64,000 bases of DNA from Myxococcota bacterium. GTDB lineage: Bacteria > Myxococcota_C > UBA6777. Numbering within the stretch: position 1 is the stretch's first letter; the number at the start of each line of letters is the position of its first letter. The notes under the pieces were generated by a model. It had not been told where the DNA came from. It searched no databases and worked only from the letters and a program-made list of their open reading frames with translations. The DNA lies in NCBI GenBank assembly GCA_023150835.1, contig JAKLKB010000041.1, forward strand, positions 1 to 64,000, read 5' to 3'. Position numbers and translations under genes: made by a program. This document shows, piece after piece, positions 1-64,000 of the stretch.

Positions 1-221
1 AATCACACGGTGTTTCGTAGGGGCAGGCCCCCGTGCCTGCCCGATCTCTGTTGCGTCGGTGACCTCTTCATCGCCATCTTTTTTGAACGAACCCGTTCTT
101 CGGGCGCGAAAGTTGAAGAAACTTAGTGATACTTACTTAGACTTGTAAAGGTTGGCTTAGATCGGACATCTTAGCGTTTTGTACCCCTGTAAGGTTCACG
201 GGGGAGGGTTGGGGTGGGGGG

Positions 222-550
222 CTAACACTCCTACACATCGTCTGTAAAGCCTATGTAGCGGGGGGATCCGACATGGGCAGATTTCGTATCACCCGATAGG
301 CATCGGGTGAAGAAAAGAGACTGAGATGCCATATCGATACGAACAAGGCCAATGTTCGGGCGCGGGCGGTTCGCGAACCGCCCGTCTATCGGGACATGGA
401 GCATCGACTGAACATCATCACACAACAACAGCATTTCGTAGGATGGGTTGTCCGAGCAAGGAACATCCGCTTCTTTTTGCGTTTTGTTTGCCTTTTTACA
501 CGCAAACGTGTTGTCTTTCCGGCAGCACATACGATGTGTAGGAGTGTTAG
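222..550. mobile_element. MITE-like element with 20-bp perfect terminal inverted repeats and 10-bp target duplication
   Basis: The left end CTAACACTCCTACACATCGT (222-241) is the exact reverse complement of 531-550. The element is flanked on both sides by the identical 10-mer GGGTGGGGGG (212-221 and 551-560), which looks like a target-site duplication. The sequence on either side, with the element and one 10-mer removed, aligns with a repeat at 54701-54755 that has a single 10-mer at 54715-54724 and no insert, so an empty paralogous site is present in the same window. No transposase is encoded; the 99-codon minus-strand frame inside shows no recognisable motif. Movement in trans by a related transposase elsewhere is an inference. 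Confidence 0.75.
364..383. repeat. Dispersed palindrome (GGGCGGTTCG/CGAACCGCCC)
   Basis: This is a perfect 20-bp palindrome. An identical copy lies at 41842-41861, a degenerate copy at 41508-41527, and an analogous GC palindrome at 21-42. All are intergenic. It behaves like a REP/BIME-type unit; the function is unknown. Confidence 0.6.
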
Positions 551-742
551 GGGTGGGGGGGCAACCATAGCTTCACCTAACGCCTGTGGGGTGAAACCCC
601 ATACGCGCCGCTCAGATATCGTCAAAGCACAACCAAGCCAACCATTTTCCAAAGAAGTTGCCTATCTGCCGCAAGATGCGTACAATCGCCCAAGATGATC
701 GCCTCCACGCCACACGGCACGAACCCTTAGTGCGGATCAAGC

Positions 743-2248
743 ATGCCAGCAGAAGACCTGATCGAATGGGAACACCATCTTGCCCCCATCTATCGGCACA
801 ATCCCTATAGCCACCCGACGTACGAACGCGAGCGCCGCAAGATCGAGCGCCAACTTCAAGCGATCCAAGGAGAGGTCGTTTCAGCGACCGTCGACGATCG
901 GCTGCGGATGATGCGGCGGTGGCTCGAACGCTATGCGACGCAAGGACGGCTGTATCCGACACTTTGGCAGCGCTTTTATCTTTGCTTGTTGCGTTTCGTC
1001 CTTGATGCGGATGCCCGCACTCCCCAATACATCCCCTCCGACACAGGGACACTTTGGCACCAACTCGATCACCTCGGACAGATCTTTGATGTCCACGAAT
1101 GCCGAAAACTGCTGTCGATCGCCGAACGTGCGCGCTTAACCAAAACGGCGCTCAATCGCATCCGTGGTGCAAGCAACGAACTCACCCAACTCAAGCGCCA
1201 AGCATGGGGCGCTTGCTTTGGTGAAGATCTGATCCGCCTGTTGGTGTACGAACGCCTGCTCCAAGAACTCAACGTCCTGATCCTCGGCCCGACCGGCGCA
1301 GGAAAAGAATTGATCGCCCAAGTCCTGCTCGCTGCGGTGGGCGGCGAATGGGACGAGCGCAAACGCGGACAGTTGTGTTGGCACTCACACCGCACAGAAG
1401 CCCTCAACCTTGCGGAGTTTCCACGCGACCTGATGGCGGCACAGATCGTCGGCTACAAGCGCGGCGCGTTTACAGGAGCCAACCAAGACTTTCGCGGTGT
1501 CATGGCTCGTTGCCACCAAGGGGCTGTTTTTCTCGACGAGATCGGCGAACTCCCCGAAGAAGGCCAAGTCGTTTTATTGCGCGCTCTTGAAACCCGAAGA
1601 ATCCGCCCTCTCGGAGCCGAATCCACCGAATACGCCGATGCCCGCGTGATCACCGCAACGCACAACGAACTCGACGATATCCAACGCGCTCCACACTTTC
1701 GACGTGATCTGTATTTTCGGCTTGCTGGTTCGATCATCCGCGTTCCACCCCTACGCCAACGACGCGAAGATATCTTGCCGATCGCGCTTGGTTTCCTCGA
1801 TGAATGGGGACTTCGTACCCAAGCCAGCATCTACCTCGAAGACCCACGCCACTTGATCACCCAATGGCTCGAAAGCGACGAGATCCGAAAACATCCTTGG
1901 CCCGGCAATGTCCGCGAACTCAAACGCGCCATCGCACAGCTTTTGCTTGGACGCAGCGATACCCCCCTCCACGCCCCGCCAAGTACCTCTCCATCCCCAC
2001 TCTTCTCTAGCACAAGCTCCCCCACTTCCGCCTCCTCCACAGCCCCTCCCTACCCCAAAGAGATCTTGCTCGCCGAATGGACAATGGACCAAGTCAAAGA
2101 ATGGTATCTCCAACACGCCCTCCAACACTACCAAGGCAACCAAAACGAAACCGCACGACGCCTCAAAATCCATCGCACCACCATCTACCACACCCTCCGA
2201 AGATCCGTGCGTCCGACCCCTTCTAACCGCAAACCCAGCGCATCCTAA
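743..2248 (+). CDS. Sigma-54-dependent transcriptional activator (AAA+ enhancer-binding protein)
   Basis: Activates sigma-54 RNA polymerase by ATP-driven remodelling. The AAA+ core is complete: Walker A GPTGAGKE (residues 182-189), the sigma-54-contacting loop GAFTGA intact (241-246), Walker B AVFLDE (261-266), the RDLYFRL/PPLRQR segment (321-340) and WPGNVREL (386-393). A Fis-type helix-turn-helix lies near 466-485, after a Pro/Ser-rich linker. The first ~155 residues are charged and helical and match no receiver, PAS, GAF or FHA pattern I recognise, so the input signal is unknown. The 501-residue length is usual for the family. The ATG at 743 is the first in frame, and a small hypothetical gene follows 32 bp after the stop. 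Targets cannot be deduced; nearby kinase and repeat-protein genes are candidates only by proximity. Confidence 0.95.
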   Translation: MPAEDLIEWEHHLAPIYRHNPYSHPTYERERRKIERQLQAIQGEVVSATVDDRLRMMRRWLERYATQGRLYPTLWQRFYLCLLRFVLDADARTPQYIPSDTGTLWHQLDHLGQIFDVHECRKLLSIAERARLTKTALNRIRGASNELTQLKRQAWGACFGEDLIRLLVYERLLQELNVLILGPTGAGKELIAQVLLAAVGGEWDERKRGQLCWHSHRTEALNLAEFPRDLMAAQIVGYKRGAFTGANQDFRGVMARCHQGAVFLDEIGELPEEGQVVLLRALETRRIRPLGAESTEYADARVITATHNELDDIQRAPHFRRDLYFRLAGSIIRVPPLRQRREDILPIALGFLDEWGLRTQASIYLEDPRHLITQWLESDEIRKHPWPGNVRELKRAIAQLLLGRSDTPLHAPPSTSPSPLFSSTSSPTSASSTAPPYPKEILLAEWTMDQVKEWYLQHALQHYQGNQNETARRLKIHRTTIYHTLRRSVRPTPSNRKPSAS

Positions 2249-2280
2249 ATGTGCGGTGACTTCGTGAGGAGACGCGAAAC

Positions 2281-2781
2281 TTGAGCCAACCAACACCGCC
2301 CGAAGACTTCCTCCACGACTTCCCTCAATTTGTGGGAAAGCTGCTTGAGGCCACCACCGCCACCCACCCACCGTCTCCCCAAAAAGAGATGCCCCCTCCC
2401 CTTGCCAACCTCTGGCTCGCCGCAAGCGCAAGCCTCGGTCTCACCGTACTCACCCGCGTCGTCAACGACTCTCCCCAACTCCACGCCATCCTCGAACAAT
2501 ACACCGATCACCCCATCCATCCGACCCGCCACGAACATCACGCCTCCAAACTCTCCCTCGGAAGCACCCTGCACAACCTTTCCTCTGGACTTGCCATCGA
2601 CGCAGACAGCCTCGCTCAACAACAGCAATACCTCTTCCTTCTCGAACGCCTCGAAGAAGACTTCCGCCTGCTCCAACAAGAACGCCACACCCTCGCCCTC
2701 ACCCCCGAAGAGATCGCCACCGAGATCGAAGAACTTTTCACCACCACCCTCTATTCCCTCACCCGCCTGCAACGCCCCTAG
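2281..2781 (+). CDS. Hypothetical protein downstream of the sigma-54 activator
   Basis: A 166-residue protein I do not recognise. A TTG start is proposed because it sits 8 nt after a good GAGGAG ribosome-binding site and there is no suitable ATG. It has a Pro/His-rich N-terminal third, a short moderately hydrophobic stretch (about residues 42-58) and a Glu/Leu-rich helical C-terminal half. There is no signal peptide. It starts 32 bp after the activator stop on the same strand, so the two are probably co-transcribed. It converges on the LysM repeat gene, with 32 bp between the stops. Codon use resembles the neighbours. A partner of the activator is possible but unproven. Confidence 0.7.
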   Translation: MSQPTPPEDFLHDFPQFVGKLLEATTATHPPSPQKEMPPPLANLWLAASASLGLTVLTRVVNDSPQLHAILEQYTDHPIHPTRHEHHASKLSLGSTLHNLSSGLAIDADSLAQQQQYLFLLERLEEDFRLLQQERHTLALTPEEIATEIEELFTTTLYSLTRLQRP

Positions 2782-2813
2782 AGTATCCGCGTATTCCTTC
2801 GCTTCGGCGGGCG

Positions 2814-4499
2814 CTACGGCACCAACAAAGCCGACCCAACGGGCGGATAAGCAGGATACGAACCGTCGCGTGCCACAAGCTGCGGATTGGTCTTTAAGAT
2901 CGCCTGAACGGACACCCCGCGCATATAAGCGATCATCTCTAACGTCTCGCCTTGTCGAACGATGTGCATGCGTCCGCCCGCAGCGGTGGGTTCGCCGTCT
3001 TCAGTTTCCCATGCTGGGGGAGGCATGGCCTCGCGTCCTGCGTGACGCATCACAGGCAGGGGCGCATCGTGAAAAGGTGAGTTGGAGTGTTGTCGAACAT
3101 ACTGGTAAGACTCGCTGGGAGCGGCTTGTGCGGCCCATCCTGCCCGTCCCACCGCACCGTGAACCGTTTGGTCTGGATCGAGGTCCACGTTGTCAAGCTC
3201 GGCTTGGCCGATGTTGTTGAGCGCGTTGCGCTGGTGATGAAACCAATTGGCTTGTCCAGCCTGCTTTCCAACAACCCCCGCCATCGTTGAATCCGCATCA
3301 AGCTGCACGCCCTCTAGCTCGGCTTGACCGAGACTATTGAACTGGTTGCGTTGCTGATGATGCCAACTGCCCTTGGCTCCGGCACTTCCGACCACCACAT
3401 CCACCGTCGACTCGCCTTCCAACTGGATTCCGCTCTCTGCCCGTTCAAGGGTGTTGAACTGATTGCGTTGTTGATGATGCCAACTGCCCTTGGCTCCGGC
3501 ACTTCCGACCACCACATCCACCGTCGACTCGATCTCCAACTGCACTCCGTCTAGCTCGACCTGACCGAGGCTATTAAACTGATTGCGTTGTTGGTGATGC
3601 CAACTGCCCTTGGCTCCGGCACTTCCAAGCACCACGTCCACCGTCGACTCGATCTCCAACTGCACGCCCTCCAGCTCGACTTGGCCGAGGCTATTGAACT
3701 GATTGCGCTGTTGATGATGCCAACTGCCCTTGGCTCCTGCGCGTCCGACCACGGCATCTCGGGTGGATTCGGAGTCGAATTGGAGATCTTGGGCAAGCTC
3801 CGAACGGCCCAAGCTGTTGAGCGCGTTGGGTTGGTGATGTTGCCAACCTCCTTTGCCGACCATCGCAGCCATCGTGCTTTCGGGATCGAATAATTCTTGT
3901 GGTGAGATGTTGCCTTCACCGTCCCGATTCAAGGGGGTGACACGCGGCTTGGGTTGATTCGGCGCACGAAGCCTCGGCTTTTTCGGCCCTTCAAAAACAT
4001 CCCCTGCTACGCCTTCGACAACGGGCGCAGCAGGGGCCTCTTCGGGCTTTTTTTTCAAACGAAGTCCCACAGCGGTTTTTTGCCACCATTTCGCGAAACG
4101 AGAACCTACACGCGAAAAAAAGCTTGGAGGGTCTGCGCTTGGGTGAGCCTGTTGTTTTTGTGCTTCTTCGGCCAATCGCTGTTTCTCGGCATGGAGTGCG
4201 GCTTCGTTTAGCACAGCCACCGAGGAACTCGGTGCAGCGGAAGGCACAACAGGCCGTCCGCCCACAGATGCCGCAGCGGCCTGTTGTAGCTTGGCTTGGT
4301 TTTCTGGGTTGTTGAGCGCGACAGAAGGCGGTGAGTTCGAGGGTTTTGCGTCGTTCGGCTTTTCCTCGACCACACCATGCAAGACCGCCTTGGCATGACG
4401 GATGTACGACATCGACATCTTGTCTTGCATCTCTTCAAGCGGAACTTGGGCGCGCTCTTTCTTTTTTGCGGGGGATTTGGGATCTTGTTCTTTTGCCAT
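2814..4499 (-). CDS. Repeat protein with ~40-residue WHHQQRN-type repeats and C-terminal LysM domain
   Basis: A 561-residue protein without signal peptide or clear membrane segment. Residues 1-200 are charged and Pro/Ala-rich, starting with a Lys-rich tail. Residues 206-455 carry six full repeats and a partial one of about 40 residues, with core ESTVDVVVGSAGAKGSW then HHQQRNQFNSLG. The four central copies are almost identical. Residues 511-561 look like a LysM fold (MHIVRQGETLEMIAYMRGV), normally a peptidoglycan/GlcNAc binder. The kinase gene lies immediately upstream on the same strand (31 bp between its stop and this start region in reverse order of transcription: kinase first, then this gene). 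The conserved Ser-Thr in each repeat could be kinase sites, which is inference. No known repeat family is recognised; a cytoplasmic or non-classically exported scaffold are both possible. Confidence 0.85.
   Translation of the reverse strand: MAKEQDPKSPAKKKERAQVPLEEMQDKMSMSYIRHAKAVLHGVVEEKPNDAKPSNSPPSVALNNPENQAKLQQAAAASVGGRPVVPSAAPSSSVAVLNEAALHAEKQRLAEEAQKQQAHPSADPPSFFSRVGSRFAKWWQKTAVGLRLKKKPEEAPAAPVVEGVAGDVFEGPKKPRLRAPNQPKPRVTPLNRDGEGNISPQELFDPESTMAAMVGKGGWQHHQPNALNSLGRSELAQDLQFDSESTRDAVVGRAGAKGSWHHQQRNQFNSLGQVELEGVQLEIESTVDVVLGSAGAKGSWHHQQRNQFNSLGQVELDGVQLEIESTVDVVVGSAGAKGSWHHQQRNQFNTLERAESGIQLEGESTVDVVVGSAGAKGSWHHQQRNQFNSLGQAELEGVQLDADSTMAGVVGKQAGQANWFHHQRNALNNIGQAELDNVDLDPDQTVHGAVGRAGWAAQAAPSESYQYVRQHSNSPFHDAPLPVMRHAGREAMPPPAWETEDGEPTAAGGRMHIVRQGETLEMIAYMRGVSVQAILKTNPQLVARDGSYPAYPPVGSALLVP
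3135..3884 (-). repeat. Tandem ~120-bp coding repeats in the LysM protein gene
   Basis: The near-identical central units preserve synonymous positions as well as protein sequence, indicating recent duplication or gene conversion. The outer units are more divergent, a usual pattern for arrays that expand in the middle. Confidence 0.8.
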
Positions 4500-4530
4500 C
4501 TTCGCGATGCCTACAACCTACTCACCGAAC

Positions 4531-6315
4531 TTACAGATCGATCTTCACATCTTCGGAAAAGGGCTTGGATGGGCGCACGACAGGAGGGGCCTTGCGCGTT
4601 GGAGTGACACGCCGAACGGGAGGGGCTTTTCGCTTCCACGCTTTCTTTCGGCGGATGGACGGGGCCTGTGGGCGCGTCCGCAAAACAGGTACACGAAGCG
4701 ATGGAGCCACGTTTCCACGCACGATCACGGAAAGTTTTTCAAGCGCGAATGTGCGCTCGACGTTGGTGCTGTTCATCGGAAAAAGCACTTCGATCCTTTT
4801 GGTGTGGTAGCCTTTGCGTTTGAGCGTCAACAAAAGCTGCTCCCCGGGTTTTCTTTGTAGCGGACAAGGCGTCAAACACAGGTAGTTTCGACGCTCCCAC
4901 ACTTCGACTGCGACGGGATCGGATTTGATCAAGACACGCGCATCGTTGCTGTTCTCGCTGGAGCCTGTGGTGACGGGGGGAGGCAACAACAGCTTGGGAT
5001 CTTCTTTCCAAAGGCCCGACATCACAACGCCCGCCAAGATCACCATCCCCACGCCCAACGCCACCACAAGTCCCCACAAGAACGGCGAGCGATGCGTTGG
5101 AGGTGTGGCGTTTTGTTTGTGCCCGGGCAGCGCCAACGTCCCGACAGGAGAGGCTTTGAGGGCTGCTGTCACAGGAAGAGACGAGCGCCCGCTTGCGCTT
5201 TGTGCGTAGCTATCGTGAAGCGATTGGCCGCTTGGAAGTCCCGAAGGTAGGCTATCCCGCAAGTTTTCTGCCACGGTCATATCGGGGGTGGGCTGTTGAT
5301 AGCCATAACGTTCCAACTGGGTGCGAAAAGCCACCTCAAAATCTGCCCAAAAAGCCGAGATATGGGCGTAACGATCTGCAGGGGTTTTTTCGAGCACTTT
5401 TTGGAAGACAGCTTCCATCTGCGGAACCCACGATTGATGCGGGCAGGATTGGGCGAGAGGAGGGGGCGGATCGAGCAGGTGTTGGCGCAATAGCGCGGCG
5501 AAAGAGTCGCCTCGAAAAGGTGGTCGGCCCGTCAAAAGCTCGTAGGCAAGGACGCCCAACGAGTAGATATCAGCGCGTGCATCGACGTGGCGCGTGTTGC
5601 CTTCGGCTTGTTCGGGGGACATATAGGTCGGCGACCCCATACAGGCACCTGATTGCGTAAGAGAGCCATCTTCGGCCATCGCAGCGATCCCAAAGTCCAG
5701 CAGCTTGACGATATCGCCTTGAGGGCCCGGCATCAAAAAGACGTTGCCCGGCTTGAGGTCACGGTGGATGATGCCCTTGCTGTGGATATAATCGAGCGAC
5801 GAACACAACTGATACATCGCCGACATCACCCACTCCCCTGTGATCGGCTCATGCTTCTTGATCACACGTTGCAGCGTGCGCCCCTCCAGATATTCCATCA
5901 CAAGATAATAAAAATTGTAGCCTTCCAAGAAGCCGAACTCTTGGACACGAACGACGTTGGGGTGGTTCAACTGGCCCATTGCGCGGGCTTCTCGACGAAA
6001 ACGCTCGACCGCTTCTTCGTGACCTTGGAGATTCAGATTCATCACCTTGACGGCCAAAGAATGTTGCGTATCGAGATGTACCGCCCGATACACCGCCCCG
6101 AAACCACCCTGACCGATCTTTTGCACAAGCTGCAAACGCTGGATCATCTGCCCAAGCAGCGGATCTTGCGCTTGCGGCAGACCTTGCGGGGGGGCTGGCC
6201 CCCAAGCCTGCGAAGGAGCCACCATCGCCGAAGGACCGCTCGCCCCACCACCATACGAGGAAGACGCCCCACCAAACGATGACCGCCAGTCTGCTCCGTG
6301 AGAATGGTGACTCAT
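4531..6315 (-). CDS. Transmembrane Hanks-type Ser/Thr protein kinase
   Basis: Phosphorylates Ser/Thr residues of partner proteins at the membrane. The catalytic domain spans about residues 62-330: glycine loop GQGGFG (68-73), VAIK-equivalent lysine in LAVKVM (Lys90), catalytic HRDLKPGN (184-191), DFG (207-209), activation-segment GSPTYMSPEQ (227-236) and DIYSLGV (249-255). All catalytic residues are present. The N-terminal ~55 residues are Gly/Ser/Pro-rich. A single membrane segment at about 413-436 follows a low-complexity linker; the extracytoplasmic part includes a PEGA-like stretch (about 465-520) and a Lys/Arg/Pro-rich end. This is the usual PknB-like layout, with the kinase inside and a sensor outside. 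The LysM-repeat gene lies directly downstream, 31 bp after its stop, and is an attractive substrate or partner by position. Confidence 0.95.
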   Translation of the reverse strand: MSHHSHGADWRSSFGGASSSYGGGASGPSAMVAPSQAWGPAPPQGLPQAQDPLLGQMIQRLQLVQKIGQGGFGAVYRAVHLDTQHSLAVKVMNLNLQGHEEAVERFRREARAMGQLNHPNVVRVQEFGFLEGYNFYYLVMEYLEGRTLQRVIKKHEPITGEWVMSAMYQLCSSLDYIHSKGIIHRDLKPGNVFLMPGPQGDIVKLLDFGIAAMAEDGSLTQSGACMGSPTYMSPEQAEGNTRHVDARADIYSLGVLAYELLTGRPPFRGDSFAALLRQHLLDPPPPLAQSCPHQSWVPQMEAVFQKVLEKTPADRYAHISAFWADFEVAFRTQLERYGYQQPTPDMTVAENLRDSLPSGLPSGQSLHDSYAQSASGRSSLPVTAALKASPVGTLALPGHKQNATPPTHRSPFLWGLVVALGVGMVILAGVVMSGLWKEDPKLLLPPPVTTGSSENSNDARVLIKSDPVAVEVWERRNYLCLTPCPLQRKPGEQLLLTLKRKGYHTKRIEVLFPMNSTNVERTFALEKLSVIVRGNVAPSLRVPVLRTRPQAPSIRRKKAWKRKAPPVRRVTPTRKAPPVVRPSKPFSEDVKIDL

Positions 6316-6767
6316 GTTCTATTCCGGCAGCCACGCCGCCTTTTGCGGCATCAACCAGACTGCCTCTCCTTTCGTTGTGGAGCGTTTTGCGGATCAGCCC
6401 ATCCAGCCCCATCGCTGCGACCTTGAGCCATCCACCACCAAACCGCGCTTTTCGTCCGAAAAAGCGCACACATAAACGCGAGAGTAGTCTTGTCGGCAAT
6501 CCCTGTCAAGCCAACCGCTCGCTCGAAACGCGATGACTGCAAAAACGACCGTCTCTTCCGCGCTCCCTGTCAAGCCATCCGCTCGCTCGAAACGCGATGA
6601 CTGCAAAAACGACCGTCTCTTCCGCGCTCCCTGTCAAGCCAACGGGCCGCCCACACAAGGCACACACCCTCGGACACTTTTAGCAAAGACTTGCGCTTGC
6701 GCTTTGCCTCGGGCATCCTACCCCGTACTCTACGACCGCTGGCCCTCACGGAATCACGGAGATGTCC
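6316..6767. other. Divergent intergenic region with 64-bp tandem repeat
   Basis: This separates the minus-strand kinase from the plus-strand TPR/PEGA gene and must hold both promoters. It contains two complete 64-bp repeats and a partial third (from 6503). I see no gene. A GGAG ribosome-binding site for the rightward gene lies at 6758-6761. Confidence 0.6.
6503..6646. repeat. 64-bp tandem repeat, two copies plus partial
   Basis: Units start at 6503, 6567 and 6631. The first two differ at one position (CCAACCGC versus CCATCCGC); the third matches for only about 16 bp before diverging. It is intergenic and has no long palindrome. Confidence 0.85.
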
Positions 6768-7712
6768 ATGTCCTCTTGTTTTTCCCAAATCCTCCGCTCC
6801 ATCGCACTCAGCGCGATCCTTCTACTCCCCTTCGGAACGCTCCGCGCCCAGCAACGCTATGACGCTTATCGTGAGGAAGTCCAAAAACTCTTCCAACAAG
6901 GCAAAGAACTCGCCGCAAAACGCGATTACAAGCGCAGTCTCGTCAAACTCAAAGCGGCCTTTCGGCTCCTGCGCGATATGGAGGCAGAAGCTCGTACCGA
7001 CGAACAGACCGCCAAGATCAAAAAAAGCCGAATCAGTTTCCTGTATTTTATCGGTCGCGTCCATGAACTCGACGGCAATCTGCGCGATGCTGTCGAGTAT
7101 TACAGCCGTTGCATCCAACAAGATCCCAACAGCACCGCCGCACAAGCTGCACAACGCGCTCTCCACGCACTCACCCCCCGCGTTCAAGCCACCCTTCGCA
7201 TCGAAAGTATCCCCTCTCGGGTCTCGCTTCAACTCACCGATCCACGCGGAAACACCTACACCCGCCAAACCCCCACGACCTTTCAACTCCTACCCGGAAA
7301 ACACAAGATTACCCTCCAAAAAAAAGGCTTCACCCCCGAAAAACGCACCCTCGATCTCGACCCCAACGCCGATCAGCGCGTCTCGATCCGCCTTCTGCCC
7401 CTCCTCAAAAAAACCACCCCGCCCACACAACCTCCCCCGCCCACCCGCAACGCATGGGGCATCGTCGGATGGGTCGGCATCGGCATCGGAGCCGCCGCCG
7501 TCATCACCGCGACTTCGTTGTTGGTCGTCGTCAACGGCCAAGTGACCAGTATCGAACAAAAGCTCGGACAGCCCGGCGTTTCCACACTGCAACTCCACAA
7601 CGACCTCTCCACCGCCCAAAGCATGGAGATCGGCGCAATCGCTTCCTTTGGTGTCGCCGCTGCCGCTCTTGGACTCGGGATCACTGGACTGATCATCGCC
7701 TCCCAAAAATAA
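6768..7712 (+). CDS. Exported TPR/PEGA-domain protein
   Basis: The protein begins with a signal peptide ending near FGTLRAQ (about residue 27). Two tetratricopeptide-like helical pairs (about 30-125) follow, then a PEGA-type beta domain (about 140-205, with TTFQLLPGKHKITLQKKGF), a Pro/Thr linker and two hydrophobic segments (about 230-255 and 282-308). Proteins of this layout are common in Myxococcota, usually near Ser/Thr kinases, and act in the periplasm or membrane, but their reactions are unknown. The ATG at 6768 is chosen over 6762 because GGAG at 6758-6761 gives 6-nt spacing to the former and none to the latter. The gene is divergent from the kinase. Confidence 0.85.
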   Translation: MSSCFSQILRSIALSAILLLPFGTLRAQQRYDAYREEVQKLFQQGKELAAKRDYKRSLVKLKAAFRLLRDMEAEARTDEQTAKIKKSRISFLYFIGRVHELDGNLRDAVEYYSRCIQQDPNSTAAQAAQRALHALTPRVQATLRIESIPSRVSLQLTDPRGNTYTRQTPTTFQLLPGKHKITLQKKGFTPEKRTLDLDPNADQRVSIRLLPLLKKTTPPTQPPPPTRNAWGIVGWVGIGIGAAAVITATSLLVVVNGQVTSIEQKLGQPGVSTLQLHNDLSTAQSMEIGAIASFGVAAAALGLGITGLIIASQK

Positions 7713-7725
7713 GAAACCAAACATC

Positions 7726-9291
7726 TCAAAAGACTGGACACGACCACACACGAATCGCCTGAGCCGCAGCAGCGGCCAAACGCAAGCTGTCTGCTGACCA
7801 AGCCAACCCAAGCACGTTTTCGGATGCTGTCCCCGATATCCCGCTAAATACGATGTTTTGGCGTGCCCATGTTTTTGTGTCCCACACAAACACGCGGTTG
7901 CTTGTCGTCGAAGCCGCCAACCAAGCACCATTCGGACTAAACGCCACACGACGCACCGTCCCCACACCCTCCAACATCAACGTGCGATCCGTCTCGACAT
8001 TGTCCAGATCTTTCACCACCAACTTGTCTGCACCCATCGCCAACCACCGCCCTTGCGGGTGGATATCCAGCCCCCACACGATCCCCATCTTGTCCTTCAC
8101 CAACGTGTGCTTGATCGTGTTGATATCGCCTCCGATCGGCCAACGGAAGACTGCCCCGCTATCCGATCCCGAGTACAGTTCTTTGCGCGTGGAATGATAC
8201 ACCAGCGAGTAGACTCGGCTCAAATGTCCCTTCAATGAACCGAGATAGCCTCCGTTGTACACACCCCATGCACGGATCACTTCGTCGTCGCCGCCTGTAA
8301 AAAGCGTATCTTCTTGTCCAAAAATCGCAACCTGTACGTTGCCTTCATGCGCAGTCTTGTTCGGCGTGCTCGGATCGATCAGTTCGCGGATCTCTTTGCC
8401 CGTTTCGGCCTCCCACAACTTGACACGTGCGTTGTAATCTCCCGTTGCAAGGATCTTTTGATCTCGATGTAAAGCCAACGCAGCGATCGGTTGTTGCTGG
8501 GATCCACCTCTCGCGGGATTCATCACAAACAACGGCTTTGCCTCCAAAGATGCACCCCACGCAACGACACCGTCCGTACTCGACGAATACAGCACGCCTT
8601 TGAAAGAAAAAAGCATCTGCAACACCAAAAATCCCCGATGTGCGGCCTCGATACTCTTTAAGTTTCCTTCGCCACCCGGCAAACAACAAGGTTCATCCGT
8701 ACGACCATTGCAATTGCTGTCCACGTTGTCATCACAACGCTCCGCTGTGGGCCGCTGATCTCCTTGGCATACCAGCCAACGCCCCGTCTCATGGCAGTTT
8801 TGTGTCCCTTCGACGCAGGCTCCCACCCCCTTCAACGTCGATGGCCCGCTATAACAAGACCGCGTGCTTCCCGCATCGCAAGCCTCTTCGGTTGGATCAA
8901 ACTCGGGCATCGGCTCCGCTTCGGGTACAGGCTCCGCTTCGGGCAATGATTCCCCTGCATCGGCCTGTTCTTCGGTCGATGCGATAATCTCCAAATCCCC
9001 TTCTTGCGTCCCCACAACGCACGTCCCTGATCGACACACCCGACCACTCTGACAATCCGCATCGCGTGCGCACTGCCGACACAACGCACCCACGCAAAAA
9101 GGCCGATCCTTCGAGCAATCCGATTCTTCTTTGCACTCCAAACGCACGCGCCCTGTGCAAGACAACCCCGACCACCACAACAAACCCAACAAGCCTCCAC
9201 ACAGCGCGTACCACAAGCTCCTCGAATGCCCTACCCCTCGATACGTCGCCTTTTCTGATCTTTGCCCAGATACCCGCATTCTCAACACCAT
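7726..9291 (-). CDS. Secreted/lipoprotein-like WD40 beta-propeller protein with Cys-rich N-terminus
   Basis: After an N-terminal hydrophobic segment ending in WSGLSC (a weak lipobox) come two Cys-rich motifs of the CxxDxDCxxGxVCxxGxC type, a Pro/Glu-repeat spacer (EAEPVPEAEPMPE), a MopE-like motif (ERCDDNVDSNCNGRTDEPC), then a WD40-like propeller of about six blades filling the C-terminal 300 residues (for example DQKILATGDYNARVKLW). WD40 propellers are protein-interaction scaffolds; here it is probably surface-exposed. The frame is open upstream to 9507, but that extension is not signal-like. ATGs at 9279, 9291 and 9306 are all possible and none has an ideal ribosome-binding site, so the start is uncertain. 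It is divergent from the large Cys-rich gene. Confidence 0.8.
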   Translation of the reverse strand: MVLRMRVSGQRSEKATYRGVGHSRSLWYALCGGLLGLLWWSGLSCTGRVRLECKEESDCSKDRPFCVGALCRQCARDADCQSGRVCRSGTCVVGTQEGDLEIIASTEEQADAGESLPEAEPVPEAEPMPEFDPTEEACDAGSTRSCYSGPSTLKGVGACVEGTQNCHETGRWLVCQGDQRPTAERCDDNVDSNCNGRTDEPCCLPGGEGNLKSIEAAHRGFLVLQMLFSFKGVLYSSSTDGVVAWGASLEAKPLFVMNPARGGSQQQPIAALALHRDQKILATGDYNARVKLWEAETGKEIRELIDPSTPNKTAHEGNVQVAIFGQEDTLFTGGDDEVIRAWGVYNGGYLGSLKGHLSRVYSLVYHSTRKELYSGSDSGAVFRWPIGGDINTIKHTLVKDKMGIVWGLDIHPQGRWLAMGADKLVVKDLDNVETDRTLMLEGVGTVRRVAFSPNGAWLAASTTSNRVFVWDTKTWARQNIVFSGISGTASENVLGLAWSADSLRLAAAAAQAIRVWSCPVF

Positions 9292-9615
9292 CGGCTCACC
9301 CAACATCACTTGCAAACACGCCCAAGCAGCCCTCATCGGCTTGCAAATACGCCCAATTAGCCCTTCGCAAGACGAACCTTTCCACGCACCACAAAGCCCC
9401 CACCGCTCTTCTGTGTGTAGCATCCACGCTCGCACACCACAAGCAGAGTCTCCGCAAAAGCATACTCGCAACACTTCGTTACGCTCGCCCCTAACAACGC
9501 GACACACTTGTCACAAATGGATGCCAACACTCGATTTTTTTTCGCGTCCTGTGATACCTTGTCAAGGTCTGTCTCGTGAGGCCTCGCTCTTCACTGACCA
9601 TGAGGAAACCACACC

Positions 9616-12600
9616 ATGCGATATCTTGTTTTCCGTTGGCCGCTTATCGGTCTGTTTCTGCTTGGCAGTCTGCTTGTCTTCGGCGAAGGCTGCGGAACAT
9701 CTGTCATGACCTGCCTCACCGACGAAGAATGCGGAGAAGGCTCCTTTTGCAATGCCAGCGCAGGAAGCTGTCAGAAAGAATGTACCAGCAGCGCCGATTG
9801 TCCAACCGACAAGACCTGTTTCTTGCGGCGCGGAAAGTGCCTTGGCGGAGACACCTGTGCCAACAAACCCGCCCGTCAAGCCTGCGTCAACGGTCACGTC
9901 CACACCATCGACGGTTGCGAATTTGTGGGCGATCGTCAGGCCGATTGCGGTCTCCAAGGCTGCCTCGATGGCAAGTGCTTACAAGTCCCTGTCGGTTGCG
10001 GCGACGGGATCTGCGATCCGACGCAAGAACACTGCCTCAACTGCCCCTTCGATTGTGCTTGTCCAAGCGGTGAACTGTGCGACACCACCACCTCCGCTTG
10101 CCTGACCTCCGCCAACTGCGGCGATGGAACCTGCGATCCCAACGAAAAAGAAACTTGCGCCACTTGCCCCATCGATTGCGCCTGCCCCGCAGGTCAGCGC
10201 TGTGATCGTAACCAACAGATCTGCGCCGCCTTTCCAAGCTGTGGCAACGGCTCCTGCGAACCCAACGAATCCGAAGATTGCAGCAACTGCCCCTTCGATT
10301 GTGCCTGTCCTCTCGGACAACGCTGCATCAACAACGCCTGCGCTCCCACCAACCCTTGCGGAGATGGCCAATGCTCCGCACAACAAGGCGAAAACTGCGA
10401 TACCTGCCCCAAAGACTGCGCTTGTCCTGCCGATCAGTCCTGTAAAGCCGGCGTCTGCAAGATCGATCAAACCAACACCGTGCGCTGCGGTGACCAAAAG
10501 TGCGACAAATCCGAGTCTTCCGCTTCTTGTTGTTCCGATTGTGGCTGCCCAAGCGGATACAAGTGCGAAAACAACGCTTGCCAGCCCGCACAAACCGCCC
10601 GATGTGGCAACGGTCGTTGTGAAGCCAGCGAAAATGCCCAAAACTGCTGTACGGACTGCGGCTGTCCAAGCGGCAACTTTTGCAACAACAACCGCTGTTG
10701 CTCTTGTATCGCCAACGAAGATCGCCGCTGCAACGGCGCACAGATCCAAGTCTGCAACGCAGACTGCACCGGTTGGACAACCGAACAAAATTGCTCAAGC
10801 ACCCAGACCTGCAAAAAAACCACTTCTGGCAACTTGGCCTGCGTCGATATCTGCACAAGCGATTGCACCACCGAAGGACAAAAGCGCTGTAACGGCGGAT
10901 ACGCCATCCAAACCTGCTCCCGTAGTAGCCAAGGCTGTCTCGTGTGGACCACCACACTTGGCTGCAAAACCAACGAATACTGCGAATCTGGCGCAACGAC
11001 CTGCAAAACCTCTGCTTGCACCAACCATAGCTGCCCCACCCTTGAAGCCACACGCTGCGACGTTCGCACCGTGCAAGAATGCCAAAATGATACAAGTGGT
11101 TGCCGTGTCTGGAAAACCACCAACTATTGCGCCCCCCCGCAAACGTGTTCCGATGGAAAATGTATCTACGACTGCGGCACTTCTCCTTGCAGCCTCGGTG
11201 CGCCCTACTGCTCGAACAACAACGTCGTCCAATGCGAAACCGACTCCAACGGCTGCCGCAAGCTCACCACCAAACAAACCTGTTCAGGCGGAAAGATCTG
11301 TAAAAATCCCACCACAGGCGTGGCTTATTGCGAGTGCAGCCACAAATGCACCACCGAAGGCGAAAAACAATGCAATACCAACATGCCCCAAGAATGTCGT
11401 AAAAATGCCTCGGGCTGCCGCGAATGGGTCAACCTCAACTATTGCGTCCCGCCCTACACCTGCTCCAAAGGGGCCTGTATCTACGGATGTAGCCACACTT
11501 GCGAACTCGGGCCGATCTACTGCTCCAACAACAACGTCTCCCAATGTGAAGCCGATACCAACGGCTGTCGCCGCGTCGTGACGAAACAAGCCTGCGTCGG
11601 TGGAAAAGTCTGCAAAAGCCCCACCACAGGCGTCGCTTATTGTGAGTGCAGCCACAAATGCACCACCGAAGGCGAAAAACAATGCAGCACCAACCAAACC
11701 CAAGAGTGCCGCAAAAACGCCGAAGGCTGCCGTGAATGGGTCAACGGTACGTACTGCACCCCCCCCAATACTTGCTCCAAAGGCGCTTGCGTCTACAACT
11801 GCACCCACACCTGCGAACTCGGCCCTGTGTATTGCTCGAACGGAAACGTTGTCCAATGCGAGGCCGACAGCAACGGCTGCCGCCGCGTCGTGACGAAACA
11901 AACTTGTTCGGGTGGAAAAGTCTGCAAAAGCCCCACCACAGGCGTGGCTTATTGCGAGTGCAGTCACAAATGCCCGACCGAAGGCGAAAAACAATGCAGC
12001 ACCAACCAAACCCAAGAATGTCGCAAAAACGCCGACGGCTGCCGTGAATGGGTCAATGGCACATACTGCACCCCTCCCAATACTTGTTCAGGCGGCGTAT
12101 GCGTCTACAACTGCAACCACACTTGCAGCCTTGGCCCCATACAATGCTCGAACAACAACGTCGTCCAATGCGAGGCCGACAGCAACGGCTGCCGTCGCAT
12201 GGTCACCAAAGACACCTGTGGCTCCCGTCAAACCTGCAAAAGCCCCACCACAGGCGTGGCTTATTGCGAGTGTAGTCACGGATGCTCTAGCGCTGGAGCC
12301 AAACAGTGCAGCACCAATCAAGCCCAAGAATGCAAAACGGACGGCGATGGCTGCCGCTATTGGGCCAATACGACCTACTGCACCCCTCCCAATATCTGCT
12401 CAGGCGGAAACTGCGTCTACAACTGCAACCACACTTGCAATGCCGGCCCTGTATACTGCTCGAACAACAACGTCGTCCAATGCGAGGCCGACAGCAATGG
12501 CTGCCGCCGCGTGGTCACCAAAGACACCTGCGGCTCCCGTCAAACCTGCAAAAGCCCCACCACAGGCGTGGCTTATTGTGAGTGTAGTCACGGATGCTCT

Positions 12601-13200
12601 AGCGCTGGAGCCAAACAGTGCAGCACCAACCAAACCCAAGAATGTAAAACGGATGGCGATGGCTGCCGTTATTGGGCCAACGGTACCTACTGCACGCCCC
12701 CCTATACCTGTTCGGGCGGAAACTGCGTCTATAGCTGCAACCATACCTGTTCTCCCGCTGGAGCCAAACAATGCAGCACCAACCAAACCCAAGAATGCCG
12801 CACCGACGGCAACGGCTGCCGCTCTTGGGTCAACGGTACCTACTGCACGCCCCCCTATACCTGTTCGGGCGGAAACTGCGTCTATAGCTGCAACCATCAA
12901 TGCAGCAGCGGTACAAAGCAGTGCAGCGGAAACACTCCCCAAGAATGCCGCACCGACGGCAACGGCTGTCGTTATTGGGCCAACCTTACGGCGTGCGGAA
13001 CAGGTTACACCTGTTCGGGCGGAAACTGTGTGTCGAGTTGCAATCACGCTTGCTCATACAACGGGCAAAAACAATGCGCAGGTTCGATACCCGCCTACAT
13101 CCAAGAATGCAGAACCAACTCAAGCGGATGCCGCTACTGGTACACCACCACCACCTGCCCACCACCCCAGCGCTGCGTCAATCTCGGATGCACCTATTGA
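9616..13200 (+). CDS. Large exported Cys-rich repeat protein (1194 residues)
   Basis: It starts with a hydrophobic signal ending in VFGEGC, so a lipoprotein is likely, though the lipobox is imperfect. Residues about 130-360 contain six units of a CGDGxCDPxExCxxCPxDCxCP pattern with about ten Cys each. Residues about 400-1190 contain alternating units: one around KQCSTNQTQECRKNADGC and one around YCSNNNVVQCEADSNGC, together a 104-residue (312-bp) supermodule repeated several times and nearly identical in DNA. Each half-unit has an even number of Cys, suggesting disulfide-stapled modules in an extended surface rod. No enzyme motif is seen. The gene has a GAGG site before the ATG at 9616. Similar Cys-rich surface proteins are typical of Myxococcota. 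Confidence 0.9.
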   Translation: MRYLVFRWPLIGLFLLGSLLVFGEGCGTSVMTCLTDEECGEGSFCNASAGSCQKECTSSADCPTDKTCFLRRGKCLGGDTCANKPARQACVNGHVHTIDGCEFVGDRQADCGLQGCLDGKCLQVPVGCGDGICDPTQEHCLNCPFDCACPSGELCDTTTSACLTSANCGDGTCDPNEKETCATCPIDCACPAGQRCDRNQQICAAFPSCGNGSCEPNESEDCSNCPFDCACPLGQRCINNACAPTNPCGDGQCSAQQGENCDTCPKDCACPADQSCKAGVCKIDQTNTVRCGDQKCDKSESSASCCSDCGCPSGYKCENNACQPAQTARCGNGRCEASENAQNCCTDCGCPSGNFCNNNRCCSCIANEDRRCNGAQIQVCNADCTGWTTEQNCSSTQTCKKTTSGNLACVDICTSDCTTEGQKRCNGGYAIQTCSRSSQGCLVWTTTLGCKTNEYCESGATTCKTSACTNHSCPTLEATRCDVRTVQECQNDTSGCRVWKTTNYCAPPQTCSDGKCIYDCGTSPCSLGAPYCSNNNVVQCETDSNGCRKLTTKQTCSGGKICKNPTTGVAYCECSHKCTTEGEKQCNTNMPQECRKNASGCREWVNLNYCVPPYTCSKGACIYGCSHTCELGPIYCSNNNVSQCEADTNGCRRVVTKQACVGGKVCKSPTTGVAYCECSHKCTTEGEKQCSTNQTQECRKNAEGCREWVNGTYCTPPNTCSKGACVYNCTHTCELGPVYCSNGNVVQCEADSNGCRRVVTKQTCSGGKVCKSPTTGVAYCECSHKCPTEGEKQCSTNQTQECRKNADGCREWVNGTYCTPPNTCSGGVCVYNCNHTCSLGPIQCSNNNVVQCEADSNGCRRMVTKDTCGSRQTCKSPTTGVAYCECSHGCSSAGAKQCSTNQAQECKTDGDGCRYWANTTYCTPPNICSGGNCVYNCNHTCNAGPVYCSNNNVVQCEADSNGCRRVVTKDTCGSRQTCKSPTTGVAYCECSHGCSSAGAKQCSTNQTQECKTDGDGCRYWANGTYCTPPYTCSGGNCVYSCNHTCSPAGAKQCSTNQTQECRTDGNGCRSWVNGTYCTPPYTCSGGNCVYSCNHQCSSGTKQCSGNTPQECRTDGNGCRYWANLTACGTGYTCSGGNCVSSCNHACSYNGQKQCAGSIPAYIQECRTNSSGCRYWYTTTTCPPPQRCVNLGCTY
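11337..12900 (+). repeat. 312-bp coding tandem repeats of the Cys-rich protein
   Basis: Equivalent points recur at about 11340, 11652 and 11964, giving an exact 312-bp period. Later units are partly contracted, with the YCSNNN half missing. Nucleotide identity is very high between adjacent units, which implies recent expansion and a likelihood of length polymorphism or assembly collapse. Confidence 0.85.
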
Positions 13201-13215
13201 TCGAACAACGGCTTA

Positions 13216-13410
13216 GCGGGTGTCCTACTCGGCCTTGTCTTTGCGCTTGGCGGCTCGATCCAGTAGCTCAAGGATATCTTCGGTGATATCCAAGGCGGGA
13301 TCGAGATACAACGGCGGGTGTCCTACTCGGCCTTGTCTTTGCGCTTGGCGGCTCGATCCAGTAGCTCAAGGATATCTTCGGTGATATCCAAGGCGGGATC
13401 GAGATACAAC
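13216..13410. repeat. 98-bp tandem duplication covering the 3' end of the OmpH-like gene
   Basis: The segment starting GCGGGTGTCCTACTCGGCCT at 13216 is repeated from 13314 with no difference seen over about 97 bp. It includes the last ~85 bp of the OmpH-like coding sequence, its stop and about 9 bp beyond. The copy at 13216-13312 is therefore a non-coding remnant downstream of the intact gene end. Confidence 0.9.
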
Positions 13411-13727
13411 GTACGATCTTTGTGCAACACAGCCTTTGCACCGCGCTGGATCGCGATCGTTGAAGCAAAGAAAGCGGCTTTTTCGAGGACTTCGTGACGG
13501 AGCAGTTGGCGCTGTTCTTCGAGTTCTTGCATGACGAGACGCAAAGCCGCTTCGATCTCTTCCAAAGCGGCGGTGTAGAGGGTGCCTTGGAGGGTTGCGA
13601 TCTCTTGGCGTCGTTGCTCGGCAGCTTCTTTGTGTTTTTTCCAGCGCTTCTCCAAAGCCTCCGAAGCAAGGCGCGCTGCAAGGCTCTCCCCCAAGATCCT
13701 CGATACATCGACAAACAAGATATCCAT
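13323..13727 (-). CDS. OmpH/Skp-like coiled-coil protein, last gene of the ExbB/TolR-like operon
   Basis: A 134-residue protein with an almost continuous charged helix (about residues 20-85, Glu/Gln/Arg-rich), framed by an N-terminal MDILFVDVSRILGESLA and a C-terminal segment with DPALDITEDILELLD. This layout, a beta strand with 'D' and 'ES' signatures, a long coiled coil, and a C-terminal 'DIT..V/I' motif, matches OmpH/Skp chaperones. It lacks a signal peptide, so it would act in the cytoplasm or be exported unusually. It starts 11 bp after the upstream coiled-coil gene with a purine-rich GGAGAGGG site. Its last ~85 bp are duplicated just downstream. A structural partner of the long coiled-coil protein is likely by context. 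Confidence 0.75.
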   Translation of the reverse strand: MDILFVDVSRILGESLAARLASEALEKRWKKHKEAAEQRRQEIATLQGTLYTAALEEIEAALRLVMQELEEQRQLLRHEVLEKAAFFASTIAIQRGAKAVLHKDRTLYLDPALDITEDILELLDRAAKRKDKAE

Positions 13728-13738
13728 CGCCCTCTCCG

Positions 13739-15445
13739 CTAAAGCTGCCAGATCACCCGCATCTCGCTGTAATACCGTTGATGTTCATCTTCGAGTCCTT
13801 GGGTCACAGCCAACGAACACTGCGCATCAAAGACGATCACATAGATCACTTCTGTGCTGCTTGAAACTTCGGTGGGCAGGCGTTTTTCAAGACGAGCAAA
13901 AGCCCGAAAACCGGGTTCTAATTTTCCGCGATACACCAAGCGGTCGGTCTTCGGCGCACGTCGTGAAAGCTCGATCGGCTCGCCAAACGGCGTCATCCTC
14001 AACGCATGCAAGCGTTTGTAGCCGACAACTCGATCATTTTTGATGTACACAAAGATCACAGGGAAAAAGATCTGCATCCCTTTGACGATGCCGATCTGTT
14101 CGCGAGCTTCGTGATGACCGAAGATCTTGTAGGTCGACAACGCCGCTTGCATCTCTTTTTGGCGATCTTCGAGCCGCTTGCGTTCGGTGAGCAGTTGGGT
14201 GCGTTGCGCCTCGCCTGTTTGAAGCTGTTGTTTGAGTTGCGTAGCTTGAGCGTCGCTGCGGACTTTGTGGATCTCGTAGCGTTCGACCAAAAGACGCAGG
14301 CGCTTTTGATCTTCTCGCAGCGCAGCGATCTCTTTGTTGCGTTGTGCGGCAAGGGCTTCTGCTTGAAAACGAGCGCGTTGCGTTTCTTCAAAGCGGCTTT
14401 GCAAGGTCTTTTGTTGCTGTTGTTGCTTTTCTTCTTCACGCTGCGCGACAGAGACCTGTGTGCGAAGCGATTCATTCTGACGCTGAAGCACAGCCACCTG
14501 CTCACGCAAAGCCGCAAGCTCTTGTTGCAAACGTTGCAGCGCCCGCATCGAGGCTTGTTGTGATTTGTCGTGCTGAGACAGCCGATCTTCGAGCAAGATC
14601 GACTTGGCAAGGCGCGCTTCAAGCGCTTTGATCTGCGCTCGCAAACGCACGTTTTCTTGTTCCAATACGCCCTGCGCAAGGGCCATCTTGCGTTGACGAT
14701 CTTGTTCTTTGGCTTGTTGGGTGCGTAGCGCTTGGAGTTCGCTTTGTGCGACTTGTAGCGCCGCTTCTTTGCTTGCCAACTGCTCCTTCAAACGCGCCAC
14801 TTGAACAGCCATCTCTCGGGCTTCCATGGTCGCGATGCGAAAGCGTGCGTCAGCGGCACGAAGCTGATCTTCAAGGCGTTTGCGTTCTTCATCGGCACGC
14901 GAGAGTTTTGCGGCGAGTGCTCTCGCTTCTTCGCGTTCCTTGCGGTGCATCTCTTCAAGAACGCGATGCTGTTCTTGCAGACGCGCAAGCTGTTGTTTGG
15001 TTTGACGGAGTTCCCGCTCCAACCGAGCGCGCAGACGTTCGAGGCGTTGCTTGTCCTGCCCCAACGCATCGCGCTGCTTTTGCGTCACCTGTAAGTCCCG
15101 CTCCATCGCGTCGATCTTGCTTTGCGTAGCTTCTCGCAAACGTTGCATCTCGGCTTGTTGCGATCGCAAACGCTCCATCGTCTGCTGTAGGCGCGACACC
15201 AACACTTGTAAGCTCCGCATATCCGCATCGATCTGTGTTCGATCTTTGGTGAGGCGACTGGCTTTTTGATGTTGTTGATCGCGCTGTTGGCGCAAAGCAC
15301 GGATCTGTTGTTGCGCGCTCGATATCTGCCGCTGGTGCGCCTTTTGGGCCGCGTCGTCTTTTTTTCGCAAGTTGATCGAAAAAGCAAACAGCAAGATCAA
15401 GATGATATCCACCAACGGCAACAAATCGAGTCTGGATCGACGCAT
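13739..15445 (-). CDS. TolR/ExbD-like membrane anchor fused to a ~350-residue coiled coil
   Basis: The N-terminus (RLDLLPLVDIILILLFAFSI) is a single membrane helix of ExbD/TolR/MotB type with the conserved aspartate at residue 13, the proton-carrying position in those families. Residues about 30-440 are an uninterrupted Gln/Glu/Arg/Leu coiled coil, followed by a globular ~125-residue C-terminal domain with beta-rich segments (GMQIFFPVIFVYIKNDRVVG). Normal TolR/ExbD proteins are about 140 residues, so this 568-residue form is highly unusual. It starts 2 bp after the ExbB-like gene, indicating translational coupling. By topology the coiled coil would lie in the periplasm. I infer a stator-like subunit transmitting force from the channel; direct function is unknown. 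Confidence 0.85.
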   Translation of the reverse strand: MRRSRLDLLPLVDIILILLFAFSINLRKKDDAAQKAHQRQISSAQQQIRALRQQRDQQHQKASRLTKDRTQIDADMRSLQVLVSRLQQTMERLRSQQAEMQRLREATQSKIDAMERDLQVTQKQRDALGQDKQRLERLRARLERELRQTKQQLARLQEQHRVLEEMHRKEREEARALAAKLSRADEERKRLEDQLRAADARFRIATMEAREMAVQVARLKEQLASKEAALQVAQSELQALRTQQAKEQDRQRKMALAQGVLEQENVRLRAQIKALEARLAKSILLEDRLSQHDKSQQASMRALQRLQQELAALREQVAVLQRQNESLRTQVSVAQREEEKQQQQQKTLQSRFEETQRARFQAEALAAQRNKEIAALREDQKRLRLLVERYEIHKVRSDAQATQLKQQLQTGEAQRTQLLTERKRLEDRQKEMQAALSTYKIFGHHEAREQIGIVKGMQIFFPVIFVYIKNDRVVGYKRLHALRMTPFGEPIELSRRAPKTDRLVYRGKLEPGFRAFARLEKRLPTEVSSSTEVIYVIVFDAQCSLAVTQGLEDEHQRYYSEMRVIWQL

Positions 15446-15447
15446 GG

Positions 15448-16233
15448 TTATCCTCTCGATCCGCTCGATGCATCGGGCGATACAGCAGGCGTCGTTTCGC
15501 TCGATGGCTTCGACGATACAGAGGACGTCGTTTCGCTCGATGGCTTCGACGATACAGAGGACGTCGTTTCGCTCGATGGCTTCGGCGATACAGCAGGCGT
15601 CGTTTCGACCGATGGCTTCGGCGATACAGCGGACGTGACTTTGCTCGGTGGCTTCGGCGATACAGCAGATATCAAAGGAACAGGATCAGCGTCTTCGTCG
15701 GTAGCATGGGGTCGTGTGATCACATGAACCAACCGCGACACCACCTCACGATTTTGAAGGAGTTCCAAGACGTTATAAAACGATTCTTCGGCGGGGTTTT
15801 CGATCCACCAACGACCGAACAACGCTCCGATCAAGCCCATAATCGTGGTGTTCAGCGCAAACCCCAGCGTTCGTGTATCGAAGTCAAAAAATAGCGCGGC
15901 CAGCAGCAAACTGACGACTGTTCCGAGCAGACCGATCTGCGGCATCATCTCGATATACGCAGCCACCCGTTGTCGGGCGGATTGCGCACTTGCACGCCAA
16001 CGCGAGATCATATCGTGACGAGAGAGCGCATCACTGGCCTTCCAACCGCTTGCTTGCAGATAGGCCAAGGGCTCAAGATACGCTTCTTCGGGCGCTTTTT
16101 GATAACTGCGACGCAAGATCTCTTCTTGTTCTCGCAGTTCGCGTCGGATACCCCGAGCCTTCAAAAACAAGAAGCCGATCCACAGCAACCAAAACACACT
16201 CAACACGACGGTGACAAAGTCTTCGACCCACAT
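15448..16233 (-). CDS. ExbB/TolQ/MotA-like proton-channel protein
   Basis: 261 residues with three membrane segments: about 6-24, 95-116 (MPQIGLLGTVVSLLLAALFF, the characteristic GLLGTV segment) and 123-142 (LGFALNTTIMGLIGALFGRW). The large loop (25-92) is cytoplasmic, as in ExbB/TolQ. These proteins form the pentameric channel of proton-driven motors with ExbD/TolR. Residues 189-261 are six 12-residue AVSPKPSSETTP-type repeats, a disordered tail absent from ordinary ExbB. The gene follows the 176-residue TolR-like gene by 63 bp and precedes the coiled-coil gene by 2 bp. Which ion is used and what work is done are not visible. Confidence 0.85.
   Translation of the reverse strand: MWVEDFVTVVLSVFWLLWIGFLFLKARGIRRELREQEEILRRSYQKAPEEAYLEPLAYLQASGWKASDALSRHDMISRWRASAQSARQRVAAYIEMMPQIGLLGTVVSLLLAALFFDFDTRTLGFALNTTIMGLIGALFGRWWIENPAEESFYNVLELLQNREVVSRLVHVITRPHATDEDADPVPLISAVSPKPPSKVTSAVSPKPSVETTPAVSPKPSSETTSSVSSKPSSETTSSVSSKPSSETTPAVSPDASSGSRG
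15451..15669 (-). repeat. 36-bp coding repeats (12-residue Ser/Pro/Lys units) in the ExbB-like tail
   Basis: Six units of the form (A/S)VS(P/S)KPSSETT(S/P). The central DNA copies are nearly identical, so the array is probably length-variable. The composition predicts a disordered cytoplasmic tail. Confidence 0.8.
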
Positions 16234-16296
16234 CCGAACGCGCCCTTTCTATTGCTCGCACCTCGCCCATTCCCCAAGCACCACCTATCGAACGCC

Positions 16297-16827
16297 TTAA
16301 AATTCGTTGGCGACACTAAACGGAATGTTTTTTTGGGAGAGCGCTCGTTTGACATCCTGTACCCATTGGGCCTTGGCATCGCCCTGAACGCGCAACACCA
16401 GATCGCGATCTTCGCGCTGCGCCTTTTCTCCCGCCTCCACCAACTGCGCCACCGTCAATGTTTCTGTTTCGATCTGCCCTTGCGCGGACACTTTGTGGAT
16501 CGAACGGCTGCGCAACAGCACTTCGTAGCGAAGGCGTACACGCACCACAGGAGGCGTGGGAGTTGCCGCTTTTGCGCTTGTCCCGCCTTGGGGCGATGCC
16601 ACCGAAGCGCCCGTCCCACCTTGCTTTGAGGCTCCTGACGATCCAGTCGATGCGGTCTGATCTTGGCGAACGTCGAGCGCGGGAGATCGGCGATCTGAAA
16701 CAGAGGACATCTGCTGCGGATGTGTGGGCTTTTTCGGAGAAAACACCATCGTAAAATAACCGCCCACACCAACCACCAGCACCGAGATCCCACCGACCAA
16801 CGTCGTCATCATCTTACTATCCGCCAT
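16297..16827 (-). CDS. TolR/ExbD-like single-pass membrane protein, first gene of the motor-like operon
   Basis: 176 residues: one N-terminal membrane helix (about 8-28), a Ser/Gly/Pro/Gln-rich linker (30-90) and a C-terminal domain (about 95-176) ending in LVLRVQGDAKAQWVQDVKRA, which resembles the periplasmic swapped domain of ExbD/TolR ('v.iraD....v..v...l...gi'). Unlike true ExbD/TolR, the membrane helix has no aspartate, so it should not carry protons itself; that residue is supplied by the long partner two genes downstream. A GAGGAG site precedes the ATG. It heads the operon, suggesting one ExbB-like protein with two non-identical TolR-like partners. Confidence 0.75.
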   Translation of the reverse strand: MADSKMMTTLVGGISVLVVGVGGYFTMVFSPKKPTHPQQMSSVSDRRSPALDVRQDQTASTGSSGASKQGGTGASVASPQGGTSAKAATPTPPVVRVRLRYEVLLRSRSIHKVSAQGQIETETLTVAQLVEAGEKAQREDRDLVLRVQGDAKAQWVQDVKRALSQKNIPFSVANEF

Positions 16828-16900
16828 CGCCTACTCCTCTCTCTCAAAACGCGCCTCTCTTGTGTATCGGGCGCGTGCCTTTGTTGGATCCGTTCTGTGG

Positions 16901-18343
16901 CTACTTGGTTGGCGTAAAAAGGTCGTTCATAAACGCCGTCAACAGGCGCTCCGTCAAGGCGGAAGGCATGGCGTCGAGCACTTCGTTCACTTCGGCCAGA
17001 CGTTCGGGGAGTCCGGCTTTTTGAATGCCCGCCATCCCAAGCATCCCTTGTAAGACTTCTTCGGTGATCTGATCGGGTGTGATCTGACCGAACATCTCTT
17101 TGACTTGGGCCACAAGTTCGCTTTCGGGTTGCTGTTTGGCAAGCTCTACGGCTGCGGCGAGATCCACAAGGAAGCCGTCGGCTTGCCCCCGATGCGAAGG
17201 ACTCACCAAGAGATGCAAACAAGCGCGGTGGCCTTGATAACCGAGCTGGGGCTGCACGTACCAGCCTTTGAACTTCATCTCGTCGATGACATGGAAGATA
17301 TTGACGGTGCGCGAGTCAACCGCGATCAACGGCATCTGCGGGATCACGGGCAGACAAAGATCCGGGATCGCTTGGATCCCTTGCACCAGTTTTTTCTGTT
17401 CCTCCAAGATCTCCCGAGCATAACGCATATAACCATCGTCACCGATAAAGTTCATCACAGCCCATGCTGCCGCCATCGGTCCCCCAGACTTGGAGCTTTG
17501 CACCGCCGTATTGACGATGGTGTAGCCCGTCCACGAAGCGCACGCAAAGATCTGATACTTGCGCAAAGATTTGTTGCGGTGCAAGACCACGGATGCGCCT
17601 TTGGGAGCAAAAGCATATTTGTGCAGATCCATCGATATCGACGTCACACCGGGGATACGGAAGTCAAACAACGGGATCTCTTCGCCAAGACGCCGATAAT
17701 ACTGCAACAAGAAGCCACCGATACAGCCGTCGACATGAAACAACAGATCGTGTTCTTGTGCGATCTTGGCGATCTCTTCGATGGGATCGACGACTCCCCA
17801 TGCGTAGCAAGTGGCCGAAGCCACGATCAACGCAGTACGTGGCGTGATCGCAGCGCGGATGGCCTCCACCTCTGCGCGCTTGGTGTCTCGATCGATCGGG
17901 GTTTGGACGATCTTGACACCGAGATAATGGGCAGCTTTGTAAAAAGCCGCGTGGGCCGAGATCGGCAAGATCATCTCGGGCTGTCCGACCTCGGGGTGCA
18001 GATCGAAAAAGCGGTCACGGGCGGTCTTGAGCGCCAACAGGATGCTTTCTGTTCCTCCGCTCGTAAAGTTGCCCACCACCTCTTGGTCGCCGTGTAGATG
18101 GTCCCGCGCCATCGAGATGATCTGATTTTCCAAGATCGCAAGGCTCGGAAAAGAAGTCGGATCAAGGCCATTTTCGGACAGGTACATCATAAAGGCTTTT
18201 TTGGCGACCTCTTCGACTTCGCGGCCAGCATCATACACATAGCCCCATGCGCGGCCTTCTCGCCACTTGAGATCGTGTTGACGAAAAGACTCTAACTGGG
18301 CGAATAATTCTTCTTGCGAACGAGCGTGCTGTGGGATCTTCAT
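16901..18343 (-). CDS. PLP-dependent decarboxylase/lyase, sphingosine-1-phosphate-lyase-like
   Basis: A fold-type I PLP enzyme of group II decarboxylases. Visible features: GNFTSGGTESILLA (phosphate-binding, about 92-105), HVDGCIGGF (204-212, Asp206 pairing with the pyridine nitrogen) and the Schiff-base lysine in SMDLHKYAFAPKGA (Lys243). The HKYAFAPKGASVVLHR run is closer to sphingosine-1-phosphate lyases than to glutamate decarboxylases. The former cleave phosphorylated long-chain bases to an aldehyde and phosphoethanolamine. There is no N-terminal membrane anchor, as in bacterial homologues. ATG 18343 is preferred over TTG 18346 because GAGG lies 6 nt upstream. Substrate assignment remains tentative; an aromatic amino-acid or glutamate decarboxylase is possible. 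Confidence 0.8.
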   Translation of the reverse strand: MKIPQHARSQEELFAQLESFRQHDLKWREGRAWGYVYDAGREVEEVAKKAFMMYLSENGLDPTSFPSLAILENQIISMARDHLHGDQEVVGNFTSGGTESILLALKTARDRFFDLHPEVGQPEMILPISAHAAFYKAAHYLGVKIVQTPIDRDTKRAEVEAIRAAITPRTALIVASATCYAWGVVDPIEEIAKIAQEHDLLFHVDGCIGGFLLQYYRRLGEEIPLFDFRIPGVTSISMDLHKYAFAPKGASVVLHRNKSLRKYQIFACASWTGYTIVNTAVQSSKSGGPMAAAWAVMNFIGDDGYMRYAREILEEQKKLVQGIQAIPDLCLPVIPQMPLIAVDSRTVNIFHVIDEMKFKGWYVQPQLGYQGHRACLHLLVSPSHRGQADGFLVDLAAAVELAKQQPESELVAQVKEMFGQITPDQITEEVLQGMLGMAGIQKAGLPERLAEVNEVLDAMPSALTERLLTAFMNDLFTPTK

Positions 18344-18382
18344 CAAAAGCCTCGCGTGAAAAGGTAGATGGATTTGAGTGGA

Positions 18383-19609
18383 TTAGAGTACAAAGACTTG
18401 GATCTGTTCGTTGATCTCGTCGATGCGGTCGCTGAGCGTTTGGGTGATGCGCAACAACAGCTTGATCCCGAGTGAGGGTTCTTCGTGAAGCAGCTTCAAG
18501 AAGGGTTCGCGATCGATCACCACAAGGCGCGAGGCTTCGACGGCACGCACACTTGCGGAGCGGGGCTTTTTGCTCAAAAGCGCCATCTCTCCGACGTGAT
18601 CGCCTTGGTTCAAGATCGCGATCTCGACTTCTCCGCGTGTCACCACCAGTTGCCCTTCGAGGGTGATGTACATGCAGTCGCTATCGCTGCCTTGTTCGAT
18701 CAAAAGATCCCCCGCCTCGCAATGTTCGATGCGTGCGAGGCTCATCACTTTCATACGCTCGGAAAGATCAAGATCTTGGAACAGAGGAACTTGTTTGATG
18801 ATCTGGAGGCGAAGTGTCACTTCTTCGCCCCATGCTTGGGCTTCTCCGCTGACTTGCTCCGCGACGCGCAAAAGCACCGTTGTGATATTGTCCGAACCAT
18901 CGCGCAAACGGGCCAGATGGATCATCTCACCCGCGATCCCTTCGAGGGTAGCACGACTCATCAGATCGTTCAGTTCATTTGGTTCAAACACCGATCCGCT
19001 TAGACCATCCGAGCAAAGCAAGTACGTATCACCCGGCATCAGATCAAAGATCAAACCATCCACGCGCACTTCGCGTTGCAAGCCGATGGCGCGTGTGAGG
19101 ATATTGGAGCGCGGATCGGTCATGGCTTTTTCTGGACTGAGAACCCCCGAAAAGACAAGCTCTGCAACCAAAGTGTGATCGTTGGTCAGCTTAAACACGC
19201 GATCTTGGCGACGAACATACAGGCGACTATCGCCGACGTGTCCGACGGCTGCGACGTTATCGGCCACGACCATAAAGGTCAACGTCGTCCCCATCCGCGC
19301 ACAAGCAGGATGGGCTTGGCCGTGATCGAACACCACCTGACAAGCCTTCGCCACCGCATTGCGCACCAAAACCGTCAATTGTTCCCGATCTGCGGGACTT
19401 CCCGTAAATCCCTTCAAGAACGCTTTTGACTCACGCAACACTTGTTGTACTGTTTCAGCTGCCATCTGCGAAGCCACTTCGCCAGCGGCGTGTCCTCCCA
19501 TCCCATCGCACACAAGATACAAGCCCAAATCTTCATCGACGATGTAATAATCTTCGTTGTGTTCTCGCACCAAACCCACATCGCTTTTGCCCAAGGATAG
19601 GACTTGCAT
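18383..19609 (-). CDS. PP2C-family Ser/Thr phosphatase fused to a cyclic-nucleotide-binding domain
   Basis: The N-terminal part (about residues 1-245) is a PP2C/Stp-like phosphatase: SDVGLVREHNEDYY (motif 1, metal Asp), LVCDGMGGHAAGE (catalytic metal site), GHVGDSRLY, LLCSDGLSG and RDGSDNITTVLL, all intact. Residues about 275-400 form a cNMP-binding domain of CAP type, with GDHVGEMALLSKKPRSASV as phosphate-binding cassette. A phosphatase gated by cAMP/cGMP or c-di-GMP is inferred. The frame is open to 19738, but ATG 19609 begins directly before the PP2C fold and has an AAGGAG site 9 nt upstream. It would oppose kinases such as the one at 4.5-6.3 kb. The PLP-enzyme gene follows 39 bp downstream. 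Confidence 0.92.
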   Translation of the reverse strand: MQVLSLGKSDVGLVREHNEDYYIVDEDLGLYLVCDGMGGHAAGEVASQMAAETVQQVLRESKAFLKGFTGSPADREQLTVLVRNAVAKACQVVFDHGQAHPACARMGTTLTFMVVADNVAAVGHVGDSRLYVRRQDRVFKLTNDHTLVAELVFSGVLSPEKAMTDPRSNILTRAIGLQREVRVDGLIFDLMPGDTYLLCSDGLSGSVFEPNELNDLMSRATLEGIAGEMIHLARLRDGSDNITTVLLRVAEQVSGEAQAWGEEVTLRLQIIKQVPLFQDLDLSERMKVMSLARIEHCEAGDLLIEQGSDSDCMYITLEGQLVVTRGEVEIAILNQGDHVGEMALLSKKPRSASVRAVEASRLVVIDREPFLKLLHEEPSLGIKLLLRITQTLSDRIDEINEQIQVFVL

Positions 19610-19944
19610 CGCTCTCGCTCCTTCGTGCCTTTTGCCAAGTTGTACCGCCTCGAAAACTTTATCGCCGCCTAGCCTAGCCGATCTGGGAACGAGCATCAAG
19701 AACGCTGTGCGCAAACAAAACCTACCGATATGGGTCATCTCTCGCTCGGAAAGGGCTTACGCAGTAGGCAAAACCCCCCATGTTCGCGGCACTTCAAGCG
19801 GAGTCGCCATTGGTTTGAGCAACGTCGGCTCACACCGTCCATACGGGTCAAGGGAGCCGCACGAAGGCAGTGGAGCGTGGGGTGACACCCCACAAAACAA
19901 GAAGTGCCGATCCGAAGTCGGATCAAGAAAGAAGCCGAAGAGGA
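19610..19944. other. Intergenic region with a ~130-bp dispersed repeat
   Basis: No gene is supported. It holds copy 1 of the dispersed ~130-bp repeat (19767-19893), plus the ribosome-binding site of the PP2C gene at its left edge. Confidence 0.6.
19767..19893 (+). repeat. Dispersed ~130-bp intergenic repeat, copy 1
   Basis: It shares the order: C-run then ATGTTCGCG, AAGCGGAG, ACGGGTCAAGGG, GCAGTGG and a GGGGTGACACCCC stem-loop. Other copies are 33421-33556, 53235-53375 and, reversed, 54750-54880. This is the most diverged of the four. Confidence 0.7.
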
Positions 19945-22944
19945 TTAGGGGGCGAGGCAGCGGGCTTTGTAGGTCACGGTGATGGTGGAGCCGACTTGGG
20001 GGGTCGAAGAGATAGAGAAAGAGATGCTGTTGGCGTTGGCGTTGAAGGTCCATCCTGACGCGCCTTGTGCAACGGTTTGGCCATCCACCTTGACTTGGAG
20101 GGTGGCAGGATCAGCGGGACGTGACAAGAAAAATTCGCTGCGCAGACCAAAGGTGACAGCCCCGAGTTGGTTGAGGGTATTGGCCCAGTTTTGGTCACAG
20201 ATCGAGGCTTGCACCCCCTTCATCAAAGAGGCGATCTCCCAATAACGCGGAGCGGCCTTGACTTTGGTTCCCGAGGGGGGAGTACAGCCATCGGGCATCT
20301 GCCCAACGACCGACGAGGCGCGCACATCGTCTCCACGAATTCCTTTGAGGGATCGGAAAAAATTAACATAGAACTGGACCGCTTCGGGCGAAGAGTCTGT
20401 CTCATCGGACACATAGATGATCGACAGAGCGGCTTCGCTGCGATAAAAACCCTTGTTGCATCCGCCGAGTCGGTCGGGTTGAAGCGCATAATACGAGGCG
20501 GTCAAGCCTTGTTCGGTCCCTGAACCTTGCAGACCGACTTTGACGTTATCTGCAAATTTTTGCGGTCCGTTGGGGGTTTGTGGAGTGACAACGGTCGGTG
20601 TTCCGCGAAAACAACCTGTGGCAGGGATGGCAGGGCGGCTGTCGCGTTTGCAAAGCCCGTCGCTTCCGAGTTTGTACTTGCTACCGGGGACGCCACAATC
20701 TGCATCGGTTGTGGTGACGGCGATGTGATAGTCGACTTGGAGACGTGAGGCCCATTGGAAGAAAGAGGAAAGGTTGGCGGAGAGGTTGTTTTGGTTGTCG
20801 AGCATCGAGTTGGAGTCGTCGATCACAAAAAGGATATCGACTTTGGGAGTGCCGATCTGCTTGAAGGTATCGGTCTGTTCGTCGGTATCAACCCCGCGTG
20901 CGCTGAGCGGCACGATATAAGGGGACTGCCCGGGGGCGGAGTTGATCACTTCAAGAGTCCGTTGATCGGGGCCCAAAGCGCTCGGAACATAGGCCAGTTT
21001 CACGGTGGCGCTTTGCCCGTACAACAACGTCAGCGGAAGGTTGGGGGCTTGGCGCAAACGGAACTCTGTATCGTTGGTCTTTCCGTCGATTTGGAGCGCC
21101 GAGACGGTGAGAGGATCTTGGCAGGTATTGAGGATCTCCAGAGCGTAATCCAAGCCTCGGCAGCCTTGTTGTGTCGCGCCCATATCCAAGGGGGAAGGCA
21201 AGACTTCGATGCAAGCTTTGCCACTTGCACCGAGCAAGTTGACGTTCAATTGGGGGTTGACTTTGTCGCTAGAGAGCAAGGCCAAGGTGCCTTGGCTTTG
21301 TGCGGCCCCGCGAGGCGTGTACGAAAGATCCAGAACCAGCCGTTGTGCGGGTGGGATCACTTCGCCTTGGGGGTTGAGTGTGGTTTGGATCGAAAAGACT
21401 TGCGACGGATTGACGGTGAGGTTGGCTTGAAACAACGTGCAATCTTCGTAGCCGATGTTTTCGATTTGGACCTTGCCTGCGCGAGAAGCGCCTGTTGGGA
21501 CGAAACCAAAGTTTAAGGTCGAAGGGATGGCGCGAAGCTCACAAGGGCTGCTTGACGCATTGCGCGAAAGCAAGGGGATCTCCATCACAGGCCGCAGCGG
21601 ATCATCGGTCTCAAGCAACAGCTTTCCTTGATCGGCGTTATCGTCGGCTTTGGTGAAGCGGATCTTGAGGGTCAAGATCTTGCTTGGCGCGAGGGTGGCG
21701 GGAGTAGAGGGAGGTTCCACAAAGTCGAACTCGCGGCTGGTGGTGGCCGAAAACGAGGCTTTTTTGAGCGTGCAGTCTTTGTTGCCTTGGTTGCTCAGGG
21801 TGAGGGTCTTTTCTTCGCTGCGTAGAAAAAGAAGCTGCGTTGGCAAGGCACTAAGGATACACCCCGAGGGTTGAACTTCGAGCGCGACGATGGCCTTGGG
21901 TGTGTCGGGGTCGTTGCTTTCGACTTCCACGGCCCCCCCTGCGGGCTTGGGTTCAACGGCGTTGTAAGTGACGGTGATCTCTTGTGTGTTGGCGGGGGCA
22001 AGCGTCAAAGGCAGCGTCGGTAGGCTGTCTAGGCCAAACTCTTTGGGGGTGCTTGCCGAAAGCTTGATCGCCGAGACCAACAAGGGCTGAGCTCCTGCGT
22101 TTCGGATCACAAAGGTGCGTTTTCCTTGGCTTCCTGCGGGGACATCATCAAAGAGCAAACGCACAGGCTCAAGCAAAATGCGCGGCGCATCGCGTTCTCC
22201 GACCACCCGCACCACAAGAGGCTGTGTGCTTGCGTCGTGAACAAAAGACAGGGCAGCTTCGGATTGGTGGCCTTTTGGAGTATAAGAGACATCGATCTTG
22301 GCGGACTCACCGGGTTTAAGCAATGCAGGATACGTCAGAGCCTTGACGATCGCAAAAGCGGCTTCGGCGTTGCCTTCCCATGCCCCCGAACGCACCTGAA
22401 CGTCGGCTTGTCCTTGGTTGGTCAGGGTCAAGGTCAGGGTCTTGCTGGTGTTTGGGGCGAATTTGCCAAAGTCAAGCGGATTTGGACTGGCTTGCAACAC
22501 ACCGCTGACGAGACTCGAACGGATCGGTACACGTGTATCCCCCGTGTCTGCGACGTTTCGGCCCGTGTGGACGATGCTCAAATAGCCACTCGCTACTCCC
22601 GCAACTTTGGGCGTATAACGGATCTTGACACGCAGGCTCTGTTGGGGTTCTAACGCACGCGGTAGCCCCAAAGCTTCGACCCCCACAAGAGAAAAAGCCT
22701 CTCCTTGTTCGAGCGGTTTTAAGGTTAGGCTGCTCAAAGACAAAGCCACCTGCCCGATATTGCGTAACAACACTTCACGATCGCTGCTTTGCCCGATCGG
22801 AAGAGCCGGAAAGATCACGTTTTCGGGTTGTACCTCCAGTTCGGCATACGTCCCCGTCCCTGTGTTGTCGCACTCGCAAGCCGCCAATCCCATCGAAAAC
22901 AACAGCACCAAACAAACACCCACCATCCACACACGTTGCCGCAT
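19945..22944 (-). CDS. Lipoprotein with repeated ASH/choice-of-anchor D domains and a VWA-like domain
   Basis: A signal peptide with perfect lipobox GLAAC (Cys23) predicts a lipid-anchored envelope protein of 999 residues. Residues about 35-690 contain five or six immunoglobulin-like units of the 'choice-of-anchor D'/ASH type, with signatures such as 'LLRNIGQVALSLSSLTL' and 'VTYNAVEPK'. Near residues 695-905 is a von Willebrand A-like domain with an intact MIDAS start, VDILFVIDDSNSM (DxSxS). The C-terminal ~80 residues are beta-rich. Such proteins are common in Myxococcota surfaces and are usually of unknown ligand. There is no ribosome-binding anomaly. A divalent-cation-dependent adhesion role is inferred. 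Confidence 0.9.
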   Translation of the reverse strand: MRQRVWMVGVCLVLLFSMGLAACECDNTGTGTYAELEVQPENVIFPALPIGQSSDREVLLRNIGQVALSLSSLTLKPLEQGEAFSLVGVEALGLPRALEPQQSLRVKIRYTPKVAGVASGYLSIVHTGRNVADTGDTRVPIRSSLVSGVLQASPNPLDFGKFAPNTSKTLTLTLTNQGQADVQVRSGAWEGNAEAAFAIVKALTYPALLKPGESAKIDVSYTPKGHQSEAALSFVHDASTQPLVVRVVGERDAPRILLEPVRLLFDDVPAGSQGKRTFVIRNAGAQPLLVSAIKLSASTPKEFGLDSLPTLPLTLAPANTQEITVTYNAVEPKPAGGAVEVESNDPDTPKAIVALEVQPSGCILSALPTQLLFLRSEEKTLTLSNQGNKDCTLKKASFSATTSREFDFVEPPSTPATLAPSKILTLKIRFTKADDNADQGKLLLETDDPLRPVMEIPLLSRNASSSPCELRAIPSTLNFGFVPTGASRAGKVQIENIGYEDCTLFQANLTVNPSQVFSIQTTLNPQGEVIPPAQRLVLDLSYTPRGAAQSQGTLALLSSDKVNPQLNVNLLGASGKACIEVLPSPLDMGATQQGCRGLDYALEILNTCQDPLTVSALQIDGKTNDTEFRLRQAPNLPLTLLYGQSATVKLAYVPSALGPDQRTLEVINSAPGQSPYIVPLSARGVDTDEQTDTFKQIGTPKVDILFVIDDSNSMLDNQNNLSANLSSFFQWASRLQVDYHIAVTTTDADCGVPGSKYKLGSDGLCKRDSRPAIPATGCFRGTPTVVTPQTPNGPQKFADNVKVGLQGSGTEQGLTASYYALQPDRLGGCNKGFYRSEAALSIIYVSDETDSSPEAVQFYVNFFRSLKGIRGDDVRASSVVGQMPDGCTPPSGTKVKAAPRYWEIASLMKGVQASICDQNWANTLNQLGAVTFGLRSEFFLSRPADPATLQVKVDGQTVAQGASGWTFNANANSISFSISSTPQVGSTITVTYKARCLAP

Positions 22945-22993
22945 TCAAACCTCCCATGCTTTCCAAGAGCGTTCCTCGCTCCGCCGCTCGACT

Positions 22994-23548
22994 TTATCTC
23001 GACACAGAGGGTTCCGACAACGCACCCGAAAACGCCCGAAACAACATCCATGCACTCAAACTCATCCCGCTCCACATGGCTCCCGAGACGATCGCTTGGT
23101 CGATCTCTTGCGCGCTGCAAACCACGCTTTCGATCTCTTCGCCTTCTTCGGGCGATGGCGCGGCAACCTGTGTGGCCTCACGCGCCCAATACACCAGACT
23201 CCGCTCGTCCAACAACCCCACGCAAGGGGAGACGCTTCCTAACGCGATCCACTCCTGCGCGCAATAGCCTGTTTCTTCGCGCAACTCCAACATTGCTCTT
23301 TCTTCGGGCGAAGCCGTCGCATCGCACGCTCCCCCCGGAAACTCCAACCCCCAACCGCCCCACAAATAGCGGTACTGGCGCACCAACACAAAACGACCAT
23401 CGCTGCGCTGTGGAACCACCAACACTGATCCCGGCGTCCGCGCATAATAGTAACGCCCCCTTCGCCCTGTTGGTGTCTCGTACTCTTCTTCGATCGAAGA
23501 CCAATACGGATTCTCATGCAAGATCTGTTGAGAGACTCGTTTCCACAT
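22994..23548 (-). CDS. NUDIX hydrolase (ADP-ribose-pyrophosphatase-like)
   Basis: Hydrolyses a nucleoside diphosphate linked to another moiety. The 23-residue Nudix box is complete: GGACDATASPEERAMLELRE followed by ETGY (starting at the Gly after EFPG). The EFPGG segment before it and the late acidic patch EEGEEIE fit ADP-ribose or related pyrophosphatases. The 184-residue length is normal. It starts 12 bp after the stop of the second cNMP-domain gene, on the same strand, so the two are probably co-transcribed. Exact substrate is unknown. Confidence 0.9.
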   Translation of the reverse strand: MWKRVSQQILHENPYWSSIEEEYETPTGRRGRYYYARTPGSVLVVPQRSDGRFVLVRQYRYLWGGWGLEFPGGACDATASPEERAMLELREETGYCAQEWIALGSVSPCVGLLDERSLVYWAREATQVAAPSPEEGEEIESVVCSAQEIDQAIVSGAMWSGMSLSAWMLFRAFSGALSEPSVSR

Positions 23549-23560
23549 TGTTTTGCGGCC

Positions 23561-24880
23561 TTACGAACGGCTTTTTCCTGTGCGTTGTGTGTCGGACTGT
23601 GCTGTGCGTTGTGCGTCGGACTGTGTGTTGGGCAAGATCCAGCGGCTGTCTCGTTGGCTGGAAAAATCATCCAACGGATCAATTAATTCGGGAAAATGGC
23701 CGAGACGTTGCGCCAACAAACTTTGCAAGGCACGTTCGAGATCCGGGATCTGCTGACGCAAAGAAGTGTAATCTTCGACAGGAAGGTGCAGCAACAGTCC
23801 CCCCAAAGGCATCGAGACCGTCACTTGCGCAGGCAAGCCCATCAACAGAGAATACTCCCCCACGATATCTCCTTCCCCCAAGGTATCCACCCCACGATAA
23901 CCCTCTTGGGTGCTGCGAGCGTGTGCTTCGCCATGCAAGATCACAAACAACCCCGGGGATGGATCGCCTTCGCGAAACAAGATCTCTGCGGGTTGTGCAA
24001 CGCGAAGTCGGAACAAGTGATGAAACGTGTCATGCTCATCGATCTGAAATGCAGAAAGCCCGACTTTTAACAAGTTTTCGAGATAACGCTTTCGGATGAT
24101 CTCTTGGAGTTGCTCTAAGATCGCGGGCTGTTTCTCCGCCAAAAACAAGAGATCTTCGGAGGCGATACGCCAAGCCATACTTTCGCAAGTGACGTACACG
24201 GTGGCACGGTGCGGGATATCCGTCAACAAGGACATCTCTCCAACATAGGTGGGCGCTTCGACCGTAGCCAACTCAACAAACTGACTGTCCGAGCGCTCTT
24301 GTTCAACGACAGCCGTTCCGTGTGACAACAAGTAAAAAGCTCGCTCGCGTTGGCCTTGTCGGATCAATTCCGTCCCTGCATGGAGGCTCAATGGTTCGAT
24401 ATGCTTTGCAAAGGTCACAAAGTCCGCAAATTGGAGTTCGTGGAAGATCGGAACATTCGGAAGTTCATGTTCAGGAAGACGCGGAACCATCGAGATATCG
24501 ACGCCTGTTGCATAGGCCATCCGAACCAGCGCATAACGCTCGCTTGGCAAGCGCGCTTCGAGATCTTGAACCAAAGCTCGGCGACGCACTGGCATGACGG
24601 GAAAAAGAACGGGTTCTTGTTCACGATCTGCTTTGCGACAAAAACGTGCGGCCAATCGTTCGAGGGCTTCGTCTTGGGCTTTGCCTTGCAAATAAAGACG
24701 CGCCATCGCCAAGCCGCTAAAAAAATCTCCCACCCGCGCAGAGGCCCGTACAGACGCAAGGATCATATCTTGCGCAGCACGCAACCAACCATCCGCGATC
24801 AACGCACGCGCCAACGCAAAACGCGATTGGATGGACGTGGGATCTTTCAAAACCCCCAACAGTGTCTCGCGCAAGTTCAT
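23561..24880 (-). CDS. Protein with two cyclic-nucleotide-binding-like domains (paralogue B)
   Basis: A 439-residue cytosolic protein. Residues 1-90 are a helical pair-repeat (starts MNLRETLLGVLKDPTSIQS). Two cNMP-binding folds follow: about 155-265 (LIRQGQRERAFYLLSHG, APTYVGEMSLLTDIPHRATV) and about 285-400 (ILFREGDPSPGLFVILHGEA, GEGDIVGEYSLLMGLPAQV). The phosphate-binding cassettes keep the GE-L core but lack the usual RxA arginine in the second. There is no DNA-binding domain, so it is not a CRP-type regulator. It is paralogous over its length to the gene immediately upstream. The C-terminus is a Gln/Arg/Thr-Ser repeat (SDAQRTAQSDTQRT). Function unknown. Confidence 0.85.
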   Translation of the reverse strand: MNLRETLLGVLKDPTSIQSRFALARALIADGWLRAAQDMILASVRASARVGDFFSGLAMARLYLQGKAQDEALERLAARFCRKADREQEPVLFPVMPVRRRALVQDLEARLPSERYALVRMAYATGVDISMVPRLPEHELPNVPIFHELQFADFVTFAKHIEPLSLHAGTELIRQGQRERAFYLLSHGTAVVEQERSDSQFVELATVEAPTYVGEMSLLTDIPHRATVYVTCESMAWRIASEDLLFLAEKQPAILEQLQEIIRKRYLENLLKVGLSAFQIDEHDTFHHLFRLRVAQPAEILFREGDPSPGLFVILHGEAHARSTQEGYRGVDTLGEGDIVGEYSLLMGLPAQVTVSMPLGGLLLHLPVEDYTSLRQQIPDLERALQSLLAQRLGHFPELIDPLDDFSSQRDSRWILPNTQSDAQRTAQSDTQRTGKSRS

Positions 24881-24989
24881 CCGCCCCCCTGCCCATCAAA
24901 AGCTCGCACTATCAACGCAATGCCCCTTACATCAGAACTTTTCGCGCACACGATATCCGCACGCCCTGCCCTCTCAAAAACTCTCCGTC

Positions 24990-26324
24990 TCAAGATCGAC
25001 CCTCCAATTTGGGTGGCCGCTTACCTGCTCCCACGGGAGTATCCGCATCGACTTCCCACCGTTCGGAAGGCAAGGCATCGGTATCTTCGGCAGGAATCAA
25101 CCAAGACGCATCAAGATGCTCATAGCTCAGCGGGATCGGGTTCACGATGTCGCGCAGGGCCTGCGTGCGCAACGTCATCAACTCGCGCAATGTGCTTTCC
25201 AAAGAAGGCTCCTCATTGCGCAACTGACGGTACGCATCGACCGGCAAGTGCAACACAATGCCCCCATCAGGCATCCAGATCCCCGCATTGGTCGGCTCGT
25301 TGTTGAGCAACGAAAACTCCCCGAAAGTATCGCCCTCCCCCAATGTCGCCAGATGAACACGCCGACCATCGGGCGTTTGCATCAAGACCACAGCTTCTCC
25401 GTGTAGGACCACAAACAAGCCGGGTGGAGGTGAACCTTGGGCAAACACTTGTTCGTCGACTTCGATCACCCGCACGCGAAAAGCCCGCAACAACCGCTCT
25501 TTGAAAGAAATCGCCGAGAATACAGGACTCAAGCGCATCAAGTTCTCGATCTGCCGTTGCCGAACGATCACACGGATCTGCTCAAGGATCTCAGGATGCC
25601 TTCGCCCCAACAAAGCCAACTGCTCCGCGCTGATCGACCACGCGATCACGTGGCTGCGCGCAAACACCGAAGCCCGATGCGAAACGGTCGTCAAAAGCCC
25701 CATCTCTCCGACGTACGACGGTGCTTCCACCAACGCAAGGACAAAGCTTTGCCCGTTACTCCGCTCTTGTCGCACTTCCACCACCCCATGCGACAGCAGA
25801 TAAAATTGCTGCTCTTTCTCTCCTTGGCGCAGCAACAACTCTCCCGCAGACAACTTGCGCGGAACCAAGGACAACGCCATCTGGATAAATTCGCTATACG
25901 TCAGATCGCCAAACAGCGGAACATAGGGCATCGGTGTACCTTCTGGATAACCGATACCTGCGAGATCCGTCCCGATCTTTCGCGCAAAACGCACCTGTTC
26001 TTCCAACTCCAACGGCAGCGCGATCACTCGCGGCGAAGGCTGCGGCGGTGGTGGCACAAACCCTGCGACCCGTTGATCCACCGCAAAACGACGCGCCAAA
26101 AAAGACAACATCTCTTCGTGCAGATGTTCAGGAAGATGCAAGCGACACAACGCAAGCGCACTAAAAAACTCACCCCGCGAGGCCGCTGCATCGACCGCCG
26201 CACAAGCGACTTCTTCCGCCCAGACCTTGTATCCCAACGCCGCCAACTCGTTCGACAACAGCAACCGCGACTTCACCGATCCCGGCTGCCTTGCCAACGT
26301 CAGAATCGCTTCTTGCAAGCTCAT
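24990..26324 (-). CDS. Protein with two cyclic-nucleotide-binding-like domains (paralogue A)
   Basis: 444 residues with the same plan as the downstream paralogue: an N-terminal helical repeat (MSLQEAILTLARQPGSVKS), a Pro-rich link, then cNMP-like domains at about 155-265 (LLLRQGEKEQQFYLLSHGVV; APSYVGEMGLLTTVSHRASV) and 285-400 (VFAQGSPPPGLFVVLHGEA; GEGDTFGEFSLLNNEPTNA). No output domain is attached. The two genes are separated by 109 bp and both follow pyrC' on the same strand after a 197-bp gap. A tandem duplication is the simplest origin; divergence is substantial, so it is not recent. A cytoplasmic adaptor that reads nucleotide levels is one guess only. Confidence 0.85.
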   Translation of the reverse strand: MSLQEAILTLARQPGSVKSRLLLSNELAALGYKVWAEEVACAAVDAAASRGEFFSALALCRLHLPEHLHEEMLSFLARRFAVDQRVAGFVPPPPQPSPRVIALPLELEEQVRFARKIGTDLAGIGYPEGTPMPYVPLFGDLTYSEFIQMALSLVPRKLSAGELLLRQGEKEQQFYLLSHGVVEVRQERSNGQSFVLALVEAPSYVGEMGLLTTVSHRASVFARSHVIAWSISAEQLALLGRRHPEILEQIRVIVRQRQIENLMRLSPVFSAISFKERLLRAFRVRVIEVDEQVFAQGSPPPGLFVVLHGEAVVLMQTPDGRRVHLATLGEGDTFGEFSLLNNEPTNAGIWMPDGGIVLHLPVDAYRQLRNEEPSLESTLRELMTLRTQALRDIVNPIPLSYEHLDASWLIPAEDTDALPSERWEVDADTPVGAGKRPPKLEGRS

Positions 26325-26521
26325 CGATCACACTCCAACCACACCCAACCAACACAAACCCCGCTAGGCTACTTCTGTTCCGACCCAAACACAACAAGCC
26401 TCACCCGCTTTCCCACCCTCCGCCTCGTCCATTTTCCCCCCTCCTCTCACAAAGACCCCATACGATACACCGACGCCCCCGATTATGCGCACGTTTCGCA
26501 GCCACGTATGCACTCATGATC

Positions 26522-27838
26522 TCACAAAGGTCCGACACGATGCGCCGATGTCCCCGAGGCTTCGCCAAAACCTTCGCGGGTAAAACAACACTGACCGCGA
26601 ACAAAGGTCGCGATCGGCCAACCGCACAAGTTTTGCCCATCCCACGGGCTGATCCGCGACTTGGAAAAGAAGCCCATCGGCTCGACAGGACGAGGCGTAT
26701 CCAGATCGAACAACACCATATCGGCGGCCTCACCTGCAAGCAGGCGCGGCTCTTTCCATCCCATGATACGGGCAGGTCCGCTTGTCCATAGCCCCAACAA
26801 CCGCTCGATCGTCAGCAAACGCGGCACAACCAAGGCCGTGTAAAGAACGGCCCAAGCGGTCTCCAATCCTGCGATCCCTGCGGGTGCTTGCACGAGGTCT
26901 TGTTCTTTTTCCGCCAGCGTCCAAGGCAGATGATCCGTCGTGATGCAATCGATCTTTCCGTCGATCAAAGCCTGCCGCAGGGCCTTTGCGTCGCTCGGTG
27001 GGCGCAACGGCGGAAAGACTTTGTAGCGCGGATCAAACGAAGCCATCGACTCTTCCGACAGCAACAAATGATGCGGGGTTGTTCCGACTGAGATCGGCGC
27101 ACCTTGTGCCCGCAACCACGCCAACAATTCAACGCTTTCGCTGGTTGTCACGTGTCCAAAATGGACTCTCGCACCCGTCATCCGAGCGATATCGGCGTCT
27201 CGGTACAAGGCCAGCCGCTCAGCGATCGCTGGCTGACCCGGCAAACCAAGCCGCTCGCTTACACGCCCCTCGTGCATGACTCCTGCTTGGCAGAGGTTGC
27301 GATCAAGCCCGCCTCCTTGTACCAAAAGGCCCAACTCTTCAGCATATTCACACGCACGACGGAAAAGATGACCGTCCCGCACCGCCATCACACCGTCCGT
27401 CGCCAACACCACGCCTGCCTGTTGCAACGCTGCAAGATCCGCGATCTGCTCTCCATTCAGACCGCAACTCAACGCACCCGCAACGCGCACGCGCACTCCC
27501 CCCAAAGTCTCCGCACGCGCCTGTAGATGCGCCACTTGCGCAGCATCATCCAACACAGGCTCCGTATCGGGCATCACCACCACCGTCCCAAATCCCCCTG
27601 CTGCCGCCGCTTTCATCCCAGCAGCCAGACCCTCGCGCACCTCTTGGCCGGGATCACAAAAGTGTGCCTGTAGGTCAATCAACGCAGGAGCCAACAACGC
27701 CCCTTTCGCCTCCCACACCCGATCCACCTCGCCACCCACGCCTACGCCCTCGATCACACCCTCGCGCCAATACAGATCTGCAACCTCCGTCCCCTCGGTC
27801 CATCCTGCAATTCGTGCATCCTTGATCACTTGTCTCAT
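26522..27838 (-). CDS. pyrC: Dihydroorotase-like PyrC', probably non-catalytic partner of PyrB
   Basis: The fold matches type I dihydroorotases over 438 residues, but metal ligands are missing. The canonical HxH of DxHxHxRDPG is QxH here (DLQAHFCDPG, Gln57), the arginine that binds substrate is Cys61, the 'HxED' ligand region reads LLVQGGGLD, and the final TDHAPH is TTDHLPWT. The His in HFGHVTT and two Asp remain. In Pseudomonas, a similar inactive PyrC' is needed for structure and activity of aspartate transcarbamoylase, and is encoded right after pyrB as here (4-bp overlap, 27835-27838). I infer the same role; another active dihydroorotase should exist elsewhere in the genome. Confidence 0.88.
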   Translation of the reverse strand: MRQVIKDARIAGWTEGTEVADLYWREGVIEGVGVGGEVDRVWEAKGALLAPALIDLQAHFCDPGQEVREGLAAGMKAAAAGGFGTVVVMPDTEPVLDDAAQVAHLQARAETLGGVRVRVAGALSCGLNGEQIADLAALQQAGVVLATDGVMAVRDGHLFRRACEYAEELGLLVQGGGLDRNLCQAGVMHEGRVSERLGLPGQPAIAERLALYRDADIARMTGARVHFGHVTTSESVELLAWLRAQGAPISVGTTPHHLLLSEESMASFDPRYKVFPPLRPPSDAKALRQALIDGKIDCITTDHLPWTLAEKEQDLVQAPAGIAGLETAWAVLYTALVVPRLLTIERLLGLWTSGPARIMGWKEPRLLAGEAADMVLFDLDTPRPVEPMGFFSKSRISPWDGQNLCGWPIATFVRGQCCFTREGFGEASGTSAHRVGPL

Positions 27839-28785
27839 CGCGCTCTCCCCACCAACAAACTGTACAACACCGCCATCCGCACAGGAACACCATTCGCCAC
27901 TTGCTGCTCGATCACACTGCGCGGGCTATCCGCCAACACCCCTTCGATCTCCACATCCCGATTCATCGGCCCCGGGTGCATCACCAAAGCATCGGGATGA
28001 GCGTGTTCCATTACCTTTGCGGTCAACTGATACCGCGCTTGGTACTCTGACAACGAAGGAAACAATCCACTCTGCATTCGCTCTCGCTGCATCCGCAACG
28101 CCATCACGGCGTGCGCTCCTTCGACCGCTTCTTCCAAGCGAAAACAGCGCTGAACCCCCGGCCAATGCCCCAGTTCTGTCGGCAAGAGCGTACGCGGACC
28201 ACACAACACCACTTCCGCCCCAAGCTTCGTCCACAAGCCGATATTCGACCGCGCCACCCGCGAGTGCATCACGTCTCCAACGATCACCAAGCGCTTTCCT
28301 CGAAAACCATCAAATCCCCGAAAACCTTGGCGAAAAGTATATCCATCCAACAGCGCTTGCGTCGGATGAGCCCGACGCCCATCTCCTGCATTCACGATCG
28401 CAGCGTCCGTCCAACGACTCAATTGATGCGGCGTCCCTGCAACGCCATGACGCACCACATACAGATCCGCTTGCATCGCATCGATCGCCTTGAGCGTGTC
28501 CTTCAAAGATTCGCCTTTCGATAGGCTCGAACCACCCGCCGCAAAGTTCAACACCTCTGCACTTTGCGCTTTGGCCGCACGCTCAAAACTCAACCGCGTC
28601 CTTGTGCTGTTTTCAAAAAACAACGTCACGATCGTCAATCCCTGCAACGCAGGCACTTTCTTTACTTTTCGCTGCATCACCTCCACCATCGCGTCCGTGG
28701 TTCGCCACAACGACTCGATCTCCGAGGCTGACCAATCCTCCAGATCCAACAGGTGACGATGACGTATCTGCACCGCTTCCATCAT
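27835..28785 (-). CDS. pyrB: Aspartate carbamoyltransferase catalytic subunit
   Basis: Condenses carbamoyl phosphate with L-aspartate in the second step of UMP synthesis. 316 residues. The carbamoyl-phosphate motif FFENSTRTRLSFE (about 56-68), the catalytic-loop region SLSKGESLKDT, HPTQALLDG (about 139-147), and the C-terminal MHPGPMNRDVEIE are all intact. It overlaps pyrR upstream and pyrC' downstream by 4 bp each, so the three are translated as one operon. Two ATGs (28785 and 28782) are adjacent; the first gives the 4-bp overlap. No pyrI regulatory-chain gene is seen here. Confidence 0.97.
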   Translation of the reverse strand: MMEAVQIRHRHLLDLEDWSASEIESLWRTTDAMVEVMQRKVKKVPALQGLTIVTLFFENSTRTRLSFERAAKAQSAEVLNFAAGGSSLSKGESLKDTLKAIDAMQADLYVVRHGVAGTPHQLSRWTDAAIVNAGDGRRAHPTQALLDGYTFRQGFRGFDGFRGKRLVIVGDVMHSRVARSNIGLWTKLGAEVVLCGPRTLLPTELGHWPGVQRCFRLEEAVEGAHAVMALRMQRERMQSGLFPSLSEYQARYQLTAKVMEHAHPDALVMHPGPMNRDVEIEGVLADSPRSVIEQQVANGVPVRMAVLYSLLVGRAR

Positions 28786-29330
28786 GATCCACGCTCCAAC
28801 AAATCCACGCCTTCTTGCCCATCCGTCGAATGAAATCGCACCTTGATCACTTCGCTGCGACTGGTCTGGATCGCTCTCCCCACATAATCCGCTTGAATCG
28901 GTAGCTCTCGATGCCCCCGATCCACCAACACTGCCAAACGGATCAACGATGGACGCCCTAGATCCATCAAAGCATCCAGCGCCGCACGCGCTGTTCGCCC
29001 CGTATACAGGACGTCATCACACAACACCAACTCCCGATCATGGATATCCACAGGAACCTCCGTTCGACGCACGATCGGCTGCACACCGATCTCCGTCAAA
29101 TCATCCCGATACAACGTGATATCCAACTTGCCAACAGGTAGCTCGACTCCCTCATAGTGCTTGATCAGCTTCGACAAATGCTCCGCCATCGGGATCCCTC
29201 GCGTATGAATCCCCACCAACACCACTCCCTCCAACCGATCGCTCCGCTCGATGATCTCGTGCGCCATCCGATTCACCGCACGATTGATCTCCCCTTCATC
29301 CATCAGCCTCTTCTTCCAACGCAGTTCCAT
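28782..29330 (-). CDS. pyrR: PyrR bifunctional regulator / uracil phosphoribosyltransferase
   Basis: A type I phosphoribosyltransferase with the PRPP motif LVLCDDVLYTGRTARAA and the upstream GIHTRGIPMA loop. PyrR makes UMP from uracil and PRPP and, in Gram-positives, binds pyr mRNA; in many Gram-negatives the RNA role is unclear. ATG 29330 is chosen over 29381 because a strong GGAGG lies 7 nt upstream and the resulting N-terminus (MELRWKKRLMDEGEINRAV) matches the family. The mature length is then 182 residues, typical for PyrR. It is the first gene of pyrR-pyrB-pyrC'. A palindrome at 29515-29531 lies upstream and may bind a regulator. Confidence 0.93.
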   Translation of the reverse strand: MELRWKKRLMDEGEINRAVNRMAHEIIERSDRLEGVVLVGIHTRGIPMAEHLSKLIKHYEGVELPVGKLDITLYRDDLTEIGVQPIVRRTEVPVDIHDRELVLCDDVLYTGRTARAALDALMDLGRPSLIRLAVLVDRGHRELPIQADYVGRAIQTSRSEVIKVRFHSTDGQEGVDLLERGS

Positions 29331-29514
29331 CAACTTCCCTCCAACATCGCCGATCTCTTCGCGATCTGATCCCTCCAACACCTCACATCATCATAAAAAC
29401 AAAAACAAAAACAAAAACTTATCGCGATATCACCAGCCTCCCAAGCGATCCGCCGCAGAGTCTACCGAGCAGGATCTGAATGTCAATCTTCTTCTAGGGC
29501 AGTATCATTATGAG

Positions 29515-29531
29515 TCACTTGAGACAAGTGA
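29515..29531. promoter_or_regulatory. Palindromic operator candidate upstream of pyrR
   Basis: TCACTTG-AGA-CAAGTGA is a perfect 7-bp inverted repeat with a 3-bp spacer, 185 bp from the pyrR start. The symmetry fits binding of a dimeric repressor or activator. No protein is identified. Confidence 0.4.
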
Positions 29532-30232
29532 GACGAACGCACGTATCACGTCCAGATGAAAACCTAAGTCATTGAAAAAAAATGTCTTTTTGTTTTTGAA
29601 TCGCTCATCCAAACAGAAATCGTGCGCTTGATCACACTCTGCGATCGCAGGATCGGCGGTGGCTTGTTTGCACAAGCAAAGATTGCTTCTTCATCGAATT
29701 TATTTAGAAAAAATAAAAAATTCCATTCTGGTACAATTCATGCCCTATCGCCAAACGCCAGCAACGAAGCGGCCACATCAGCAACGACAAAACATACAAA
29801 GCAACACACCCAAACAACAACGGTTTGCGCAACGGTACAACAACAAGACTTCACAACCAAAGTACCCGCACCAAGAAAAACATCTGAGACTCCTCAGCAC
29901 CACAACAAGCCTTCACACCCGTATGTTTCGTCGTGCACCATATCGAAGCGACCCGCATCCACAACAGCATTTCACAAACCAAACACAACAGTGAAAACAT
30001 CCGTGTCGCCTTCGTCTCCGCCCATAACAAAGCTCTCTGTTCTCAAACAGCCTGATCTTCTTCTTTGATCTTGACCTCCAGATGGATCAACAAAATTTGA
30101 GAACACAACCCAACATCCTCGACATCGGTTTCGGCAGTGCAAACTCAGCGAGAAAAACAACGCCGATCCAGATCACCCACAAACATCCCCATCCGATCGC
30201 TCCAAGTAGGGTTCTTTCTACAACAATCTCAT

Positions 30233-30276
30233 TTTAAGAAAATTCCTTTCTCAAAGAGAAAGTGTCTCTTTCTTAA
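30233..30276. repeat. Imperfect long inverted repeat (hairpin candidate)
   Basis: TTTAAGAAA pairs with TTTCTTAAA and the inner CTTTCTC pairs with GAGAAAG across an AAA loop. It sits 46 bp past the stop of the minus-strand HD gene, but lacks a clear U-run in that direction, so a terminator role is uncertain. Confidence 0.45.
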
Positions 30277-30321
30277 ACATTCTCACAATGATATTTATCA
30301 TGTAGAGACGCCTTTCTGCGC

Positions 30322-31848
30322 TCATTTTAAGACAAACGTGTCTTCGACCCGAAGGAAGAGGCGATCCCATTGTTGGAGAAGGGTTTGGTGAGCGCGTTGG
30401 AGGGCGGAAGTCGTGTCATGCTGACCTTGTTCGATCTGCCAAACGCCAACTTCGCGAAGGATCATTTTGATCCATCGACCTTGGGGGGGTTCTGTGGCAC
30501 CTTTTTCTGCAGCGATTTGAGCGGCGAGAGAACGGATCGCGTGTCCGTGTAGCAGGTAGGGGAAGAGTAGCGGTGCTTCTTTGGGATCGGGATGGGGGAA
30601 GCGGAGCTGATGAGCGTGATCGCTCACCCAAAAAGCGATCGGTTGATCGAGGGGAGGCCAAACGCTTTCGAGAGGAACAAGGAGAGCATTCAGCCACACG
30701 CTATTGGAAAGCGTCGTTCGTGCGCACATTGCGAGGTGTTGCAAGCGGCGCAGATGCTGGCGGGCCTGTTCTTGGGTTTGGAGCAGAGCGTGCTGTTGCG
30801 CCCACAAAAGATGCTCTTGTAAGACGGTGAGTGTGGATGTTGTGCTTGCCGAAGCAAGTTCTTCGTGAGAAGAGGTATGATCGGCGGGTGGGATCAGAGG
30901 CTTTGACAAAAAGATCTGGATCTCGTGGGGGGCGAGAAGGGGTTCGAGGCGTTGATCCCACCGCGCAAATTCCTGCTTGGCAAGCGCATAAAACTGACGC
31001 ATCAGCCGATCGTCGTTGTGGCCGGGTGCATGAGCCTGACGATCCGCGATCGCAAAAAGCGCCAGATCGGTGAGCATCTCAGCCCGCCGTTCGAGTTTGC
31101 GCAACAAGCCAAGCAGCTTCGGGGAAGGGGGTTCGACACGAAGATCAGCCTCGCGGATCTCCAAAACCTCGTCATGAAGCAGCACCAAGCGTTGGATATC
31201 ATGACGAAGCGCATCCGCCACCCCGAGGCGCGTCAGCGCATGGTGTGCGATCTCTGCGGAAACCTTGGGATGACCGACAAAACGGATCCCGCCGTCAGGT
31301 TTGTATTGGTGACCAAGGATCGGGACTGTTTTCCCTGCATCGTGGAAAAACGCAAGCAGCACAAGACGCAAGCGCGTGATCCGAGGGGTCTCCATCTCTT
31401 CAAAGAGAGTTTGTAGGCAGCGGATGACCGAGAGCGTGTGTTCCCAAACACTTTCGTGGTGATAAAGATTCGCAGATTGCTCCAGATCCCATCCCACCGA
31501 TGTCGGCGGCAGAGGAAACAAAAACGACAACAGCCGCGTTTTTCGCAGCCATCGCAAGCCGCTCTCGACACAAGGCGACGCAAAAAGCTCCGCGATCGCC
31601 GACCACCATTGCGATCCGTGCGATACGTGTTCTTGATCCATCTGCTCGACGACTTCGGAAAATGCGTCAAGGACAAATTGCTCCAATCTTGCGTTGTGTT
31701 GTGCAGCAGCGTGGATCGCAACGATCATCGACCACGGCTCTTGCGCGATCCGCTCCCGCCATCCCTCTTTGACAGCGATCAACGATCTACTGTCTTTGTC
31801 CTCACTCCAGCCCCACCAAAGAGACCTTTCCGCGTTGTGTTTGTGCAT
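30322..31848 (-). CDS. HD-domain protein related to the HD part of tRNA nucleotidyltransferases
   Basis: Contains an HD phosphohydrolase core: HHESVWEHTLSV (first His), AFFHDAGKTV (the HD dyad), FVGHPKVSAEIAHHAL and LLHDEVLE, in the order and spacing seen in the HD domain of bacterial CCA-adding enzymes. No nucleotidyltransferase motif (GGxxRD) is present, so it is not a CCA enzyme. The remaining C-terminal ~200 residues are helical and unassigned. ATG 31848 (508 residues) is chosen over the upstream GTG-like frame to 32067 because AGGA lies 7 nt before it and the extension is low in structure. A metal-dependent phosphohydrolase activity is inferred; substrate unknown. Confidence 0.8.
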   Translation of the reverse strand: MHKHNAERSLWWGWSEDKDSRSLIAVKEGWRERIAQEPWSMIVAIHAAAQHNARLEQFVLDAFSEVVEQMDQEHVSHGSQWWSAIAELFASPCVESGLRWLRKTRLLSFLFPLPPTSVGWDLEQSANLYHHESVWEHTLSVIRCLQTLFEEMETPRITRLRLVLLAFFHDAGKTVPILGHQYKPDGGIRFVGHPKVSAEIAHHALTRLGVADALRHDIQRLVLLHDEVLEIREADLRVEPPSPKLLGLLRKLERRAEMLTDLALFAIADRQAHAPGHNDDRLMRQFYALAKQEFARWDQRLEPLLAPHEIQIFLSKPLIPPADHTSSHEELASASTTSTLTVLQEHLLWAQQHALLQTQEQARQHLRRLQHLAMCARTTLSNSVWLNALLVPLESVWPPLDQPIAFWVSDHAHQLRFPHPDPKEAPLLFPYLLHGHAIRSLAAQIAAEKGATEPPQGRWIKMILREVGVWQIEQGQHDTTSALQRAHQTLLQQWDRLFLRVEDTFVLK

Positions 31849-31986
31849 CTTGTGTCCTGCTGTACTTGCAAAGGATGACAACCGACGGGCCTGATCGATC
31901 CCGCCTGTTCTTTTTTGCACACACTCCACCCCGCCGCCAAGCCCACAACCCCCTCCAGCCTCTTGCCATCGGCCACGCTGGGCCCC

Positions 31987-32028
31987 AAAAAAACGAAAGC
32001 CTTCTCCCATCAAAACAGGAGAAGGCTT
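31987..32028 (-). terminator. Intrinsic terminator reading leftward
   Basis: On the minus strand AAGCCTTCTCC pairs with GGAGAAGGCTT (11 bp, 10-nt loop), followed by TCG and seven T. No protein gene ends just upstream of it, so it either ends a small RNA or acts as an attenuator about 140 nt before the HD gene start. Confidence 0.65.
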
Positions 32029-32260
32029 GCAGCAAGAAAAAGGAGGAGAGCACGCACGAGCAACCACCGCTCACCGCACCACAAGGAGGCCCTCGTGCGG
32101 CTCTAAGGACATTTGGGTCTATTGATGCCTGACAGCTTACCCCACGAAAGCCGCCGAAGCGAGACTCCTTATGCCCACATCCACGAGCAGGTCTACCCCA
32201 TAAAAATCCATTCGATGGCGTTCGTATCAAGCAAGCATTTGATCTCGATCAAGAGAAAAC

Positions 32261-32283
32261 AAAAAAGGCTTGTTCAACAAGCC
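32261..32283 (-). terminator. Terminator of the Spy/CpxP-like gene
   Basis: GGCTTG pairs with CAAGCC across a short loop, followed on the minus strand by six T, G and more T. It lies about 120 bp past the stop of the 249-residue gene. The plus strand also has a short T-rich tract, so it may be bidirectional. Confidence 0.55.
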
Positions 32284-32300
32284 CTTTTCTTCCGCAAACA

Positions 32301-32388
32301 GCATCTCGTGCTACCCATTCAGCACAACACGAGATGCCGATCAATCCGAAGGATCAGATCTCTGGCGACCTTTTTATCGCCAGAGATC
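32301..32388. repeat. Two strong inverted repeats behind the Spy/CpxP-like gene
   Basis: GCATCTCGTG (32301-32310) pairs with CACGAGATGC (32328-32337), with a further GTGCT/AGCAC pairing inside. GATCTCTGGCGA (32358-32369) pairs with TCGCCAGAGATC (32377-32388). Neither is followed by a clear T-run; they may be mRNA 3'-end stabilisers. Confidence 0.6.
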
Positions 32389-32401
32389 CGCGAAGCGACA
32401 T

Positions 32402-33151
32402 TTAGCGGCAGGCGTTAGCATAGCGGATTTGGCGTTTTTGCCAGCGTGTACGCCAACGTTCATAGCGTGCGCGCATCCATTGGAGGTTAGCAGCGAGTTG
32501 ATGGCGTTGGGCCGTATTCAGAGTCCGATGCGCCTTCAACACCGCATCTGTACGAGTGCGTGCGATCTGCTTGAAGCGTTCGGCCCATGCGTCGATCAAA
32601 GCGTCGACTTCTTTTTTGTTGGGATGATCTTTGCGCAGAAGTTCAAGCCCTTGATCTTGGAGCTTTCGGAGCGCGTCGCGATCTTTGTAAAAGTCTTTTT
32701 GCACATCAAAGTAGATCGCCCGCAGTTCGGCGCGTTGCGAAGGATCGAGATGCACTCCTCGGAAAGCTACGGCCATCGGATTGAAGAAGCGCGCCAACAA
32801 CAGCAAACAGCCGCCAAACAGCAAGACAAAGAACAAGAATCGAAGCCAGCGCCCACGACGGCAACGGTGCTTTTTCCCGTATCCTCCGCAAGGACCGCGA
32901 GAGCAACAGCCACCCTCACCTGAGAAGCCTTCTTGTTGCTGTTGCGAAGAAGAAGGCAAAGAGGGCGACTGTTGTGGAGGGGGCGGCATGATCACCACAG
33001 GCGGCACAACGATCACGGTGGCAGGACCCGCATTTTGTTGTGTAACGTGTGCGATCTGGGCGGGTAGAGCGAGAGCTCCTTGCTCGGTGACGATCGGTTG
33101 CCCAACAGCCGGGGAGTGGATGGTATGGGGGGTATATGAATTCTGGCTCAT
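32402..33151 (-). CDS. Membrane-anchored Spy/CpxP-like (LTXXQ) protein
   Basis: 249 residues. The N-terminal ~95 are Pro/Gln-rich, with a poly-Gln stretch and a Cys/Gly cluster (GGCCSRGPCGGYGKKHRCRR). One membrane helix spans about 102-121. The C-terminal domain (about 133-249) is all-helical with the LTXXQ-type motifs LDPSQRAELRAI and LNTAQRHQL, as in Spy/CpxP periplasmic chaperones and metal-resistance sensors (Spy, CpxP, ZraP, CnrX). It would face the periplasm. An AAGGAG site precedes the ATG. It is monocistronic, so the link to metal or envelope stress rests on the fold alone. Confidence 0.82.
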   Translation of the reverse strand: MSQNSYTPHTIHSPAVGQPIVTEQGALALPAQIAHVTQQNAGPATVIVVPPVVIMPPPPQQSPSLPSSSQQQQEGFSGEGGCCSRGPCGGYGKKHRCRRGRWLRFLFFVLLFGGCLLLLARFFNPMAVAFRGVHLDPSQRAELRAIYFDVQKDFYKDRDALRKLQDQGLELLRKDHPNKKEVDALIDAWAERFKQIARTRTDAVLKAHRTLNTAQRHQLAANLQWMRARYERWRTRWQKRQIRYANACR

Positions 33152-33680
33152 GGCACGTCTCCTTCCTCATCGCGAGGAGTTGAGGGATACGATGGATCAA
33201 AAGACCACGAAAACACCCATCTGATGGGCGCGACCGCGTGTGCGCGCTCTCGTCGTCTTTCGTGAGCCAAAGCTACTCGGGGCTTGTTAGAAAAGTTTGT
33301 CGCAACCAAGCCTCATTTGTAAAAAAAGTTTGCGCAGCGAAGATCGAAATGACTGTTTGACGCAAACCCCGCATTCACGGCATTCACAGCAACACTGTTG
33401 TTGATTTCAGCATCCATTATCGGGAAAAACCCCCGTGTTCGCAGTATTCCAAGCGTCACCGTTGTTTGGGTGAAAAACGCCTGTTCGCCCCGCCAATACG
33501 GGGTCAAGGGAGCCGTGCTAAGGCAGTGGGGTGTGGGGCAATGCCCCACAAAATCCAACCCACAAGTCGATCCTGTACGCAAAAAAACGCGGGCAGACCC
33601 ACCTACGGCGAGAGAATTGACATCGCAAGATGGGTGGGTGATCTTGGGACGGACTCTTCACCGAGCAGAGGCAACAAGCG
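33152..33680. other. Divergent intergenic region with dispersed repeat
   Basis: Separates the Spy/CpxP-like gene from the giant membrane protein gene. Holds copy 2 of the ~130-bp repeat (33421-33556). No gene supported. Confidence 0.6.
33421..33556 (+). repeat. Dispersed ~130-bp intergenic repeat, copy 2
   Basis: Carries the same ordered blocks as the other copies, including CCCCGTGTTCGC, GCCAATACGGGGTCAAGGG and a terminal stem GTGGGGC-AAT-GCCCCAC. Confidence 0.75.
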
Positions 33681-36600
33681 ATGGCAGAAACGCAGCAAGC
33701 GCTCGAACGATTTTCCAAATCCGACTATTTGTTGGCCCGAGGGCAAGGCTCTTTTACGCGGCTGTTTCGGGCTTTTATGGATACGAGCATCGGCTTTTTC
33801 ATCCGATTGTGCGTCTTTGGCGCGCTTTTTTGGATGGGGTGGACTGCCGCAAACCTCGAACCCAACGGCGATCTCTCCTTCTATTTGTTGCCTTTTATTT
33901 TGTTTTCTATCCCTGTGTTGTTGCTTTCATCGGGCCGTTCGATGGTCGAAGCAGTACTCAACCGTGTGTTGACCTTGGCCCTCGTGGGCGTCTGGGTTTG
34001 GAGCGCACTTTGGTACTTCAAGTACCCCCAATTTGGCTATAGCGCAGTCTCCCTACTGACGGGCTTGATCTTGCTGTGTGTGCCGATCTGGCTGGCGTGG
34101 TTGCGCAAGCGCCAAGAAAGTTTTCACGCAGACAAGGCGATCTTGTTGGTCGCGTGGATTATCGGTCTTGTGATGTTGTTCGGGCTGTTGGGGCTTTTGG
34201 TGTATTATATCGGCATCCAAAAGGCCAGTCCCGAAGCCTCTAGCTCGATCCTTGTGGCTGTGGGAACGTTCTTGTTCTTTCTGACGATCACCATCGTTCG
34301 GCTCTTTTGGATGGATGATGCCCGCAACCGCCGCGCCATGCGCATCGATCACGTCCCCCGAGGGGATGCGCTTTTGTTGCTCGAATGGTTCATCCCCCAA
34401 TCGATGTACCTTGTGATCATGATCCCTTGCCTGATCTTCGCAGAGGCCCTGTTGTTCGACACGGTGTATCGTTTTACCCGACGCCCCCAAGAAGAAACCA
34501 TCCGTCGGATGTTGCAGATGCCCACCGTCCCCAACGCAAAGCATCTTGCGCCCCAAACCAAAGCGACCAAAGACACGCTCGAAGCCCCCCCGCCCACGAC
34601 GCCGCCACGCAGCCAAGCCCCGCTTAAAGCACGTTTTGGGGAATGGGTGTTGTTTGGCAGCAAGCCTTATGTGTACCCAAAGATCCGTGGCGTCGAGATC
34701 CCCGCACCCTTTTGGTTCAAATACCTTGGGCGTCTACTGCTCGGTTTGATCTTGGCCTTTTTGATCACCCAACAGCGCAATATCTGGATGCTTTTTCGAT
34801 ACACTTACGAATCTGCGTTGGAACTCAAACGCGCAGGCATGGAGCGCTCTCATTTTCACGAGTCTCCCGCACAACATCTGCATAAGATCCAAATGGATAT
34901 GCGCGCCTTGTTGACTTATTACGGCAGCATCTGGCGGCGCATCTTTTTATACGCCACCAGCGCTCCCTTTTCGTGGCTGGGTTGGCGCTTGATCCTTGAA
35001 CCCGGCCAATCCTTTTGGTTGTTGCTCGCAAAGCTCCGACGCTTGCTTGCGCGGCGTTGGGAAAGTGGTCTGTTCTCTTCCGCGATCTTACTTGCCGCGA
35101 TTACCGGCTTTTTTACTTCGCTTCAGCCTTGGCTTGCGGGTGCGTTCTATCGCAGTTTTCTTCCCACCTTTTTAAGCGGCCTCTTCATCTTCGTAATGCA
35201 CCAATTCATCGGCCTTCGCCCACCTCGCCTCCAAAACAACTGGCTTTGGCTGATGCTTCCTACGCACATCTTGCTCGCGCTACTTTTCTTTTTTCTAGCG
35301 ATGGGCGTCGGAAATATGGAACATACCAGCCAACAATTCATCTGGTTTTTGTGCCAAGTGACAGCCCTTGCGTTTCCTGCGGTGTACCTGTTTGGAGGGG
35401 CGCGCCATGAAGGCCCTGCCGATCATGACGACGAAGCGGACGCCCCTGATACACGAAGAGAAGCCCGCCAGTTTTTGCTTGCGCAGCTCGCTTCGATCCC
35501 TTACCGCGATTGGGTGGTGTCTGCTCTCACTTACCGTTTGCACTCTGTCCGAAGTGAGATCCTGACCTTGATCCTCGTCTTGCCTTCTTACTTGATCGGC
35601 TTTGTCTTTTGGCTACGAGGCGTTGTCACCACCGTCGAGGCGCGTCGCCGATGGACGATGGCCACCTTAGGCCGCGCAAGTGCCGCGTGGATCGCGCTGT
35701 TCTCCGTCAGCATCATTGTCGCCATCACCTATGAAGCCCTACAAACACACCAAGTCCCCACCGCAGAAGCCTTTGTATTGCTGCTGTTGTTGTTGCCTGC
35801 CTTCCTTTCATGGGGTGCGGATACGCTCGTGGGACGGTGGATGCTCCGACGGCATGGGGCCTTGAACCTCTTTCAACAACAGCGACGTGATCAGATCGCC
35901 GCTGCAAGCATCGTGGCGATCTCGTTTGCGGTCGTTGTTGCACTGCACTTGTTGCGCGGTCTCGAAGCCTCGTGGGCCGCGATCGGGGGGATGCTTTTGT
36001 ATGTCCCCTTGGTCTTACCGTGGTTTACGTTGCTTGCTGTTTGGGAACGCCGCCGCGAACGCCTGCTGCACAGCCCCATTGAAACTGCATCCCACGACGA
36101 CCTCCCTCCCGCACTTTACGAATCCCCCACCGCTCCTCGCAATATCGGAGACAGCCTACTGAACCGCTTTCAACTCCTCCTCCAAGAACTCGAACAGTGG
36201 CTCCAAGCCAAAACCTACCAAGTCGCCGCTGCACTCGGAAGAACCGATCAAGCCACACGCGAAGGTATGATCGACGTACTTGTCCAGTTGTTGGATGAAT
36301 CCCAAAAAGCCCTTGTCAGCGGGCGTTGGTATCTCGAAGAAGAACGTGAACTCGATCGCGTCTACCAAGAATGGCTGGTCCACAGCAAAGAAGCCCACGA
36401 TCACACCCAAGCCGCACGCGAACTCGCCGATTATTTCGCCCGAATACTCGACCTTTTTGGCTCGCTGATCTACGACTTGAGCCTCCCCGCCCGAAACAAA
36501 TACCTCGATCAAAGCCCCACCCGTGAACATGTCCTCGCTGCCCTCGAACGCACCCTGCTGCTCCCACACAGCCTGCACGAAGACATACCCGATACGCTTG

Positions 36601-38228
36601 ATGCTTTGCGCGCCTTGATGATCCATCTGATCGAACGCGCTCCTGTCCCTCCCAAAGATGACCACGAACGCATCCGTATCTTTCGGATCATCGGCCTGAT
36701 CGATGGAAAAGACAGCATCGCGTGGATGCGCGATTATCTCAAAACCAACGATGGGAAACGCCTCAAAAAAGAACTCTTGTCGGCCTGCCGTGGACAGGCT
36801 CGCCTCGCCGACTTGTTGTTTGAAGAACGCCAAAAAACCGATGAGGACGATCTGCGCCAAGCCATCGAACAAAGCCTCCTTCCGCTACGGCTTCCAACCC
36901 CTATCGCGCTCGCGTATCGGCGCTTTTTGGACGCCCAAACCCAAGAACAGCGCTTGCGTGAAACCCTCCAAACGCCCCTCCCCTCCGAAGAAGATCTCTG
37001 GGCACGCAATGTCCGCCATGATCCCGATCGCCTCCACCTCGAACGCCGTCGCCTCGAATCCCTTCAACGTCGGGAACGCAGCCACCTCGCTATGTGGGAA
37101 GCCATGCGCGATCTCTACCACAGCACCTGTGGCTTTTTGCTCTCCGCCCTCAAAGAAAGCGCTGGCCCACGCTTGCCCGCTCTGCTCAACTTGGGATGGG
37201 AAAACAGCCAAGAACTCGATCAAACCCGTCAAGCCTTCGAAGAACAAGCGTGGGATGGCTTTGTCGAACGCCTTTTGTCTTCTCTCTTTTTGCGCTTTCA
37301 CAACCCCCAAGACGCCGCCGCCTTCGACCCTCACACTCCCCCTCGCGCCCCTCGCGAGATCACTCGCCTTGCCCGACTCCTTGACAAAAAACACCTCTTG
37401 CTGATCGAAATTGGCCTCGATCAACTCCCCCTCGTCTGGCGACGCCCCCTCCACAACCGACTCGCACAAGTCCTCTGGATGGGTGAAACTCCCAACGTCC
37501 AATTCTTCCCCCTCGACAACCCTCCCCCTCTACCCAACGATGCCGTCACTCTTTTGCGCGGCGTCCGTTGGGATCTTCACAATACTTTCCAGCCCCTTGA
37601 CAGCTACTCTTACCGTTGGGGACTCGAATGGCTCGAAAAACTCGCTCATGCCGATGCCTTGCTCAAACCCGACGCCGAAACCTTGACCCCTTCAACCCCC
37701 GAACAACCCCAGCCTCCTCTTCCTGCACTCCCGCGCATCCGACGCCTCGCCCGAGTCTTTAGCCAGATCCCCGCACCTCACGCTCCCGAAGACCGCCACG
37801 TCGCCATCGCTATCTTCGATCGGATCTGGTCTCGCCTCCGTCTCCTTGAAGCCCTCCACATCGAACAACGCCAAGCCGTCCGAGGAAACGACCTGCTCAA
37901 TTTCGACGCTGCCTGCACCCTCCTCGAAAACTTCTTACAAAAACACAAACAGCGCCAAATCCAGCACCTCCTCGATCTTCTCGAAGCCAACCTCCTCCCC
38001 TCCCTTCACTTCGCTTACCTCCAGCGCGAGGACGACAACCTCGCTTGGTACCGCAAAGACACGCCCCGCGAAACCCTCGTCACCCTCAAAACCCACCCCC
38101 TCCATTCCGCCGAAGAACAACACCACAACCAACACATCCCCACCCCCGACGAACCCTTCCAAGAATACCACCCCTTCACCATCGACCAGCTCCCCGCCCT
38201 CCCCACTTCTTCTCCCCTCCTCGACTGA
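33681..38228 (+). CDS. Giant multispanning membrane protein of unknown function (1515 residues)
   Basis: I do not recognise this protein. About 15 hydrophobic segments occupy residues 35-790 in clusters: around 35-205, 240-265, 345-365, 430-590 and 640-790, interrupted by charged loops, including a Pro-rich linker near 300. Residues about 800-1515 are soluble, mainly helical and rich in Glu/Arg/Gln/Leu, ending in a His/Pro-rich tail. There is no Walker motif, transporter signature or obvious catalytic cluster. ATG 33681 has an AGAGG site 10 nt upstream. It stands alone, divergent from the Spy/CpxP gene and convergent with the next. The DNA from about 36 kb on becomes more C-rich in third positions, so long spurious frames appear on other strands. 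Confidence 0.9.
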   Translation: MAETQQALERFSKSDYLLARGQGSFTRLFRAFMDTSIGFFIRLCVFGALFWMGWTAANLEPNGDLSFYLLPFILFSIPVLLLSSGRSMVEAVLNRVLTLALVGVWVWSALWYFKYPQFGYSAVSLLTGLILLCVPIWLAWLRKRQESFHADKAILLVAWIIGLVMLFGLLGLLVYYIGIQKASPEASSSILVAVGTFLFFLTITIVRLFWMDDARNRRAMRIDHVPRGDALLLLEWFIPQSMYLVIMIPCLIFAEALLFDTVYRFTRRPQEETIRRMLQMPTVPNAKHLAPQTKATKDTLEAPPPTTPPRSQAPLKARFGEWVLFGSKPYVYPKIRGVEIPAPFWFKYLGRLLLGLILAFLITQQRNIWMLFRYTYESALELKRAGMERSHFHESPAQHLHKIQMDMRALLTYYGSIWRRIFLYATSAPFSWLGWRLILEPGQSFWLLLAKLRRLLARRWESGLFSSAILLAAITGFFTSLQPWLAGAFYRSFLPTFLSGLFIFVMHQFIGLRPPRLQNNWLWLMLPTHILLALLFFFLAMGVGNMEHTSQQFIWFLCQVTALAFPAVYLFGGARHEGPADHDDEADAPDTRREARQFLLAQLASIPYRDWVVSALTYRLHSVRSEILTLILVLPSYLIGFVFWLRGVVTTVEARRRWTMATLGRASAAWIALFSVSIIVAITYEALQTHQVPTAEAFVLLLLLLPAFLSWGADTLVGRWMLRRHGALNLFQQQRRDQIAAASIVAISFAVVVALHLLRGLEASWAAIGGMLLYVPLVLPWFTLLAVWERRRERLLHSPIETASHDDLPPALYESPTAPRNIGDSLLNRFQLLLQELEQWLQAKTYQVAAALGRTDQATREGMIDVLVQLLDESQKALVSGRWYLEEERELDRVYQEWLVHSKEAHDHTQAARELADYFARILDLFGSLIYDLSLPARNKYLDQSPTREHVLAALERTLLLPHSLHEDIPDTLDALRALMIHLIERAPVPPKDDHERIRIFRIIGLIDGKDSIAWMRDYLKTNDGKRLKKELLSACRGQARLADLLFEERQKTDEDDLRQAIEQSLLPLRLPTPIALAYRRFLDAQTQEQRLRETLQTPLPSEEDLWARNVRHDPDRLHLERRRLESLQRRERSHLAMWEAMRDLYHSTCGFLLSALKESAGPRLPALLNLGWENSQELDQTRQAFEEQAWDGFVERLLSSLFLRFHNPQDAAAFDPHTPPRAPREITRLARLLDKKHLLLIEIGLDQLPLVWRRPLHNRLAQVLWMGETPNVQFFPLDNPPPLPNDAVTLLRGVRWDLHNTFQPLDSYSYRWGLEWLEKLAHADALLKPDAETLTPSTPEQPQPPLPALPRIRRLARVFSQIPAPHAPEDRHVAIAIFDRIWSRLRLLEALHIEQRQAVRGNDLLNFDAACTLLENFLQKHKQRQIQHLLDLLEANLLPSLHFAYLQREDDNLAWYRKDTPRETLVTLKTHPLHSAEEQHHNQHIPTPDEPFQEYHPFTIDQLPALPTSSPLLD

Positions 38229-38282
38229 GACGAAAAACCCCCTCAAAAACAAACACCTCCCTCCACCTCGCGGCTGGCAAGA

Positions 38283-39701
38283 TCACCGACCCCGAAACAA
38301 ACACCTCCCTCCGCCTCGACACACACACGCATAACAACTTGTCTGGTAAGTCGGAAAACATTTGCGCCCCGAAAAGCCCGCAGCATCCGCAGCACTGCGC
38401 GCACAAACAAAGTATGTCCCTTCTCGGGCATAACTCTTGGGCTGCGACAACATACAACGGCAAAAATAGTGGCTCAGTCCTTCCTCTCGCTTGGGAACCA
38501 CGCTTGGGTCCATCGAAAATGTTTGTGGAAACAATGCCGGTAGATTCGGAGAGATCTTCTGGGCAACAAAGTTTGCTGAAAAATGGAAGCCATGCAACAC
38601 ATTGAGGACAGCACTCCCTGCCTTCGTGGAAGACGAGATCACAAGATGCCCCCCGTAGGTCGGGACGATCCACACCCATCCATCCTTGCCGAACTTGTCT
38701 TTCCCAAACATCATCACAAGCACGTTGGCGTTGTTGAAATTGTACCATGCCGTCGTCGGCGTGTTGCCTGTGATCTTGCTGTACATTCCTTGGTAGTAGG
38801 TGGTGATGCGCTGAAGATCTTGTTGCGGAAAAGCCGAGCGTTTGATCGCGTGTGCAAGCATCACGTCACCTGAATCATGCGTGTACACCGACAAGTTCGC
38901 ATTTTGCTGAGGCTGTTCTTGGCGAAACGCCCGAAACGAGGACGGGTAATAAAGCGTATAAAAGCCCAGTTCGATATGAGAGTGCGTCCCCTCCGCTCTC
39001 GTCGGCGTCGGACTCGGCGGCGTCGGACTCGTCGGCGGAAATGCAACAGGAGGCGTCGGACTCGGCTGTGGCGTGGGGACCGATGGAGTGGGGCTTGGTT
39101 GCGGAAACGCGCTAGGCTGGGCCGCTGCTGTGGAGAAGATGGCTGGAAGATTCGGCGAGTTGGGTTGGTTTGCAGCAACCGTAAGAAACACAAAGCGATG
39201 CAGCAACTGCAGGGCTGGACTTCCGGGGCGATTGGTTCCTGACAACACCAGATTTCCCCCATGTGTCGGGACGATCCACACCCATGTTTCTTTGTTCGAT
39301 TGGTTTTTTCCAAAGGTCATCACATAAACATTGGCGCGATTGAAGACATAAAACCCCGTTGCAGGCGCATTTCCAGCACTTTTGCTGTACAGCGCTTGGT
39401 AGTGCGCAACCACCCGTTGAAAGTCTTCTTCGGGAGAGGCCGTGCGTTTGATCGCATGAACGATCATCATGCTCCCTGATTTGTGCATATACGATGCTTC
39501 CACCATGTTCTTTTGCGGTTGTTCTAGGCGCGAAAAGAAAAATTCAGACGGATAAGAAAGCGTGTAAAAGCCCGCTTCGGAGTGAGACTGCGCATGAACC
39601 CACCCTCCCGCAAAACACATCCCAAGCACCACAAACAAACAGCCGCTCCAACGCACACAAACCCAAAGAAACAGATCCCAAATGTTTTTTCGCTGTTTCA
39701 T
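38283..39701 (-). CDS. Exported protein with two homologous ~150-residue domains
   Basis: After a signal peptide (about residues 1-38 from the proposed start, ending GGWVHAQ) come two related domains: GFYTLSYPSEFFFSRLEQPQ and GFYTLYYPSSFRAFRQEQPQ mark their starts, HAIKR, VWIVPT and GG(N/H)LV recur in each. They are joined by a Pro/Thr/Ser linker (SPTPPSPTPT). This resembles the MOG1/PsbP-like or 'DUF1795' type of small beta/alpha fold, but I am not sure. The last ~60 residues are Cys/Arg-rich and poorly structured, and may be readthrough after loss of the original stop. ATG 39701 is preferred to the frame opening at 39767 because the signal peptide starts there. Confidence 0.78.
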   Translation of the reverse strand: MKQRKNIWDLFLWVCVRWSGCLFVVLGMCFAGGWVHAQSHSEAGFYTLSYPSEFFFSRLEQPQKNMVEASYMHKSGSMMIVHAIKRTASPEEDFQRVVAHYQALYSKSAGNAPATGFYVFNRANVYVMTFGKNQSNKETWVWIVPTHGGNLVLSGTNRPGSPALQLLHRFVFLTVAANQPNSPNLPAIFSTAAAQPSAFPQPSPTPSVPTPQPSPTPPVAFPPTSPTPPSPTPTRAEGTHSHIELGFYTLYYPSSFRAFRQEQPQQNANLSVYTHDSGDVMLAHAIKRSAFPQQDLQRITTYYQGMYSKITGNTPTTAWYNFNNANVLVMMFGKDKFGKDGWVWIVPTYGGHLVISSSTKAGSAVLNVLHGFHFSANFVAQKISPNLPALFPQTFSMDPSVVPKREEGLSHYFCRCMLSQPKSYAREGTYFVCARSAADAAGFSGRKCFPTYQTSCYACVCRGGGRCLFRGR

Positions 39702-40055
39702 GATCCTCGATCCCATCGTTGCAAAACCTCCCGTATGTAGGATGTTTGGGTGCTGCCTCAGCGACACCTTTTCTCTCGCCTCGTTTGAAGATGTGGGGGT
39801 TTTTGGTTATGGCCTATTCGCCCGATCCCGTCAACTCCTGCCTTCTCTTCCATGTTCAGCCCATCCCTTGTGCGTTTGGAAACAACACACCGCTTAAACT
39901 CATCTTTTGCGTCACATCGATCTGCCAGAGATATCACGTTCTTGCTGCCGCATCGTCACACAAAACATGGCTTTTAAGGCGCGCCAAGCCCACGCCTTCG
40001 TCGCTGACAAACGCGCTTCGATAGGCAAGACTCGAATCCCCAATCTCTTCGTCAG
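39702..40055. other. Intergenic region upstream of btaA, no N-terminal btaA remnant seen
   Basis: I read all three plus-strand frames here for the missing half of BtaA (SAM-binding and WED-type motifs) and found none. Two stops (about 39976 and 40005) close the btaA frame upstream. It holds the promoter of the exported gene on the minus strand. Confidence 0.55.
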
Positions 40056-40739
40056 ATGGCGGGCCTTGATGCGCGATGGTTGCGCGACCTCGCCAAACTG
40101 CCTCCCCATGAACGAAAGCACCGCGCCAGCACTCTGCTCGCTCCCGTCCTACGCCGCCCGATGATCGCCGCCTACCTGCGATCACCCGTTCAACTCGTCG
40201 CTCTCGGCATCAACTTCGAACAACGTGATCGACTCCTTCACACCGAAGACACCGACATGATCTCTTTTTTCATCGAACACGCAGGACGTGTCGCCGCCAC
40301 TCATATCGAGACCAACTGGTTTGCTTGGTTGTTTATCGCGGGACATTATAACCACGAACGCCCAGATGCTGTACCGCCCTATCTACGGAAAGATCGATAC
40401 GAACGCTCCTTCAAAGCCCCCACCCGCGTTCGCTTTCACAACGCCAATCTTTTCGATATCCTCGCTCGTGCCGAGAAACAGACTTGGTCTCATTACACCC
40501 TCTGCGATGCACCCGATTGGCTCAACCCCCACCTCCAACGCCGACTACTCGACGAGATCCATCGCACCAGCCGCGATGGAGGCATCGTCCTCGTCCGATC
40601 TGTCGAAGATCAAACGATGGTCGAAAAGCTCCAAGATCACAAACGCTTTCAACTGATCAAAGATCGCTCTGCCATCGCTTCCCTTGAAGATCGCTCCCGT
40701 CAATACCGCCGCGTTCACTTTTACCGCATCGTGCATTAG
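40056..40739 (+). CDS. btaA: BtaA (diacylglycerol aminocarboxypropyltransferase) C-terminal half; truncated
   Basis: BtaA transfers the 3-amino-3-carboxypropyl group of SAM to diacylglycerol, the first step to betaine lipid (DGTS). The 227 residues match the C-terminal half of DUF3419/BtaA: QLVALGINFEQRDRLL, NWFAWLFIAGHY, LPPYLRKDRYE-like segment AVPPYLRKDRYERSF, and LCDAPDWLNPHLQRRLLDEI. Family members are about 380-420 residues; the N-terminal half with the SAM-binding site is absent. The ATG has no ribosome-binding site and the frame is closed by stops shortly upstream. It may be a pseudogene, a short functional form, or part of a split gene. btaB starts 44 bp downstream. Confidence 0.75.
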   Translation: MAGLDARWLRDLAKLPPHERKHRASTLLAPVLRRPMIAAYLRSPVQLVALGINFEQRDRLLHTEDTDMISFFIEHAGRVAATHIETNWFAWLFIAGHYNHERPDAVPPYLRKDRYERSFKAPTRVRFHNANLFDILARAEKQTWSHYTLCDAPDWLNPHLQRRLLDEIHRTSRDGGIVLVRSVEDQTMVEKLQDHKRFQLIKDRSAIASLEDRSRQYRRVHFYRIVH

Positions 40740-40783
40740 AGTGATCGACCCATCTACGCACTCGAACCAAAGGATATCGCTCC

Positions 40784-41434
40784 ATGCACACACCTCAAGC
40801 TTCTCAGACTCCCATCGACGCTGCACGCCAAGCCCATCGGCATTTTTTGAACCGATACTACGGCATCTCGCGGCATTTCTACGATCTGACTCGAAAAGCC
40901 TTTCTGTTTGGAAGAGACAGCCTTCTGACCGAACTTGCGCTCGACACCACATGGCGCTCTCTTGTCGAGATCGGCGTCGGAACAGGCCGAAACCTCCGCG
41001 TCTTGCATCATCTCCGACCCGATGCAAAGTTCGGTGGCATCGACGCTTCCGACCAGATGCTACAACACGCACGCACCCGTTGCCCTTGGGCGACCTTTGC
41101 TCACGGATTCGCCGAAGATGTCGATTACCTCGCTGCCTTTGGCCAAGCCCCCGATCGGATCCTCTTCTCGTACTGCCTTTCGATGTTTCAAGATCCGCGC
41201 ACCGCGCTCGAACATGCACGCCAACAGCTCGCTCCCTTCGGCAAGATCGCGATCGTGGACTTTGCGGATCTCGGCGGCCTTCCTCGGATCGCTCAAGAAT
41301 CGCTGCGTCGGTGGCTCAGCCTGTTTCATGTCACCCCCCTCCAAACCTCCCTATTCGACGGCCTCCCTCACACCTTACGCTTTGGACCCACGCGCTACTA
41401 TCTCTGCGCCACCCTCCCACGTGACGACCACTAA
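40784..41434 (+). CDS. btaB: BtaB-like SAM-dependent N-methyltransferase
   Basis: BtaB methylates diacylglyceryl-homoserine three times to give DGTS. The 216-residue class I methyltransferase has motif I LVEIGVGTGRNL (about 65-76), the acidic post-I residue in FGGIDASDQML, and a family-like N-terminus with HFYDLTRKAFLFGRDSLL, a signature I associate with BtaB. FSYCLSMFQD is motif IV. It follows btaA by 44 bp with an AAAGGA site. In organisms with the pathway, the pair is used to replace phospholipids under phosphate limitation. Pathway activity here depends on whether the short BtaA works. Confidence 0.82.
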   Translation: MHTPQASQTPIDAARQAHRHFLNRYYGISRHFYDLTRKAFLFGRDSLLTELALDTTWRSLVEIGVGTGRNLRVLHHLRPDAKFGGIDASDQMLQHARTRCPWATFAHGFAEDVDYLAAFGQAPDRILFSYCLSMFQDPRTALEHARQQLAPFGKIAIVDFADLGGLPRIAQESLRRWLSLFHVTPLQTSLFDGLPHTLRFGPTRYYLCATLPRDDH

Positions 41435-41440
41435 TCTTTA

Positions 41441-41562
41441 TACGAGATCCGCAAGGTGTGTGATCGGAAACAGGGTGGGGCAGCCCTGTGTGGCAGCCCA
41501 AGAGTCAGGCGGTTCGCAAACCGCACCTACATCTTATGATCACACACCCTGCGGATCTCATA
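41441..41562. mobile_element. 122-bp element with 25-bp terminal inverted repeats, copy A
   Basis: The ends TACGAGATCCGCAAGGTGTG... (41441-41465) and 41538-41562 are inverted repeats with one or two mismatches. The interior has a CAGGG/CCCTG hairpin and a degenerate copy of the GGCGGTTCGC palindrome. No coding capacity; MITE-like. Confidence 0.65.
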
Positions 41563-41772
41563 GTGATCCTCGGAAAAGGCACTTCGATGTGCTTTTTGGG
41601 AGAAGTGATCCTCGAAAAAGGCACTTCAATGTGCTTTTTGGGAGAAGTGATCCTCGAAAAAGGCACTTCAATGTGCTTTTTGGGAGAAGTGATCCTCGGA
41701 AAAGGCACTTCAATGTGCTTTTTGGGAGAAGTGATCCTCGAAAAAGGCACTTCAATGTGCTTTTGGGGAGAG
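41563..41772. repeat. Five contiguous 42-bp repeats, each with a terminator-like hairpin
   Basis: Units start at 41563, 41605, 41647, 41689 and 41731, with 1-3 differences between them. Each contains AAAAGGCAC-TTCA/GAT-GTGCTTTTT, a short stem followed by T5, and the complementary A-run on the other side. There are no spacers between units, so this is not a CRISPR. Confidence 0.85.
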
Positions 41773-41775
41773 TTG

Positions 41776-41897
41776 TACGAGATCCGCAAGGTGTGTGATC
41801 GGAAACAGGGTGGGGCAGCCCTGTGTGGCAGCCCAAGTATCGGGCGGTTCGCGAACCGCCCCTACGTTATGCGATCACACACCCCGCAGATCTCGTA
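41776..41897. mobile_element. 122-bp element with 25-bp terminal inverted repeats, copy B
   Basis: Same length and orientation as copy A and nearly identical, with an intact GGGCGGTTCG/CGAACCGCCC palindrome (41842-41861). Inverted ends are 41776-41800 and about 41873-41897. Confidence 0.65.
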
Positions 41898-42129
41898 TAA
41901 ACCCACAACGCTGCTTGAACGATCGAGGACACGGGGTTTTTGTTCACAAGCCATTTGGCGAACCACCCATCCTCTCGATCACCACCTGCTTTTCTGCCTA
42001 TGCCGCTTGAAAAATCGCACACGAGAAAACAAAGCGTGGTATACAGGCCCCGAATATCTTCCCGTTCGCGGCCCTTCGGCTTTTGGAGCATAACGATACG
42101 CCGCAGCGATACAGGTAGGAGCGGCGCAG

Positions 42130-44313
42130 ATGCCAAGTTATCTCATCCGAACACACCGTGGTTTAGAAGCGGTCGTCAGCGAAGAAGTCCGTCGATTGGG
42201 CGGAGAGGTCCAAAAAGAACTCGCAGGAACCCTGATCATCGAAGCCGACGAAGAGGCGTTGTACCGTATCGCCTTGGAGATGCGAACCGCGCAACGCCTG
42301 TATCTTCGGCTGCATAGCTTTCGCTGGAAACACGAAGACGACCTCTATCTCGAAGCCCAAAAAGTCGACTGGGGCCTTCATCTCAAAGCCAGTGGTCGGC
42401 TGCGCTGCGAAGCATATCTCCACGAAAGTGCGATGCAAAACAGTCACTTCGCAGCTTTACGGCTCAAAGACGCGATCGTCGATCAATTTTCCGACGATCA
42501 AGGCCGTCGCCCCGACGTCGACCGCGACAATCCCGATATCCTTGTCGTCTTGCAAGCACGCCATCAAGAAGCCGAGATCCTTCTGGATCTTGGAGGTGGG
42601 CCGTTGCGCTCATTTCCAAGCTGGCAAGGGCAGCTTCACAAAGGACAAAGCTGGCAGCACGCCGCAGCGATGCTCTCACAGGCAGGATGGGCCGATATCT
42701 ATCCTCACGGTGGAGCGGGGATCTTCTTGATCGAAGAAGCGTGGCCGCTTGCCGCAGAAGCCCTGCTCGAAGCGATCCACCTCACCCCCGGACTTTTGCG
42801 CGGAGAGATGGGGCTGCCCCGATGGTTGGGATGCAACAAGCCCCGTTGGCGCAAAGCATGGGAAGAGGCCGAAGAACGGCATAAACAAGCCCTCGAATCG
42901 TGGGAACACACGATCCATGCCTATGGCACATCTCACGCGGGTGTTCGGGGCTTACGCGACTTTTTGCGCGATCTCCGTCTGTCCCCCTTTCTTCGGCCTC
43001 GCTTCCTCGAATGGCCCGATCTTTCGTCGATTCTCGAACCTCACACCGATGCCTCCATCCCGGGCTACTTCTGCGCAGAGTTCCCTGCCTACGAAGAACT
43101 CCATCTCGCACAAGCCGTCCATCGGTACGCTTCTTTGGGCCAAGCCCTCAAACGCCACCTTCCCGGATGGAACGCCACGATCTACACCCCCCAACCTGAT
43201 CTCGGCCATCGTCTGAGCCTTCGCGCCCACAAAACACGACGCCACGCATGGCAAGAGGCCGAATACACCGCCCTTTCCATCACCATCCCCGCCCACACCG
43301 ACGACGCGCAAAGCCAAGATCCCGCACCCACCTACGTTTGGCAACACCACGAAGGCGCACAGATGTTTGCCAACCGCTTGCGCAAAAATCTCGACGGCCT
43401 CAAAGGCTGGCGCAAACAGCAAGAGGTCACCTGTTATCGGGCTTATGACGCTGAGATGAACGAATACAACGCAGCCATCGACGTGTATGAAGATCACGCC
43501 ATCATCCAAGAATACCAAGCCCCCTCCACCATAGACGCCCGCCGCGCCGAACAACGCCTGCACGATATCTTGCTCGTTGCTCCCGATATCCTCGATATCC
43601 CACGCGAACACATCTATTTCAAACAGCGCCGCAAACAAAAAGGCACAAACCAATACGAAAAACAGGCCGAAGAACAAGACTTTACCGAAGTCCGCGAAGG
43701 CGATCTGCGCTTTCTGGTCAACCTCACCGATTATCTCGATACCGGCTTGTTTTTGGATCACCGCACCGTCCGACGCTGGCTCCACAAAGAAGCCCAAGAC
43801 AAGGACTTTTTGAATCTGTTTTGCTACACAGGCACCGCAACGGTCCATGCAGCCGCAGGCGGCGCACGCAGCACGTGCAGCGTCGACCTCTCCAAAACCT
43901 ACCTGTTTTGGGCGCGTGAAAATATGAAGCACAATGGCTTTACACGCTCGAATCACCGCTACATCCAAGCCGACTGCTTGGTCTGGCTCGAACATACCGA
44001 AGAAACCTACGATCTGATCTTCCTTGATCCACCGACCTTTTCGAACTCAAAGCGCATGGAACAAACCCTCGACGTCCAACGCGACCACATCGCACTGCTT
44101 CAACACGCGCTGCGTTTGTTGCGTCCCGACGGACTCTTGCTGTTTTCCACCAACAAACTCGATTTCCAACTCGACACCGACGCGCTTCAAGCCCTTGATA
44201 CCACCGTCGAAGATGTCACCAAAGCCTCCATCCCACGAGACTTTCAGAGATCACCCAAGATCCACCGATGTTGGCGCATCCGACACGCCCACTCTTCGAC
44301 ACGTCGCAAATAG
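42130..44313 (+). CDS. rlmL: RlmKL-like 23S rRNA methyltransferase with degenerate first domain
   Basis: Order: THUMP domain (about 1-155), first methyltransferase domain (RlmL-like, 160-390), second domain (RlmK-like, 400-727). The RlmK part is intact: YLDTGLFLDHR (about 535-545), NLFCYTGTATVHAAAGGA (562-579) and the catalytic-region DPPTFSNSKRM. The RlmL part has lost its signatures: DPxCGSGT is DIYPHGGAGIF (189-199) and NPPYG is EFPAYEE (317-323). In E. coli the two domains make m2G2445 and m7G2069. I predict only the latter activity remains. AGGAG lies before the ATG. It stands alone between repeat DNA and a toxin-antitoxin pair. Confidence 0.9.
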   Translation: MPSYLIRTHRGLEAVVSEEVRRLGGEVQKELAGTLIIEADEEALYRIALEMRTAQRLYLRLHSFRWKHEDDLYLEAQKVDWGLHLKASGRLRCEAYLHESAMQNSHFAALRLKDAIVDQFSDDQGRRPDVDRDNPDILVVLQARHQEAEILLDLGGGPLRSFPSWQGQLHKGQSWQHAAAMLSQAGWADIYPHGGAGIFLIEEAWPLAAEALLEAIHLTPGLLRGEMGLPRWLGCNKPRWRKAWEEAEERHKQALESWEHTIHAYGTSHAGVRGLRDFLRDLRLSPFLRPRFLEWPDLSSILEPHTDASIPGYFCAEFPAYEELHLAQAVHRYASLGQALKRHLPGWNATIYTPQPDLGHRLSLRAHKTRRHAWQEAEYTALSITIPAHTDDAQSQDPAPTYVWQHHEGAQMFANRLRKNLDGLKGWRKQQEVTCYRAYDAEMNEYNAAIDVYEDHAIIQEYQAPSTIDARRAEQRLHDILLVAPDILDIPREHIYFKQRRKQKGTNQYEKQAEEQDFTEVREGDLRFLVNLTDYLDTGLFLDHRTVRRWLHKEAQDKDFLNLFCYTGTATVHAAAGGARSTCSVDLSKTYLFWARENMKHNGFTRSNHRYIQADCLVWLEHTEETYDLIFLDPPTFSNSKRMEQTLDVQRDHIALLQHALRLLRPDGLLLFSTNKLDFQLDTDALQALDTTVEDVTKASIPRDFQRSPKIHRCWRIRHAHSSTRRK

Positions 44314-44370
44314 CCTGATTTTTGTCGTCTTGTCCTGTTGTGTAGGATGGAGACGATAGAAGCGGATGCC

Positions 44371-44862
44371 CTAACTCTCCCATGATTCGCCAACTTGAGC
44401 TAAGGCATTTCGCAAAAAGGACTCTTCGAGATACAAACCTGCGCGGAGAATTTCTCGAAAAATGGGCGCAGCTTGCGGCACAACTCCTATCTTTTTAGCC
44501 AAGAGGATCAACCCGATCGTCCCAAGAACAGGCACGCCAAGAGCCTTGGCGCATTGCCTTGCTTTTGCATCGTCGAGTACGGCGATCCAACCCGCGTGTT
44601 CCAACACAAGGCTCAAGACAGAGGATTCGCCCACACCAAGCCCCCATTCAAGGATGGTTGTCGGGATGTTTGTCGAAGCACGTTGCCCCCATCCCGCAAA
44701 AACAGCTCGAAAGGCAGGATCGTTCGGTGGGCCTTGCAATATCTCCGATGCAACAGCATCGGGAAGCCAACACTCCGACGCCAACAACAGCGCAAGATCA
44801 AGCCTTCCGATCTTTGCGAGAATGATCGTTGGTGACGCATCGAACACCAAAATGCGGCTCAA
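44371..44862 (-). CDS. DUF3368 PIN-like toxin
   Basis: 163 residues of the PIN-like DUF3368 type, found as the toxin in UPF0175/DUF3368 modules. The N-terminal VFDASPTIILAKIGRLDLA (Asp8) and the VLDDAKARQCAKALG / GTIGLILLAKKIG pair are the family hallmarks; the acidic residues would bind the metal of an RNase site. It begins with a TTG overlapping the antitoxin stop by 4 bp, consistent with translational coupling at low level, as expected for a toxin. Alternative: a non-toxic PIN protein. Confidence 0.85.
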   Translation of the reverse strand: MSRILVFDASPTIILAKIGRLDLALLLASECWLPDAVASEILQGPPNDPAFRAVFAGWGQRASTNIPTTILEWGLGVGESSVLSLVLEHAGWIAVLDDAKARQCAKALGVPVLGTIGLILLAKKIGVVPQAAPIFREILRAGLYLEESFLRNALAQVGESWES

Positions 44863-45107
44863 AGACAGAGTTCCTTCGCGATGTCTTCTTCGTTGACTTG
44901 GAAAGGCGATACCTGAAAACGCCTCAACGCCTCAAGAAAAGCACTCCGAGAGAGTCCTGCGATCTCCGCAGCCCGTTCTTGCGAGATATTCTTCATCTCA
45001 TACCATTTGACCGCAGCAGCCAAGCGCAATTCTTGACGGAAGCCTTCGGGATCTTCGCGCAGCGTTCCTAGCACGCTTTCAGGGAAATCAATTGTGATGT
45101 GTACCAT
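44859..45107 (-). CDS. UPF0175 family antitoxin
   Basis: 82 residues, with a C-terminal helix-turn-helix-like ERAAEIAGLSRSAFLEALRR and N-terminal HITIDFPESVL, matching UPF0175. These small proteins pair with DUF3368 toxins. A strong GGAGG precedes the ATG at 45107, so it should be made in excess over the toxin. Autoregulation through binding its own promoter is likely for the type. Confidence 0.88.
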   Translation of the reverse strand: MVHITIDFPESVLGTLREDPEGFRQELRLAAAVKWYEMKNISQERAAEIAGLSRSAFLEALRRFQVSPFQVNEEDIAKELCL

Positions 45108-45374
45108 TTATTTATCCTCCAAATCTGCTCCACCAAGAAGCCGATCGATGCGCTACCGCGCTTGGGTTGCTGTGGTGGTGCTCCTCTTTGCTCATTGCCC
45201 GCATACGGACCGATTTATCTCATTTCTCTAGGTCCTTGTCCAACCTATCCCGCTCGGTGGCGGGGTGTGGGGTGGAATCCCGCAACAACAAAGATCCCCT
45301 CACAAAAAGATCGGGATTGTGGAAGAGTTGAAGGAGCGATGTGGCGGGGGAAGGCCGGGCGAAGGGGCTCTCGA

Positions 45375-46004
45375 TCAAGCGTGGAGATGTTCGCGGCGAA
45401 AGATGGAATGGAGGGGGACGACTTGTGGATGGTTTTGGTCGAGGTCACAAAGATGTTCGTAGTGTTCCCACGCAAGGCTCCAATCTTTGCGTTGGAGGGC
45501 ATAACGGCACCACATCCGATAAAAGGCGATGGCTTCGGTGGTATGGAAGTTTTGTTGATCTGGCGAAAGCAGTTGTAGATGCCGTTTTTTGCCAAAGATC
45601 ATCTCGAATTCTTCGAACTGTTCGCGGCGCAGCAACATCTCACCATAAGCACAAACACCGAACAAATAATGCGGAAACAACTCGTATGTCTTGATCACCC
45701 AATAACGTTGAGAAGCGATGTCTCCGATGGCACCGTAGGCATGGGCCGTTGCATTGTAGATCTGAGGGACGTGAGGAAACTGTTCTCGCAAGGCTTCGAG
45801 ACGGGGCAAGGCCGCTTCAGGATCAGACGAAACGCTCGACAGGACCGAGACGATCGCTTCGCGGGTTTCCAAAGGAAGCTGTTCAAATTCGTGATCGGGA
45901 GCGTCGTCAGAGATACGTGGGGACAGAAAAGCACGCGGACGACGCGCAACAGACGGGGCAAGGGTTCGAGTTCTTGTTCTTTTCTGGGCTCTTTTCGACA
46001 ACAT
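45375..46004 (-). CDS. Small TPR-like helical protein
   Basis: 209 residues. A basic N-terminal tail (MLSKRAQKRTRTRTLAPS) is followed by about four helical pairs resembling tetratricopeptide repeats (IYNATAHAYGAIGDIASQRY; FGVCAYGEMLLRREQFEEFE; WCRYALQRKDWSLAWEHYEH). No catalytic motif or signal peptide. ATG 46004 is chosen over TTG 46010 because AAGGAGG is then 7 nt upstream. A protein-protein adaptor role is inferred; no partner is evident from the neighbours. Confidence 0.82.
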   Translation of the reverse strand: MLSKRAQKRTRTRTLAPSVARRPRAFLSPRISDDAPDHEFEQLPLETREAIVSVLSSVSSDPEAALPRLEALREQFPHVPQIYNATAHAYGAIGDIASQRYWVIKTYELFPHYLFGVCAYGEMLLRREQFEEFEMIFGKKRHLQLLSPDQQNFHTTEAIAFYRMWCRYALQRKDWSLAWEHYEHLCDLDQNHPQVVPLHSIFRREHLHA

Positions 46005-46602
46005 CGCCAACCCTCCTTGTGTTAGACGGACGATCTACTTGGCACCAAATACCTGACTCCTTTACGTTTCCATCGACACGGTGTGTTGTCGCAAACCCAA
46101 ACACCCCCTACAGCGGGGCTTGGTGCGACCACACAAACGCCAAACAGGAACAGAAGCAACGACAAGCAAGTGTCGTTTGAGGAACAAAAAACCATCGGAC
46201 CATAAGTTAAGAACGCGGCAAGACCCAAAACGTTTCACTTCTGAAACAAGAAAACCATTGTCGCCCCTTTGCAGAGGCCGTACCACCCAGCGCAAAGGCA
46301 TCTCTTGAGCCTAGAGCAAGAAGACTCCCCTCCCCGATGCCCAGCCCAGAGGTATGGCACAGATCCAAATCGATGGCAAGTTTTCTTTTCAAAGGTGTGA
46401 CATCTCTGTCTGATCCGTCGTATGTGCCTGCCAAGATGTCGCACATCAAAAACGCCAACCGCCGAGAAGAACGAAACGAAACAAGCTGAGTCTAAGCAAT
46501 CCATGCGGACTTGCTTGACAGGTCGAGGCTTCTCTCTTTAATGTGGGAGGCCGATGAGGAAGGCTTGTTGTGCGCTTGAGGCGGTTGGAGACGAGGGATC
46601 GG
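46005..46602. other. ~600-bp divergent intergenic region
   Basis: Lies between the small TPR gene (minus) and the TRAP cluster (plus). It holds their ribosome-binding sites and promoters; I see no gene, strong hairpin or recognised repeat in it. Confidence 0.5.
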
Positions 46603-47535
46603 ATGAAACGAAGTGGTGTGTTGTTGTGGGTGGTTGGGTTGGGTTGGATGATGACGGGCTGTACGTCTTTTTTGGTCAACTCGACCAAGCCCGTGATGGC
46701 GACGATGATCATCAAGCCCGCATTTAAGACCTTTTTGCAAGAAGAAGATCTGGATCTGGCGAAAAGCGCGATTGGAGGGCAGATCAAACTGGCCGAGATC
46801 ATGCGCGAAAATATGCCCGAAGATCCGGACTTGGCGTTGCTGTTGTGCCAAGGCTTCGCCAGCTACGGACAATTGTTCGAGGCGGATCGCGATCTGCTGA
46901 AGTTCAAGGGCGACGAAAAATCGGACAAAGAAGCCAAAGCGATGACGAGTCGGATCCGACGGTATGCCATACGTGGCCGCGCTTTTTGTTTGGAGATCCT
47001 CGAAAAGCGCTTCAAAGGCTTTACAGACGCAGCCCTCAAAGGCAGCGCGGATTTCAACAAGCTGCTCGAACAAGCGCGTCTGGAGGATGTGCCGTTTTTG
47101 TTTTGGCTTGGCTATGCGTGGGGATACGCTGTGATCAATGGCTTGACAGAGCCCGAGTTGGTGGCCCAAATCCCCCAAATCAAGGCCGTCATGGAGCGCG
47201 TCGTTCAATTAAAAGAAGATTATTTTCATGGAGCGGGGCATCTGTTTTTGGGGACGCTGTACGCGCAATCCAAGATGTTTGGGGGCGATTTGACCAAAGC
47301 CGAGACGCACTTTGACAAGGCCGAACAGTTTTCTCAAAAAAAGATGCTATTGTTGTACTACTTTAAGGCTCGGTTTTTTTCGGGGCAGAAGAACGATACG
47401 GCTGGTTGCAAAAAGATGATCAAAGATATCCAATCCACCGACTTGTCCATCGCCCCAGACCTCAAGTTGGTGAATCAGCTTGCCAAAAAGCAGGCCGAAG
47501 TCGCACAAAAACACATCGACGAGTTTTGCCCCTAA
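46603..47535 (+). CDS. TatT-type lipoprotein associated with TRAP transporter
   Basis: 310 residues. Signal peptide with a lipobox-like GWMMTGC near residue 20. The rest is helical with TPR-like hairpins, PFLFWLGYAWGYAVI and HLFLGTLYAQSKMFGGDLTKAETHFDKA, as in the T component (TatT) of TPR-associated TRAP transporters, a trimeric periplasmic lipoprotein that docks the solute-binding subunit TatP in spirochaetes and relatives. ATG 46603 is chosen over the GTG at 46570 because GAGGG lies just before it and the lipoprotein signal starts there. The DctP-like gene follows 43 bp later. Exact ligand unknown; hydrophobic ligands are proposed for the type. Confidence 0.85.
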   Translation: MKRSGVLLWVVGLGWMMTGCTSFLVNSTKPVMATMIIKPAFKTFLQEEDLDLAKSAIGGQIKLAEIMRENMPEDPDLALLLCQGFASYGQLFEADRDLLKFKGDEKSDKEAKAMTSRIRRYAIRGRAFCLEILEKRFKGFTDAALKGSADFNKLLEQARLEDVPFLFWLGYAWGYAVINGLTEPELVAQIPQIKAVMERVVQLKEDYFHGAGHLFLGTLYAQSKMFGGDLTKAETHFDKAEQFSQKKMLLLYYFKARFFSGQKNDTAGCKKMIKDIQSTDLSIAPDLKLVNQLAKKQAEVAQKHIDEFCP

Positions 47536-47578
47536 CATCAAGTAAAAACAGATCAAAGATCGAGGAGGTTTTGAGTCC

Positions 47579-48577
47579 ATGAAGAAAGTTCTGTGTTTGT
47601 TGGGCCTTGTGGCGTGGATGTGGGGAGCGCAAAGCGCACACGCCAAGAAATACACGTTTCGGATCGCAACACTCGCCCCGGGAGATTCGAGTTGGGGCCG
47701 CGTGTTTATCAAGATGCGGCGAGATCTTTTGCGCGAAAGCAAGGGCCAAATCCATATCAAGTTCTATCCCGATGGGCGGATGGGGGATGAAAAGCTGGTG
47801 GTCAACAAGATGAAGCTCGGCCAGCTACATGGGGCATCGATCACCTCGATCGGCTTGGCGCAGATCGTCCCTTCCGTGCTTTTGCTGCAACAACCCGCTC
47901 TGTTTCGTAGCTACAAAGAACTCGATTATGTGCGCGAAAAGATGGATGCGGAGCTGCGCGCCCAGTTTGTCGAGAAAGGCTTTGTGCTGCTCGGTTGGGG
48001 AGATATGGGCTATGTGTACCTGTATTCCAAGCAACCGATCGACAGCGTGGAAAAGCTTAAAAGCACCAAGATCTGGGGATGGACCGACGATCCGATTACC
48101 AAACAATTCAGCGAAAGCTCGGGGATCACGCCACATATGCTCGGGATCTTGGATGTGCGATCTTCCCTTCAGACGGGCGCCATCGATACCGTGATCGGAA
48201 CGCCTTTGTCGATCATCGCGATGCAATGGCACTCTTATCTCAAGTATCGCGTCAAATACCGCTTTGCGATCGGCGTCGGCGCAACGGTGATCACCAAAAA
48301 GAGTTTTGATCGCCTGCCAAAAGAACTCCAAGACATCGTGTTACGTGTCTCCCAAAAACACCACACCAACTTGATCCAAGTGATCCGCCGCGACAACAAC
48401 CGCGCCCTCAAAGTCCTCACCAAGCGCGGCTTGGAACACATCACCGTCCCCGCCGCCGAGAAAAAGCTGATCCGCCAGCTTTCTCGAAAAACGTGGGATT
48501 ACTTCACAGACAAACTGTTCTCCAAAGCCGATCTCGACAAAGTCAAAGGCTTGCTCAAAGAGTTTCGCAAAAAATAA
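47579..48577 (+). CDS. dctP: TRAP transporter substrate-binding protein (DctP/TatP)
   Basis: 332 residues with a signal peptide ending SAHA|KKYTF and the DctP fold: FRIATLAPGDSSWGRVF, IKFYPDGRMGDEKLVVNKMK, and WGWTDDPITKQF. The usual ligand-carboxylate arginine of dicarboxylate-binding DctP ('GLKMRxP' region) reads KIWGWTDDP, so a carboxylate ligand is not assured. A strong GAGGAGG precedes the ATG. It is followed 81 bp later by dctQ. Together with the TatT gene, it is typical of a TPAT system. Confidence 0.92.
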   Translation: MKKVLCLLGLVAWMWGAQSAHAKKYTFRIATLAPGDSSWGRVFIKMRRDLLRESKGQIHIKFYPDGRMGDEKLVVNKMKLGQLHGASITSIGLAQIVPSVLLLQQPALFRSYKELDYVREKMDAELRAQFVEKGFVLLGWGDMGYVYLYSKQPIDSVEKLKSTKIWGWTDDPITKQFSESSGITPHMLGILDVRSSLQTGAIDTVIGTPLSIIAMQWHSYLKYRVKYRFAIGVGATVITKKSFDRLPKELQDIVLRVSQKHHTNLIQVIRRDNNRALKVLTKRGLEHITVPAAEKKLIRQLSRKTWDYFTDKLFSKADLDKVKGLLKEFRKK

Positions 48578-48658
48578 CAGCCCTTCTGGATATCCCCCAC
48601 AGACCTCGGTATCCACACACCCCAGCACCCACACTCTACGACAAAAGCGGCAAAAACG

Positions 48659-49312
48659 ATGAAAACATGGTTACAGCGATGGAGTCAGGCGGACGCGATC
48701 GTGCAAAAGATCGAGCGAAGCATCCTTGTATGGGGGATGTTGACGATCTTGTTGACGGGCGTCATGGACATTGGTTTGCGTTTGGCATTGGGCTGGGGTC
48801 TGGGTTTTGCGGACACACTCGCTCGCCAGATCACCGTATGGCTCGGGTTGTTTGGTGCAGCGTTGGCAACAAGCCACGTTGAACACATCAATATCGACGC
48901 ATTTAGTCGGATATTGCGACGACGCGGACTCCAGATCAACCAGATCGCGGTCGGCTTGGCCTGTGTTTTCATGAGTGGGGCGCTAACCTATTACGCGATC
49001 AAGCTGGTGCAGTTTTATCGAGGCAACACCAGCAGCGTCGTCACACTCGGATACATCGACATCGCGACATGGTGGTTGCTGTTGGCGTTCCCGATCAGCT
49101 TTGGTGTGATGACGTCGCGTTATCTGTTGCACACGCTCGAATACCTGTATGCCTTACGCGGCGATCCGTTGCCTTGGTCTTACGTCACAACACGGATGGA
49201 AGAAGAACTTTCTCGGCGCGAAGGCACGGAGGTATCGCCTTCAACGCAAGCCGCATCCGCTTCGGCTTCTTCTTCGGCCTCAGCCCACCGCGCAGAGGGA
49301 GGTGACGCATGA
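48659..49312 (+). CDS. dctQ: TRAP transporter small permease (DctQ)
   Basis: 217 residues, four membrane helices (about 20-45, 55-75, 95-115, 135-160) with the family-like RRRGLQINQIA loop and ITVWLGLFGAALATSHVEHI. The C-terminal ~50 residues are Ser/Ala-rich and disordered. The ribosome-binding site is weak. The stop overlaps the dctM start by 4 bp (49309-49312), preceded by GGAGG, indicating coupled translation. Confidence 0.9.
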   Translation: MKTWLQRWSQADAIVQKIERSILVWGMLTILLTGVMDIGLRLALGWGLGFADTLARQITVWLGLFGAALATSHVEHINIDAFSRILRRRGLQINQIAVGLACVFMSGALTYYAIKLVQFYRGNTSSVVTLGYIDIATWWLLLAFPISFGVMTSRYLLHTLEYLYALRGDPLPWSYVTTRMEEELSRREGTEVSPSTQAASASASSSASAHRAEGGDA

Positions 49313-51144
49313 TCGCTTTGTATCTCTTGCTGTTGGTGTTGGCGCTGTTTGGCTTGCCGCTGTATATGGTGATCGGCGGTTTTGCGATGTTGATGGGGAT
49401 TCAACTCGGCCAAGATCCAGCGACCTTTTTTACCCAAGGATACGGGATGTTGGCGGATTCACCAACACTGGTCAGCATCCCGTTGTTCACCTTTGCGGGC
49501 TACTTGATGGCCGAAAGCAAGACGGGTGAGCGGCTGGTGCGATTGTTCGATGCGTTGCTCGGCTGGCTGCCGGGGGGACTGACGATCCAGATCGTGGTGG
49601 TCTGTTCGTTCTTTACGATCTTTACGGGTGCATCGGGTGTAACGATCATCGCGCTTGGGATGTTATTGTATCCTGTATTGCTCAAGTCGCATTATCCCGA
49701 AGAATACGCCTTGGGGCTGTTGACCGCGTCGGGCTCGCTCGGCCTGCTGTTGCCGCCCAGTTTGCCGCTGATCATCTACGGCGTGATCGCCAAAACCGAT
49801 ATCCGTGCGCTGTTTTGGGCGGGGATCCTCCCCGGGATCTTGATGATGGCGGTGTTGGTGTTTCACGGGATCTGGGTCAACGTCCACCATACCCCCGGAA
49901 AACAAGGCGGAATGATCGCTTATTTCAAAGCTGTAGGCGAAGGCTTGTTGTTGCTTGTGTTGGTGGTGGGCGTGGGAGGGTTGGCCTTTAGCTTTGTTCC
50001 GATCCGATGGTTAATGGGCGGTGTGGCTGGGGTGACAGTGCTTTTTTTCGCATGGAGTATCTTTCTGCCCAAGCATCCGCTGTTTGAAAAATACACCTTG
50101 CTTGGTGCGCTGCGCGAGTCCAAGTGGGAAGCTGCATTGCCCCTATTGATCGGCTTTTTGCTACTCAATCAAGTCGTGGGGATCCCTGAGATCGCCTTGT
50201 TGACGACCGCTTACATCTTTGTGGTCGAGGTTTGGATCTATCGGGATCTTGGGATCGTGCGCGATATCCCCCGTGTGAGCTTCCTTTCGCTCAAACTGGT
50301 GGGTTCGATCATCTTGATCCTGATGAGCGCGCTCGCCCTGAGCAACTTGTTGATCCTCCAAGAAGTCCCCGACAAACTCTTTGAAGCCATTAAGCCCGTC
50401 ATTACGAACAAATGGATGTTCTTGTTGGCCCTCAACCTTTTTCTGTTGTTGGTCGGGTGCTTGTTGGATATCTTTTCTGCGATCCTTGTGGTGGTTCCGT
50501 TGGTCGTGCCGCTGGCCAATCGCTTTGGCGTGGACCCCGTTCATCTCGGCATCGTGTTTCTCGCCAATCTCGAACTCGGCTACATGACGCCCCCCGTCGG
50601 AATCAACTTGTTTATCTCCAGCATGACCTTCAAAAAGCCCGTCCTTGCGCTCTATCGGATATCGCTTCCGTTCTTGGGGCTGTTGGGCATCGCCTTGGTG
50701 CTGATCACCTACATCCCCGCGCTCAGCTTGTGGTTGCCTCAAGTCACAGGAGCCACACAACGCGCCCTCCCGAACCTCGATCAAAACCAACCCTCCCAAC
50801 GCCGCAACGAGATGATGGATCTGCTCAAAGATGACGACGACAAAGACGGAAAGAAAGACGGAAAGAAAGACGGAAAGAAGGGCAAAGCCAAAGACGACAC
50901 AAGCGATATCGACGACGAAGAAGACAGCCCCGCTTCGCCCAAAAAACGAGGCCCAATACCACCTGCCCCCACCCCCGCAAACGACGGTGGCATCGCCCCT
51001 GACACTACGCCCGCAAACGGCGGTGGCATCGCCCCTGAGACCGCTCCGTCCGATGCGGCTTCACCCAAAGAAAAAGCCTCCCCACGTAAGCCTCCACCCA
51101 CCCGTAAAAAAGCCAAAAGTAACGAGGACGACGAAGAACCTTGA
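49309..51144 (+). CDS. dctM: TRAP transporter large permease (DctM) with long charged C-terminal tail
   Basis: The first ~480 residues are a DctM permease with about 12 membrane segments and conserved patches (GASGVTIIALGMLLYPVL, GSLGLLLPPSLPLIIYG, LELGYMTPPVGINLFI). Secondary transport driven by an ion gradient is expected. Residues about 490-611 form an unusual Lys/Asp/Gly-rich then Pro/Ala/Asp-rich tail with repeats KDGKKDGKK and TPANDGGIAPDT, not part of the family (usual length 425-500). An inserted loop near residues 200-260 also exceeds the typical permease. The TPR gene follows at 51195. Confidence 0.92.
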   Translation: MIALYLLLLVLALFGLPLYMVIGGFAMLMGIQLGQDPATFFTQGYGMLADSPTLVSIPLFTFAGYLMAESKTGERLVRLFDALLGWLPGGLTIQIVVVCSFFTIFTGASGVTIIALGMLLYPVLLKSHYPEEYALGLLTASGSLGLLLPPSLPLIIYGVIAKTDIRALFWAGILPGILMMAVLVFHGIWVNVHHTPGKQGGMIAYFKAVGEGLLLLVLVVGVGGLAFSFVPIRWLMGGVAGVTVLFFAWSIFLPKHPLFEKYTLLGALRESKWEAALPLLIGFLLLNQVVGIPEIALLTTAYIFVVEVWIYRDLGIVRDIPRVSFLSLKLVGSIILILMSALALSNLLILQEVPDKLFEAIKPVITNKWMFLLALNLFLLLVGCLLDIFSAILVVVPLVVPLANRFGVDPVHLGIVFLANLELGYMTPPVGINLFISSMTFKKPVLALYRISLPFLGLLGIALVLITYIPALSLWLPQVTGATQRALPNLDQNQPSQRRNEMMDLLKDDDDKDGKKDGKKDGKKGKAKDDTSDIDDEEDSPASPKKRGPIPPAPTPANDGGIAPDTTPANGGGIAPETAPSDAASPKEKASPRKPPPTRKKAKSNEDDEEP

Positions 51145-51194
51145 TCCCTTTCGTCCCAAAGCAATTTGGATACCGAACCAAGGCAGGTTTTCGT

Positions 51195-53177
51195 ATGGAA
51201 TGGCTCTCCCTTGCGCAACTCCTCCCGGACTTCCCCAAAACCTCGCTGCATGGGCATATCCACCTGCGCGTCGATCAGCTTGCTCCGCTGTCCCTCGAAG
51301 GATGGGCATTTCTCGCGATCCAGCCTACCCATGAAACACAAGCCAAACGCTGGATGGCCGAACACTCCGACGCTTTCCAGCTCTTCTTTCGTATGCTCTA
51401 TGGCGAAGAGATGCCCCACACAGAACTGGAGGCGGATCGGCTGTATCTCTGCCTTGAGATGCAGCGCCGCCGCCTCCACCAGTCTTATCAAGCGGTATTA
51501 CAAGCCCTCGCACAACTGGCCCCTTGCCTTGAAGCCTCGGCCTTTTTCCTCAAAGAAGAACACTCTCCCACACTCGACTTTTTCCACACCACAAACGGCC
51601 AGATCTTCGGTACACGCCACACCTGCGCAAGTGATTGCGAAGACGATATCCTCCGCACTTACGATGCGATCGTCGAGCAAGCCCCCGACGATCAAGCCCT
51701 ACGCGAATTCGTCTCTTTGCGCCGCCTGCGGGTCGTCTCCGACTTTATCGACCAACTCTTTGCACAACACAGCGAGGGCCTCTCCCTCACCTCTCCTGTT
51801 CCCCCTGCCCTCGAAGTCAAGCTGTATGTGATCGCCGAAGGACTTGAGCGCGCCGCAGCCCATACCCCCGATGCAATCGACGTGTGGCACCAATGGGCGC
51901 GTTTTGCAGTCTGGTTCGGTGATCCCACCACCATCGAACAAGCCTTTGAATCCGTCTATCGGCTCGATCCTTCGGACCCTTGGGTTCACTTCGATCATGC
52001 CGTCTACCTCTGGCAACAAGGCCGCCTCCAAGAAGCCATGTCCCACCACCATCACTTCCTCGCCGCCGAGCCCCAAGACCCCCTTGGCCTGCTGTTTGCC
52101 GGCTTCCTCTACACCAAAGAAGCCATGCACGAAGACGCTTATTCGATCTGGCAAGAACTCGATCAACAAGTCGACAGCCTACTTTCCGACCTCTCCCGTT
52201 GGAAAGATCTCCAACGACCCGAATACGCCGCCGATCTACTGGCCCTCTGGCTCCAACACGCTCACCACTTCCTCAAGCCACAAACCCACGCAAAAGCCTA
52301 TCTACAGGCCGCCTTGCTGTTGCAAACATGGCAGCCTTGGGAATCTCTCTCCGCTACCCACCGCGAGATCGTCGCCCTCTGGCTGCAACAAGCCCGAATC
52401 CTCGACCCCTGCGATCCGCAGATCGCCCTCCACAGCGCACGCACTCTCCGAAAACAAGGCCAGATCGAACAAGCCCACCACACCTTGCAACAGGCCCACC
52501 AACAACATCCCCTTGATACGGATATCCTCTTTCTCCTCGCACAGATCTGCACACAACAAGAGCGCCACCAAGACGCTGCGCGTTATCTGCGCCGCTTGCT
52601 CACACAAACCAAACAGCGCGACGATGCCAACACCGATCTCTACAAAGCCCAACTTGCCGCCGTTTTGGAAAGCGAGGCACAGCGCTTCTGGATCGAAGAA
52701 GAGTACGAAGCCGCCGAGTCCGTTTATGACCAGATGCTCGCCATCTACGAAGACTCCTTTATCCCCCCCGGGCTTGAAACCCCTTGGCTTCAAAAAGCCC
52801 GATTGCGCCTGCGCGAAGACAAAAAAGGTCTCGCCCTCGCTTGCGCTCGAAAAGCCCTTTCCATCCACCCCGCTTCCGTTTCTGCCAACGCTCTCGCAGC
52901 CTATCTTCTCGCCCACCTCGATCGCTTTTCCGAAGCCCTGCCCCTTGCCCAACGCGCCGTCTCACAAGGCCCTCACGATCCCTTTGCCCTTTACGCGCTC
53001 GCCTGTGTCTTTGCCATGACGGGCCGCCGAAAAGACGCCCTCCCCCTCCTTGAGCGCGCCCTCGTCGCCAACCCCTCCCTCCGCCAAGAAGCCGCCCAAG
53101 AAGCCTTGCTCCAACGCCTCCACGCGCTCTCCCTCTTTTGGCGGCTGCTCGACGAACCCGAACATCCTTCTTCTTGA
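51195..53177 (+). CDS. Large TPR protein downstream of the TRAP genes
   Basis: 660 residues without signal peptide. The first ~230 residues are mixed alpha/beta with acidic clusters; then repeated helical pairs (about 12) of TPR type follow (for example ARTLRKQGQIEQAHHTLQQA, ALACARKALSIHPASVSANA, ALPLLERALVANPSLRQEA). The frame opens with TTG 51141 overlapping the dctM stop, but ATG 51195 has a better context. Being 50 bp after dctM, it is probably part of the TRAP operon and may assemble or regulate it, though a link is inferred only from position. Confidence 0.85.
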   Translation: MEWLSLAQLLPDFPKTSLHGHIHLRVDQLAPLSLEGWAFLAIQPTHETQAKRWMAEHSDAFQLFFRMLYGEEMPHTELEADRLYLCLEMQRRRLHQSYQAVLQALAQLAPCLEASAFFLKEEHSPTLDFFHTTNGQIFGTRHTCASDCEDDILRTYDAIVEQAPDDQALREFVSLRRLRVVSDFIDQLFAQHSEGLSLTSPVPPALEVKLYVIAEGLERAAAHTPDAIDVWHQWARFAVWFGDPTTIEQAFESVYRLDPSDPWVHFDHAVYLWQQGRLQEAMSHHHHFLAAEPQDPLGLLFAGFLYTKEAMHEDAYSIWQELDQQVDSLLSDLSRWKDLQRPEYAADLLALWLQHAHHFLKPQTHAKAYLQAALLLQTWQPWESLSATHREIVALWLQQARILDPCDPQIALHSARTLRKQGQIEQAHHTLQQAHQQHPLDTDILFLLAQICTQQERHQDAARYLRRLLTQTKQRDDANTDLYKAQLAAVLESEAQRFWIEEEYEAAESVYDQMLAIYEDSFIPPGLETPWLQKARLRLREDKKGLALACARKALSIHPASVSANALAAYLLAHLDRFSEALPLAQRAVSQGPHDPFALYALACVFAMTGRRKDALPLLERALVANPSLRQEAAQEALLQRLHALSLFWRLLDEPEHPSS

Positions 53178-53476
53178 TCGGCCACACCCGACGACCCGAC
53201 CTCTTTCGATCTCCCAACATCAGGATTTTGTATGAGGCAGCAAAACCCCCATGTTCGCGATGCCTCATGCGGAGCCGTCGCCCGTCTGAAAAACCTGCCA
53301 TCACCCCGCCAACACGGGGTCAAGGGGCGACAGTCCCTTGTGGGGTATGGGGCAACGCCCCATCAAACAAACCCCAAACCGTCACGAACGACACCACACG
53401 CAGTCAAAAAGGTCTGGGGCAACGCCCCATCAAACCAACCCCCACCCGTTATCCCCCTACCGAATCGGAGGTTATG
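53178..53476. other. Intergenic region with dispersed repeat copy 3
   Basis: Dominated by the ~130-bp repeat (53235-53375), whose terminal GGGGCAACGCCCCATCAAAC hairpin is duplicated once more at about 53415-53440. The GGAGG site for the SDR gene lies at 53467-53471. Confidence 0.7.
53235..53375 (+). repeat. Dispersed ~130-bp intergenic repeat, copy 3
   Basis: Best match to the reversed copy at 54750-54880. It has a C-run, ATGTTCGCGATGCCTC, GCGGAGCCGT, GCCAACACGGGGTCAAGGGG and a GGGGC/GCCCC hairpin. Confidence 0.8.
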
Positions 53477-54472
53477 ATGAAGAAACGTTTTGCGATTACC
53501 GGTGCCAGCGGGCTTTTGGGTGCCAATCTCGCGATCGCTCTGCTCCAACAAGGGCACACCGTCGTCGCGACTCGCCGTGGAAAAAGTCGTACCGATCATC
53601 TCTCCGCCTACCCGATCCAATGGATCGATGCCGCCCTCGATCAGCCTGATGCCCTTCAATCGGCGTTTTCTGGCTGCGATGGTGTGTTTCATTGTGCCGC
53701 CGCTGTCAGTGTCCAATTCAAGATCGAGCCGTGGATCTACGCAGCCAACGTCGAAGGAACACGCAACGTCCTCCAAGCCGCCCAAGCTGCCGATGTCCCA
53801 CGACTGATACATTGCTCCACCACCAGCGCACTCGGACTCTCCACCGACGGCCTCCCAAGCGATGAAACCGTGCCGTTCAACTTCGCGGCCTACGGCCTCG
53901 ACGACGCTTATGTCCAAACCAAACGCCAAGCCCAAGACCTCGTCCTCCAAGCCGCCTCCGATGGAATGGACGCCCTCGTCGTCAATCCCGCATTTATGAT
54001 CGGTCCCTACGATGCCAAACCTTCCTCGGGCTCGCTCGTTCGCAGCCTGCTGCTGGGCAAGATCCCCGCCTACACCCTCGGAACCAACAACTTTGTCGAT
54101 GTTCGAGACGTCGCACGCGGGATGTTGCAAGCCTACGAACGCGGAAAAGCCGGTGAGATGTACATCTTGAGCGGCGAGAATATGACTTACAAAGGCTTCA
54201 TGGATCGCGTCAGCCAAGTGACAGGATGCCCCAAAGTCCGCTTCCGTGTCCCCGCATGGACCGCCCGAATCGCAGGTTGGTGTGGCGATCAATGGAGCGC
54301 CTTGACGAGCCGAGACACCGAACTCAACAGTGCCACCGTCCGCTGGAGCCTCAACGACCGCTACCTCTTCCGCTGTGACAAAGCCATCCGCGACTTGCAT
54401 TACACGATATCGCCCCTTGATTCCGCCATCGCCGACTGCGCCGCATGGTTCCAAGAACACCGTATGCTCTAA
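53477..54472 (+). CDS. Extended SDR-family NAD(P)-dependent epimerase/reductase
   Basis: 331 residues. N-terminal NAD(P)-binding GASGLLGANLA (TGxxGxxG type), VFHCAAAVSV, STTSALG, and the catalytic YVQTKRQAQDLVL (YxxxK) are intact, followed by NPAFMIGPYD. The closest families by eye are dihydroflavonol-4-reductase-like and hopanoid-associated sugar-nucleotide epimerases. The upstream frame extends to 53138 but passes through repeat DNA and lacks an SDR fold. ATG 53477 is preferred to 53474 because GGAGG is 5 nt rather than 2 nt before it. Substrate unknown. Confidence 0.9.
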   Translation: MKKRFAITGASGLLGANLAIALLQQGHTVVATRRGKSRTDHLSAYPIQWIDAALDQPDALQSAFSGCDGVFHCAAAVSVQFKIEPWIYAANVEGTRNVLQAAQAADVPRLIHCSTTSALGLSTDGLPSDETVPFNFAAYGLDDAYVQTKRQAQDLVLQAASDGMDALVVNPAFMIGPYDAKPSSGSLVRSLLLGKIPAYTLGTNNFVDVRDVARGMLQAYERGKAGEMYILSGENMTYKGFMDRVSQVTGCPKVRFRVPAWTARIAGWCGDQWSALTSRDTELNSATVRWSLNDRYLFRCDKAIRDLHYTISPLDSAIADCAAWFQEHRML

Positions 54473-54700
54473 CTCTCCTCACTCTTCCCATTTCCTGTAG
54501 GGCGCTGCCCCATACGCGCCTTGTTAAGGTGGAAACACCGAATAGTCTAGCCTGATCGCCGTTTCTTTTTCTACCCCCCCCTCAATCCCCCCGTGAACGG
54601 GGGGAAGTTGGAACGGGCAGCGTCTGCGTCTCGTGCATACAGCGTGCGTCACGAAAAAACAAAATCCCCGATGCTTCCGACTTTCGCTCCCTCCCCTGTT

Positions 54701-54755
54701 CACGGGGGAGGGCGGGGTGGGGGGCTTTCCTCCGCTTCACCTAACGCCTATGGGG
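54701..54755. repeat. Uninterrupted G-rich repeat (empty MITE site)
   Basis: CACGGGGGAGGG.GGGGTGGGG followed by GCTTCACCTAACGCCTATGG matches 199-221 joined to 561-597, with a single GGGTGGGGGG at 54715-54724. Confidence 0.75.
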
Positions 54756-54880
54756 CGCTGCCCCACACCCCGCAAGGGAGCTTTGCCCCCTTGACCCCGT
54801 GTTGGCGAAAAGATCATCGTTTTTCAAACAAGCAACGGCTCCGCTTGAAGCCTCACAAACATGGCTTTTTTTGTGAGCTG
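54750..54880 (-). repeat. Dispersed ~130-bp intergenic repeat, copy 4 (reverse)
   Basis: On the minus strand it shows the same order of blocks as copies 1-3 (GCGGAGCCGT, CCAACACGGGGTCAAGGGGG, GTGGGGC/GCCCC). The far end reads CATGTTTGTGAGGC in place of CATGTTCGCGATGCC. Confidence 0.78.
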
Positions 54881-55391
54881 CGTCACTCTTTTTTGAAACG
54901 TGAAATTTTGATCTTGTGGAGTGCCGAACACCCCGTTGATCTGCGATCACAGTTTTTTGATCGATTTTGGAACCTTCTTTTTTGTTTGCTTACTATTGCA
55001 GCATATCGGCGCTTGTGCGCAGGCGTCAAATCCTTCAAAAAACAGCCTTCTATCTAAGACAAATCAAGATCTTATGTTTGATCATTTTTATTTTCAATTA
55101 ATATAAGACTTATACGATATCCGAGCGATGTGTTCCCGTAGGATAGTGTGTAGACGCCCGATTGTTGGGCAGCCACAGGGGTCACTTGGACCAACTCATG
55201 CCATTCGTTTGCGATCATCCTTCCTACAATATCCGTCAAAAGCGTATCCATAAGCGTCGATGCGGTTTGTTGTAAACGCCCTGTGATTGGGCAGCCACAG
55301 GCTGCGAACACGTCTTTTTTTGGCCACTACGTAAGTCCTATTCCTAAAAAGATCGAATTACTTTCTTCTTTTTAGGAAAGAGAGAAAAAAC

Positions 55392-56720
55392 ATGAAAAAA
55401 GAAAATCAACATCAGTGTCTTCGTTTGGGTGTGATCGAGCGTGGAAAACTTGTGGAGGAGCGGGTATTTAAAAAAGGAGAAGAGATTACGCTTGGGCGCT
55501 CTAGCCAAAATACATGGGTGATCGAGGACGAACAATTTCCCGCCAAGCACCGACTTTTTCAATGGAAAGACGGAAGCTACACACTCCACTTGCCTAACCC
55601 TTCACGAGCCAAGATTTCTTCCTCCGAGGGAATTCAAGAATTAGGGACATCTTCGATCGAGAACTCCGTTGGGACGCCTGAGTCCGAGGCGTTTGTGCTT
55701 TGCACAGAGATGCGGGGCAAGATCCAGATCGGTAAAACGACGCTGCTGTTTCAATTTGTTCCTGCTCCTGTCGAGGCCAAAGAAGCCCCGCTTCCTGTGC
55801 AACTTCGCGGATGGCGCTTGAAGTCGGACTGGATCTATGCCTCTGCGATGTTGCTGTCTTTGGTCGGCCACAGCGGCGCGATCACTTATATTTCTTTGCA
55901 TGGTCCTTCGCCCGCAGAACTCTCGGAGTCCTCGCGCTTTCAGCCCAAGCACACCGAAGCACCGGTTTTGTTGGTGGTTCCCCCCGCCCCAACCAAACCG
56001 AGCATCCCAAGCATCGTTCCAAACAAGCCCACGCCGCGCCCAACGAACCGCCCAAGACCAAGCAACACCAAACCTCATCCGTCCCGAAACATCCAAGACA
56101 AAAAAACACAACAAGATAAGATATCAAAACACGTCTCGGAATTTGTCTCGGGCAACAACTCTTCCGTTCATCAGATGCTCGCCCCCCAACAAGGCGATCC
56201 TTTTCTTCGGCGCTTCGATCAACTCAAACAGACGACAGCAAGCCAAGATCACGGTCGCCTGCTCGGAACACGCGGAGAGGGCGTCAAAACGGACATTGAA
56301 ACCAACCGCCACAATGGACTCCCTTACACGGTTCCGAGCGGCCCTTCTGCACCCAAAAACGCGAACAGCGGGCGAACAGCCGCAGAGATCAAGTGCCCCC
56401 GATTCACCGTAGAACCTATCCCATCGGTTCCAATCCAAATCAACGAAGCGAGTCTCCAGCGTTTTCTACAACGCCGCAAAAAAGCGATTGTCCACTGTTA
56501 CGAAAAGGATTTGCGCCACGATCCAGATCAAAAAGGACGGATCGAAATCCGCTTGACGCTCAAAACAAACGGGACCATCCACACCGAGATCGAACGCAAC
56601 GAACTGTCCAAATCGACGGCAGCATGCATCCAAAAAACACTCAGCCGCCAACGTATGCTCCCCTCCCCCAAAGAAGAAGTCGAAGTCGTCGTCCCCTTCT
56701 TGTTCGAGCCACAACGCTGA
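55392..56720 (+). CDS. FHA-like / AgmX-PglI C-terminal domain protein
   Basis: 442 residues. The N-terminal part (about 5-75) resembles an FHA fold (ITLGRSSQNTWVIEDEQFPAKHRLF) but lacks some phosphothreonine contacts. One membrane segment lies near 152-172, followed by a Pro/Lys-rich linker. The last ~100 residues form the AgmX/PglI C-terminal domain: INEASLQRFLQRRKKAIVHC, YEKDLRHDP, GRIEIRLTLKTNGTI, CIQKTLS, VVVPFLF. That domain is TonB-like and typical of Myxococcota; AgmX (GltJ) acts in Myxococcus gliding, but many paralogues exist and motility is not implied. A strong terminator follows at 56759-56797. Confidence 0.88.
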   Translation: MKKENQHQCLRLGVIERGKLVEERVFKKGEEITLGRSSQNTWVIEDEQFPAKHRLFQWKDGSYTLHLPNPSRAKISSSEGIQELGTSSIENSVGTPESEAFVLCTEMRGKIQIGKTTLLFQFVPAPVEAKEAPLPVQLRGWRLKSDWIYASAMLLSLVGHSGAITYISLHGPSPAELSESSRFQPKHTEAPVLLVVPPAPTKPSIPSIVPNKPTPRPTNRPRPSNTKPHPSRNIQDKKTQQDKISKHVSEFVSGNNSSVHQMLAPQQGDPFLRRFDQLKQTTASQDHGRLLGTRGEGVKTDIETNRHNGLPYTVPSGPSAPKNANSGRTAAEIKCPRFTVEPIPSVPIQINEASLQRFLQRRKKAIVHCYEKDLRHDPDQKGRIEIRLTLKTNGTIHTEIERNELSKSTAACIQKTLSRQRMLPSPKEEVEVVVPFLFEPQR

Positions 56721-56758
56721 TCTCCTGCGAAAGCGCTTGGTTTTCGATGGAGTGTTTG

Positions 56759-56797
56759 AAAAGCCCCGTCCTGAGATGCGATCAGGTAGGGGCTTTT
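56759..56797 (+). terminator. Strong, probably bidirectional intrinsic terminator
   Basis: AAAAGCCCC pairs with GGGGCTTTT, extended by GTCCTGA/TCAGGTA, between two convergent genes (stops at 56720 and 56923). T-runs are present in both directions. Confidence 0.85.
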
Positions 56798-56940
56798 AAG
56801 CTTTGGGAGGTTGTTGCGAGGTTGGGAAGGGACGCCAAGGCTGAAGACGGCGGGTGGGAGCGGGTTTATTGCGAGGTCGGGAAGAGGCGACATAGGCCGA
56901 AAAAGACGGGCGGGAGCGGGTTTTAGGCTTTGGGATGTTC
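56798..56940. repeat. Diverged ~56-bp direct repeats at a convergent gene junction
   Basis: Segments beginning TTGCGAGGTTGGGAAG and ATTGCGAGGTCGGGAAG both run to GGGAGCGGGTTT. GCTTTGGGA recurs at both edges. It slightly overlaps the 3' end of the minus-strand gene. Confidence 0.6.
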
Positions 56941-59478
56941 GCGGCGGAGCCAAGAGAGGGCGAGCATGACAAAGAAGGCCAACAAGAGAGAAGACAAGAC
57001 ACCAGAGCCATCGCTCGCAGAGCAAAGACAGCCCGAAGCGCGCCCACCACCGCCCGTTTTTCCATCAGGAGCATTGCTACCTTCGGTGTTCACCGAAGAA
57101 TCAGGGTTTCCGTTGTTGCCATCGGGATTTCCGTTGCTACCGTCGGGATTTCCGTTGCTACCGTCGGGGAGATCTCCACCGTCGGGGTTAACCACACCGT
57201 CGGGGAGGGTGGTTCCGTTTTTGGAGATGCAATCGCCTTGGGGACGACGGCAGACCTCGTTGGGGCCGCAACGAACGGAGTCACAAGGATCATCGACACA
57301 TTGCCCCCCCGCGCAAGTTTGCCCGCCACGACAAGCCACCAACGCACAAGGATCCGCCACGCACTGTCCAGCGTTACACACCTGATCGACCGCACAACGC
57401 ACACGGAAACAAGGGTCGTTTTGACACTGGCCATCACGGCAGCTTTGATCGGGTGGGCAAGATTTGTTGGCACAGGTAGGAAGGCACTGGCCATCGCGGC
57501 AGAACTCGCCTGCGTTACAGGTCACGGCATCGCATGGATTGTTAACGCACTGACCACGCCGGCAGATTTGACTACTTGGGCAGGCTTTGCTCGGTTGGTA
57601 GCAATCGTCAGGGGCGCAAAGACCCTTTTCACAGAGATAACCGCTTGGGCAAGAAACATTGGCACAAGGGGCTTGGCAGATCCCGTTGCGGCAGACTTCA
57701 CCTGCGGCGCAAGTGAGCTTGTCACAGGCAAGGACACCCACGCAGACTTTTTGGCCGTTCATGTCTTGGCAGGTTTGACCGCCCGGGCATTCGGTGGTGC
57801 AGGTGCGCAAGCAAGCCCCGCCAACGCACAAGGAGTTGCTTCCGCAATTGCTGTCGCCTTCGTCGATTTTTCCATCGCAATCGTTGTCGATCCCATCGCA
57901 GATCTCGAGGGTTGGGAACGGTGCAGAACAGACAACCCAGTCCCCACGACTACAAGAAGTCGTGCCTTCGCCGCACTCGGTTTGGCATTTTTTGGTGATC
58001 GGCTTATTGGTTCCCGGGATGTTGTCGATCAATCCGTCGCAATCGTCGTCGATGCCGTTGCAGATCTCGACGCCTGCGCCATCATAGTTCACGAGCAATT
58101 CCGTCACAGCGGGCGTCACTTGAGCATCAAACGTTTTGAGCGTCACTTTGATCTCGATCCAAGGGTGATCCACAACAGCGGGTTTTGCGCCGTTTTGAAC
58201 AGGAGCGCTCCAATTGGCGGTCGCAAGGGCGGCTTGTGTTGGGGCTGTGCGTGCAGTGACTTCGACGGAAGTTCCGGGGGGTGCGATCTCTTGCCAAGAG
58301 ATGGTCTTCCAGCGGGAGGGGCATTGTGTGCCATGAACGCCCGTCCAATGGCCACTTGCAACGCGAGCGATGCTTTGGAATTGAAAGCCCGTCATATCCG
58401 AATAAGTGTAGGGGCCTTGGCCGTGTGTGGGGTACTTGCCTGCGAGTTGGCCTGTGCGAGCGTTGATCTTGGAGGCGGTGGCATCGCCTTGTGCGACAGC
58501 CCACACAAAACCATCCGCGTCAACGGCCATCCCAACGCAGCCTTGACCGACCTGTGTGTTGTTGCCGACCACTTGGCCGTTTGAATCGACTTTGACGATG
58601 AGAGGCGTGTTGGAACAAGCGACCCAAGCATTGCCATCACCGTCGACTGCGACACCACGAGCATTTTGACAACCACTCCCGAGGGGGATGCAGCCCATAC
58701 TTCGGCCATCGTTGAGAAAACGGTACACACAGCCGCTGCCATAATTCGCAACCCAGACCTGACCAAGGCGATCGGTCGCGATCCCGTATCCATCATCCGC
58801 AGAGAAGATCCCCAAGACAGTGCCATCAGAGCGGATCTTGGTGAGCTTTCCTTGGCATCGGTTGACGGCCCAGATATTCCCAAAAACATCGGTTGCAAGG
58901 CCATAAGGGCATCCCACAGAGATCTCCTGAAGTTTGTTTCCCGTGACCCCGTCAAGTTTTGTGACCGTGTCAACGTCGTGGTTGCCGACCCAGACGTTGT
59001 TTTGAAAGTCGATGGTGATGGCGCGTGGGCGCTTTCCCGTTTGGACGACTTTTTTGATCTGGCCTTGCGCGCTGATCCAGACGACTTTGTTGGTATTGCG
59101 AAGTCCGACCCAGACATCTTGGTTAACGTCGACGGTGGTTCGGGAGGGATCGCCATCTGGGAAGACAGAATCCAACGAAACCGTCCAGTTTTTTTGACCG
59201 GTTTTGGTGGACAATTGGGTGACGTTGTTGGAGACCGAGTTAGGGATGTAGATATAAGGCGTGCTGATGTTGCGGGGTGGGTTTTTGATCAGTTGGATCT
59301 GGCCCTGAACTTCGGTCCACGTGACGTCTTTGGAATTTTTTGTGGAAGCCCAGTCGGGTGTGTCTGTCCACTTTTTCTGGCCTGCCCACGCAGAAGACAG
59401 ACCTCCAAGAAGGCAAAACACCAGCCCCATCCAAGTCACTCGAAAGTGACCCCGCAGGGTGCCTCTTTGATATGCCAT
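56923..59478 (-). CDS. Exported beta-propeller, Cys-rich protein with MYXO-CTERM-like sorting tail
   Basis: 851 residues. A signal peptide (about 1-33) is followed by an NHL/Vgb-like beta-propeller (about 90-360, repeated patterns such as DFQNNVWVGNHDVDTVTKLD and DRLGQVWVANYGSGCVYRF), two MopE-like motifs (EICNGIDDDCDGLIDN and EICDGIDNDCDGKIDEG), then about seven CxxxxCxxGxxCxxGxC modules (about 545-745), NPDGSNG repeats, and a C-terminal GCLC motif, membrane helix and RREHPK end (815-851). The last is the tripartite MYXO-CTERM type recognised by myxosortase, predicting surface attachment. AAGGAG precedes the ATG. MopE motifs bind metal in other proteins. Confidence 0.92.
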   Translation of the reverse strand: MAYQRGTLRGHFRVTWMGLVFCLLGGLSSAWAGQKKWTDTPDWASTKNSKDVTWTEVQGQIQLIKNPPRNISTPYIYIPNSVSNNVTQLSTKTGQKNWTVSLDSVFPDGDPSRTTVDVNQDVWVGLRNTNKVVWISAQGQIKKVVQTGKRPRAITIDFQNNVWVGNHDVDTVTKLDGVTGNKLQEISVGCPYGLATDVFGNIWAVNRCQGKLTKIRSDGTVLGIFSADDGYGIATDRLGQVWVANYGSGCVYRFLNDGRSMGCIPLGSGCQNARGVAVDGDGNAWVACSNTPLIVKVDSNGQVVGNNTQVGQGCVGMAVDADGFVWAVAQGDATASKINARTGQLAGKYPTHGQGPYTYSDMTGFQFQSIARVASGHWTGVHGTQCPSRWKTISWQEIAPPGTSVEVTARTAPTQAALATANWSAPVQNGAKPAVVDHPWIEIKVTLKTFDAQVTPAVTELLVNYDGAGVEICNGIDDDCDGLIDNIPGTNKPITKKCQTECGEGTTSCSRGDWVVCSAPFPTLEICDGIDNDCDGKIDEGDSNCGSNSLCVGGACLRTCTTECPGGQTCQDMNGQKVCVGVLACDKLTCAAGEVCRNGICQAPCANVSCPSGYLCEKGLCAPDDCYQPSKACPSSQICRRGQCVNNPCDAVTCNAGEFCRDGQCLPTCANKSCPPDQSCRDGQCQNDPCFRVRCAVDQVCNAGQCVADPCALVACRGGQTCAGGQCVDDPCDSVRCGPNEVCRRPQGDCISKNGTTLPDGVVNPDGGDLPDGSNGNPDGSNGNPDGNNGNPDSSVNTEGSNAPDGKTGGGGRASGCLCSASDGSGVLSSLLLAFFVMLALSWLRREHPKA

Positions 59479-59760
59479 AGCTCGACTCCTTTTTGTGCGA
59501 TGTATGCGGTCTCTTCGCTTGATGCGGTTCGGAAAAGCTGTGTTCGACGCATAAAGTGAAGAAAAATCATGCAGATGTTCGGGTTGAGGCTACTTTGTTG
59601 AGGAGACGGTTGTCAAGCCGCACCACAACAAAACAGCCACGATCGTTCTCAGACCCCAGCACCTAGAAGTTTATCTCGGTTTGTTGTGGAGAGAGGATGC
59701 AGGCAAAGCCGCAGACCGCATTCGCGGAGGGATACGAGAGAAGCCACCTCCGCAGCCATC

Positions 59761-60645
59761 TCAACGGGGGCGGACAGGGCATTCGGGAGCAAATTCACAA
59801 AAGCGACATTTCCATGCGTCTTGGTGGGAAACACCGAGGGGAGAGCGTTCGCCATGCCAAAAGGGAAGGCTGTTTTGGAGGTGCTTCTCGAACCAGTCGG
59901 CATCAAAGGAGAAGGAATCGATGCCAAGGAGACTGTGATCTTGTTGCCATTCGTAAGAGATGCACATCTGCGGATCGAGCGGGAGAGCCTGAGCAAAAGC
60001 ATCCAAGGCGTACTGGAGCATCTCGAACGGTTTGGGCGAAGGCAAGGTATGTTCGGACAATTGGGCGACAAAAGAGGGAGAAGCCTCCACATCTACAGGG
60101 AGGGAGATCGCGTCAAATACTGCGTAATGATCGGGCTTTTGAGCAAGCTGAGACCACAAACGATGGTAAAGCATCATCTGCAACTGAGTGGTTCGCTTTT
60201 GGGCTAGAGTCGGCAGGGACGGCTTTTTACGGGTTTTGGTGTCCGACAAGACCAGTCTGTGATCCTCGTTGGATTGGACTTGATCGATCACACCCACCAC
60301 CCAAAGATCGCCGAGATTCCCGAATACAGGGATCTCTCGACAAATGCCTTGCTGTTGAAGTTGTACCAAAGCGGCCCAAGCATTGAAAAAATGCAAAAGC
60401 CAGATATCGGCCCGTGTTTCGGGGCGGACGCGCACGATCTCCGTGATCTCTTCGTGGAGGGCTTGGTGGCGCTCTTTGCCTTGCTTCATCTCGGAAGTTT
60501 CTTGTTTTCCCCGCGCAAGAGACAACGCAAGGCGCTGTTCACACCAAAGCTGATCGCTGAGATCCGTGACGCGCAAACCATAACGGCGAAACTGTTGGAG
60601 CGGAGAAGGCGGAACAACCGCCAAAATGGACGGAGAAGAAGACAT
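59761..60645 (-). CDS. Exonuclease V (EXO5)-like PD-(D/E)XK nuclease with Fe-S cluster cysteines
   Basis: 294 residues. A Cys near residue 35 (VTDLSDQLWCEQRLALSL) plus a C-terminal triad WKCRFCEFAPEC matches the four-cysteine 4Fe-4S arrangement of EXO5/Dem1 and AddB-type nucleases. Between them: KGKERHQALHEE (motif with His), VVGVIDQV (metal Asp), LSDTKTRKKPSLPT (DxK, in place of the usual ExK) and TQLQMMLYHRLW (motif QxxxY). These fit single-strand-specific exonucleases of the PD-(D/E)XK fold. ATG 60645 is favoured because it keeps the duplicated upstream DNA non-coding; ATGs at 60681 and 60705 are in frame. The context is monocistronic. DNA repair is the likely role. Confidence 0.85.
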   Translation of the reverse strand: MSSSPSILAVVPPSPLQQFRRYGLRVTDLSDQLWCEQRLALSLARGKQETSEMKQGKERHQALHEEITEIVRVRPETRADIWLLHFFNAWAALVQLQQQGICREIPVFGNLGDLWVVGVIDQVQSNEDHRLVLSDTKTRKKPSLPTLAQKRTTQLQMMLYHRLWSQLAQKPDHYAVFDAISLPVDVEASPSFVAQLSEHTLPSPKPFEMLQYALDAFAQALPLDPQMCISYEWQQDHSLLGIDSFSFDADWFEKHLQNSLPFWHGERSPLGVSHQDAWKCRFCEFAPECPVRPR

Positions 60646-60656
60646 CGATTCAAGCC

Positions 60657-60800
60657 TTTGCTTTAGGTATGTTGGCCACATCGCCCTATCTGTGGGTGAA
60701 AACAATCGTTGTATAAAACATGGGCATTTGCTTTAGGTATGTTGGCCACATCGCCCCATCTGTGGGTGAAAACAATCGTTGTATAAAACATGGGCATTTG
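60657..60800. repeat. 70-bp direct tandem duplication between two genes
   Basis: CTTTAGGTATGTTGGCCACA begins units at 60661 and 60731; the units differ at one position (CGCCCTATC versus CGCCCCATC). A weaker third match (CATTAGATCTGCTGGCCCCG) coincides with the 3' end of the adjacent 5'-nucleotidase-like gene, so the repeats probably derive from that gene end. Confidence 0.85.
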
Positions 60801-60802
60801 CA

Positions 60803-63655
60803 TTAGATCTGCTGGCCCCGTGCGCCCCATGCGTAGCGGATGGAAAAGCGAGGTTCAAGGCGAAGCGCGGGGGGGCCTTCGACAAGAGCCGCGTTGGGGT
60901 CGCTGGTATTGGCGCGATACGCACCTTTAAAAAACGTCATCCGAAAGCCGATCACAAACTCCAAACCACCGACGACGGTAAAAGCGATCTTGTTGTCCCA
61001 GTTGAGTTCGTGCAAGGCAAATGTCGCTTGGTTGGAGCGCCCTCCCACGATGAAGGTCAGGAGATAGTTGGCCGTCGACTCATAATTGATCGGCGTGTCG
61101 GCGACTTTGAATAGCGGGATGGTCGTCAGTTCCAAATCGACGGAAGCTCCGATGGTATGGTCGAGGTTGACAAGGGGTTGTTTGCCTTGTTGAAGCACCA
61201 ATTCAAGCGCCCATTGCTTGCGCCATGCAAAGCCGATCTTGAGTGTCAGCGGATCAAGCAGCTTAAAGCTCAAGCCCGCTTTGGCGCGGGTTTCAAAGTG
61301 CCGAAAAAGCTCGTTGTTGTCGGTGAGGAATTCTTTTTCCGTCAGGTTCGGTTTACTGCCGCGTGTAAACTCGGTCTCAAGCTGCAATTCGACGAATGGA
61401 CTGGTGTGATACCACTTGGTGTCGTTGGGAAAAAGCGCGCTAAAATAACGGAAGTGGTATTCGGTGCGCAGTTGGATGCGGTCGGTGTTTTCTTGGAAGA
61501 TCTGTGGAAACTGGTTGGTATTTTCTTTGTACTGGGTGTTGGTATCGGCCTCGTATTCGAGGCTGACTTTGGTGATCCACAGATGGATGCGGGTGTCGAG
61601 TTGGAATTCGAGCTTGAGGCTGCCACTGATCTGGAGCTTTTGAAAAAATCCCCCGTTAAACGTGTCTTTTTGGTTGTACACCGTCGAACTGTTGATCGGG
61701 CCGATAAAGATCGAGGTAAAGTTGAGGTTGTTTTCATTGCGAAAAGACCAAGCGACTTCGTCTTCGAGCATGACGATGCGGTGCTTGTAGGGGATCTCGA
61801 CATTTCCGTCTTTGTCGAGCTTTTTGACGGCGCGTTTGCCCAAAAAAGTTTTGCGGTACGGGATAAACAGGCTTTTGTCGAAGTGTTCGTCGATCATAAA
61901 GCGCAAACGCAAGGGCCAACCACCCGGTCCGATGGGGATGGAGAGTTTGTGTTTTCCTTTTTTGGGTTGTTCGATCCAACCTTCGGCCCCTTCGGCAATA
62001 AAGCGAATGGTACTCACCGAATAGAGGGCGTCTTCGGCGATCGGGCGTCCGTTGATCTTGCCGTCCGCGATCCCGGCAAACAGCAGTTTGATGCGTTTGT
62101 CTTTGGGGTCGTTGTATTTTTCGGCGATCTCTTTCAGTTGGGAGCCTTTGAGACGCAGCGTCACGATCGGCTCGTTGAAGGGCATGGCGCGAAAAAGATC
62201 GTCGCGTGTGATGTAGCCTTTGATCGGAAAGGACAGCTCTTTGACAGCCTTTTGGTTGATCAAGGCCACTTCGGTTTTGGTGAGATAGCGCATGGTGTCG
62301 AGTAGGTACGTCATGAATTGTTCGTGGGTCATGCCGTCCGCCTCGACCACACGGCCTTTTCCAAGAGGGGTTCCCCACCGGTCGCAGTATTTTTTTTCCC
62401 AAGCCAACAGTTGATCACGCAGGCTTTGATCGAACTTTTCGGGTTCCAACGGAAACCATTTGATCTGGAAGTAAGTTTGAACGACTTTGCCTTCGCTGTT
62501 GCGGCGCAACTTGATCCGTGCGCTGCCTAGGTGGGTTCCGTAGCGATAGCCGCCCATGACTTGGATGTTGCCCGTTTTTGGATCCGCAACGGTGATACTC
62601 ATCGGGACACCATCAGCCCGTAGTTCGTTCGAGATCATCAAGTCGATGCCTTGGACTTCTTTGAGATACTCTCGAACCACTGTGCCGCTTGAGTTGCGTC
62701 CTTCGAGGTGCGAGAGAGCGATCACAAAGTCGACTTTTTCTTCTTCCCGCAGCTTTTTAACGATCTCTTGGCCGACTTCTTTGGGATCTTTGAAAGAGAT
62801 ACCTTTGACGCGGTGTTGAGAGACTTGTTTTTCCATCTCGTTGGGGACGACATGAAACACGCCGATCTTGAAGCCTGCACGCTCAAGGATAAAATAAGGG
62901 CTTTTCTTTTTTCCGTCATGGTTGGTGTACTTGGCGATGGGATGTTCAGGATCTTTGGCAACAAGGTTGGCAACAGAAAAGCGCAAGCCCTGCTTGTGCG
63001 CATGTTTGAGAAAGGGGCGCAAGCGCTTGGTTGAGACGGAAAACTCGTGGTTTCCGACCCCGATCAGATCGTAGCGAAATCGCTTCATGACCTCGACAAG
63101 AAAACGAGACCCCTCTTTCTTTTTTGTGTCTTCGAGCAAAAAGCGCGAAGCAAGCGAAGTGGCGAGGTTGTCGCCCGTATTGAAGAGCAAGGCATCGGGT
63201 TCGCCGCGTTCGAGAGCCATCTTGCGGTGTTGCTCGACCAAATGCAGAAGGTTGGAAAAGTCCTTGTCTACGGGTTCATAGTTAAAATCTTTGACATTGG
63301 GGCGATTGCAACGAAACTCACGGACTTGGCCGTAGAGATCGTTGGTAAAGAGGATCGTGAGGGCTGTTTTCACACCCGGGACGTACTTGGGTTTGGGGCT
63401 GTTGGGGGCAGGCGTTGTGGTGGGTTGAGAGGTCGCAGAAGCAGTGGGTTGGGAGGTTGAAGAAGGATCGGGCTGAGAGACCGAAGGTTCGCTGGATGGG
63501 GAGTTTGAAGGCGTGGTCGGTTGAGAGGTCGATGGTTCGTTGTTTTTGGGGGGCGGATTGTCGGGGGTTTGAGCATAAGAAACCAAAAAAGGGGCAGAGA
63601 AAAAGAAGCAAGCAAGCGAGAGCGAGAAAGCGAGAGAAGTCCGTTGGTGCAACAT
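60803..63655 (-). CDS. UshA/5'-nucleotidase-like metallophosphoesterase fused to a putative beta-barrel
   Basis: 950 residues. The signal peptide ends near VSYAQ, followed by a Ser/Pro/Thr/Gln-rich stretch with SQP repeats. Residues about 95-560 match UshA-like two-domain phosphoesterases: TILFTNDLYGQ, LLFNTGDNLATS, GVGNHEFS, ALSHLEG, GGYRYGTHLGSA, and a C-terminal-domain segment AMPFNEPIVTLRLKGSQL. Metal ligands are changed: DxH of NDxHG is DLY, and GHSH is replaced by SNEL. Residues about 650-950 have alternating hydrophobic strands with aromatic ends (TEYHFRYF, FVELQLETEF, KIGFAWRKQWALELVL, RFSIRYAWGARGQQI), suggesting a 12-or-so-strand outer-membrane barrel. ATG 63655 has an AAAGGGA site and starts the signal peptide directly. 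Confidence 0.82.
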   Translation of the reverse strand: MLHQRTSLAFSLSLACFFFSAPFLVSYAQTPDNPPPKNNEPSTSQPTTPSNSPSSEPSVSQPDPSSTSQPTASATSQPTTTPAPNSPKPKYVPGVKTALTILFTNDLYGQVREFRCNRPNVKDFNYEPVDKDFSNLLHLVEQHRKMALERGEPDALLFNTGDNLATSLASRFLLEDTKKKEGSRFLVEVMKRFRYDLIGVGNHEFSVSTKRLRPFLKHAHKQGLRFSVANLVAKDPEHPIAKYTNHDGKKKSPYFILERAGFKIGVFHVVPNEMEKQVSQHRVKGISFKDPKEVGQEIVKKLREEEKVDFVIALSHLEGRNSSGTVVREYLKEVQGIDLMISNELRADGVPMSITVADPKTGNIQVMGGYRYGTHLGSARIKLRRNSEGKVVQTYFQIKWFPLEPEKFDQSLRDQLLAWEKKYCDRWGTPLGKGRVVEADGMTHEQFMTYLLDTMRYLTKTEVALINQKAVKELSFPIKGYITRDDLFRAMPFNEPIVTLRLKGSQLKEIAEKYNDPKDKRIKLLFAGIADGKINGRPIAEDALYSVSTIRFIAEGAEGWIEQPKKGKHKLSIPIGPGGWPLRLRFMIDEHFDKSLFIPYRKTFLGKRAVKKLDKDGNVEIPYKHRIVMLEDEVAWSFRNENNLNFTSIFIGPINSSTVYNQKDTFNGGFFQKLQISGSLKLEFQLDTRIHLWITKVSLEYEADTNTQYKENTNQFPQIFQENTDRIQLRTEYHFRYFSALFPNDTKWYHTSPFVELQLETEFTRGSKPNLTEKEFLTDNNELFRHFETRAKAGLSFKLLDPLTLKIGFAWRKQWALELVLQQGKQPLVNLDHTIGASVDLELTTIPLFKVADTPINYESTANYLLTFIVGGRSNQATFALHELNWDNKIAFTVVGGLEFVIGFRMTFFKGAYRANTSDPNAALVEGPPALRLEPRFSIRYAWGARGQQI

Positions 63656-63717
63656 CGCGATCCCTTTCTTTGGAGAGAAAAACAAGCATCGTTGGAGTGA
63701 TTCAAAGTTGTTGAATT

Positions 63718-64000
63718 CTAATCGACCGCAGGTCTAGCCTTTGGCGGAGACAAAGACGGAGGTGGAATAGGCGAAACAGCGCGATTCGGGGTATTCTGCC
63801 TTTCTTGATTTTTGGAGGGATACCGCGAAGTAGAGCGCAAAACAGGCCGTTGCTTCGAGGTCTGTGATGGGAGCGAAGTTCTCGCATTGTGGGGCGGGAC
63901 AGTTCGCGGCGGGCTACGTTTGGCAGGAGGGAAAAAGTAGCGCCACAAGCGCAGCGTGACGGGTAGATTTTTCTTTTTGCGGCGGACGATCGGTTGGCCG
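63718..64000 (-). CDS. C-terminal fragment of a gene truncated by the window edge
   Basis: The minus-strand frame is open from the window end to a TAG at 63718, giving at least 93 residues. It starts GQPIVRRKKKNLPVTLRLWR and ends in a Pro/Ser/Arg-rich tail. I see no fold in this part. It lies 62 bp upstream of the UshA-like gene, so the two may be co-transcribed. The start and identity lie outside the window. Confidence 0.5.
   Translation of the reverse strand, partial: GQPIVRRKKKNLPVTLRLWRYFFPPAKRSPPRTVPPHNARTSLPSQTSKQRPVLRSTSRYPSKNQERQNTPNRAVSPIPPPSLSPPKARPAVD

Follow-up and report, generated by a model that had tools for sequence, protein, structure and literature searches.

The stretch of DNA analysed here (the window: 64,000 nucleotides, positions 1 to 64,000 of contig JAKLKB010000041.1 of a Myxococcota bacterium) carries near its start a short element that interrupts a dispersed repeat upstream of a regulatory gene. 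The features of the locus, together with an uninterrupted copy of the host repeat, are:

194–221, forward strand: dispersed host repeat (GTTCACGGGGGAGGG...), part to the left of the insertion
207–211, forward strand: GGTTG, left arm of a short inverted repeat around the target (comparable spacing in ends of the second genome, G001)
212–221, forward strand: target-site duplication GGGTGGGGGG, left copy (sequence, shuffle test)
222–550, forward strand: non-autonomous element of 329 bp, internally deleted member of a family of ∼593–630 bp
222–241, forward strand: left terminal inverted repeat (TIR) CTAACACTCCTACACATCGT; family consensus C[T/G]AACACTCGGACAC[A/T]TCGT
364–383, forward strand: palindrome GGGCGGTTCGCGAACCGCCC at the presumed internal-deletion junction, present in two copies ∼245 bp apart in the long form
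531–550, reverse strand: right TIR, a perfect copy of the left end
551–560, forward strand: target-site duplication GGGTGGGGGG, right copy (sequence, shuffle test)
551–609, forward strand: dispersed host repeat, part to the right of the insertion
562–566, forward strand: CAACC, right arm that pairs with GGTTG at 207–211 (window sequence)
743–2248, forward strand: nearest gene, encoding a sigma-54-dependent activator (Sigma54_activat and HTH_8 domains), with its start codon ∼190 bp downstream of the element
54690–54775, forward strand: host-repeat copy that is uninterrupted and has a single 10-mer (54715–54724)

The perfect 20-bp inverted ends described in a first-pass annotation of this DNA were seen again in the window sequence: the two ends agree at 20 of 20 bp, and the match stretches to 24 nt at 96%. 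When up to three mismatches were allowed, CTAACACTCCTACACATCGT was found in the window at the element's two ends alone (chance expectation, 0). The open reading frames within the element do not exceed 100 amino acids; one of 99 amino acids that spans it had no Pfam match, and the element itself had no match in Rfam. As single strand the element folds strongly (z −6.55), and a regulator gene starts ∼190 bp downstream of it; on this basis the perfect ends could be read as a large hairpin maintained for a role in RNA or DNA structure, e.g. in regulating the downstream sigma-54 activator gene. We regard this as highly improbable: strong folding is expected of any TIR element, the ends of which pair, Rfam offers no match, and neither the target duplications nor the dispersal of the same element to unrelated loci, described below, fit such a role.

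The 10-bp flanking duplication was likewise confirmed. GGGTGGGGGG abuts the element on both sides, and the identity between the suffix of the left flank and the prefix of the right flank has its maximum at exactly 10 nt, a length that did not arise once when the two 30-nt flanks were shuffled 20,000 times. Apart from these two copies, the 10-mer occurs only once in the whole window, at 54715–54724, and the flanks joined with a single 10-mer align through the repeat at 54.69–54.78 kb. The earlier proposal of an empty paralogous site at 54701 thus stands insofar as this repeat aligns with both flanks and carries the 10-mer once, but the site is not unique, being one of ∼40 copies. The dispersed host repeat (GTTCACGGGGGAGGG..GGGGTGGGGGG..CC..) is found, uninterrupted or in part, at ∼40 further places in the genome, and the places of which the sequence was inspected nearly all have the site uninterrupted. 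A dispersed repeat (CGCCAACACGGGGTCAAGGGG) also has two 21-bp copies in inverted orientation in this part of the window, at 53307–53327 and 54787–54807, ∼1.5 kb apart.

The family was followed in two draft genomes of the genus, that of the window (G000; 93% complete) and that of Myxococcota MAG KLAP109 (G001; 86% complete). BLAST of G000 with the element returned 48 places, most of them halves or the shared core only; the best relative of the window copy there, and the second nearly complete copy in G000, lies at C195:19993–20320 (83% identity). A search with the TIR consensus at three or fewer mismatches yielded 44 matches in G000 against seven with the reversed control, and 60 against eight in G001, i.e. 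∼35 and ∼50 ends above control, respectively. Exact TIR matches in a genome collection came from KLAP109 as sole species (the window genome's own records were possibly excluded). In three genomes of the same family only matches with three mismatches were obtained, not above control; viral contigs contained no TIR, and plasmids did not contain the element. The family copies are thus restricted to one genus.

Both ends and a readable duplication were present at only three loci, the window copy and two complete copies in G001:

L068 (G001): both ends, 593 bp, target-site duplication CCACAGGGGG of 10 bp
L072 (G001): both ends, 630 bp, target-site duplication CCCCCGTGG of 9 bp

The duplications therefore differ between copies, with the 10 bp of GGGTGGGGGG in the window, and the same ends recur in two genomes, as the original reading of a MITE-like insertion had anticipated; the outcome named as its refutation, neither further copies nor varying duplications, did not occur. 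With its inverted ends, target duplication, many copies and absence of any recognisable protein, the window element qualifies as a MITE. The duplication is absent from two degraded two-ended copies in G000 (L002 and L015), and many family copies are one-ended fragments. Median identity of left-type ends is 73% in G000 versus 93% in G001, and that of right-type ends 87% versus 93%. The G000 family looks largely like a relic because its copies have diverged, and movement in G001 is more recent. In G001 most copies are cut off by the end of a contig, many contigs stopping inside the element, as would be expected of near-identical repeats in short-read assemblies.

Apart from its matched ends, the window copy is 16–17% diverged from its relatives, and none in its own genome is close to it. 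Both of its ends depart identically from the family consensus, with CT for GG (CTCCTACAC versus CTCGGACAC), which suggests either an unsampled subfamily or end-to-end conversion.

Comparison with the long form pointed to the origin of the 329-bp copy. In an alignment, the window copy, L002 and L064 share the 20-bp palindrome as deletion junction: of two GGGCGGTTCNCGAACCGCCC copies one is kept, and the sequence between them is gone. Because the long form holds a ∼92-bp core uninterrupted, we infer that the short form is its deletion product, most likely generated through recombination or slippage involving the two GGGCGGTTCNCGAACCGCCC copies of the ∼593-bp form. The same core belongs to a second family of TIR elements, present in both genomes (116 bp, also ∼170 bp; ends TAGGACTTACGCAGTT; L030:1450–1565, L027:1486–1601, L028:1486–1601, L114:5658–5773 and others), which has duplications of 5–6 bp that differ by copy (TCTTGA, TCTCTG, TTCTA and TCTAAA).

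The flanks of every end revealed two kinds of site, and the same TIR abuts both. At the first, GGGCAG is followed by 10 nt and then by the element end. This spacing of exactly 10 nt between GGGCAG and the TIR holds for 25 of 55 ends, compared with 0.58% of positions; the corresponding p = 4e-41 overstates independence, as some ends may share ancestry. Uninterrupted GGGCAG-N10-CTGCCC, a 22-bp REP-like palindrome with a GTAG foot and a hairpin fold (z −3.25), has 630 occurrences in G000 and 124 in G001, against 0 for the reversed control. Insertion therefore takes place at the centre of GGGCAG-N10-CTGCCC, with duplication of the N10. As N10 varies (CCACAGGGGG, CAAGGTGTGG, CCCCCCGTGG, CCACACATGG and others), it is the position that is conserved rather than the 10-mer. 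We also considered a 14-bp duplication AG-N10-CT at the REP sites, where the TIR and the palindrome arm both start with CT; this was rejected, since the window target lacks CT at that place and the right ends that carry CG are incompatible with it. Three genomes of the same family contain 0–7 copies of the palindrome, in contrast to ∼630 in G000 (e.g. window 21–42) and 124 in G001, where its abundance coincides with almost no Y1 (REP-associated) transposase.

At the second kind of site GGTTG is followed by 9–13 nt and then by the end, the distance being 10 nt for seven of nine G001 ends; the window duplication sits accordingly between GGTTG (207–211) and CAACC (562–566). Insertion at the centre of an inverted repeat fits both kinds of site, the GGTTG kind being less well supported in view of a G-rich run of variable length and, for the window's host-repeat target, of a fold that is not a stable hairpin (z +0.64). 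Most family copies are located in palindromic repeats. At L036:1560–1780, a ∼21-bp unit (GGGGACAAGCTCAAGTCAAGT) is repeated ∼10 times in tandem beside a TIR end. The first-pass annotation had overlooked both this preference for palindromes and the internal deletion, and had missed that the host repeat of the window is a many-copy family.

Might the element be a passive part of larger mosaic repeats, spread by copying or recombination of the host repeats rather than by transposition? Six right-half copies in G000 (L003, L004, L005, L008, L018 and L047) have GGGTGGGGGGCC as a common flank, with internal breakpoints that are similar in some cases, and the 92-bp core is common to the element and a different element family; the shared flanks of some one-ended fragments may indeed reflect copying of a larger unit rather than independent insertion. 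For the family as a whole, we nevertheless consider passive spread unlikely. The same ends adjoin at least two unrelated types of repeat, in both orientations and with the junction exactly at the TIR, and passive spread accounts neither for two-sided duplications of differing sequence nor for the plentiful uninterrupted targets.

Collectively, we are confident that these copies constitute a MITE family that makes duplications of 9–10 bp and is mostly placed at the centres of palindromic repeats, and that the window copy is an internally deleted member. In the process that these junctions suggest, a transposase would pick sites by dyad symmetry or hairpin potential and make cuts spaced 10 bp around the dyad, the central 10 nt then being duplicated by gap repair.

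As to the mover, the first-pass annotation had called the mobilising element unknown, and this statement holds: no autonomous relative with the same ends was found in the two drafts among loci of four transposase families. PF01609 (DDE_Tnp_1; for a possible IS4-family origin) matched five loci in G000, none of which carries the TIRs, and none in G001; PF00872 (Transposase_mut) matched none in either draft; PF00665 (rve) matched one locus in G000, where the TIR pair is absent, and none in G001; PF01797 (Y1_Tnp) gave two marginal matches in G000, without TIRs, and none in G001. Copies with a divergent interior (L034, L036, L038, L039, L044, L054, L055, L057, L059, L139 and L141) were read by eye, and no full-length element bearing a transposase gene was recognised among them. 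One PF01609 transposase remnant with stops (L146:1233–2240) lies inside inverted REP arrays of GGGCAGCC and inside a 45-nt inverted repeat starting AGAGGGTGTTTGCGAAAAAGTG. Our tentative suggestion, which we would not put forward as the probable one, is that the missing transposase recognises REP-like palindromes in their dyad-symmetric or cruciform form and integrates precisely in the middle of them, with a stagger of 10 bp; its family would be one to which targeting of this sort has not so far been assigned. If this were true, the hundreds of REPs would serve as a safe landing pad for MITEs.

The literature searched contained no account of MITEs from Myxococcota, and the present family documents such elements in a poorly studied genus of this group. 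Its target (the centre of a 22-bp palindrome), its duplication and the likely deletion mechanism are all readable from sequence, and it poses the question of what moved the copies in genomes that have almost none of the transposase families searched. The bacterial MITEs that have been reviewed (RUP, NEMIS/Correia, Nezha, Chunjie and QMITE; PMC10969869) are likewise short and non-coding, with TIRs of 15–30 bp, a target duplication, many intergenic copies and truncated or deleted variants. In contrast to these, the element described here, which is unrelated to them in sequence as far as searched, is mostly found at the centres of REP-like palindromes, and no parent IS was found. Its target shares the GTAG foot, the palindrome and the high copy number with GTAG-type REPs (PMC3733652; target GTAGGGGCAGCCCCCTGTGGCTGCCC). 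This resemblance concerns the target and not the element, and REP-associated Y1 transposase is nearly absent here; we therefore rejected the element itself as a GTAG REP or REPIN, given the two marginal Y1_Tnp matches in G000 and none in G001, and its possession of TIRs and a target duplication. Insertion into repetitive extragenic palindromes is shared with IS1397, IS621, ISKpn1, ISPa11 and ISPpu9/10, for which REPs are the targets (Tobes and Pareja, 2006; PMC1525189). However, those are full elements with a transposase gene, whereas the present one is non-autonomous and has a 10-bp duplication that spans the palindrome centre. REP-centred targeting, known earlier for full IS elements, is thus seen here for a non-autonomous one, and shows repeats nesting in repeats and building mosaic intergenic regions.

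Follow-up and report, generated by a model that had tools for sequence, protein, structure and literature searches.

What kind of machine, if any, is encoded by four tightly packed genes in the 64,000-nucleotide stretch of DNA analysed here (the window), which comes from a 7.56-Mb draft genome (G000, contig C196)? A sequence-only reading had proposed a new proton-driven machine composed of an ExbB-like channel, two TolR-like subunits and an OmpH-like protein. The tight packing was confirmed: four ORFs, here named P1 to P4, were found on the minus strand, separated by gaps of 63, 2 and 11 bp (Table 1). Five genomes from the phylum-level lineage of the window (G000 to G004), all belonging to one family, were compared. 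The public entries for the relatives are metagenome-assembled genomes labelled Myxococcota, Myxococcales or Deltaproteobacteria. In comparison with the sister species G001, P1, P2, P3 and P4 gave dN/dS ratios of 0.29, 0.15, 0.08 and 0.21, respectively, and all four are under purifying selection.

Table 1. Positions of P1 to P4 and their features in the window
Feature	Position	Strand	Description	Basis
P1	16297..16827	-	176 aa; TM helix without Asp, low-complexity linker and predicted TolR/ExbD-fold domain	
P1 TolR/ExbD-fold domain (predicted)	16300..16545	-	residues 95-176	AF2 model, VIA structure matches
P2	15448..16233	-	261 aa; channel subunit of the ExbB/TolQ family, with three TM helices and a tail of Ser/Pro/Thr repeats	
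P2 TM2-TM3 hairpin	15814..15936	-	GLLGTV (Thr105) and ALNTT (Thr129/130) conserved	
P2 C-terminal tail	15462..15668	-	coded by a 36-bp tandem repeat	
P3	13739..15445	-	568 aa; TM helix with Asp, then coiled coil and conserved C-terminal domain	
P3 Asp13 codon	15407..15409	-	aligns with the ExbD/TolR Asp that carries the proton; invariant (4/4)	
P3 coiled coil	14120..15355	-	residues 31-442; no Pro, 3.5-residue periodicity	
P3 C-terminal domain	13742..14119	-	126 aa; 48% identity between genera	
P4	13323..13727	-	134 aa; Skp/OmpH-like, without signal peptide; genus-specific neighbour	

The Pfam MotA_ExbB model scored P2 at 18.0 bits, under its curated cut-off of 22.9. A profile built from P2 homologues was compared using hhalign with one built from 11 unambiguous ExbB/TolQ proteins of the same phylum. 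The match scored 56 (Prob 94.8, pairwise E 5e-8), against 16 for the reversed query and 21 for the best of 60 column-shuffled queries. The best and sole match to the P2 profile outside the family, among 386 genomes, was a genuine TolQ (E 1.8e-5), the gene for which adjoins TolR- and TolA-like ORFs in a tolQ-tolR-tolA-like cluster. The TM helices of P2 comprise residues 6-24, 100-118 and 122-140, and the GLLGTV and ALxTT motifs, which include the pore threonines, are invariant among P2 homologues. Judged by profile comparison, P2 is a divergent three-TM ExbB/TolQ-family channel protein with a repeat tail, as had been proposed. The length of the tail varies even between sister species. The Thr-to-Thr spacing in P2 is 24-25 residues. 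That in Escherichia coli ExbB is about 33, and the shorter spacing in P2 counts against reading it as part of a motor. A broken P2 gene in G002, which would have been due to a frameshift, was ruled out, as the interruption is a scaffold gap of Ns.

Residues 5-24 of P3 align with the ExbD helix (Prob 84.5, score 31; column-shuffled controls scored at most 17), with Asp13 matched to the Asp of ExbD; Asp13 is present in all four homologues. The 412 residues from 31 to 442 contain no proline and have a hydrophobic period of 3.50 that is stronger than in 500 of 500 shuffles. The description of P3 as an Asp-bearing anchor on a coiled coil of roughly 400 residues held, and the coil has heptad periodicity. 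If it forms one continuous helix, the coil of the window is about 61 nm long. Coil regions of the homologues range from about 170 to 495 residues, corresponding to about 26 nm in G002 and about 74 nm in G004. For the shortest homologue, the period is 3.51 but the signal is not above that of every shuffle. Such a three-fold variation in length would be unexpected if the rod had a set span. As charges flank the TM helix of P3 at both ends, its orientation in the membrane was assigned from homology. Neither a His/SHLS motif of the TolA/TonB kind in the helix nor an OmpA domain in the protein was found. The C-terminal domain, conserved between genera, has no match in Pfam (including vWA) and no sequence match in the PDB. 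The model of this domain is of low confidence (pLDDT 51), and its matches, with Z of up to 5.5 to actin-like and other proteins and 3.6-4.1 to ExbD, are not interpretable.

P1 was the second protein described as TolR-like, and as lacking the membrane Asp. Its TM helix (residues 10-28) includes no acidic residue in any of the four homologues. The sequence profile comparison of P1 with ExbD is only suggestive, with Prob 2-3 and a score of 18 against at most 15 for shuffled queries, and aligned the C-terminal part alone, weakly. The AF2 model of the C-terminal domain has a pLDDT of about 90. When this model was used as a query, Foldseek ranked TolR (5by4) second, with an E-value of 3.7e-3, and VIA-align 2 ranked it top, with a Z of 9.6 and 2.5 Å over 80 residues. 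In the latter search, TolR was followed by four ExbD structures (Z 7.4-7.7), and ribosomal proteins reached 6.8. On its predicted fold, the C-terminal domain of P1 is a TolR/ExbD domain, and the earlier description of P1 agrees with these results.

The three genes P1, P2 and P3 were found in the same order in G001, a member of the window's genus, and in two representatives of a second genus, G002 and G004; between genera, the proteins share 31-38% identity. In the second genus, the trio adjoins a divergent FNR-like gene and a GlcD-like oxidase gene, and no equivalents of the PLP-enzyme and PP2C genes found upstream in the window are beside it. As the flanking genes differ, the linkage is specific to the P1-P2-P3 trio, and the neighbourhood is conserved across two genera. 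The module is carried by four genomes, two of which are sister species, and was not found in G003, which belongs to the same family. When GTDB r220 genomes were scanned with a pattern, three loci were obtained, each of them belonging to this lineage. With the TolQ match of P2 set aside, profiles of P1, P2 and the P3 C-terminal domain returned no convincing match outside the family in the 386 genomes. Weak matches to the P1 and P3 C-terminal profiles were inspected and are unrelated proteins, and a match in G044 was rejected as it falls within an MraY-like ORF. As far as searched, the P1-P2-P3 module appears to be confined to one rare family.

P4 matches Pfam OmpH over nearly its full length (E 3.3e-12; 47.2 bits, cut-off 32.4), and by this match it is a real Skp/OmpH-like protein. 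Unlike Skp/OmpH, with which it shares the OmpH domain, P4 has no signal peptide, and no hydrophobic segment was found in it. It begins MDILFVDVS with no in-frame start upstream, and P4 of the sister species has the same start and likewise lacks a signal peptide. The P4 gene was seen in the genus of the window only and was not found in the second genus. Because it lacks a signal peptide and is confined to one genus, P4 is probably not a core part. Thus, the sequence-only reading was right about the OmpH domain, but P4 falls outside the conserved module of the machine to which it had been assigned. The end of the P4 gene is included in a perfect 98-bp tandem duplication (window positions 13216-13411; 2.0 copies, 100% match) that copies the last 29 codons of P4 past the stop. 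This duplication is absent from the locus of the sister species (L009) and is either a very recent event or an assembly artefact. Convergent with the P4 gene is one for a predicted secreted protein of 1194 aa with many Cys-rich repeats (9616-13200). Further away, at 60803-63685, a 960-aa protein has a 5'-nucleotidase-like region followed by an apparently beta-rich C-terminal part that is possibly located in the outer membrane.

From the identities of the components, their conserved linkage, the Asp and Thr residues and the coil, together with the predicted fold of P1, we infer a machine. On balance, P1, P2 and P3 probably form an ion-driven motor of the 5:2 type, in which a dimer of P3 is both axle and trans-periplasmic rod and P1 is a separate accessory. 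MotAB, ExbBD and TolQR are 5:2 motors (PMC9389320), and by analogy with them a P2 pentamer would enclose the N-terminal helices of the P3 dimer in the inner membrane. Protons would pass via Asp13 of P3 and the threonine ring of P2 (Thr105 and Thr129/130), turning the P3 pair. With its helix continued by a two-stranded coil and then by a conserved head, P3 would serve as axle and transducer at once, combining the job of the TolR/ExbD helix with that of the TolA/TonB rod. The coil, at about 26-74 nm, would convey torque or pull to an outer partner, which the conserved C-terminal domain would bind at the wall or outer membrane. The TolR/ExbD-type domain of P1, held on its own Asp-less anchor, would most likely act as an accessory collar, a wall anchor or a regulator, and P4 would probably be incidental.

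A more specific form of this proposal is that a 5:2 axle extends directly into a drive shaft at most about 75 nm long, with the wall-contacting TolR domain carried by a separate, non-conducting protein. We put this forward tentatively, as a possibility that may well prove wrong. In ExbD, TolR and MotB, the rotor/transducer and the stationary anchor are one chain; here, if the drive shaft is real, they would be separate parts.

The main alternative to a P3 homodimer is a heterodimer of P1 and P3 inside the P2 pentamer (5:1:1), in which one pore helix carries the Asp, with P1 contributing the TolR domain of what would be a divided ExbD. The make-up of P1, a lone TM helix plus a domain with the predicted TolR/ExbD fold, is what such a partner would have, and P1 is encoded with P2 and P3 in every carrier. 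For AglQ and AglS, hetero- versus homodimerization was left open in PMC9389320. However, the Gly-rich, Asp-less helix of P1 is unlike the ExbD pore helix and gave no alignment to the ExbD TM, and the single long coiled-coil partner would be left without a dimer mate. We consider this arrangement unlikely. AglRQS, the motor of Myxococcus gliding, to which the locus had been likened, likewise combines a single TolQ-like channel with two TolR-like proteins. The analogy fails, as both AglQ and AglS have the Asp and P1 has none in any homologue; an Agl motor was thus ruled out. No Glt genes adjoin the module.

Less probable again is a TolQRA-like system, in which P2 would correspond to TolQ, P1 to TolR and P3 to a TolA-like rod standing beside the channel, with coupling of the Tol-Pal type. 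The same three elements are present, namely a channel, a TolR-fold protein (as predicted) and a TM-anchored helical rod with a C-terminal domain, the last being the plan of TolA itself. However, it is the rod, P3, and not the TolR-like P1 that carries the essential Asp. Unlike TolA, P3 has this proton-site Asp and lacks the His/SHLS motif described in PMC12204202. No solved TolA/TonB domain was matched by the sequence of the P3 C-terminal domain. The coil, of up to about 495 residues, exceeds the range reported for TolA domain II (110-335 residues; PMC12204202) in three of the four P3 proteins, a length that also counts against P3 as the rod of a 5:2 motor. With ExbBD and TolQR the module shares the channel family (P2), the Asp helix (P3) and, by prediction, the TolR/ExbD periplasmic fold (P1), but the Asp helix, which continues as a long coil, and the TolR-fold domain are on different proteins. 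A non-energised envelope scaffold of true ExbB/ExbD ancestry that has lost proton conduction would suit the strong divergence of P2, which lies under the Pfam cut-off, but is very improbable, as Asp13 and the threonines of the pore do not vary although overall identity is only 31-40%.

For the 5:2 motor with a P3 axle, the closest published concept to P2-P3 is the TPH-vWA force transducers, one of two families of vWA transducers in section 8 of PMC12204202 (Mol Biol Evol 2025). In this family, an Asp-bearing transpore helix is fused to vWA and encoded beside a lone TolQ-like gene, and is proposed to rotate within the pore; there is no tolR/exbD gene, and the vWA genes are mostly paired (PMC12204202). 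In both systems, a TolQ-like subunit accompanies a periplasmic transducer that is joined directly to an Asp helix of the ExbD/TolR type, and the gene layout is matched by P2 and P3, which are 2 bp apart. The module differs from these in the long coil of P3 (170-495 residues), in a C-terminal domain that has no Pfam vWA match and in the TolR domain split off onto an Asp-less protein, P1, encoded alongside. Because a TolQ-like pentamer with an Asp-helix transducer was published in 2025 (PMC12204202), the combination is a variant and not a wholly new kind. The claim of novelty survives in part: no description of this P1-P2-P3 combination was found in the open-licence literature searched, but the core idea had been published for TPH-vWA. 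Non-flagellar ion transporters are highly diverse, and some have very large periplasmic domains (PMC12505986).

ZorAB also combines a MotA/ExbB-family channel with a long coil. Unlike ZorAB, the coil in the module is on the Asp-helix (B-side) protein, P3, and is presumably periplasmic; there is no OmpA domain, and there are no Zorya effectors. PADLOC returned coil-driven hits only, and the neighbouring genes are unrelated to Zorya. Zorya was ruled out, as these hits stem from the coil and the coil belongs to the opposite subunit; the contrast with it that had been drawn earlier is borne out.

There is debate over how 5:2 motors use rotation to do work at the outer membrane. With an Asp helix that is continuous with a long coil, the module would offer a direct test of the rotating-shaft idea, as one could observe whether the rod turns or twists, and the splitting of the TolR domain onto P1 could show which part must stay fixed. 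P1-P2-P3 adds to the undescribed B-subunit architectures, of which 2025 surveys say more remain to be discovered.

Several other clusters with genes of these families were seen in the five genomes. A separate Agl-like locus in G000 (C134) includes one ExbB and two ExbD genes. In the Agl-like clusters L045 (G002:C625) and L049 (G004:C43), to which G000:C134 is related, the membrane Asp of one ExbD-like protein is replaced by Asn (PLMNIIML). Zorya-like loci, consisting of genes for a ZorA-like protein with a long tail and a ZorB-like protein with an OmpA domain and an ORF of about 500 aa, are present in the same family at L105 (G003:C11) and L106 (G004:C40). Four loci (L103, L104, L107 and L108) contain a further MotA_ExbB-family gene (328-572 aa) with no recognised Zorya effectors, followed in three of the four by a gene for a protein with an Asp helix, a coil and an OmpA-type domain; in L104 and L107, the MotA_ExbB-family gene is beside a threonine-synthase-like gene. 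Weak MotA_ExbB matches like those of these four loci were found in all five genomes of the lineage. G000:C87 and G000:C5, and their equivalents in G001, G003 and G004, contain two genes for ExbB-like proteins and one or two for ExbD-like proteins, with one of the ExbB proteins carrying a long N-terminal coil extension, and several further multi-part Exb systems are present.
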